A DNA stretch of 32,295 nt. Source: Nitrospirota bacterium (GTDB lineage Bacteria; Nitrospirota; Thermodesulfovibrionia; SZUA-242). Under the pieces are notes generated by a model. It searched no databases, had not been told where the DNA came from, and saw only the letters and a program-made list of their open reading frames with translations. Made by a program: the position numbers and the translations under genes. The stretch lies in NCBI GenBank assembly GCA_016212095.1, contig JACRHH010000013.1, forward strand, positions 1 to 32,295, in the 5' to 3' direction. Below, one piece after another: positions 1-32,295 of this stretch (positions are counted from its first letter, which is position 1; each line of letters starts with the position of its first letter).

Positions 1-1206
1 AAGCACGGCGTTCGCTCCGCCGAAACCAAACGAGTTCGACAGCGCAATACGCGATTCAGGAACCGGCAAAAGCTCCTCCACGATATTGAGCGCGCAGTCC
101 GGATCGGCGTGCCGGTGATTGAGCGTGGGCGGAATCACCCCCTCCGCAAGTGAAAGCAGCGTGAATCCGGCCTCCACAGCGCCGGTTGCCCCAAGCATGT
201 GGCCGAGCGCCGACTTGTTGGCCGTAACCGGAATGCGCGACTTTGCGCCGGTAAAAACAGCCCGGATGGCCGACGCCTCGGCCATATCGCCAAGCTGTGT
301 TGAAGTGGCGTGGGCGTTTATAAAATCCACCTCTTCGGGCGGAATCCCGGCGTCGGAGAGCGCCATCCGCATGGCTGCCGCCGCTCCATCGCTGCTTGGC
401 CTTGTTTCGTGTTCGGCGTCGGTGGTGCGGGCATAGCCGATTATCTCACCGTGAATGCGCGCCCCTCTTTCACGCGCATAGTCCAGGCGTTCCAGCACCA
501 GCATGCCTGCTCCCTCTGAAATAACGAAGCCATCGCGCCCATACTCAAACGGTCTAGATGCGCTTGCGGGCTGATCGTTGCGGCGCGAAAGAGCGCGCGC
601 GGCGTCGTATCCGGATATTGCCAGCCTGCATAGCGCCGCATCCGCCCCTCCGGCAACAACAATGTCGGCTTCGCCGTGCCTGATCCATCGCATCGCCTCG
701 CCGATTGCGTGAGCGCCGGAAGCGCACGCGGTCGAAACGCCAAGCGACGGGCCGCGCATTCCAAGCTTCATGGCAACAGCCGCGGCAGCCATGTATGGCG
801 TGGACGACGGCATCAAATACGAAGAAACCGGACGCCCGGACGCATCCCGGTACGCATTTTCAGACAGTGTCTTGATTCCGCCCCGGCTCGATCCGACAAT
901 CACTCCGGCGGTAAGCCGTCCGGAAATCGCTTCCATGCGTATGCGCGCGTCGGCAACCGCCATGTCTGCCGCTGCAACCGCAAAATGGGCGAACTGATCC
1001 CACCTGGCAGCCTCGCGGTCGGTCAAATGTAAAGACGTATCGAATGAAGCGGCATTGCCGCCGATCCGGCATTTAAGGCCGTTGAACTCAGACTTCGTCA
1101 GTGCGCGAACGCCGGATATGCCGATCTTCATGTTTCGCCACGACTCGTGCGCTGTTGCGCCAAGCGGCGTGACCATGCCTATTCCGGTTACAACTACCCT
1201 GTGCAT
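1..1206 (-). CDS. fabF: 3-oxoacyl-[ACP] synthase II (FabF family), 3' end cut by window
   Basis: Condensing enzyme of fatty-acid elongation: it decarboxylates malonyl-ACP and joins it to an acyl chain held on the active-site cysteine. I translated the minus strand from ATG at 1206; the frame is open for 402 codons to the window edge. The thiolase fold is complete: the nucleophile motif STACASG has Cys161, NAHATSTQ has His299, and a KSALGH motif supplies the Lys and second His. The product starts MHRVVVTGIGMVTPLG and reads FGFGGANAVL at the edge, so only a few residues are missing. No acyl carrier protein gene lies upstream; the upstream neighbour is the divergent epmA. It may therefore be a second or specialised FabF rather than the usual acpP-fabF pair. 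An extended -10 lies 5 nt before the ATG and no Shine-Dalgarno is visible. Confidence 0.93.
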   Translation of the reverse strand, partial: MHRVVVTGIGMVTPLGATAHESWRNMKIGISGVRALTKSEFNGLKCRIGGNAASFDTSLHLTDREAARWDQFAHFAVAAADMAVADARIRMEAISGRLTAGVIVGSSRGGIKTLSENAYRDASGRPVSSYLMPSSTPYMAAAAVAMKLGMRGPSLGVSTACASGAHAIGEAMRWIRHGEADIVVAGGADAALCRLAISGYDAARALSRRNDQPASASRPFEYGRDGFVISEGAGMLVLERLDYARERGARIHGEIIGYARTTDAEHETRPSSDGAAAAMRMALSDAGIPPEEVDFINAHATSTQLGDMAEASAIRAVFTGAKSRIPVTANKSALGHMLGATGAVEAGFTLLSLAEGVIPPTLNHRHADPDCALNIVEELLPVPESRIALSNSFGFGGANAVL

Positions 1207-1211
1207 CGCCG

Positions 1212-1220
1212 AATATAACA
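1212..1220 (-). promoter_or_regulatory. Extended -10 promoter of fabF, probably leaderless
   Basis: Read on the minus strand, TGTTATATT is an extended -10 (TGnTATAAT type) ending only 5 nt before the fabF ATG. Transcription would then start at or next to the start codon. No convincing -35 or ribosome-binding site is visible in the 50-bp spacer. Confidence 0.4.
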
Positions 1221-1238
1221 CATGAGCGGCAATCAGCG

Positions 1239-1247
1239 TGATATTCT
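1239..1247 (+). promoter_or_regulatory. Extended -10 promoter of epmA, probably leaderless
   Basis: TGATATTCT matches an extended -10 and ends 9 nt before the epmA ATG at 1257. That leaves an expected leader of only a few bases and no room for a Shine-Dalgarno. It is back to back with the fabF promoter in the same 50-bp spacer, so the two upstream regions overlap. Confidence 0.35.
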
Positions 1248-1256
1248 ATTCGTGTC

Positions 1257-2501
1257 ATGCTGAAATCCCTTTCGAATCCCCATGAATACGGCCCTTGCCC
1301 TCATGACAGGATTCCATTGTCCGAGGCGGTTATTGCCGGTGGCGGCATTGTGGCAGGGCGATGGGACGGCGCTGCCCTTGCCGATATGTCCATGCGGCTT
1401 GAAATTACGATTGCGCAGGATGAGCAGACGCCTGAGCCATCCGGCCTGCTGTCCGGCAGGCTTTGGAACGATGGCGGCAACTGGAAACTGAGCGATTTAA
1501 AAATATTCGCCCGTTCAAGAATTACGTGCGATTATCACGATTCCGACCTGTTTCGCCGCCGCGATACATTAATTAAAAGATCGCAAATAATCAATAGGAT
1601 ACGTGGTTATTTCAGCTCGAACGGCTTTCTGGAGTGCGAGACGCCGGTTCGCGTTGTCTGTCCTGCCACGGAGCCTTTCTTGCGGGCTTTCGATGCCTCT
1701 GATGGCGGAGACAAGATGTATCTTGCCACAAGCCCTGAGCTCCATCTTAAGCGCATGATCGCCGCCGGATATGAAAAAATCTTCGAGATTACCCATTCCT
1801 TCAGGGCTGAGGAAGCCGGCAGGAATCATCGCACCGAATTCACGATGCTCGAATGGTACAGGGCATGGGCCGGACTTGAGCAGATCAGGCTTGACTGTGA
1901 AGAGATTATCGATGGATTGTGCATGCTTATTGGAAAATCGCCGCCGAAAAGACCTTTTCCGGAGATCAAATGGCAAGACGCTTTTATTGATTATGCCTTC
2001 ATCGATCCATTCTGTGATGAAATAGCCCTTGCGAACAAGGCGATAATGGATGCCTGCAAGCGCGCCGGCGTTGAGACTGCCGGACTGGAAAAGCCTTCCG
2101 ACATTCTGGATGCATTGTTTGTTTCACTAATCGAACCTGAGCTTGCAAGATTTCCCGCCCTGTTTTTATCCGGATTTCCGGCATGTCCCGGCGCGCTGTC
2201 GCGAACCGTAAACAATAACGGACATGAGACAGCCGGACGATTCGAGCTTTATCTTGGCGGAATCGAGATCGCAAACGCTTTCGACGAACTGACGGATCCG
2301 GGTGAGTGCGAGGCGAGGCTTGCCTTAACAAACAGGCAGCGCGCCGAATACGGACTTCCAACCTATCTTGTCGATAGGGAATTTCTTGCGGCTCTCAACC
2401 ATGGAATGCCGCCTTCAGCCGGAATCGCCCTCGGTATCGACAGGCTGGTTATGTGGCTAACGGAATCGGTGGACATAAGGGATGTGGTGGCTTTCCTGTA
2501 A
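1257..2501 (+). CDS. epmA: EF-P lysyl-lysine ligase EpmA (GenX/PoxA) with N-terminal extension
   Basis: Class II lysyl-tRNA-synthetase-like enzyme that in characterised bacteria attaches (beta-)lysine to a conserved lysine of elongation factor P. Residues 100-414 form the catalytic core: TSPELHLK at 159-166, the motif 2 arginine in SFRAEE at 181-186, HRTEFTMLEW at 191-200, and motif 3 GIALGIDR at 389-396. The protein is 414 aa, whereas EpmA is usually about 325 aa. The extra roughly 90 N-terminal residues contain a GRLWNDGGNWKLSDLKIF segment that looks like the last strands of an OB fold, as in full LysRS. It is too short and degenerate to be a normal anticodon-binding domain. No efp or epmB (lysine 2,3-aminomutase) is in the window. 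A conventional LysRS is less likely given the truncated N-terminus. Confidence 0.88.
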   Translation: MLKSLSNPHEYGPCPHDRIPLSEAVIAGGGIVAGRWDGAALADMSMRLEITIAQDEQTPEPSGLLSGRLWNDGGNWKLSDLKIFARSRITCDYHDSDLFRRRDTLIKRSQIINRIRGYFSSNGFLECETPVRVVCPATEPFLRAFDASDGGDKMYLATSPELHLKRMIAAGYEKIFEITHSFRAEEAGRNHRTEFTMLEWYRAWAGLEQIRLDCEEIIDGLCMLIGKSPPKRPFPEIKWQDAFIDYAFIDPFCDEIALANKAIMDACKRAGVETAGLEKPSDILDALFVSLIEPELARFPALFLSGFPACPGALSRTVNNNGHETAGRFELYLGGIEIANAFDELTDPGECEARLALTNRQRAEYGLPTYLVDREFLAALNHGMPPSAGIALGIDRLVMWLTESVDIRDVVAFL

Positions 2502-2525
2502 ATAATCAACAATTAATTATGTTAA

Positions 2526-2538
2526 GCGCGAAACGCGC
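2526..2538. terminator. Weak hairpin between convergent epmA and rsmG
   Basis: GCGCG-AAA-CGCGC forms a short perfect stem in the AT-rich 75-bp gap between the two convergent genes. There is no T-run directly after it on either strand, so a terminator role is only suggested by position. Confidence 0.3.
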
Positions 2539-2576
2539 CCCATAATATAACTTATTAATAACAAAGGTAAAATTTA

Positions 2577-3227
2577 TCATGTTCCACGTGGAACCTGTCC
2601 ACTTATCAAGATTATCAACCATCTATCAACATCTTCGCCTTCTATTTTATATTTCTTTATTTCGTAACCTGACGTCAGATTTTTCACCTTGTCGATATAT
2701 GTTGGCCCCATGCTCACAATAATTCTTCCACTTTCCATAAGCCTGTTTCGTGTCAGTGTGTACAATTCTTCCAGGCCTAAAGAGGCCCTTGTCACTATCG
2801 CGTTGTATTTTATGTCGTCAGCAACATTTTCGATTCTTTCATTTATGACTCTTACATTTTTTAGATTTAGCGTTCTTTTGATATGATTTAAAAACGAGGC
2901 CCTCTTATGTCTGGGTTCAATAAGGTCAAATTCATAGCCCTGCCGCATCAACGCCATTGGAATGCCGGGAAATCCGGCTCCACTGCCTATATCGGCGATT
3001 CTCTGACAATGCTCGCCTGTTAATCCGTTCAGATAAATAAAGGAATCAATAAAATGAGTGTAAATTATATCCCTGTCTGTCAGCTTCGATGAAAGATTTA
3101 TCACCCTGCCCCATTTGACAAGTTCATTCCTGTACAGCACGAATCTATTCAACGCGGCTTCATCCGGAACAAATCCGTTATTTCGCGCCGCTGCCGACAA
3201 CTGCCTACTGAAATCATCCGTTTCCAT
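2577..3227 (-). CDS. rsmG: 16S rRNA (guanine-N7) methyltransferase RsmG (GidB)
   Basis: SAM-dependent methyltransferase that makes m7G527 in 16S rRNA. The 216-aa length is normal. The SAM-binding loop IADIGSGAGFPGIP spans residues 77-90, and the N-terminal region has the NLSSKLT segment typical of GidB. The gene starts 5 bp after the mnmG stop, so the two are co-transcribed, the classical mnmG-rsmG pairing. In many bacteria parA and parB follow; here the next gene is epmA on the other strand. The last codons encode VPRGT because a parS site is embedded in the coding sequence. The gene is noticeably more AT-rich than genes elsewhere in the window. Confidence 0.95.
   Translation of the reverse strand: METDDFSRQLSAAARNNGFVPDEAALNRFVLYRNELVKWGRVINLSSKLTDRDIIYTHFIDSFIYLNGLTGEHCQRIADIGSGAGFPGIPMALMRQGYEFDLIEPRHKRASFLNHIKRTLNLKNVRVINERIENVADDIKYNAIVTRASLGLEELYTLTRNRLMESGRIIVSMGPTYIDKVKNLTSGYEIKKYKIEGEDVDRWLIILISGQVPRGT
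2580..2595. promoter_or_regulatory. parS: parS centromere-like site 1 (inside rsmG 3' end)
   Basis: The core GTTCCACGTGGAAC at 2581-2594 is a perfect 14-bp palindrome and a known variant of the ParB-binding consensus (TGTTTCACGTGAAACA class). One flank is T and the other C, so the 16-mer has one outer mismatch. It encodes the C-terminal codons of RsmG and lies about 3.8 kb from the origin region. Confidence 0.88.
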
Positions 3228-3232
3228 GTGGA

Positions 3233-5083
3233 TTAATGAACGGATCTTTTTCTTTTTTCAAGCATTACAAGAATGTATGATATTGCGGCAGGCGTAACGC
3301 CGGGAATTCTTGAGGCCTGACCTACGGTTCTTGGCCTTACCGCTTCAAGTTTATGCCTTACCTCAATCGATAATCCGTCAAGGCACTTGTAATCGATATC
3401 CTCGTTGATCAGCTTTTTATCGATGGAGGCGAGCCTGTCTACCTCATCCATCTGCCTCGACACATACCCTTCATACTTGACCTTTATCTCAATCTTCCTT
3501 AACGCCTTTACATCCGGCGCGAAATTCAACGGGTATTTATCAAGTATGTTCTGAATCGTGACTTCCGGCCTTTTCAGTATCTTTATCAACGGCACTCCAG
3601 GCGGCCAGTCTCCGGCTGCCGTCTTGCTCGCGGCAAGGAAATTTTCAACCTCCACCATATCCCGCATCACTCGCTCACATGCGGCGCGGCGCTCACCGCT
3701 TAACAAGCCGGTCTCAACGCCATAAAGCGACAACCGTTCCTCAACGTTATCCTGCCGCAGATAAAGCCTGCATTCCGCCCTCGAAGTAAACATCCTGTAC
3801 GGCTCAACTGTGCCCCTTGTAACAAGATCATCTATCAGCACGCCAATATATGCCTCATTGCGCCTTAAAACCAGCGGCTCCTGCCGCTTCACGTACTTGG
3901 CGGCATTAATACCGGCAATCAAGCCCTGAGCCGCCGCTTCCTCATAGCCCGACGTGCCGTTTATCTGTCCGGCCATAAAAAGTCCGTAATATAGTTTCGT
4001 TTCCAGTGATGGTTTCAACTGGACAGGGTTGCAGTAGTCATACTCCACGGCATATCCCGGCCTTGTGATTAGGGCGGTTTCCAGCCCTCGTATACTATTA
4101 ACTATCCCTACCTGGACATCATAAGGCAGGCTTGTGGATATTCCATTAACATAGTATTCATCCGTTTCAAGCCCTTCAGGCTCAAGAAACACCTGATGAT
4201 TCTCTTTTTCCGGAAATCTTACAACCTTGTCTTCAATTGACGGGCAATACCTTGGGCCAACACCCTTTATCTTGCCGGCGTAAAGCGGCGATCTGTCAAT
4301 ATTAACCCTGATCAAATCATGTGTCCTATTGTTAGTGTATGTCTTGTAACAAGGAACCTGCCTCAATGTCGGCCCACTACTAATAATGGAAAACATCTCA
4401 GGCGTATCATCGCCATTCTGAACTTCCGTCACAGAAAAGTCTATACTGCCGCCGTCTATCCTTGGCGGCGTTCCGGTTTTAAACCTGCCAACATTAAAGC
4501 CAAGCCTCACAAGCGACTCCGACAAGCCGACAGAAGCAAAATCACCCGATCTACCGGCTGAATAACTCTTATCCCCAACATGAACCAACCCGTTCATAAA
4601 AGTCCCAACCGTAAGAACAACAGCTCCAGCCTTATACTCCACGCCTAAAAAATCAACAACACCCACAACACTACCACCATCAACCAGAAGCGAGATAATC
4701 TCGGATTGCCGTATATCCAACCCGGACTGACCCTCCAAAAATCTCCTCACCAAAACCTTATACGCGGCCTTGTCCGATTGACACCGCAACGACCAGACCG
4801 CAGGCCCCTTACTACCGTTCAACGTTTTAAACTGAATTCCGGTCATGTCGGCACAGACCGACATCATCCCGCCGATGGCATCGATCTCACGAACCAGATG
4901 CCCCTTAGCCAAACCACCAATAGCAGGATTACATGACATCTGGGCAATATTATCCATATTCAATGTAAACAAGGCAGTACTCAACCCCATCCGCGCGGCA
5001 GCCATCGCAGCCTCGCAACCGGCATGTCCACCTCCAACCACTATCACATCATAATCCCTTCCAGATACCATACATTCCACCAT
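3233..5083 (-). CDS. mnmG: tRNA uridine-5-carboxymethylaminomethyl modification enzyme MnmG (GidA)
   Basis: FAD- and NADH-dependent partner of MnmE in making (c)mnm5U34 in tRNA anticodons. The 616-aa length is typical. The dinucleotide-binding motif VVGGGHAGCEAA is at residues 15-26, followed by the family signatures GGLAKGHLVREIDAIGG and FKTGTPPRIDGGS and the C-terminal helical domain with PGVTPAAIS. The start at 5083 is preceded by GGAAC contributed by the parS site; an alternative ATG lies at 5071 after GGTGGA. It is followed by rsmG after 5 bp. mnmE is not in the window. Confidence 0.95.
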   Translation of the reverse strand: MVECMVSGRDYDVIVVGGGHAGCEAAMAAARMGLSTALFTLNMDNIAQMSCNPAIGGLAKGHLVREIDAIGGMMSVCADMTGIQFKTLNGSKGPAVWSLRCQSDKAAYKVLVRRFLEGQSGLDIRQSEIISLLVDGGSVVGVVDFLGVEYKAGAVVLTVGTFMNGLVHVGDKSYSAGRSGDFASVGLSESLVRLGFNVGRFKTGTPPRIDGGSIDFSVTEVQNGDDTPEMFSIISSGPTLRQVPCYKTYTNNRTHDLIRVNIDRSPLYAGKIKGVGPRYCPSIEDKVVRFPEKENHQVFLEPEGLETDEYYVNGISTSLPYDVQVGIVNSIRGLETALITRPGYAVEYDYCNPVQLKPSLETKLYYGLFMAGQINGTSGYEEAAAQGLIAGINAAKYVKRQEPLVLRRNEAYIGVLIDDLVTRGTVEPYRMFTSRAECRLYLRQDNVEERLSLYGVETGLLSGERRAACERVMRDMVEVENFLAASKTAAGDWPPGVPLIKILKRPEVTIQNILDKYPLNFAPDVKALRKIEIKVKYEGYVSRQMDEVDRLASIDKKLINEDIDYKCLDGLSIEVRHKLEAVRPRTVGQASRIPGVTPAAISYILVMLEKRKRSVH

Positions 5084-5085
5084 TC

Positions 5086-5101
5086 TGTTCCACGTGGAAC
5101 A
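5086..5101. promoter_or_regulatory. parS: parS centromere-like site 2 (fills the spacer upstream of mnmG)
   Basis: TGTTCCACGTGGAACA is a perfect 16-bp palindrome. It begins immediately after the stop codon of the upstream membrane-protein gene (5102-5104) and ends 2 bp before the first mnmG ATG, so the site makes up almost the whole intergenic spacer. It lies about 1 kb from the candidate oriC. Confidence 0.92.
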
Positions 5102-6019
5102 TTACATATCCACATCCTTTATACACTTCTTATCTTCACTTCCAAGCGTCAGATAAAACAGCCCGCCAACAAGATTAACCATCGCAGCCGTAATGAACCA
5201 TACCAGGGATATTGTTATAGACTCCTCGCTTTTCACGCCGGTCAATCCAAACAGATAGACAAAAGCTCCCTCGCGTATTCCTACGCCCGAAACGCTTACG
5301 GGAATCAGGGTGATTATATTGATTAAAGGTATGAATATCCCGCACTCAAGCATGCCCACACCAGATTGCATGGATTTTGAGATCAGGTACACGGATAAAA
5401 CCGTCAAAACCTGTACGACCGTGGATAGAACAAAACACTCAACAAGAACATTTCTATTTCCGCCATACCGACTGATCGATTCATAAAACTTGCTTGTCTG
5501 CTTGAAATACATCGCCCATTTGGTTCTGAACACAACTATTGTTCCGATAATAAATCCGGCAATCACCATCGGATAAAACCATATTATATATGTACGTTTA
5601 ATCATGTTAATGCCGCCTATAAAAGAAACGGCTCCAATCAGCACCAATGCCGCCAGTCCAATATATCTGTCCATGAATACCGACGCCATTGATGAATGCA
5701 ACCCTTCACCCCGCCTGTACAGATAGTAGGCCTTCACAGCATCGCCACCAATGGTAGATGGAAGAAAATTATTAAAAAAACATCCTGTGTAGTATATTTT
5801 CAGAAGCTCAATGAATGAATGCCTGGAGCTAACAAGCTTGCTCCATCGCAGTGTAGACAACACCTGAGCCACAACATATAGACACATAGAATATATACAA
5901 TACAATATATTGATATTGCCATACACTTTTTTTACTTCATTAAAATCAATCCTTACGGACAGCAGATAAAGGGCTACAATGCTTACCCCGAATTTTAATC
6001 CAATGGCCAGCTTTTTCAT
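5102..6019 (-). CDS. YbhN/UPF0104-type membrane protein (LPG synthase TM-like)
   Basis: Polytopic inner-membrane protein of 305 aa with roughly seven to eight hydrophobic segments, starting with LKFGVSIVALYLLS. It carries the motifs typical of the lysylphosphatidylglycerol synthase transmembrane family (UPF0104): a STLRWSKL segment, FFNNFLPSTIGGDAVKAYYL near residues 87-106, and PVSVSGVGIREGAF near residue 242. There is no soluble aminoacyl-transferase domain, so lysyl-PG synthesis is not implied; related short proteins are mostly uncharacterised or act in lipid or polyprenyl-linked transport. It is the first gene of the minus-strand mnmG-rsmG unit, separated from mnmG only by parS. It is AT-rich compared with the window average. 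Confidence 0.8.
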   Translation of the reverse strand: MKKLAIGLKFGVSIVALYLLSVRIDFNEVKKVYGNINILYCIYSMCLYVVAQVLSTLRWSKLVSSRHSFIELLKIYYTGCFFNNFLPSTIGGDAVKAYYLYRRGEGLHSSMASVFMDRYIGLAALVLIGAVSFIGGINMIKRTYIIWFYPMVIAGFIIGTIVVFRTKWAMYFKQTSKFYESISRYGGNRNVLVECFVLSTVVQVLTVLSVYLISKSMQSGVGMLECGIFIPLINIITLIPVSVSGVGIREGAFVYLFGLTGVKSEESITISLVWFITAAMVNLVGGLFYLTLGSEDKKCIKDVDM

Positions 6020-6202
6020 TGCTATTAATCTTTCTTTAATATTTTTAAAAAATAATCATAGTACATAACACCTGTGAATTTGTTGATTGGCAGCCTAATA
6101 TGTTGTTTTATAATTATTTTATCTGTTGGTTCAAATGAGTGTAAAAAATTTTAACATGTGTGATAAACGCGTGTTAGCCTGAAATTACTGACAATTACCG
6201 GT

Positions 6203-6221
6203 TTATCAACATTTATTAACA
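6203..6221 (+). promoter_or_regulatory. DnaA-box-like pair (left cluster)
   Basis: TTATCAACA and TTATTAACA in the same orientation, separated by one base. Each differs from the TTATNCACA consensus at one or two positions. Confidence 0.55.
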
Positions 6222-6237
6222 GTAAATCCGGCAACTA

Positions 6238-6285
6238 TCCGGAAGTGGCCAACACATGTTCCATAATTCCGGAAGTGGCCACTTC
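6238..6285. repeat. Phased 14-bp direct repeat and palindrome inside oriC
   Basis: TCCGGAAGTGGCCA occurs at 6238-6251 and again at 6268-6281, exactly 30 bp apart. The second copy continues into GAAGTGGCCACTTC (6272-6285), a perfect 14-bp palindrome, and begins with a TTCCGGAA palindrome (6267-6274). The arrangement looks like protein-binding sites on the same helix face. I do not recognise the motif. Confidence 0.7.
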
Positions 6286-6328
6286 AAGGCAAGATTATGA
6301 ACCTGTTGCATCTGGGCTTTTGCGCCCC

Positions 6329-6358
6329 TTGCCTCTTCATAACCCTATTTTGTATAAT
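6329..6358 (+). promoter_or_regulatory. Sigma-70-type promoter of dnaA
   Basis: TTGCCT at 6329-6334, an 18-bp spacer and a perfect TATAAT at 6353-6358. Transcription would start near 6365, so the strong DnaA box at 6390 and its neighbours lie in the leader, which suggests autoregulation of dnaA. Confidence 0.55.
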
Positions 6359-6389
6359 CAGCCTCCCAAAATCGTGATGGGCTTCTTAC

Positions 6390-6421
6390 TTATCCACAAT
6401 TGTTGATAATTCTGTTAATAA
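6390..6421. promoter_or_regulatory. DnaA box cluster in the dnaA leader
   Basis: A perfect TTATCCACA (plus, 6390-6398) is followed by two minus-strand boxes, TGTTGATAA at 6401-6409 and TGTTAATAA at 6413-6421. They end 12 bp before the dnaA start codon. Confidence 0.75.
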
Positions 6422-6433
6422 CTATAAGGTAAC

Positions 6434-7780
6434 ATGGACCTTTCGCAAGCCTGGGAAAAGAGCATGGCAATACTTCAGGAAAAGATAGGCGCCCATCTGA
6501 TCGAATCATGGTTCAGGCCGATCACTCTCCAGGGCGTTCGCGAGGATACGATAACCCTTGAGGTTCCAAACCGTTTTTTCAAGGAATGGATAGAGGAAAG
6601 GCATATTGCCGACATTACCGAAGCACTGACAAGAACCACGAACATTGCAAATCCTGTTCTCAAATGGAAACTGTGCCAGAAGGAAACCGACACTACCCTG
6701 AAGAAAATAGAGGTAAGCCAGGAGCACAGGAAAACCAGGCTCGCAAGCCGCGGGATAATTCTCAACCCGAAATACACTTTTTCCAGCTTCGTTGTAGGTT
6801 CGAGCAACCAGTTTGCCCATGCGGCGTGTTCCGCTGTGGCAGCCCAGCCGGGCAAGGCCTACAATCCGCTTTTTATCTACGGCGGAGTCGGCCTCGGCAA
6901 AACTCACCTTATAAACGCTGTCGGTAACACGCTGGCCGACGAGCAGAAAAGTCTGCGCATAACATACATATCCGCCGAGCAGTTCACAAACGATGTAATA
7001 TATTCGATTCGTCACGACAAGATGGAGGATTTCAGGCAACGGTACCGGAACCTCGATGTTCTTCTTGTTGACGACATCCAGTTCATCGCCGGAAAAGACA
7101 GAACGCAGGAAGAGTTTTTTCATACGTTCAACGCGCTCTACGAGTCGCAAAAACAGATAATCATAACCTCAGACCGCTTTCCGAACGAGATTCCGTCTCT
7201 TACCGACCGGCTCCGCTCGCGTTTCAGTTGGGGGCTTATCGCAGACATACAGGCTCCCGATCTTGAAACCAGGATAGCGATTCTTGAAAAGAAGGCCGAG
7301 AACGAGCGCATCAAATTAAGCCGCGATGTGGCCGCGTATCTTGCCCAGCGCATATGCAACAATATCCGCGAGCTTGAGGGCAGCCTTATAAGACTTGGCG
7401 CATTCGCATCCCTTACAGGCAAGGAACTGACCGTCGAGCTTGCCGGAGACATTCTGCGCGGCATAATTCAGGATCAGGACAAGCCTGTAACGGTTGAATC
7501 GATTCAAAAGATCGTAAGCGACTATTTCGGCATAAAGATTGCCGACATGCGCTCGAAAAAACGTACCAAAGAGGTTGCCTTTCCACGGCAGGTCGCCATG
7601 TACATATGCAAGCAGCTAACAGAGCTGTCGCTTGCCGACATAGGCGACGGCTTCGGCGGCAAGGATCATTCCACGGTTATCCACGCATGCAAGCAGATAG
7701 ATGAAAAGATGAAGCAGAAGGAAGACATCGCCCGCAAGGTGAGAACACTTATCGAGAAGATCAAAGGGGAACGTTCATGA
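6434..7780 (+). CDS. dnaA: Chromosomal replication initiator DnaA
   Basis: AAA+ ATPase that binds DnaA boxes and melts oriC. The 448-aa protein has the four usual domains: N-terminal domain I (residues 1-85), a short linker, and an AAA+ core with Walker A GGVGLGKT at 150-157 and Walker B LLVDDIQF at 210-217. The C-terminal domain has the DnaA signature with GGKDHSTVIHACK, which reads the box sequence. The stop overlaps the dnaN start (ATGA), so the two are translationally coupled. The predicted promoter and DnaA boxes upstream suggest autorepression. Codon use here is GC-richer than in the divergent block to the left. Confidence 0.98.
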   Translation: MDLSQAWEKSMAILQEKIGAHLIESWFRPITLQGVREDTITLEVPNRFFKEWIEERHIADITEALTRTTNIANPVLKWKLCQKETDTTLKKIEVSQEHRKTRLASRGIILNPKYTFSSFVVGSSNQFAHAACSAVAAQPGKAYNPLFIYGGVGLGKTHLINAVGNTLADEQKSLRITYISAEQFTNDVIYSIRHDKMEDFRQRYRNLDVLLVDDIQFIAGKDRTQEEFFHTFNALYESQKQIIITSDRFPNEIPSLTDRLRSRFSWGLIADIQAPDLETRIAILEKKAENERIKLSRDVAAYLAQRICNNIRELEGSLIRLGAFASLTGKELTVELAGDILRGIIQDQDKPVTVESIQKIVSDYFGIKIADMRSKKRTKEVAFPRQVAMYICKQLTELSLADIGDGFGGKDHSTVIHACKQIDEKMKQKEDIARKVRTLIEKIKGERS

Positions 7781-8883
7781 AACTTACGGTTTCCAGGGAA
7801 TCCCTTCTTAAAGGGCTTCAGGTCATTCAGGGAATAGTCGAGGCTAAATCAACGATATCCATTCTCAGCCACATGCTTCTTTCGTCCGGCGAAAACGGCA
7901 CAACCATATCGGCAACCGATCTTGAGATAGCTGTCCGCGAACCGCTTGAGGCCGCTGTTCACAGCACCGGTTCGGCCTGTATCCCGGCAAAGAAGCTCTA
8001 CGAGATTGTCCGCGAGATTAACTCGCAGGAAATAACTATTGAGCAACTCGAAAACAACTGGATAAACATCACGGGCGGACGCAGCAAGTTTCGCCTGATC
8101 GGGCTTCCGGAAAAGGATTTTCCGCAGTTTCCCGACATATCCGGCGGCGAATCCATCACAATGGCGGCCTCCGATCTGTCCGACATCATCAATAAAACCC
8201 TTTACGCCACAGGCGACAACGACGCGCGTTATTCATTGAACGGCCTTCTCTTCCATGCCAATCCGTCAACCGGCAGGCTGGTTGTTGTGGGCACCGACGG
8301 GCACAGGCTTGCCGTTGCGTCGAAGGATCTTGCCGCAAGCCTGTCGGAGGAGCGCAAGGTTATCCTTCCCAGAAAGGCCGCATCGGAGGCGCGCAAGCTG
8401 GCCGATTCCACGGCGAACGATATAACCATATCCTTCAACAATAACAACCTTGTTTTTTCGGTTGACGGAATCGTCATGATCTCCCGCCTGATAGAGGGAA
8501 GCTATCCGAACTACGAGCAGGTTATTCCGCGCAACAACGAAAAACGCATGAAGGGAACGAGAACCGAGCTGCTCGGTGCTGTAAAACGCGCCGCGCTAGT
8601 GGGCAGGGAGAAAACTTTCACAGTAAGGCTGGAGATAAGCGAGGGGTTGGCCGTATTTTCCTCTAACAACCCGGAGCTTGGCGAGGCGAACGAGCCGGTC
8701 GAGGTTGAATACTCCGGCGAGCCGCTCACGCTCGGCTTCAACGCCCGGCACACGGTCGATCTGCTTCAGGCCATGAACGGCGAGTTTGTAACGATGGAAC
8801 TGCAAGACTCGCTGATTCCTGCCATAATAAGGGAAACCGGCAACACCGACTATTTCTGCGTGCTCATGCCGATGCGAACCTGA
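7777..8883 (+). CDS. dnaN: DNA polymerase III beta sliding clamp DnaN
   Basis: Ring-shaped processivity clamp for the replicative polymerase. The 368-aa length is normal. Three clamp domains are recognisable, with SRESLLKGLQVIQG at the start, LPEKDFPQFP and RYSLNGLLF in the middle, and VEYSGEPLTLGFNARH and the C-terminal VLMPMRT. It overlaps dnaA by four bases and is preceded by an AGGGGAA ribosome-binding site inside dnaA. gyrB follows after 30 bp; recF, which usually sits between them, is absent. Confidence 0.98.
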   Translation: MKLTVSRESLLKGLQVIQGIVEAKSTISILSHMLLSSGENGTTISATDLEIAVREPLEAAVHSTGSACIPAKKLYEIVREINSQEITIEQLENNWINITGGRSKFRLIGLPEKDFPQFPDISGGESITMAASDLSDIINKTLYATGDNDARYSLNGLLFHANPSTGRLVVVGTDGHRLAVASKDLAASLSEERKVILPRKAASEARKLADSTANDITISFNNNNLVFSVDGIVMISRLIEGSYPNYEQVIPRNNEKRMKGTRTELLGAVKRAALVGREKTFTVRLEISEGLAVFSSNNPELGEANEPVEVEYSGEPLTLGFNARHTVDLLQAMNGEFVTMELQDSLIPAIIRETGNTDYFCVLMPMRT

Positions 8884-8913
8884 CAGTCGCTGTAAAACAA
8901 TATTGAGGTATAG

Positions 8914-11319
<2,406 letters not shown>

Positions 11320-11362
11320 GCAGGCTCGATTCGGTTTAAGGATCTATTACGGAGCAAAAAAC

Positions 11363-12463
11363 ATGGTCATGACGATCTACTGGGAAGGCGGGCAGGTGAT
11401 GATGCTCGACCAGAGCCTTCTTCCAGTCGAAACGGTATATATAGAATGCAGGGATTTTCAGACCGTTGCCGACGGCATCAGGCGGCTTAAGATCAGGGGA
11501 GCGCCCGCCATAGGCATAGCGGCGGCGATGGGGCTTGCGCTTGGCGCGGCTGAAATCGATGCCGAAGACCATGATTCTTTTATAAAAAAACTTCTCCCAG
11601 TCCGCGACGCGCTTCTTGCCACGCGCCCGACAGCCGTCAACATCCAGTGGGCTATGGAGCGGATGTTCGCGCTTCTTTCGATTAACCGCGAGCTTCCGGT
11701 CGGCGAACTCAAATCCCTGCTGGCGGACGAATCGCAGAAGATTCTGGATGAAGACATCCGCATCAACCGGGCGATAGGCGAGGTTGGCGCATCGTTTATT
11801 CATGACGGCGACACGGTGCTCACCCACTGCAACGCCGGATCGCTGGCAACCGGCGGATACGGAACCGCAACCGCAGCCATCCGCGTGGCGGTGGAGCAGG
11901 GCAAGCGCATAAAGGTTGTCGCCGACGAAACCCGTCCGGTGCTGCAAGGCGCGCGGCTTACCGCGTGGGAGCTGATGCAGGACGGAATCGATGTGACGCT
12001 CATCTCCGACACCGCCGCCGGAAGCCTGATGCAGCATGGAGAGATCGATCTGGCGATTGTGGGAACCGACCGCACAACCAGAAACGGCGACGTCGCCAAC
12101 AAGATAGGCACGTATCAGGTTGCTGTTTTATGCAAGGAAAACGGAATTCCGTTTTATGTGGCCGCGCCGCTAAGCAGCATAGATTTTACAATGGCCGACG
12201 GCTCGCTTATCCCGATCGAGGAGCGCCCGGCGGATGAAGTCACCGACGTATTCGGCAAGGTGAAGATCGCGCCGGAGGGAGTGAAGGTGCGAAATCCGGC
12301 GTTCGATGTTACGCCGCATCGCTATGTCACGGCGTTGTTTACCGAAAAAGGCGCTTACCGCCCGAAAGACCTCTGGCGGCTTTCAGGCTCTGCCAATCTG
12401 TCTGTGACGGATTCGGCACTTGCGCCGTTTCGTGTTGACAGCGTTAAAAAAACCGGCATATGA
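11363..12463 (+). CDS. mtnA: S-methyl-5-thioribose-1-phosphate isomerase MtnA
   Basis: Methionine-salvage enzyme that converts methylthioribose-1-phosphate to methylthioribulose-1-phosphate; it is related to eIF2B alpha. The 366-aa protein has LKIRGAPAIGIAAAMG near residue 45, the catalytic Cys in THCNAGSLATGGYGT, DETRPVLQGARLTAWEL, and the catalytic Asp in VGTDRTTRNGDVANKIGTY. The chosen ATG is 8 nt after GGAG at 11351-11354; a second ATG two codons later is also possible. No other salvage gene is nearby. The prenyl synthase gene begins 10 bp downstream. Confidence 0.95.
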   Translation: MVMTIYWEGGQVMMLDQSLLPVETVYIECRDFQTVADGIRRLKIRGAPAIGIAAAMGLALGAAEIDAEDHDSFIKKLLPVRDALLATRPTAVNIQWAMERMFALLSINRELPVGELKSLLADESQKILDEDIRINRAIGEVGASFIHDGDTVLTHCNAGSLATGGYGTATAAIRVAVEQGKRIKVVADETRPVLQGARLTAWELMQDGIDVTLISDTAAGSLMQHGEIDLAIVGTDRTTRNGDVANKIGTYQVAVLCKENGIPFYVAAPLSSIDFTMADGSLIPIEERPADEVTDVFGKVKIAPEGVKVRNPAFDVTPHRYVTALFTEKGAYRPKDLWRLSGSANLSVTDSALAPFRVDSVKKTGI

Positions 12464-12473
12464 TCGGAGTGTC

Positions 12474-13451
12474 ATGAATATTCAGGAAGTCTGGGACAGT
12501 TACCGCGATCAGCTTGCGCGTGTCGAGGAACAGTTGTTTCGCGACCTCGAATCGCCTGTCGCCCAGATTCCGGCTGTCGGACGATACCTGATAGGAAGCG
12601 GCGGCAAGCGGCTTCGCCCGGTTCTGGTCATTCTTGGCGCGGAGATGGCCGGTTACGCCGGAAACCATATTCCGGTGTTGGGAAGCATCGTTGAAACCAT
12701 CCACACCGCGTCGCTTCTGCACGACGACATAGTTGACGACGCGACGATACGCCGCGGAAAACCGGCGGCGCATTCGGTCTGGGGCAACGAGATCATCGTG
12801 CTCGTGGGCGACTTCATGTATTCAAACGCGCTTCGCATCGCGGTTTCGCTTAAAAACCAGCAAGTTATGGACGTGCTCTCGGAAGCCACCACCCGCATGA
12901 CCGAGGCCGAGCTTTTGCAGCTTTCCAAAATCGGCGACCCGGCGATTACCGAAGACGATTACCTGAAGATCATAAGCGGCAAGACCGCCGCGCTCATATC
13001 CGCCGCATGCAGGCTTGGGGCGATTCTTGCCGGACGCCCGGAGGCGGACGATGAGGCGATGGCCGGTTTCGGCACAAGGCTTGGCGCTGCGTTCCAGATT
13101 GCAGACGACCTGCTCGATTACAGGGCCGACGCCGGCAAGCTTGGGAAAAGCCTCGGAAAAGACCTCGAAGAGGGCAAGCTCACGCTGCCGGTGATACTGC
13201 TTCTGGGTCAGGCGTCGGAGGGCGAACGCGAGGAGATAAAGCGGATCATAGGCGCCGAAAGCCTTGCCGAGGCAGATCTTGCCAGAATGATGGAGCTTTT
13301 CGCCAAATACGGCACGCTTGATCTTGCCCTTGCCCGCGCCGAGGGGATCATGGCCGAGGCGAAGGCCATGATAGTCGAACGTTTTCCGGAATCGAGGGCA
13401 AGGCAGGCTATGCTTGCCATCGCCGATTATGCCCTTTACCGCGAGCGCTGA
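12474..13451 (+). CDS. Trans polyprenyl diphosphate synthase (long-chain, quinone side chain)
   Basis: Extends allylic diphosphates with IPP to make the polyprenyl tail of quinones. The start at 12474 is chosen because CGGAG lies just upstream and because the longer reading frame would overlap mtnA. The product is 325 aa. GSGGKRLRP is at 41-49, the first Asp-rich motif DDIVDD at 84-89, and the second DDLLD at 211-215. The residue five before the first Asp motif is alanine, which normally permits a long product (octaprenyl-like, IspB/HepT type); exact chain length cannot be read. It overlaps the next gene by one base. Confidence 0.92.
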
Positions 13452-13960
13452 TGCACCCGCTGGTGGAGCTTGCGAAACGAGCCGTCGAGGAATACACCCG
13501 GCATGGCCGCAGGCTTGCCTCACCCCCTGAGTTTCCCGAAGAATTCCGGCGTCCTGCCGGAGCGTTCGTATCCATAAAGAAAAAAGGCGATCTGCGCGGC
13601 TGCATCGGCACGATAGAGCCGCGCAGCCGTGAGCTTCCCGACGAGGTGATCGAAAACGCGATAAGCGCCTGCTCCGGCGATCCCCGGTTCATGCCGGTTG
13701 AGCCGGACGAACTGGACGATCTTTCGTACAGCGTGGATGTGCTTGGCTCGCCGGAGCCGGTGGGCGGCAGGGAAGAACTCGACCCGAAGATCTATGGCGT
13801 GATCGTGAAAAAGGGGCTTCGGCGCGGGCTTCTTCTGCCCGACCTTGAGGGCGTGGATACCGTGGAGAAGCAGCTTGCGATCACAAAGCGCAAGGCGGGA
13901 ATTGCTCTCGATGAAGAAAACATAGAAATTGCGCGGTTCCGCGTGACAAGGTACAGGTAG
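13451..13960 (+). CDS. AMMECR1-domain protein (AmmeMemoRadiSam system protein A)
   Basis: The 169-aa protein consists of one AMMECR1 domain, with the diagnostic [10 protein letters not shown] at residues 48-57 (Cys51) and later [13 protein letters not shown] and [14 protein letters not shown]. Many bacteria encode it with a MEMO1-like protein and a radical SAM enzyme as the AmmeMemoRadiSam system, whose biochemical role is not established. Neither partner is in this window. It starts within the stop codon of the prenyl synthase gene (TGATG) and is 5 bp from the ArsR gene, so it is part of the same operon. Confidence 0.9.
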
Positions 13961-13965
13961 CGTTA

Positions 13966-14406
13966 ATGCCGGAACGCGAGCAGCCTGATCTGGCGCGTGT
14001 TTTCCACGCTCTCTCGGATGAAACCCGGCTGAAGGTTGTTCTGCTTCTTTCAGACGGAGAGCTCTGCGTCTGCGACCTGATGGCCGCGCTTGAGATGGCT
14101 CAGTCGCGCATCTCGTTTCATATGGGCGTGCTCAAGTCCGCCGGGCTGGTTGCAAGCCGAACCGTGGGGCGCTGGAACGCCTACCGGCTTCGGGATCAGC
14201 GCAGGCTTTTTTCGGAAATTTTCGGTCTGGTCAGGAAAAGCCGCGCGGTTCATGTTGTCGAGGAGAAAAAACGGCTGAAGGCATACCTCAAATGTAAGAA
14301 GAGATTTTTCCCCGGCGAATCGCCATGCTGTCCGGACATTCCGCCCGGAGCCGCAAACCCGTGCGCGAAACCCGGTTCCATCTCCGGTGCAGCGAATAAT
14401 CCGTAA
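13966..14406 (+). CDS. ArsR/SmtB-family transcriptional regulator, Cys-rich tail
   Basis: A 146-aa winged-helix repressor. LARVFHALSDETRLKVVLLL at residues 9-28 is the family opening. ELCVCDL at 32-38 is the alpha-3 metal site (Cys34, Cys36) used by arsenite-sensing ArsR proteins. The recognition helix is around residues 44-58 (QSRISFHMGVLKSAG). The C-terminal tail after residue 105 carries further cysteines at 110, 121, 122 and 133, so it may bind a thiophilic metal or metalloid. No arsenic resistance gene is adjacent; the neighbours are housekeeping genes and the hydrogenase. The target is unknown. Confidence 0.9.
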   Translation: MPEREQPDLARVFHALSDETRLKVVLLLSDGELCVCDLMAALEMAQSRISFHMGVLKSAGLVASRTVGRWNAYRLRDQRRLFSEIFGLVRKSRAVHVVEEKKRLKAYLKCKKRFFPGESPCCPDIPPGAANPCAKPGSISGAANNP

Positions 14407-14641
14407 CGACGAGATTACGGAGGTGCTGGTAGGCCCGCCGGATGGCCACAGGCATGTCCGCGCCATAATCCGGCTGTCCGACGGAGCGGAGATTGTGCTT
14501 CAGGAGGCCGCAGTGGCCGCCATTGTCCGCGCTTTTGTTACCATCAAGACGCATCCGGCTACGGAAAACATGCGCCTGGTTGGCCGAAACGTGGATGATC
14601 GAAAAAACGGTTTTGCGGAGTGGCAGTTGTTGGAGGAGTGA
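14387..14641 (+). CDS. Unknown 84-aa protein
   Basis: GTG start inside the last codons of the arsR gene (20-bp overlap), ending 77 bp before the hydrogenase operon. The product is small and soluble, with no signal peptide or membrane segment. It has a beta-rich start (EITEVLVGPPDGHRHVRAII) and a central IVLQEAAVAAIVRAF helix. I do not recognise the family. Support comes from the uninterrupted frame, codon use like the neighbours, and tight packing between two real genes. A false call cannot be excluded. Confidence 0.55.
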   Translation: MQRIIRNDEITEVLVGPPDGHRHVRAIIRLSDGAEIVLQEAAVAAIVRAFVTIKTHPATENMRLVGRNVDDRKNGFAEWQLLEE

Positions 14642-14718
14642 GGCCGGATGAATTTCGCTAAAGTTTTCCTGCAACCCGTCGAATCAGTATTACCAAAACG
14701 GTTCAGGAGGGCTTACGC

Positions 14719-15759
14719 ATGATCTTCAAGGTTTTCGGGAAAAAGGAACTGCCCAGACTGTTTGATGTCATCGCCGTAAACCGCGTTGTCGGGCCGGTTC
14801 AGAAGGGAACCGACAAAAACGGCAGCCCGCTTCACACCTTCGGGGAGGTTCGCGATTTCGCCGAACTCTCCCTCGACTACAAAACCACGATACTTTCGGC
14901 CAAGCGGTTTGTGCTTCCGTTTCATGAAACCCTCTGCACCTTCCGGGTGACCGAAAACGGCTGGGAAAAGGACGTGGATTTCAACGTGCGCGGGCCGACC
15001 GTCTTCTTCGGACTCCACGCCTGCGACATCAACGCCTTCAACCGCCTCGACAAGGTGCTGATGGAGAGCGTCTATCCCACCCCTTATTACGCTTCCAAAC
15101 GAAAAAACATGTTCATCATCGGCACAAACTGCGAGCCGCAGCCATACTGCTTCTGCCGCTCGATGGGAACCGACACCGCGCTTCACGGCTTCGATCTCTT
15201 TTTAACCGACATAGGCGACCGCTACTTCGCCGAGGTTCAGTCGGCAACGGCCTACAATTTCCTTCTCCAGATAAAGACCGCCGACCCGAAGGAAAAGGAT
15301 CATCAGCGCTACATGGACGTTGTGGCCGAGAAGAACAAAAAATTCACCGCGCATGTGGACAACACAGACCTTACAAAAATACTCGACATGGAGTTTCAGT
15401 CGCAAGCGTGGAAGGAATGGGGCGACAAATGCCTCTCGTGCGGCACATGCGCCAATGTCTGCCCCACATGCTACTGCTACGGCGTGGAGGAGACGGTGGA
15501 CATGAACGCAACCGGCGCAAGGAAGATCAAGAGCCTGCATTCCTGCAACCTGATAGATTTCGCCGAGGTTGCGGGCGGCCACAACTTCCGCCCGGAGCGC
15601 CACAGCCGCCTGAAATACCGCTACTATCACAAGCATCGGGGCTTCGTGGAGGCGTTTGAAGAATCCCTCTGCGTGGGCTGCGGGCGCTGCGGCGAGGCGT
15701 GTCTGGCCGATATTACGGTTCCGGAAGTGATCGCGAGCGTTCGCGGGGAGGGACACTGA
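14719..15759 (+). CDS. hydB: [NiFe] hydrogenase (group 3b-like) beta subunit, 4Fe-4S protein
   Basis: Electron-transfer subunit of a cytoplasmic heterotetrameric hydrogenase, sometimes called sulfhydrogenase; homologous to the anaerobic sulfite reductase A subunit. The 346-aa product has a conserved N-terminal region with FFGLHACDINAF and two C-terminal 4Fe-4S motifs: CLSCGTCANVCPTC from about residue 237 and LCVGCGRCGEACLAD from about residue 317. A strong AGGAGG ribosome-binding site is at 14705-14710. It is the first gene of the beta-gamma-delta-alpha operon, the order known from Pyrococcus soluble hydrogenases. It likely carries electrons between the delta subunit clusters and the flavin of gamma. 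Confidence 0.92.
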   Translation: MIFKVFGKKELPRLFDVIAVNRVVGPVQKGTDKNGSPLHTFGEVRDFAELSLDYKTTILSAKRFVLPFHETLCTFRVTENGWEKDVDFNVRGPTVFFGLHACDINAFNRLDKVLMESVYPTPYYASKRKNMFIIGTNCEPQPYCFCRSMGTDTALHGFDLFLTDIGDRYFAEVQSATAYNFLLQIKTADPKEKDHQRYMDVVAEKNKKFTAHVDNTDLTKILDMEFQSQAWKEWGDKCLSCGTCANVCPTCYCYGVEETVDMNATGARKIKSLHSCNLIDFAEVAGGHNFRPERHSRLKYRYYHKHRGFVEAFEESLCVGCGRCGEACLADITVPEVIASVRGEGH

Positions 15760-15760
15760 C

Positions 15761-16663
15761 ATGGATAACAGACTGCCGCTTGTGGACATCATGGAAGAGG
15801 GAACACATCGCCGTCACGACGACATAGGAAGCTTCGAGTACACCTACAAGGCCGAGATCATGAACATCTACCCAATGACCGCCAGCGAGAAGCTCTACCA
15901 GATTCAGATCATCGAGCCTGACAGGCGCAACCGTTTTTCGTTCCAGCCGGGCCAGTTTGTGATGCTTGAGATTCCGGGCGTGGGCGAGGCTCCGTTTTCG
16001 ATCTCGTCGTCGCCCATCCGCCACGGATTTGTCGAGCTCTGCATCAGAAACGTGGGCAACCTCACCGGATTTCTTGCCCGGATGCAGAGGGGCGCGCAGA
16101 TCGGCATACGCGGCCCGTTCGGCACGCAGTTTCCGGTTGGCGAAATGGAAGGCTCCGACGTGCTGCTTGTCGCCGGCGGGCTTGGCATTGTGCCGCTTCG
16201 CTCGGCCATTCTAACCGTGCTCGAAAACCGCAGCCGCTACGGCAGCGTGGATATTGTCTACGGCGCGAAAACGCCGTCGGAGCTTCTGTTTACCTATCAG
16301 TATGAGATGTGGCGCAAGTTCGACATCAACCTGAGCATCATCGTTGAAACGCCCGACGATGAGTGGAAAGGCCCGACCGGGTTTCTCACCCGAATTCTGG
16401 AAGACCGCGTGGCCCAGGCCGGAGCAAATTTCGCCGCAAACACATACGCCATTGTCTGCGGCCCGCCGGTGATGTTCAAGCACGTCTGCGGAATGCTCAC
16501 AAAGGCCGGAATACCGATGCAGAAGATGTTTGTCTCGCTGGAGCGCCGGATGCACTGCGGACGCGGGAAATGCTGCCGGTGCAATATCGGATCGACCTAC
16601 ACATGCCTGAAAGGCCCGGTGTTCGACTACTGGAGCATCATGAACCTGAAGGAGGCGATCTGA
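15761..16663 (+). CDS. hydG: [NiFe] hydrogenase gamma subunit, FAD/NAD(P)-binding with 2Fe-2S
   Basis: A ferredoxin-NADP reductase-like diaphorase subunit of 300 aa. The FAD site includes PGQFVMLEIPGVGEAPFSIS (about residues 65-84). The NAD(P)-binding region has VLLVAGGLGIVPLRSAI near residue 135. A cysteine motif CGRGKCCRCNIG near residue 266 is a 2Fe-2S ligand set as in dihydroorotate dehydrogenase B-type electron transfer subunits. It lies one base after the beta gene and one base before delta. It is expected to exchange electrons with NADP(H) or NAD(H); the preferred cofactor cannot be decided by eye. The symbol follows Pyrococcus usage and is not the [FeFe]-hydrogenase maturase HydG. Confidence 0.9.
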   Translation: MDNRLPLVDIMEEGTHRRHDDIGSFEYTYKAEIMNIYPMTASEKLYQIQIIEPDRRNRFSFQPGQFVMLEIPGVGEAPFSISSSPIRHGFVELCIRNVGNLTGFLARMQRGAQIGIRGPFGTQFPVGEMEGSDVLLVAGGLGIVPLRSAILTVLENRSRYGSVDIVYGAKTPSELLFTYQYEMWRKFDINLSIIVETPDDEWKGPTGFLTRILEDRVAQAGANFAANTYAIVCGPPVMFKHVCGMLTKAGIPMQKMFVSLERRMHCGRGKCCRCNIGSTYTCLKGPVFDYWSIMNLKEAI

Positions 16664-16664
16664 C

Positions 16665-17534
16665 ATGACTCAGGAACGAACATATCTTGGCGTGCCGCTT
16701 CACAAGCCGAAGGTGGCCTTCTTCGAACTGAGCTCGTGCGAGGGCTGCCAGTTGCAGATTGTGAACAACGAGGCCACTCTTCTGGATTTTCTGTCGCTGG
16801 TAGAAATCGTGAACTTCCGCGAGGCGATGACAGAGCGCTCGAACGACTACGAAATCGCGTTTGTGGAGGGCAGCGTGACCCGCGCCGACGAGATTACGCG
16901 GCTTACCGAAATTCGCAGAAACGCCGCCGTGCTGGTTGCGCTTGGAAGCTGCGCCTGCTTCGGCGGCGTGAACCAGCTTAAAAACCGCTTTCACGACATC
17001 GCGTGGGTGAAAAAAGAGGTTTACGGCAAGCATCCGGTTGAAACAGAGGCCGAGGCCAAGCCGCTTGAAGCCTTTGTGCGAGTAGATCTAAAAATATTCG
17101 GATGCCCGATAAAGAAGGAAGAGGTGGAAAAGATCGTGACGAACGTTGCGCTTGGGCGGCCTGTGCAGCATCCGAAGTTTCCGGTCTGCATGGAATGCAA
17201 GGCGAACGAGAACATCTGCCTGTTCGACCTGGGCGAGCCCTGCCTTGGCCCGGTTACGCGGGCGGGCTGCGATTCATGGTGCCCGAACAGCCGCATGGGC
17301 TGCTGGGGCTGCCGCGGCCCGGCGGACGACGCCAACGTGGAGCAACTGAGGAACATCGCGAAAAAACACGGTATTTCTGCCGAGGCGATGCTCGACAGGC
17401 TGGAATGCTTCGGCGGCTTTGCGTCGCATGTAGATGAGATCAGGGGCAAGGCGAAAGCCAAAAAAACGGCTTCGGCGGCAAAGGGGGGAGTTAATCCACC
17501 ATCCTCCCCTTTGGGAAAGGGGAGGAGACGATGA
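16665..17534 (+). CDS. hydD: [NiFe] hydrogenase delta (small) subunit
   Basis: Small subunit with the NADH:ubiquinone oxidoreductase 20-kDa fold. LSSCEGCQ at residues 22-29 gives the first two cysteines of the proximal 4Fe-4S cluster, with GSCACFGG and a later CLGPVTRAGC region. Further cysteines in CMECKANENIC and GCWGCRG fit additional clusters. No twin-arginine signal is present, so the enzyme is cytoplasmic, as in group 3. The last 17 residues (273-289, from KGGVNPP) are encoded by a GC-rich repeat element and look like an added tail. The stop overlaps the alpha start (ATGA). Confidence 0.93.
   Translation: MTQERTYLGVPLHKPKVAFFELSSCEGCQLQIVNNEATLLDFLSLVEIVNFREAMTERSNDYEIAFVEGSVTRADEITRLTEIRRNAAVLVALGSCACFGGVNQLKNRFHDIAWVKKEVYGKHPVETEAEAKPLEAFVRVDLKIFGCPIKKEEVEKIVTNVALGRPVQHPKFPVCMECKANENICLFDLGEPCLGPVTRAGCDSWCPNSRMGCWGCRGPADDANVEQLRNIAKKHGISAEAMLDRLECFGGFASHVDEIRGKAKAKKTASAAKGGVNPPSSPLGKGRRR
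17484..17527. repeat. GC-rich palindromic repeat at the delta/alpha gene junction
   Basis: CCTCCCCTTT (17503-17512) and AAAGGGGAGG (17516-17525) form a perfect 10-bp stem with a GGG loop, preceded by a G-rich run and TTAATCCACC. The element supplies the last residues of the delta protein and the GGGGAGGAG ribosome-binding site of the alpha gene. A related larger palindrome lies at 22887-22933. Confidence 0.7.
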
Positions 17535-18805
17535 AAGTATCCTGCAACGTAAACGTGCATCATCTCACAAGGGTTGAGGGCCACGGCAACATTCAGATTC
17601 GCATACGAAACGGCAAGGTGGAGACAGCCCAATGGGAGGTGGTGGAAACCCCGCGCTTTTTTGAGGCGATGCTTGTGGGCAAGAACTGGGACAACGCGCC
17701 CTGGATCTGCGGCAGAATCTGCGGCATATGCTCCATCGGCCACACGCTTGCAAGCATTCGCGGCATCGAAAACGCCTTCGGCATTGTGCCGAGCGAGCAG
17801 ACCCGCAAGCTTCGCATTCTGCTGAAGCATATGGAGACGCTTCAAAGCCATGTGCTGCACCTCTATTTTCTGGCCGCGCCCGATTTCCTGAACCTGGGCA
17901 GCGTGATTCCGCTTGTCGAGGCGAACCCCGGCGTGGTAAAAATGGCTGCCGGACTGAAGCTGTTGGCAAACGACGCCTGCGATGTTATCGGCGGACGGCG
18001 GCTTCATCCCACGCGAACCGTTGTTGGCGGGTTTACGATGCTGCCCGAAAAGGGCCAGCTTGAGGCGATAAAAAAGCGGCTTGAAGCGGCAATGGCCGAT
18101 CTGGTGAAAACCGCCGACATCTTCCGCACGTTCAAGATTCCGGCCTTTGTGCGGGAGACCGAGTTTGTATCGCTTGGAAGCGCAAAGGAATACCCGTTCA
18201 TCGGCGGCGATCTTGTATCCACCGACGGCGTGCGCAAGCCGGAACACGAGTACAGGAAGATGACGAACGAATATTGCGTGGAGCAATCGACATCGAAGTG
18301 GAGCAGGCTATCCCGGAAATCGTTTGCCGTGGGCGCGCTTGCCCGCCTGAACAACAACTTCGCCATGCTGCATCCGGAGGCGCGAAAGCTGTCGGAGAGC
18401 TTCGGCCTTGAGCCGGTGAATCATAACCCGTACATGAACAACATCGCCCAGCTTGTGGAATGCGTTCATGTCACGCTCGATTCCATCGCGATAATAGACG
18501 AGCTTCTCGGCTCAAAGTGGGACGAGCCGCGCCAGCCGGTTACGCCCAAAAGCGGCGTGGGCGTGGGCGCGGTCGAGGTTCCGCGCGGGATTTTATACCA
18601 CTGCTACGAGTTCGACGCGAAGGGCAAGATCGTGAAATCTGATTGCATCATACCCACAAGCCAGAACCACGCCAATATCCAGCACGACATCGAGGAACTG
18701 GCGCGGGTAAGCGGCGACAGCGGCAAAAAGGACGAGGAGATAGAGTTGCTGGCCTCCATGCTTGTGCGGGCGTATGACCCGTGCATCTCGTGCTCGGTGC
18801 ATTGA
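17531..18805 (+). CDS. hydA: [NiFe] hydrogenase alpha (large, catalytic) subunit, no C-terminal extension
   Basis: Large subunit that carries the NiFe(CN)2CO site and splits or makes H2. The 424-aa product has the L1 motif RICGICSIGH at 62-71 (Cys64, Cys67) and the L2 motif DPCISCSVH at 416-424 (Cys418, Cys421), so all four nickel ligands are present. The frame ends with TGA directly after His424. Most large subunits carry a short tail after this His that a maturation protease removes; none is present here. Sequence and subunit order point to group 3b. No maturation genes (hyp, protease) are in the window. The start overlaps delta, and its ribosome-binding site lies in a hairpin. Confidence 0.95.
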   Translation: MKVSCNVNVHHLTRVEGHGNIQIRIRNGKVETAQWEVVETPRFFEAMLVGKNWDNAPWICGRICGICSIGHTLASIRGIENAFGIVPSEQTRKLRILLKHMETLQSHVLHLYFLAAPDFLNLGSVIPLVEANPGVVKMAAGLKLLANDACDVIGGRRLHPTRTVVGGFTMLPEKGQLEAIKKRLEAAMADLVKTADIFRTFKIPAFVRETEFVSLGSAKEYPFIGGDLVSTDGVRKPEHEYRKMTNEYCVEQSTSKWSRLSRKSFAVGALARLNNNFAMLHPEARKLSESFGLEPVNHNPYMNNIAQLVECVHVTLDSIAIIDELLGSKWDEPRQPVTPKSGVGVGAVEVPRGILYHCYEFDAKGKIVKSDCIIPTSQNHANIQHDIEELARVSGDSGKKDEEIELLASMLVRAYDPCISCSVH

Positions 18806-18847
18806 GGCCTGCATGTGTCACCCTGACCGGTGGCATATTGCAAATGA

Positions 18848-18881
18848 CAAAACCCCGAAGGGATTGCCTTGCGGGGTTTTG
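18848..18881. terminator. Bidirectional terminator between hydrogenase operon and tRNA-Asn
   Basis: CAAAACCCCG at 18848-18857 and CGGGGTTTTG at 18872-18881 form a perfect 10-bp stem, and AAGG/CCTT pairs inside it. The T4 and A4 runs belong to the stem arms, giving a T-run on either strand. It can end the hydrogenase transcript (plus) and the tRNA transcript (minus). Confidence 0.8.
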
Positions 18882-18920
18882 CGCTTACTGAAAACCGCTG
18901 GAGTTCAGCGGACTGTTTTT

Positions 18921-18996
18921 TGGCTCCCGGGGAGGGATTCGAACCCCCGACAGGGTGGTTAACAGCCACCTGCTCTGCCGGCTGAGCTACCCGGGA
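18921..18996 (-). tRNA. tRNA-Asn (anticodon GUU), CCA encoded
   Basis: On the minus strand the 5' acceptor arm TCCCGGG (18990-18996) pairs with CCCGGGA (18925-18931), with G as discriminator base and an encoded CCA at 18921-18923. The D arm is TAGCTCAGCCGGCAGAGCA, the anticodon loop CTGTTAA between GGTGG and CCACC, and the T arm contains GGTTCGAATCC. Anticodon GTT reads Asn codons AAC and AAU. It stands alone between the hydrogenase operon and nifJ. No integrase is nearby. Confidence 0.97.
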
Positions 18997-19049
18997 ATGC
19001 TGGTTCAACAAATTGCCGATCGGGTTTTCTCAACCGGCTCGGACTGATT

Positions 19050-19079
19050 AAATTAGCAAAACAGTTCGAAGGATGTCAA
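19050..19079 (-). promoter_or_regulatory. Promoter of tRNA-Asn
   Basis: On the minus strand a perfect TTGACA (19074-19079), an 18-bp spacer and TAATTT (19050-19055) lie about 50 bp upstream of the mature tRNA. The -10 is weak but the -35 and spacing fit sigma-70. Confidence 0.5.
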
Positions 19080-19116
19080 TAACAGCGGGCTTTGCGTCAG
19101 AAACAGGCGCAACGGC

Positions 19117-19146
19117 TTGACGCATCGAAAAAAACCTTGATATTAT
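19117..19146 (+). promoter_or_regulatory. Sigma-70-type promoter of nifJ
   Basis: TTGACG (19117-19122), an 18-bp spacer and TATTAT (19141-19146). Transcription would start near 19153, leaving a leader of about 118 nt. The leader can pair TTCCCGCA (19151-19158) with TGCGGGAA (19189-19196). Confidence 0.6.
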
Positions 19147-19270
19147 TGCATTCCCGCATTGCCCGGCTGATGTTGCATATCCGTTGGCTGCGGGAAACTT
19201 TTCCGGAACGGGCGGCAATTACAAACGCTGTTTTAACGTATTTCAATATAAATCTGCAAGGAGAATCGCC

Positions 19271-22200
19271 ATGGCACGAAGAATGGTCACAATCGACGGC
19301 AATCAGGCATGTACTCATGTTGCCTACGCCACAAATGAAGTTATCAGCATCTATCCAATCACCCCGTCATCACCGATGGCTGCGGAGGCCGACCAGAAGG
19401 CGGCAGCCATGCAGGAGAACATTTGGGGATCGATCCCGATGGTTGCCGAGATGCAGTCGGAGGGCGGTGTTGCCGGCGCGCTTCACGGCGCTCTGGCAAC
19501 CGGCGCTCTCTGCACAACCTTCACCGCTTCGCAGGGACTGCTGCTCATGATTCCCAACATGTACAAGATCGCGGGCGAGCTTACCCCGACGGTGTTTCAT
19601 ATCACCGCCCGTTCGCTTGCCTGTCAGGGTCTGTCAATATTCGGCGACCACGGCGACGTTATGGCCGCGCGCCAGACCGGCTGGGGAATGCTCTGCTCCC
19701 AGAACGTTCAGGAATGCATGGACTTCGCGCTGGTCTCCCAGCAGACGTCGCTGAAGTCGCGCATCCCGTTCATGCACTTCTTCGACGGCTTTCGCACATC
19801 GCACGAGATACAGAAGGTTGAGGAGCTGACGTTTGACGACATGCGCGCGGTGATCGATGAAGACCTTATCGCCGCGCACAGGGGCCGGGCGCTTACGCCG
19901 GATCGTCCGTCGATGCGCGGAACCGCCCAGAACCCCGATGTGTATTTCATAGGCCGCGAGACGGTGAACAAGTTCTACTCCGCAACCCCGGCCATCGTGC
20001 AGGAGACGATGGACAGGCTGGCCGCGCTCACCGGCAGGCAGTACCATCTTTTCGATTACATCGGCGCGCCGGATGCAACCAGCGTGATCGTTGTCATGGG
20101 TTCGGGCGCTGAGGTTACCGCCGCAACCGTCGAGCATCTTGTAGCCAGGGGCGAGAAGGTGGGGCTTGTCATCGTCCGCCTCTTCAGGCCGTTCGACTGC
20201 GCGGCGATGGTTGCAGCGCTGCCCAAGTCCGTGAAGGTAATAAGCGTGCTCGATCGCACGAAGGAGTCCGGTTCAGCAGGCGACCCGCTTTATGAAGATG
20301 TCCGCACGGCTTTGGGCGAGGCGCTGGATGCCGGAACGATTTCGGCGATGCCCAAGGTACTGAGCGGACGCTACGGCCTCGGCTCGGCGGAGTTCACCCC
20401 GGCCATGGCTAAGGCTGTTTTCGACAACGCCGCGTCGGCAAACTCAAAGAATCATTTCTGCGTCGGCCCAAACGACGACGTGATGATGACCAGCCTTGAG
20501 TACGATGAGGACAGGTTCAACATCGAGGGCAGCGACGTTTTCCGTGCCATGTTCTTCGGACTAGGCTCCGACGGAACCGTGGGCGCGAACAAGAACACGA
20601 TCAAGATCATCGGAACCGAGACCGAAAACAGCGCCCAGGGCTACTTCGTTTACGATTCAAAGAAATCGGGGTCGATAACCACCAGCCATCTGCGCTTCGG
20701 CAAGAACCGTATTCTGGCTCCGTACCTTATAAAAAAGGCGAACTTCATCGCCTGCCACAACCCGGTGTTTCTGGACACCTACGACATGCTTGCCAATCTT
20801 GAGGAGGGCGGCACGTTCCTGCTCACCTCCGACTACGGCAAGGACGACATATGGGGTCACCTTCCCATGGATGTGCAGAAGTCGCTGATCGACAAAAAGG
20901 CGAAGTTCTACATCATCGACGCCATAAGCCTTGCCGCCGCCCTCGGCCTTGGCGCCCGCATCAACATGATCATGCAGACCGCGTTCTTCATGATCTCAGG
21001 CATTCTCACACGGGAAGAGGCCGTCGCATCGATCAAGAAAGCGATCAAGAAGACCTACGGAAACAAGGGCGACAAGGTCGTCAACATGAACTACTCGGCG
21101 GTTGACGGCGCGATTGAGAACATTGTGGAGGTGGCTATTCCGTCCGAGATAAACGGCCACGCCAAGCCGCCGGTTGTGCCGGCGGAAGCGCCGGATTTCG
21201 TGAAGAACGTGACCGCGAAAATGATCGAGGGCAAGGGGCACACTATCAAGGTTTCGGAATTCCCGTGCGACGGCTCATGGCCGACAGCAACCACCCAGTA
21301 CGAAAAGCGTAACATTGCCGTGAACGTGCCTGAGTGGGACACCGATGTCTGCATCCAGTGCGCGCAATGTACGCTTGTCTGTCCGCACGCCGCCATCCGG
21401 ATGAAGATTCTTGATGAATCGGCCATTACCGGCGCGCCGGCGGGTTTAAAAATAACCGACGCCAAGGGAGGCGCGCAGTTCAAGGGCAAGAAGTGCCTCG
21501 TTCAGGTTGCAACCGAAGACTGCACCGGCTGCGGCACATGCGTTTTCGTCTGCCCGGCGGAGCAGAAAGACGCCACCGGCGCAAAGACGGGCCGCAAGGC
21601 GATCAACATGACCAAAAACACAGAGGAGCTTCGCGCCCGCGAGCACGAAAACCTCAAATATTTCCTTTCGCTTCCGGAATATCCGGTGGAAGACCTGAAC
21701 CTGACCACGATCAAGGGCAGCCAGCTTCGGCGTCCGCTCTTCGAGTATTCGGGCGCATGCGCGGGATGCGGCGAAACACCGTATGTGAAGCTTGCCACGC
21801 AGCTTTTCGGCGACCGCATGGTTATCGCGAACGCGACAGGCTGCTCGTCGATCTACGGCGGCAACCTGCCGACCACCCCGTACTGCACGCGGGCCGACGG
21901 ACGCGGCCCGGCCTGGGCGAACTCGCTGTTTGAGGACAACGCCGAGTTCGGCCTTGGAATGCGCCAGTCTGTAAACAAGCAGGCGTCGCAGGCGGTCGAG
22001 CTTCTGAAAAAACTCGCCGACGCGGGAACGGTTGACGCTGCCCCGGCAAACGAAATAATCGCCGCGTCGCAGGCCAATCAGGTGGAGATCGAGGCGCAGA
22101 GGGCGCGCGTTGATGTTCTGAAGGCGACGCTCGCCGCAAAGGGCGATGACGTTCTCGTGAAACGCCTCATGCCGCTTGCCGATTATCTCGTCAAGAAGTC

Positions 22201-22873
22201 GGTATGGATTCTTGGCGGCGACGGCTGGGCCTACGACATCGGCTATGGCGGACTCGACCATGTGCTTGCCTCCGGCGAGAACGTGAATGTGATGATCCTG
22301 GACACCGAGGTTTACTCCAACACCGGCGGCCAGATGTCGAAATCAACGCCAAGGGGCGCGGTTGCGCAGTTTGCCGCAGCCGGAAAGCGTATGCCGAAGA
22401 AGGACATCGGCGGCATATTCATGACCTACGGCAACGTGTATGTTGCCCGTATCTCGATGGGCGCGAATCCGGCCCATGTGGTGAAGGTGATGAACGAGGC
22501 CGAGGCCTACGACGGCCCGTCGCTCATCATCGCATACGCGCACTGCATCAACCACGGCATAAACATGACAACCGGGCTTGACCAGCAGAAGAAGGCGGTG
22601 GCGTCAGGACACTGGCCGCTCTACCGCTACAACCCGAACCTTGAGGCCGAGGGCAAGAACCCGCTGATCATCGACAGCAAGGATCCGTCGATAAAATTCG
22701 AGGAATACGCCTACGGCGAAAACCGCTATCGCTCGCTCAAGGCGGCAAAGCCGGAGCTTGCGGCGAAGCTCATGGAGATGGCGCAGAAAGACGTTGACCG
22801 CGCATGGAGAATGCTTGTGCAGCGGGCCAAGTCGCTTGAGCCGGTTGCCGAGACAGCGCCGGAGGCGAAATAG
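19271..22873 (+). CDS. nifJ: Pyruvate:ferredoxin (flavodoxin) oxidoreductase
   Basis: Single-chain, thiamine diphosphate- and Fe-S-dependent PFOR of 1200 aa that interconverts pyruvate + CoA and acetyl-CoA + CO2 with ferredoxin. The N-terminal pyruvate domain has ATNEVISIYPITPSSPMAE-like residues at 20-38. Two ferredoxin motifs follow, CIQCAQCTLVCP from residue 694 and CTGCGTCVFVCP from residue 751. The C-terminal TPP domain has CAGCGETPYVKL near 829 and GDGWAYDIGYGGLDH near 983, with cofactor-binding DTEVYSNTGGQ. The start is chosen for AAGGAG at 19258-19263, 7 nt upstream; the longer reading frame is an upstream artefact. It could run oxidatively or in CO2 fixation, and supplies electrons that the upstream hydrogenase could dispose of. 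Confidence 0.97.
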   Translation: MARRMVTIDGNQACTHVAYATNEVISIYPITPSSPMAAEADQKAAAMQENIWGSIPMVAEMQSEGGVAGALHGALATGALCTTFTASQGLLLMIPNMYKIAGELTPTVFHITARSLACQGLSIFGDHGDVMAARQTGWGMLCSQNVQECMDFALVSQQTSLKSRIPFMHFFDGFRTSHEIQKVEELTFDDMRAVIDEDLIAAHRGRALTPDRPSMRGTAQNPDVYFIGRETVNKFYSATPAIVQETMDRLAALTGRQYHLFDYIGAPDATSVIVVMGSGAEVTAATVEHLVARGEKVGLVIVRLFRPFDCAAMVAALPKSVKVISVLDRTKESGSAGDPLYEDVRTALGEALDAGTISAMPKVLSGRYGLGSAEFTPAMAKAVFDNAASANSKNHFCVGPNDDVMMTSLEYDEDRFNIEGSDVFRAMFFGLGSDGTVGANKNTIKIIGTETENSAQGYFVYDSKKSGSITTSHLRFGKNRILAPYLIKKANFIACHNPVFLDTYDMLANLEEGGTFLLTSDYGKDDIWGHLPMDVQKSLIDKKAKFYIIDAISLAAALGLGARINMIMQTAFFMISGILTREEAVASIKKAIKKTYGNKGDKVVNMNYSAVDGAIENIVEVAIPSEINGHAKPPVVPAEAPDFVKNVTAKMIEGKGHTIKVSEFPCDGSWPTATTQYEKRNIAVNVPEWDTDVCIQCAQCTLVCPHAAIRMKILDESAITGAPAGLKITDAKGGAQFKGKKCLVQVATEDCTGCGTCVFVCPAEQKDATGAKTGRKAINMTKNTEELRAREHENLKYFLSLPEYPVEDLNLTTIKGSQLRRPLFEYSGACAGCGETPYVKLATQLFGDRMVIANATGCSSIYGGNLPTTPYCTRADGRGPAWANSLFEDNAEFGLGMRQSVNKQASQAVELLKKLADAGTVDAAPANEIIAASQANQVEIEAQRARVDVLKATLAAKGDDVLVKRLMPLADYLVKKSVWILGGDGWAYDIGYGGLDHVLASGENVNVMILDTEVYSNTGGQMSKSTPRGAVAQFAAAGKRMPKKDIGGIFMTYGNVYVARISMGANPAHVVKVMNEAEAYDGPSLIIAYAHCINHGINMTTGLDQQKKAVASGHWPLYRYNPNLEAEGKNPLIIDSKDPSIKFEEYAYGENRYRSLKAAKPELAAKLMEMAQKDVDRAWRMLVQRAKSLEPVAETAPEAK

Positions 22874-22886
22874 CTCCAACGCCATA

Positions 22887-22933
22887 ACCCCACCCCACCC
22901 TCCCCTTAGCAAGTGGAGGGTGGGGTGGGGGTT
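22887..22933. repeat. GC-rich inverted repeat after nifJ (possible terminator)
   Basis: CCCCACCCCACCCTCC (22888-22903) pairs perfectly with GGAGGGTGGGGTGGGG (22915-22930), a 16-bp stem. The loop contains a further CTT/AAG pairing around AGC. It begins 14 bp after the nifJ stop and sits between convergent nifJ and glnE. It lacks a real U-tract. The CTCCCCTT core is shared with the element at 17503-17525, so this is probably a dispersed palindromic repeat. Confidence 0.75.
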
Positions 22934-23015
22934 GTTGAACATTTGATCTGGAAATGGAATTAGATAGCAAGCTCAATGGGTTGGCGGCAGTATGCCTCGC
23001 AATGACTCGACCCGC

Positions 23016-25838
23016 CTACCGAACCATCCTTACCCACATCTCCCTGATTCTCTCCCGCGCCTCCGGCAGCCTGCCCATGGCGTCCCCTTTGCCGCGTCTT
23101 GCGAAATGCCGGTTCACAAGCGCCGGAAGCTCGCCCTCGCGCGGCAGGGCCGCCGCGCCCATCAGCCGAAGCATGGTTTCAAGTTCGCGGTAGAAAAAAT
23201 AAATCTCCTCTATTGCTCCGGCGTCGGCTGCGTTCAGAAAACCGTTACGCGCAAGTCTTTTCACCGCCATCGGCGTGTTCGGCACAATGACCACCGGAGC
23301 CGATTTCGCGTGTTTCATCTGTAAATATTGAATGGCAAACTCAAGCTCGTTCAGGCCGCCGGGGCCGAATTTCAGATCGAACTGACGCGGCGTTTCCTGC
23401 GAAAGCTCCGCCTCCATGCGTCCGCGCATCGCCCTGATCTCCTCCGCGAGGTTCTTTTCCTTCGCGCCGATGGCTATAACCTCGCGCGCCATATGGAAAA
23501 ACTCGGCGCCAAGGCGCAGGCTTCCGGCCACGGGACGCGCCCGAAGAAGCGCCTGCCGCTCCCAGAGTTCCGAATTCTCCATATAGTAGCGGCGCGATGC
23601 GGCCAAGTCCTGCACCAGCGGCCCCTTGCTTCCGGTTGGGCGAAGCCGGGTGTCCAGCTTATAGGCGATTCCCTCCCGCGTGTACGACGAAATTGCTTTT
23701 ATAATTGCTTCGGCATGTCTGGTTGTATATTCACCGTCGCCCGCATGAAGAAAAATCACGTCGAGATCCGAGCCGTAGGTTATCTCCCAGCCGCCAAGCT
23801 TGCCGAGGCCGATAACCGCCATTTCGTTCACGATTTCAGCGGGTTTCGTAGATTCAAACGTCTCGCCAAGCACCGCCTCGGCTGTTTTGGTGAGCGCCCG
23901 CAGCAGACCTGAAAGCCCGATTTCGCCGTTCAGGAAAAGAATTCCAAGCCGCACGTCTTCCATCAGCTTGAACCGCCGGATGGCCGACGCGCGGTCGCCG
24001 GTGTTTTCTATGGTGAGCGCAAGATCACGCCGCAGGGCGGAAAGCGTCCGCTTGCCGTAAACGCCCTGTTCGCGAAGGGCGTCCAGCAGATGCGGATTGG
24101 CAATCAGGATGCGGGAGAGATGTTCGGTTTCGGCGAAAACCGTAATTAGATGCCCCGCAAGCGGCGTGGCTTCGGCAAGCACCGACAGGGCCGATTCGTT
24201 CGGCCCAAGCGAATCCAGAAACGAATGCAGATGATCGAGCGCCCGGTTCGGCTCGGCGCTCGCCTCGATTCGGCTCATCAGCGGCGGCAGAATTTCCCGA
24301 AGCATCCGGCGGGTGCGGATGGTCTGGTTCAATGCCATCGATTCCCGCATCGACGCCAGATTGCGCGCGGCGCGTTTCGTGTCGGCAAAGCCCCTGGATG
24401 CGGCAAGTTCCCCAATCCCGATCTCGGCGTCCTCGCCGAAGATAAACCCTGTAATTTCATCGACTTCGGGCTTGGCTTCAGTCTCGCCGCCGCCGAACAG
24501 GGCGCGGAATATCGAGTTTACGGCGTCCCGATGGCGCATGATTTCGGCGTCGAACGCTTCCGGCGCGATGCCCATCGAGCGGGCGATTATATCCTTTTCT
24601 GAGGCGTCGGCTGGTAAAGTATGCGTCTGGAGGTCGTGCCTCATCTGGATGCGATGCTCAAGCGTCCGCAAAAAAATATACGATTGCGTCAGCGTGTTCA
24701 GTTCATCGTAGCCCACAAAGCCGCGCTGGTTCAGCAGGTGCAGGGTTTTAAGCGTGCTTGTGCCGCGCAGGAATTTATCGCGCCCGCCATAGACAAGCTG
24801 GAAGCTCTGCGTGAAGAACTCGATTTCGCGAATGCCGCCCCTGCCGCGCTTGATGTCGTCGCTGTGCGCGCCCGCGTCGATCTGCGCCTTCATGTTTTTC
24901 AGTTCGTCAATCGCGCCGTGATCGAGCGAGCGGCGGAAAACAAACGGCTGGATCATCTTTATGAACGCCGAGCCGGTTGCGGAGTCTCCGGCGGCTCCAA
25001 TGCCTGCGGCAACCGGCCGCGAGCGTATGAGCGCGGCCCGCTCCCATTCGCGCCCGTGCGTTTCGTAGTAGAACTCGTAGCCGTCAAGCGGCATGGCCAG
25101 GTCTCCGCGCGAGCCGTTCGGGCGCAGGCGCAGGTCAACGCGGTGGGCAAATCCGTCGGCGGTGCTTGACGAAAGCAATTTGCCGATGATTTCGCCAAGC
25201 TTGCAGTAGTATTCGTGGTTTGAGATGCGATTCCGGCGCGTGCCGGAAAGCGAGGCCACGCCCGATGTCTCATCCGAAGGCTGGCCGTCGTAAACGTACA
25301 TAAGATCGACGTCGGAGCTGAAATTAAGCTCGCCGCCGCCAAGCTTGCCAAGGCCGATCACCGCGAAACGCTCATCTTCCGGAGCGCCGAACCGTTCATG
25401 CAGTTGAGCGCGAGCCGCGCCGAGAGCGGTTTCGACAAGCGCTTCCGCCAGCCATGAAAGCTCCAGCATCACCTCGGTGAGATCGGCCTGTCCGGTCAGG
25501 TCGCGAAGCGCGATGCGCAGAATCATGCGTTTTTTCATAACGCGCAGATGCCGCATCGCGCCTTCTACGCCGGGCGGACACGGGTTTTCGGCCAGATACG
25601 CGGCAAGCGCGGCGGAATCGACAGGCTCTTTAATGCGGCTTATCGCGTCTTCAAGAAACGCCGGATTGCGCAGGGCAAACGCCGCCAGAAAGCGGCTTGC
25701 GCCGAAAAGCAGGGCGGCGGGCCGGAGAATTTCCGGGCGGTTAAGCGCAGGCGCGGCTGCGACAAGTTCGCCAAGATCGGATTCGGCGCGACAAGGATCG
25801 GCGGAGGCTGCGGCGTGGCGGGAGTAAGGTGTAGTCAT
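23016..25838 (-). CDS. glnE: Bifunctional glutamine synthetase adenylyltransferase/deadenylylase GlnE
   Basis: Controls glutamine synthetase by adding and removing AMP in response to nitrogen status. The 940-aa protein shows the two duplicated nucleotidyltransferase halves. The N-terminal half, normally the deadenylylase, has GLGKLGGGELNFSSDVDLMY near residues 163-182. The C-terminal half, normally the adenylyltransferase, has GLGKLGGWEITYGSDLDVIF near 673-692. The length matches the full family. glnA, glnB and glnD are not in the window. Its neighbours are unrelated, and it converges on nifJ. Confidence 0.95.
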   Translation of the reverse strand: MTTPYSRHAAASADPCRAESDLGELVAAAPALNRPEILRPAALLFGASRFLAAFALRNPAFLEDAISRIKEPVDSAALAAYLAENPCPPGVEGAMRHLRVMKKRMILRIALRDLTGQADLTEVMLELSWLAEALVETALGAARAQLHERFGAPEDERFAVIGLGKLGGGELNFSSDVDLMYVYDGQPSDETSGVASLSGTRRNRISNHEYYCKLGEIIGKLLSSSTADGFAHRVDLRLRPNGSRGDLAMPLDGYEFYYETHGREWERAALIRSRPVAAGIGAAGDSATGSAFIKMIQPFVFRRSLDHGAIDELKNMKAQIDAGAHSDDIKRGRGGIREIEFFTQSFQLVYGGRDKFLRGTSTLKTLHLLNQRGFVGYDELNTLTQSYIFLRTLEHRIQMRHDLQTHTLPADASEKDIIARSMGIAPEAFDAEIMRHRDAVNSIFRALFGGGETEAKPEVDEITGFIFGEDAEIGIGELAASRGFADTKRAARNLASMRESMALNQTIRTRRMLREILPPLMSRIEASAEPNRALDHLHSFLDSLGPNESALSVLAEATPLAGHLITVFAETEHLSRILIANPHLLDALREQGVYGKRTLSALRRDLALTIENTGDRASAIRRFKLMEDVRLGILFLNGEIGLSGLLRALTKTAEAVLGETFESTKPAEIVNEMAVIGLGKLGGWEITYGSDLDVIFLHAGDGEYTTRHAEAIIKAISSYTREGIAYKLDTRLRPTGSKGPLVQDLAASRRYYMENSELWERQALLRARPVAGSLRLGAEFFHMAREVIAIGAKEKNLAEEIRAMRGRMEAELSQETPRQFDLKFGPGGLNELEFAIQYLQMKHAKSAPVVIVPNTPMAVKRLARNGFLNAADAGAIEEIYFFYRELETMLRLMGAAALPREGELPALVNRHFARRGKGDAMGRLPEARERIREMWVRMVR

Positions 25839-25902
25839 TTTGCGTTCCAGTCATAAGGTAACACGCGGCATGGCTTGAAACAATGCTGGAAACGATGGCG
25901 GA

Positions 25903-25915
25903 GGAACGGGGTTCC
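25903..25915. promoter_or_regulatory. Small inverted repeat just upstream of a promoter
   Basis: GGAAC-GGG-GTTCC, a perfect 5-bp stem ending one base before the TTGACA of the 25917 promoter. It could be an operator or a weak hairpin. Confidence 0.3.
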
Positions 25916-25916
25916 G

Positions 25917-25945
25917 TTGACATTCACGCATGTGGCGATTATGTT
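25917..25945 (+). promoter_or_regulatory. Strong sigma-70 promoter of the 25988 gene
   Basis: Perfect -35 TTGACA (25917-25922), an ideal 17-bp spacer and TATGTT (25940-25945). Transcription would start near 25952, downstream of the earliest in-frame start at 25883, which supports 25988 as the real start codon. Confidence 0.65.
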
Positions 25946-25987
25946 AACCGCATACGTTTAGCGATTGAGCCGAAAAGAGGAGAGATC

Positions 25988-26326
25988 ATGAGCAAGCTTG
26001 CACGGATAACTGGTTCAAATTGGGAAACTATCGCATTTTTGCTGATTAATAAGATTCTGATCGCACAGAATCCATTCTTTTCCAGAAGCAAATTGATGTC
26101 TTGTGAAAACATGACATTGGCAATTCGATTTTCCAATCTTTTGGGTCATAAAAAGGCACCAGATCATCCTGAAGAAACTCTTCAACGAACAATTCAAAAC
26201 TTAAGAGACAAAGGATATATTGATTTCCTTGGGCGTGGAGAATATAAACTGACGGAATCGGGTTTTATCAGGATGGCGAATGAGATTGAAGCAAGTCAAA
26301 AGTGTTTTCAGCCTACATCCGATTGA
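25988..26326 (+). CDS. Small winged-helix protein resembling the C-terminal domain of DpnI/DRP-type restriction enzymes
   Basis: 112-aa protein that starts 4 nt after AGGAGA. Its second half, with ETLQRTIQNLRDKGYIDFLG and then RGEYKLTESG, resembles the C-terminal winged-helix domain of Dam-replacing protein/DpnI-type endonucleases, where it recognises DNA. The catalytic PD-(D/E)XK domain of those enzymes is absent, so this is either a stand-alone DNA-binding protein or a remnant. The gene is visibly more AT-rich than its neighbours, has its own strong promoter, and sits between unrelated genes on the opposite strand, all of which hints at recent acquisition. No methyltransferase is nearby. 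The family assignment rests on resemblance by eye only. Confidence 0.6.
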   Translation: MSKLARITGSNWETIAFLLINKILIAQNPFFSRSKLMSCENMTLAIRFSNLLGHKKAPDHPEETLQRTIQNLRDKGYIDFLGRGEYKLTESGFIRMANEIEASQKCFQPTSD

Positions 26327-26356
26327 TATTGAAGTTATCAATGCTGAGCAACAATC

Positions 26357-26581
26357 TTAAACCGCAATGATCTCCTCCCTCGCCATAACGTCAGCAGAAT
26401 ACGAAAGCGCAGCGAGAATATCATCCTTCGCAAGATGAGGGTATGCCGTCACAAGTTCGTCAATTGAAGTCCCCTCGGAAAGTTTTCTCAGGATTAGTTC
26501 AACAGTGATACGCGTTCCGGCTATTACCGGCTTGCCAAGCATGATGCCCTGATCGGCCTTTATCCTGCCAATGTATGTCAT
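26357..26581 (-). CDS. DUF433 family protein (antitoxin-like)
   Basis: A 74-aa protein with the whole DUF433 pattern: GIMLGKPVIAGTRITVELIL (residues 12-31) followed by a short helical DNA-binding-like part, SIDELVTAYPHLAKDDILAAL. Members are often paired with a DUF5615 PIN-like toxin directly downstream. Here the downstream gene is on the opposite strand and is not PIN-like, so it is an orphan in this window. It follows hemH after 35 bp in the same direction and may be read with it. Confidence 0.85.
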   Translation of the reverse strand: MTYIGRIKADQGIMLGKPVIAGTRITVELILRKLSEGTSIDELVTAYPHLAKDDILAALSYSADVMAREEIIAV

Positions 26582-26616
26582 CCGACCGTCTCCTTACTGA
26601 TGCTTGCTTGATTCTA

Positions 26617-27612
26617 TCATCCATGAGGAATATTCCCGGCGCAAATTTCCCCCAGCGCGTCGATAAACGCCGGATCGTCGTTCAGCGCCGGAATGTAGCG
26701 GTATCGTTCGCCGCCAGACGCATGAAAGAAATCACGGTTCTGGACGGCGATTTCCTCCAGCGTTTCCAGGCAGTCTGCCGGAAAGCCCGGACAGATCACG
26801 TCAACCGACTTCACGCCGCCACGCGCAAGGGCGCGAAGCGTATCGTCCGTGGCCGGTTTAAGCCATTCGTCCCTGCCGAAGCGCGACTGGAACGTCATTA
26901 TCCATCTACCATCCGGCAGGCCGAGCTTCGCGGCCAGAAGCCGGGCCGTGGCAGCGCATTCGTCGTGGTACGGATCGCCCAGATCGATGCAACGCTTCGG
27001 CATTCCGTGAAAACTGATGATTAGTTTATCCGGCTCGCCATTACGCCACGCCGTTTTCACGCTTGCGGCAAGCGCGGCGATGTATCCGGGATGATCGTGA
27101 AAGTTTGTGATAAAGCGGAGTTCCGGAACATGCCGCCACGTTTTCAGCGCGTCGGCAACCGCGTCGAAGGTTGAAGCGGTTGTGGCCGCCGAATACTGCG
27201 GATACATCGGAAGAATCACAATCCTTCCGCAGTTTTTGCCGCGCAGTTCCTCCAGGCCGCTCCGGATAGACGGACTGCCGTAGCGCATTCCGACGGCAAC
27301 CTCCAAGCCTTCGCTCTTTTGGCGCATGACGGATTCCAGCGCCGTTGCCTGTTTTTTGGATATGGCCAGAAGCGGCGCGCCTTCCGGCGTCCAGACGGTT
27401 TTGTACGCGTGGGCCGAGCGGCGCGGGCGGGTGTTCAGGATGATTCCGTTTAAAATCAGCCACCAGAGCGGGCGCGGCATCTCGACCACGCGGCGATCCC
27501 AGAGAAATTCCTTCAGATAGCGCCTTACGGCGGCGGTTGTGGGCTCGTCGGGCGAGCCGAGATTGGCCAGAAGGATGCCGGTTTTGGTGATTTGGCCAGA
27601 CAGGTTTGTCAC
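26617..27612 (-). CDS. hemH: Ferrochelatase HemH
   Basis: Last step of protoporphyrin-dependent haem synthesis (or coproporphyrin in other lineages): insertion of Fe2+. The GTG at 27612 is chosen because it overlaps the mscS stop (GTGA) and gives a normal 331-aa protein; the longer frame adds an unrelated N-terminus that lies antisense-free inside mscS. Motifs are GILLANLGSPDEPT near the start, LISFHGMPKRCIDLGDPYHDE-type residues with the catalytic His near 202, and TFQSRFGRDEWLKP. No other haem gene is nearby. Confidence 0.93.
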   Translation of the reverse strand: MTNLSGQITKTGILLANLGSPDEPTTAAVRRYLKEFLWDRRVVEMPRPLWWLILNGIILNTRPRRSAHAYKTVWTPEGAPLLAISKKQATALESVMRQKSEGLEVAVGMRYGSPSIRSGLEELRGKNCGRIVILPMYPQYSAATTASTFDAVADALKTWRHVPELRFITNFHDHPGYIAALAASVKTAWRNGEPDKLIISFHGMPKRCIDLGDPYHDECAATARLLAAKLGLPDGRWIMTFQSRFGRDEWLKPATDDTLRALARGGVKSVDVICPGFPADCLETLEEIAVQNRDFFHASGGERYRYIPALNDDPAFIDALGEICAGNIPHG

Positions 27613-28457
27613 TCGCCCCCGGCTATCCTTACCGCAAACGGCTTGCCGCCTTCGGCCAGAAGCGTGCGGTGCGGAAACGGAATGGTTATGCCGGCCTCGT
27701 GAAACGCCTTCAGAATATCCTTGTGCAGCGTCGTTTTCAGATCGTTGAACTCCTCGCGCCTTGTCCATTTCGTCCAGACAAGAAAGCTGATGTTTATCGC
27801 CGAATCGCCGAAGCCGTCCAGCAGAAACGCCGGACGCGGATCGGCAAGGCATTGCGGGTTGTTTGCGGCAACGTTCATCAGCGCCCGTTGAACCTTGTCG
27901 ATGTCTTCGCCGTAGGCAACGCCTACAGTTATGTCGATGCGCCGGTTCGGGAATCGCGTGAGCGTGGTAACCGGCGATTTTATCAGCGTTTCGTTAGGGA
28001 TGCGGACGTAGAGGTTGTCGAAGGTGCGAAGCTTCACCGAAAGCAGATCGATAGACAGCACCTCGCCTGTGAATTGCTCGATGCTGATTGTGTCGCCAAC
28101 CGAAAATGGCCGTTCTCCCACAAGAAATAGCCCGCTTATAAGATTGGACGCCGACGTCTGCGACGCAAACCCTATCGCAACGGACAGTATGCCCGCCGCG
28201 CCCAGAAGCACGCTCAGGTCGAACCCGAGCTGGTGAAGGGCTGAAAGCGTGAACAGAACGATAATCAGATATTTGGCCCACCTTCGCAGAAGCGTGGCCT
28301 CGTGAAGGCCGAAGCGGTCTCCGGCGTATCTGCCGATGTATGCGCCAGCAAGCCGCGCCACGGCGAAACCGCTGATGAAGATTATTATGGCCTGCGCGAT
28401 GGAAAGAATTCGCTCGCCGTTGAAGATAAACCCGGTGGCCGCCTGTGTCTCAGTCAT
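27609..28457 (-). CDS. MscS-family mechanosensitive ion channel
   Basis: 282-aa inner-membrane channel released by membrane tension. Hydrophobic segments lie around residues 20-40 and 62-80, followed by the pore helix with LLGAAGILSVAIGFASQ and then the SNLISGLFLVGERPFSVGD signature leading into the beta domain. The C-terminal alpha/beta cage follows. The start is chosen at ATG 28457, 8 nt after GGAG; a TTG two codons earlier is in frame. The stop overlaps the hemH start, so the two are coupled. The nuclease gene ends 24 bp upstream. Confidence 0.92.
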   Translation of the reverse strand: MTETQAATGFIFNGERILSIAQAIIIFISGFAVARLAGAYIGRYAGDRFGLHEATLLRRWAKYLIIVLFTLSALHQLGFDLSVLLGAAGILSVAIGFASQTSASNLISGLFLVGERPFSVGDTISIEQFTGEVLSIDLLSVKLRTFDNLYVRIPNETLIKSPVTTLTRFPNRRIDITVGVAYGEDIDKVQRALMNVAANNPQCLADPRPAFLLDGFGDSAINISFLVWTKWTRREEFNDLKTTLHKDILKAFHEAGITIPFPHRTLLAEGGKPFAVRIAGGE

Positions 28458-28481
28458 TAACAATGCTCCGCTTGAAGGCTT

Positions 28482-28997
28482 TCATCGCCTTCTTTCATGC
28501 CTCTCGCGATAACGCGATGGGGTTTCCTTCAGCCCGAACTTGCGCGTCCATATGCCCTTGCCGGATGATTTCGCCCGCTCAGTCGCTGCAACTATTTCCG
28601 CTGCGTGTGCCACATTCGGTCCGATCGAAAACGCTGCCGCGTATCCGTCTTCGGCCATCCGAAGGTTAATGAGCAAGCCGCCCTTGTCGCGCAGATAAAC
28701 CAGCGATCTGCCGTATTTGTCGCGCTCCTCCGCGTCGGTTTCCACGGTAACGCGCCAGGCGGATTTCTGGAGGATCTCAATAAGGTAATTGCGCGCCCTG
28801 TGTCCCCACGGCTTCTGTCCAAGTTCAGGCGCGTCGATTCCGGTCATGCGGCACTCAACCGGTTTGCCGTCAATCTTTATGACGAGCGAATCGCCGTCGA
28901 TCACTTTTACCACATGTCCCTGAGCGGCGAGGCACGGAACCGGAATAAAAACAAGCGCAGCCATCAATGCCAGCGCTCGAAAAGCCGAAATTCTCAT
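28482..28997 (-). CDS. Secreted thermonuclease-like (SNase) protein
   Basis: A 171-aa protein with an N-terminal signal peptide (cleavage probably after residue 24, PCLA) and one staphylococcal-nuclease domain. The VIDGDS metal loop is at 32-37, RMTGIDAPE at 50-58 and DKYGRSLVYL at 93-102. The residues equivalent to Arg35, Asp40, Glu43 and Arg87 of the S. aureus enzyme are present as Arg50, Asp55, Glu58 and Arg97, so it should be an active Ca-dependent nuclease outside the cytoplasm. It overlaps the amidase stop by four bases (ATGA), which indicates coupled translation. Confidence 0.9.
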   Translation of the reverse strand: MRISAFRALALMAALVFIPVPCLAAQGHVVKVIDGDSLVIKIDGKPVECRMTGIDAPELGQKPWGHRARNYLIEILQKSAWRVTVETDAEERDKYGRSLVYLRDKGGLLINLRMAEDGYAAAFSIGPNVAHAAEIVAATERAKSSGKGIWTRKFGLKETPSRYRERHERRR

Positions 28998-30331
28998 CCG
29001 CCAACTCCCTTGGCCGGAACAAACACGCGCGCGCTTTTTGGCAGACGGCCCGCGTTTTTCGCGTTGTTGGCGGTCACCAGCCTGTTGCCCGGAAGAAGAA
29101 GCACCGCGTCATCAGGCAGTCCGCCCTTGAGCTTTCCGCCGCGAAGCCTGAGCGGGCCGCTGTAGCCGATCAGCACCTTCGTTCCGCGCGGGATGTCGTC
29201 CCAGTCCCTGATGCGGTTGCCGTTCATGATGCGTCCGTTCGGGTAAAAGTAGATCGTGGTTTTCTTGCGGTAGTCCGCTCCGGCAAGCTCCCAGGCGTTT
29301 CGGCCTCGTGAAATGAGCTTCACCGGCCCGGATGCGGGCCGAGTCGGCTTCAGAGCCGGTTCCGCCGCCGGCTTAAGAGCCTGCAAAGCCTGCTGGTTCG
29401 GCTCCTGTTCCCGCTCATCCTGCTCCTGATTAAGAAGCACGACCGTTCCGTGCGGAACGCGATCCCAGCCGATGGACGATGCGATCTTGTCGCCTGCGAC
29501 CGCGCTGCCGTCGGGAAGCTGATAGATGGTGTCGGGCGCGTTATAGTCGTCGCCCGCGATTGTCCAGGCGGTGTTGTCCTTTGTGATGACGTTCGATCCG
29601 GCTGCTGTCCGGGGTGTCTCCGAAACAGGCCCTGAGGACACAGGATAGAGCAATGCCGCAAGCTGTGGATCGGGCGAAAGCCGCCCGGCCCTCACATCCG
29701 GATCGAAATCCCATGTGGGGCCCAGCCCCGCCCTTGCCCGTTCGAAATTCTGGGCGCAACGCTTTCTTCCCCTGTGATTGTCTTTAAACCACTGGTTGGG
29801 CTTGCCGTATGCAACCTGGCTGTGGGTAAGCACAGCCAGGTCATCGAGGCGGTACGTTTTCCGCAACTGACCGAGAAGCCTGCCAAGCGATGCGTACTGG
29901 CTGTCAGTAATGTCGGCGTAATGGTAGGCTACAAGCTCGATTCCGACGGACGATTCGTTCAGGTCGTCCTCGCCGTTCCACATGCTCAGGCCCGCGTGGT
30001 TGGCCTTGAGCCTGATGTCGAGGGTGCGGAAAATGCGCCCGTCGCGCGCGATAACGAAATGCGCGTGGCCGCCCAGGGTGCGGTCGGTGCTTGAGCATTT
30101 GCCGTGCAACACCGAGCGGAGCGTGCTTTCAAGGCCGCCCTCGGAGGTGTGAACGATGATGTAGCGCGTGCTTGCGCGAACGGTTTTTTCGAATCTGGAA
30201 CTGACATGCCGCCGGAAGTCGATGACGGATTTTGCAGATTTGGTCTTTTCAGCGAAAGCGGCGGGAATTGCGGCAAAGTCGGACAGGAGGAAAGCGGCGG
30301 CTAGAAGCAGACAACCAAAACGCACGCGCAT
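28994..30331 (-). CDS. Exported N-acetylmuramoyl-L-alanine amidase with duplicated C-terminal module
   Basis: The ATG at 30331 places a clear signal peptide at the N-terminus (hydrophobic to about residue 27, ending AAFA). Residues 55-200 are an Amidase_2/PGRP-like zinc domain: His61 in IIVHTSE, NESSVGIELV with a Glu, His170 in LTHSQ, and Cys192 in RGRKRCAQNF, resembling the His-His-Cys set of T7 lysozyme. The 445-aa protein then has two similar modules of about 50 aa, at 249-301 (DNTAWTIAGDDY...TIYQLPDG) and 339-390 (RNAWELAGADY...TIYFYPNG), joined by a Glu/Gln/Pro-rich linker. They are LysM-like in position, but I do not recognise the family. It heads the amidase-nuclease-mscS-hemH operon. 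Confidence 0.85.
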   Translation of the reverse strand: MRVRFGCLLLAAAFLLSDFAAIPAAFAEKTKSAKSVIDFRRHVSSRFEKTVRASTRYIIVHTSEGGLESTLRSVLHGKCSSTDRTLGGHAHFVIARDGRIFRTLDIRLKANHAGLSMWNGEDDLNESSVGIELVAYHYADITDSQYASLGRLLGQLRKTYRLDDLAVLTHSQVAYGKPNQWFKDNHRGRKRCAQNFERARAGLGPTWDFDPDVRAGRLSPDPQLAALLYPVSSGPVSETPRTAAGSNVITKDNTAWTIAGDDYNAPDTIYQLPDGSAVAGDKIASSIGWDRVPHGTVVLLNQEQDEREQEPNQQALQALKPAAEPALKPTRPASGPVKLISRGRNAWELAGADYRKKTTIYFYPNGRIMNGNRIRDWDDIPRGTKVLIGYSGPLRLRGGKLKGGLPDDAVLLLPGNRLVTANNAKNAGRLPKSARVFVPAKGVGG

Positions 30332-30393
30332 ATACTTTATTCCCACTCTGTATCCGGCTGTATGCGTGTTTTCGGCTGTCATGATCACGAAAA

Positions 30394-30402
30394 AGTATAT
30401 CA
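30394..30402 (-). promoter_or_regulatory. Extended -10 promoter of the amidase operon
   Basis: Minus-strand TGATATACT is an extended -10; transcription would start near 30387, about 56 bp before the amidase ATG. A -35 is not obvious. Confidence 0.45.
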
Positions 30403-30440
30403 CAGGGGGGCGGCAGCGAATCTAAAATCTGAACTTCATC

Positions 30441-30470
30441 TTGAACATATTGCGCCTGAAATGCTATACC
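30441..30470 (+). promoter_or_regulatory. Promoter of the small exported protein gene
   Basis: TTGAAC (30441-30446), an 18-bp spacer and TATACC (30465-30470), ending 5 nt before the ATG at 30476. As with fabF and epmA this predicts a leaderless transcript, and no Shine-Dalgarno is visible. Confidence 0.4.
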
Positions 30471-30475
30471 AGAAC

Positions 30476-30766
30476 ATGCGTTTTGCATCAGCCGCAATCG
30501 TTTTCACCCTGCTCGCCGCATTGTTCGCGCCGTTCTGCATCACAGCCGCCGTTCATGCATCCGGCGGAACATCTTCCGTTTTCACGCTCGACACATGCGG
30601 CAAGCCGGGCGTGGACGCCGCTTCGTCATCATTCGATTCGGTATTCCTTGCCGAGCCGGTTTTCGACGCGGTTCTGCACACCACCTACAGTCCTGCAATC
30701 CGCGTTGTGGTTTCATCAAGATACCTGTATCACGCCGCAACTCCTTACAGACCACCGGAAAACTGA
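30476..30766 (+). CDS. Small exported protein of unknown function
   Basis: 96 aa starting MRFASAAIVFTLLAALFAPF, a clear signal peptide that ends around VHA at residues 25-27. The mature part is short, with a single cysteine in FTLDTCGKPG and a C-terminal PYRPPEN. Similar short exported proteins with a D-x-C motif and an RPP tail lie in front of heavy-metal efflux operons in some delta-type bacteria; I make this link from memory of the pattern and it is weak. It is followed after 88 bp by a lipoprotein gene in the same direction. The start at 30476 fits both the signal peptide and the promoter. Confidence 0.6.
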   Translation: MRFASAAIVFTLLAALFAPFCITAAVHASGGTSSVFTLDTCGKPGVDAASSSFDSVFLAEPVFDAVLHTTYSPAIRVVVSSRYLYHAATPYRPPEN

Positions 30767-30823
30767 TTTTTCCCGATCATTAGCCGATTGATACCCGTCG
30801 TTTCGGCGGTTATGGAAAAATCA
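30764..30823. promoter_or_regulatory. Inverted repeat spanning the gap before the lipoprotein gene
   Basis: TGATTTTTCC (30764-30773) and GGAAAAATCA (30814-30823) are perfect 10-bp arms around 40 bases that include a smaller CCG/CGG hairpin. The left arm starts with the stop codon of the exported protein gene, and the right arm ends about 20 bp before the ribosome-binding site of the lipoprotein gene. It may be an mRNA structure or an operator. Confidence 0.45.
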
Positions 30824-30854
30824 TTCTCCATGGATATGGGATAGGAGTACTGTC

Positions 30855-32295
30855 ATGCGTTTCAAGATCAAATCAGCGTCAGTCTGTCTGTTGGCATTAT
30901 CGGCTATATTCTCTGCCGCCGGATGCGGTGGTGGAGGTTCGGAAACAACCCCTGAGGCGACAACCGCGGTTTCCGGCACGGTAACCGCCGGGCCGGTGAG
31001 CGGCGGCAGCCTTACGGTGCTGGACGCCTCCGGCAACACCGTGGCCGGGCCTGTTTCCGTAACGAACGGCCATTACACCGTTAACATCCCCAACGCGAAA
31101 CTTTCAGAAGACCTCACGCTTCAGAGCACCGGCGGAACTTACACCGATGAGGCGACGAACCAGACAGCCACCGCCGGAGAACTTGCGGTTGTCGCAACCG
31201 GCGGAACATTGTCATCCACAAGCATTCACATGACGCCGGCCACGACCGTGATCAAGCATCTCGTGAAAAAAGGCAAAACGCTTGCCGCCGCGAAGACGCT
31301 TTTCGAAAACACATTCGGTTATGCGCCGGACAGTACGGTGAAGCCCGAATTCGCATCCGGAACGGGAGTTACCGACGCGCAGATGCTTGAGGGCATGTCG
31401 GCAACCGCGTTCAGCAAGCTGACCAAGGAGATGGGGCTTGCGCCTGACAAGCAGTTCGAGCTTCTGTCGAAACTGGCGGATGACCTCGGCGACACAAGCG
31501 GCGAGCTTGACGGAACCGGCTTATCCGGCGCCATAACCGTTGCCGGAACCGCAATGCCGGAAGACATCGCGGGCAAGATGGAAGATGCCATGATCGCGGC
31601 GAAGGACGGCATGGGCATGAAGTCAGACAAGGTCGGCAAGCTTCCGTTTGCCAAAGTGCGCTTCACAAGCCTATACCGCGTCAAATTCATGCCCGTCACA
31701 ATGCAGGCGCAGGGCAAGTCAACCTTCAAGATTCAGATCAAGGAGCGGACAAGCGGCACTCTGGTTCCCGGCCTTGCGCTTGCCCTTGCGCCGCTGATGC
31801 ATATGACCACGAAAGATCACACCACGCCGGTTGACAGCATCGTTGACAACAACGACGGCACGTACACCTGCACTGTTTACTACCTTATGGCTTCGACGAT
31901 GGGCGGCATGAGCGCAGGTTATTGGGACATGAAGGTTACCGTGGGCGGAGAGAGTGTCACGTTCCATCCGTTCGTCGGCATGACCATGGGAGATACCGTG
32001 CGCGCCACACTGAAGGACGCCAACGACAAGATTGCAGGCATGACGCCGGAAGTAAGATCGTATTTCCTTTTCAAGGACAGCATTTCCGCAGGCACTTCCG
32101 GCTACACCTTCAAGATATTTATCTCGGCGAAGGAAAACATGATGAGCTTCCCTGCGGTGTCTGTTGGCACAACCCTTCATGACGAGAACAGCGCTGCCTG
32201 GACTGTAGACCCAATGATTGTCGAAGCGTCAACCGACGGCGGAACCACATGGAGCGCGATGACCGACAAGGGCAATGGCCATTGGGAGGCGAGCG
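30855..32295 (+). CDS. Lipoprotein with FixH/YtkA-like domain, 3' end cut by window
   Basis: ATG at 30855 after AGGAG at 30843-30847; the frame is open for 480 codons to the window edge. The N-terminus is a lipoprotein signal (hydrophobic run, then SAAGCGGGGSE, with the lipidated Cys at about residue 24). Residues 35-110 resemble a surface Ig or carboxypeptidase-regulatory-like domain (VSGTVTAGPVSGGSLTVLD). A helical stretch follows, and then a region near 305-375 rich in Met and His (MHMTTKDH, NNDGTYTCTVYYLM, STMGGMSAGYWDMKVTVGG) that has the layout of FixH/YtkA-like domains. A metal-related role in the envelope is possible. The C-terminus is outside the window. Confidence 0.75.
   Translation, partial: MRFKIKSASVCLLALSAIFSAAGCGGGGSETTPEATTAVSGTVTAGPVSGGSLTVLDASGNTVAGPVSVTNGHYTVNIPNAKLSEDLTLQSTGGTYTDEATNQTATAGELAVVATGGTLSSTSIHMTPATTVIKHLVKKGKTLAAAKTLFENTFGYAPDSTVKPEFASGTGVTDAQMLEGMSATAFSKLTKEMGLAPDKQFELLSKLADDLGDTSGELDGTGLSGAITVAGTAMPEDIAGKMEDAMIAAKDGMGMKSDKVGKLPFAKVRFTSLYRVKFMPVTMQAQGKSTFKIQIKERTSGTLVPGLALALAPLMHMTTKDHTTPVDSIVDNNDGTYTCTVYYLMASTMGGMSAGYWDMKVTVGGESVTFHPFVGMTMGDTVRATLKDANDKIAGMTPEVRSYFLFKDSISAGTSGYTFKIFISAKENMMSFPAVSVGTTLHDENSAAWTVDPMIVEASTDGGTTWSAMTDKGNGHWEAS

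Follow-up and report, generated by a model that had tools for sequence, protein, structure and literature searches.

A group 3b [NiFe]-hydrogenase large subunit of Nitrospirota that ends at its metal-site histidine and very likely matures without a protease

The window analysed here, 32,295 nucleotides of a Nitrospirota genome, carries a group 3b [NiFe]-hydrogenase operon whose large subunit, HydA, terminates at the last histidine of its C-terminal metal-site motif. All 80 informative relatives share this stop, which upholds the claim of the first-pass annotation that the subunit ends at the metal-site histidine. We put at roughly 0.9 the probability that HydA is translated in its mature form, that the lineage of the window matures the enzyme without a protease and that the C-terminal tail and the protease HycI were lost together in an ancestor. 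The features of the operon and of the hydA end are as follows:

14719-15759, plus strand: hydB, 4Fe-4S beta subunit (NCBIfam ShyB, 6e-74)
15761-16663, plus strand: hydG, FAD/NAD(P)-binding gamma subunit (NCBIfam HydG, 5e-66; NAD/FAD-binding domains)
16665-17534, plus strand: hydD, hydrogenase small (delta) subunit (NCBIfam HydD, 4e-51; Pfam Oxidored_q6)
17531-18805, plus strand: hydA, predicted group 3b [NiFe]-hydrogenase large (alpha) subunit, 424 amino acids, without a C-terminal extension (NCBIfam, translation, relatives)
17714-17731, plus strand: N-terminal metal-site motif RICGIC with two Cys ligands (translation and sequence)
18776-18802, plus strand: C-terminal metal-site motif DPCISCSVH, whose last His is the last residue (translation; identical end in the 80 informative relatives)
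18803-18805, plus strand: TGA stop immediately 3' of the motif His (position fixed, codon variable among relatives)
18806-18826, plus strand: six more codons, GLHVSP, then a second TGA at 18824-18826 (not conserved, not a coding remnant)
18810-18842, plus strand: hairpin 3' of the hydA stop in a SECIS-like position (-17.2 kcal/mol, z -2.26; not conserved in relatives)

The best NCBIfam models for the hydA product were HydA (8e-82) and ShyA (1e-78), with bit scores of 275.6 and 264.7 against 152 and 139 for VhuA/FrhA. These scores lie under the P. furiosus equivalog cut-offs, indicating a member of the family and not an equivalog. The HydA match reaches position 422 of 426 and the ShyA match position 411 of 415, approximately the cleavage site, just before the tail. 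Since hydA is nearest to HydA/ShyA and is preceded by HydB, HydG and HydD, we assign the operon, from its sequence, to the cytoplasmic HydBGDA hydrogenases of group 3b, predicted to be NAD(P)-linked. The four-gene order B-G-D-A and two intact CxxC metal motifs, RICGIC and DPCISC, agree with group 3b, whereas its usual C-terminal extension is absent and the operon holds no protease gene. Removal of the extension by HycI/FrxA is usual in group 3b but does not strictly define it. The order HydB-HydG-HydD-HydA is common to tailed and tail-less loci, and the full operon with its FAD/NAD(P) module was found in 70 of the 80 relatives, the rest being truncated at contig ends or escaping detection.

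Eighty HydA relatives were fetched from public genome contigs (68-79% identity, mostly Nitrospirota and Desulfobacterota). All 79 with the 3' end present terminate exactly at the codon for the motif His, the remaining locus (L052) being uninformative because a contig end cuts hydA. A more distant relative (L138, 59% identity) terminates at the same residue, bringing the count to 80 of 80 informative relatives at 59-79% identity; among them is an isolate with a complete genome, Desulfosediminicola flagellatus (L097). The stop codon in the tail-less clade of the window is TGA in 45 cases, TAA in 22 and TAG in 21, including seven re-fetched duplicates. Comparison of the DNA with that of relatives showed codons aligned and conserved up to the hydA stop and similarity gone directly after it. 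The common end, the varied stop codons and the loss of similarity past the stop exclude sequence error, a decaying tail and general readthrough. Judged by this comparison, the stop is genuine, and the clade, which spans two phyla, has lacked the tail for a long time rather than losing it by recent decay. The first-pass annotation had named the alignment of group 3b relatives as a check and tailed close homologues, along with a read error at the TGA, as an outcome that would count against it; none of the 80 has a tail, which favours the tail-less reading.

Translation of 17531-18826 gives ...MLVRAYDPCISCSVH, a stop, GLHVSP and a second stop. The suggestion that GLHVSP is the remains of a lost tail did not hold up: the DNA downstream of the stop is not conserved, and the peptide differs from the tails of sister clades (FLDVKFVNR, LLNVKFVNR). 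Further downstream, a likely intrinsic terminator (CAAAACCCCG...CGGGGTTTTG; window 18845-18996) separates hydA from a tRNA-Asn gene running towards it on the minus strand and could act for both.

The wider comparison set comprised 395 related genomes. The nearest tailed clade (25 sequences, 45-53% identity) has tails of 7-9 residues, typically FLDVKFVNR-like, and a second tailed clade (16 sequences, 33-37% identity) has tails of 8-12 residues; two further group 3b sequences carry the tail LLEV. The earlier statement that many group 3 enzymes have tails is thus borne out for the sister group 3b clades, at 7-12 residues. A second tail-less clade (16 sequences, 35-41% identity) ends in DPCFSCSVH or DPCLSCSVH. 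On a group 3b tree built without the last nine alignment columns the tail state switches twice. A single origin of all tail-less subunits was considered and rejected, as the AU test spoke against one common clade of all tail-less rows (p = 0.004). Two separate losses are the simplest reading because both clades lie among tailed sequences and tails are the rule in the family; parsimony alone gives no direction, and it is we who infer loss, from a tree with long branches and a two-loss result that shares the assumptions of the model.

The C-terminal strand always reads ...SVH in the tail-less forms and ...[ST/AT/SA/SS]H in nearly all tailed ones. Val precedes the last His in 97 of 97 tail-less rows, a position where tailed rows mostly have Thr, Ala or Ser; though based on few independent events, this hints at a link between the Val-His end and the tail-less state. 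As a cause of tail loss we rejected this Val: four short-tailed rows have it too, as do the T. kodakarensis and P. furiosus enzymes, and the tail-less state has only two independent origins, so we regard it as a correlation.

Of 43 tailed loci, 25 carry a HycI-family gene on the hydA strand, in 24 cases directly after hydA; among the 97 tail-less loci (104 minus seven duplicates) none does. Eighteen of the 43 tailed loci have no nearby HycI either, hence absence from a locus alone proves little. At the level of the genome, HycI was present in all 28 tailed genomes checked, and profile searches with PF01750 and TIGR00072 detected none in seven tail-less-only genomes; TIGR00072 found the protease in five of five positive controls. 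Five protease-free genomes belong to the clade of the window (G109, 99% complete; G134, 100%; G005, 100%; G040, 88%; G106, 96%) and two to the second tail-less clade (G067, 100%; G118, 93%). Most relatives are metagenome-assembled genomes, and the absence of HycI is read from these estimates of 88-100% completeness and two profile models. In each of the seven, no PF00374 match other than tail-less HydA passes the cut-off, and HypD is present, surrounded by HypC, HypA, HypB and HypE in G106 and by HypA, HypB, HypF and HypE in G067. G005 and G040 (L242) have a more divergent HypD, with E values near 1e-127 where the others give about 1e-150, and in G005 no second Hyp gene was recognised among its immediate neighbours. 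In G154 (89% complete), which likewise has tail-less HydA only, a HycI gene sits at the edge of a contig.

The genome of the window contains one HycI (C11:114885-115271), which shares an operon with the small subunit of a group 1 hydrogenase, its large subunit with a 15-residue tail, and a cytochrome b. The lack of a protease in tail-less loci, the seven HycI-free genomes and the position of the only HycI of this genome beside a tailed hydrogenase point to protease-free maturation, which we consider very likely for the lineage of the window. The search for HycI/FrxA-type proteases that the first-pass annotation had called for came out in its favour, and maturation without a protease, as it had proposed, is the best reading of the missing tail and the HycI pattern together.

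Tail-less HydA might instead serve, without being an active hydrogenase, as a sensor in the manner of the tail-less regulatory hydrogenases or as a cofactor scaffold in the manner of HoxV. H2 sensors are indeed the best-known tail-less large subunits (PMC7294309), and HoxV is a scaffold resembling a large subunit (PMC12134894). This explanation, which we hold to be improbable, is at odds with the intact Cys motifs of HydA and with the complete operon and FAD/NAD(P) module around it in those 70 relatives. Moreover, as HydA is the sole large subunit in seven genomes, no partner enzyme exists there to sense for or to feed. The tail-less enzyme is taken here as a putatively active hydrogenase.

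A second alternative is that the UGA is read through, sometimes or always and perhaps as selenocysteine, to give a seven-residue tail, UGLHVSP. The genome of the window has selB and a strong match to tRNA-Sec, in-frame UGAs lie within another of its hydrogenase genes, and a hairpin follows the hydA stop. Among relatives, however, TAA and TAG together are about as frequent as TGA at the stop position, and conservation extends to neither the codons past the stop nor the hairpin. We rejected selenocysteine insertion or readthrough as a general mechanism on the TAA and TAG codons and the lack of a shared downstream structure, and in the window itself it is very unlikely. The hairpin at 18810-18842 has no Rfam match and is probably plain 3' UTR. 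hydA contains no internal UGA of the kind that, read as selenocysteine, marks [NiFeSe] enzymes and other selenoproteins.

The other hydrogenase gene with in-frame UGAs is of interest in itself. It encodes the group 1 large subunit of the window genome (G000, C11:112405-113949; L002, L006) and has TGA at both cysteines of the N-terminal motif, RI(TGA)GV(TGA)TTVH; the C-terminal motif still has its Cys residues (DPCMSCAVH, with a tail of 15 amino acids). The same TGA pair was seen in 14 of 14 such loci read (L002, L006, L205 and L217-L228 are listed), and two TGAs occur in a group 1 large-subunit gene in 21 genomes. With selB and tRNA-Sec present, G000 is predicted to decode UGA as selenocysteine. 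Known [NiFeSe] enzymes have selenocysteine in the C-terminal motif, and the hydrogenase passages of a 2026 selenoproteome review do not name an N-terminal pair; the RIUGVUTTVH hydrogenase is possibly a new type of selenoenzyme. In a sister group 1 clade (L204, L207, L229-L234) a single TGA stands at the second motif cysteine, R(F/I)CGV(TGA)T(T/S)VH, in eight of eight loci read, and a relative (L235) has Cys at both positions, completing a C-C, C-U, U-U series. Single-sequence folds often place a hairpin about 20 nt past the last TGA of the group 1 gene; consensus folding gave no covariation support for it.

The closest known counterpart of the window operon is soluble hydrogenase I (SHI) of Pyrococcus furiosus, which has the same HydBGDA set, a large subunit homologous over its whole length and the mature end DPCISCSVH. 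SHI is made with a four-residue tail, -VVRL, that HydA lacks and that the protease FrxA must cut off before SHI is active (PMC2865534). In solved group 3b enzymes from T. kodakarensis and P. furiosus, the 428-residue chains run on for four residues past the same SVH. A protease of another family, or self-processing, might still act on HydA, and a non-HycI protease would lie beyond the reach of the searches made; there are, however, no residues past the HydA His to remove, and processing in P. furiosus takes off exactly those past the same SVH (PMC2865534), leaving this explanation little room. Least probable of all is a tailed gene truncated by sequencing error or recent pseudogenisation, for which the short open stretch after the stop could be cited, against the identical end in every informative relative, a complete isolate genome included, and the lack of coding conservation past it.

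Tailed group 3b enzymes of the same phylum have the same operon and 33-53% identity to the HydA of the window; they differ in carrying mostly 7-12-residue tails after DPCISC[SA][TAS]H, often with HycI directly downstream. A 2020 paper gives 2b, 2d, 4c, 4e and 4g as the prominent naturally tail-less groups and does not name 3b (PMC7294309). The H2 sensors (2b, 2d), CooH (4c), Ech (4e) and 4g have no extension and apparently undergo ordinary Hyp maturation (PMC7294309), as we propose for HydA. HydA likewise has nothing after the terminal motif His/Arg, but it lacks the subunit type and partners of groups 2 and 4, being a 3b, cytoplasmic and predicted NAD(P)-linked enzyme. We found no description of a tail-less group 3b enzyme in the literature searched, most of it outside subscription journals. 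The class of tail-less maturation is already known; what is new is the group, 3b, in which tail and protease have cleanly disappeared together. In D. flagellatus a second large subunit (L206, 12624-13910), nearest to VhuA and thus group 3c-like, lies about 6 kb downstream of the tail-less HydA and ends at its motif, DPCIACATH-TAA, so that other types of group 3 may have tail-less members too.

For protease-free maturation of HydA we propose the following course. The usual Hyp proteins would supply first the Fe(CN)2CO group and next nickel; the DPCISCSVH strand would then close over the site, with no tail to cut. The ancestor of the window's clade would have lost the tail along with the HycI-family gene that follows hydA in many tailed relatives, and the second group 3b clade would have lost both separately. 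In one proposal the tail keeps the site open for nickel insertion, and its cleavage afterwards allows the C-terminus to fold shut (PMC12134894, PMC6769069). As the HydA chain is born with the mature sequence, Hyp-driven insertion would have to take place without this latch. That it can is known from the R. eutropha regulatory hydrogenase and, with lower efficiency, from HoxGproc, the R. eutropha MBH large subunit with the tail deleted genetically, in which cofactor insertion is possible without tail or cleavage; unlike HydA, HoxGproc is engineered, matures less well and belongs to a membrane-bound enzyme (PMC7294309).

Opinions differ on whether nickel proofreading requires the tail and its protease, since tail deletions inactivate some hydrogenases, among them E. 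coli Hyd-2 and R. eutropha SH, and not others (PMC7294309). That a quality-control step falls away with the tail, as the first-pass annotation had it, is conjectural: nickel is loaded stoichiometrically even into the tail-less R. eutropha regulatory hydrogenase (PMC7294309), so another check may take over; in HydA, nickel loading may be checked otherwise, for example through small-subunit binding. For the broader proposal, that the group 3b tail was lost at least twice together with its protease, that several lineages rely on Hyp proteins only and that the C-terminal strand may now gate the site until nickel arrives, we see even odds.

Within one operon architecture, group 3b thus offers tailed enzymes with an adjoining protease gene and tail-less enzymes from protease-free genomes, a natural experiment open to repetition at the bench. 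Production in other hosts might also be easier with a tail-less 3b enzyme, because P. furiosus SHI was inactive in E. coli unless the P. furiosus protease was added (PMC2865534).
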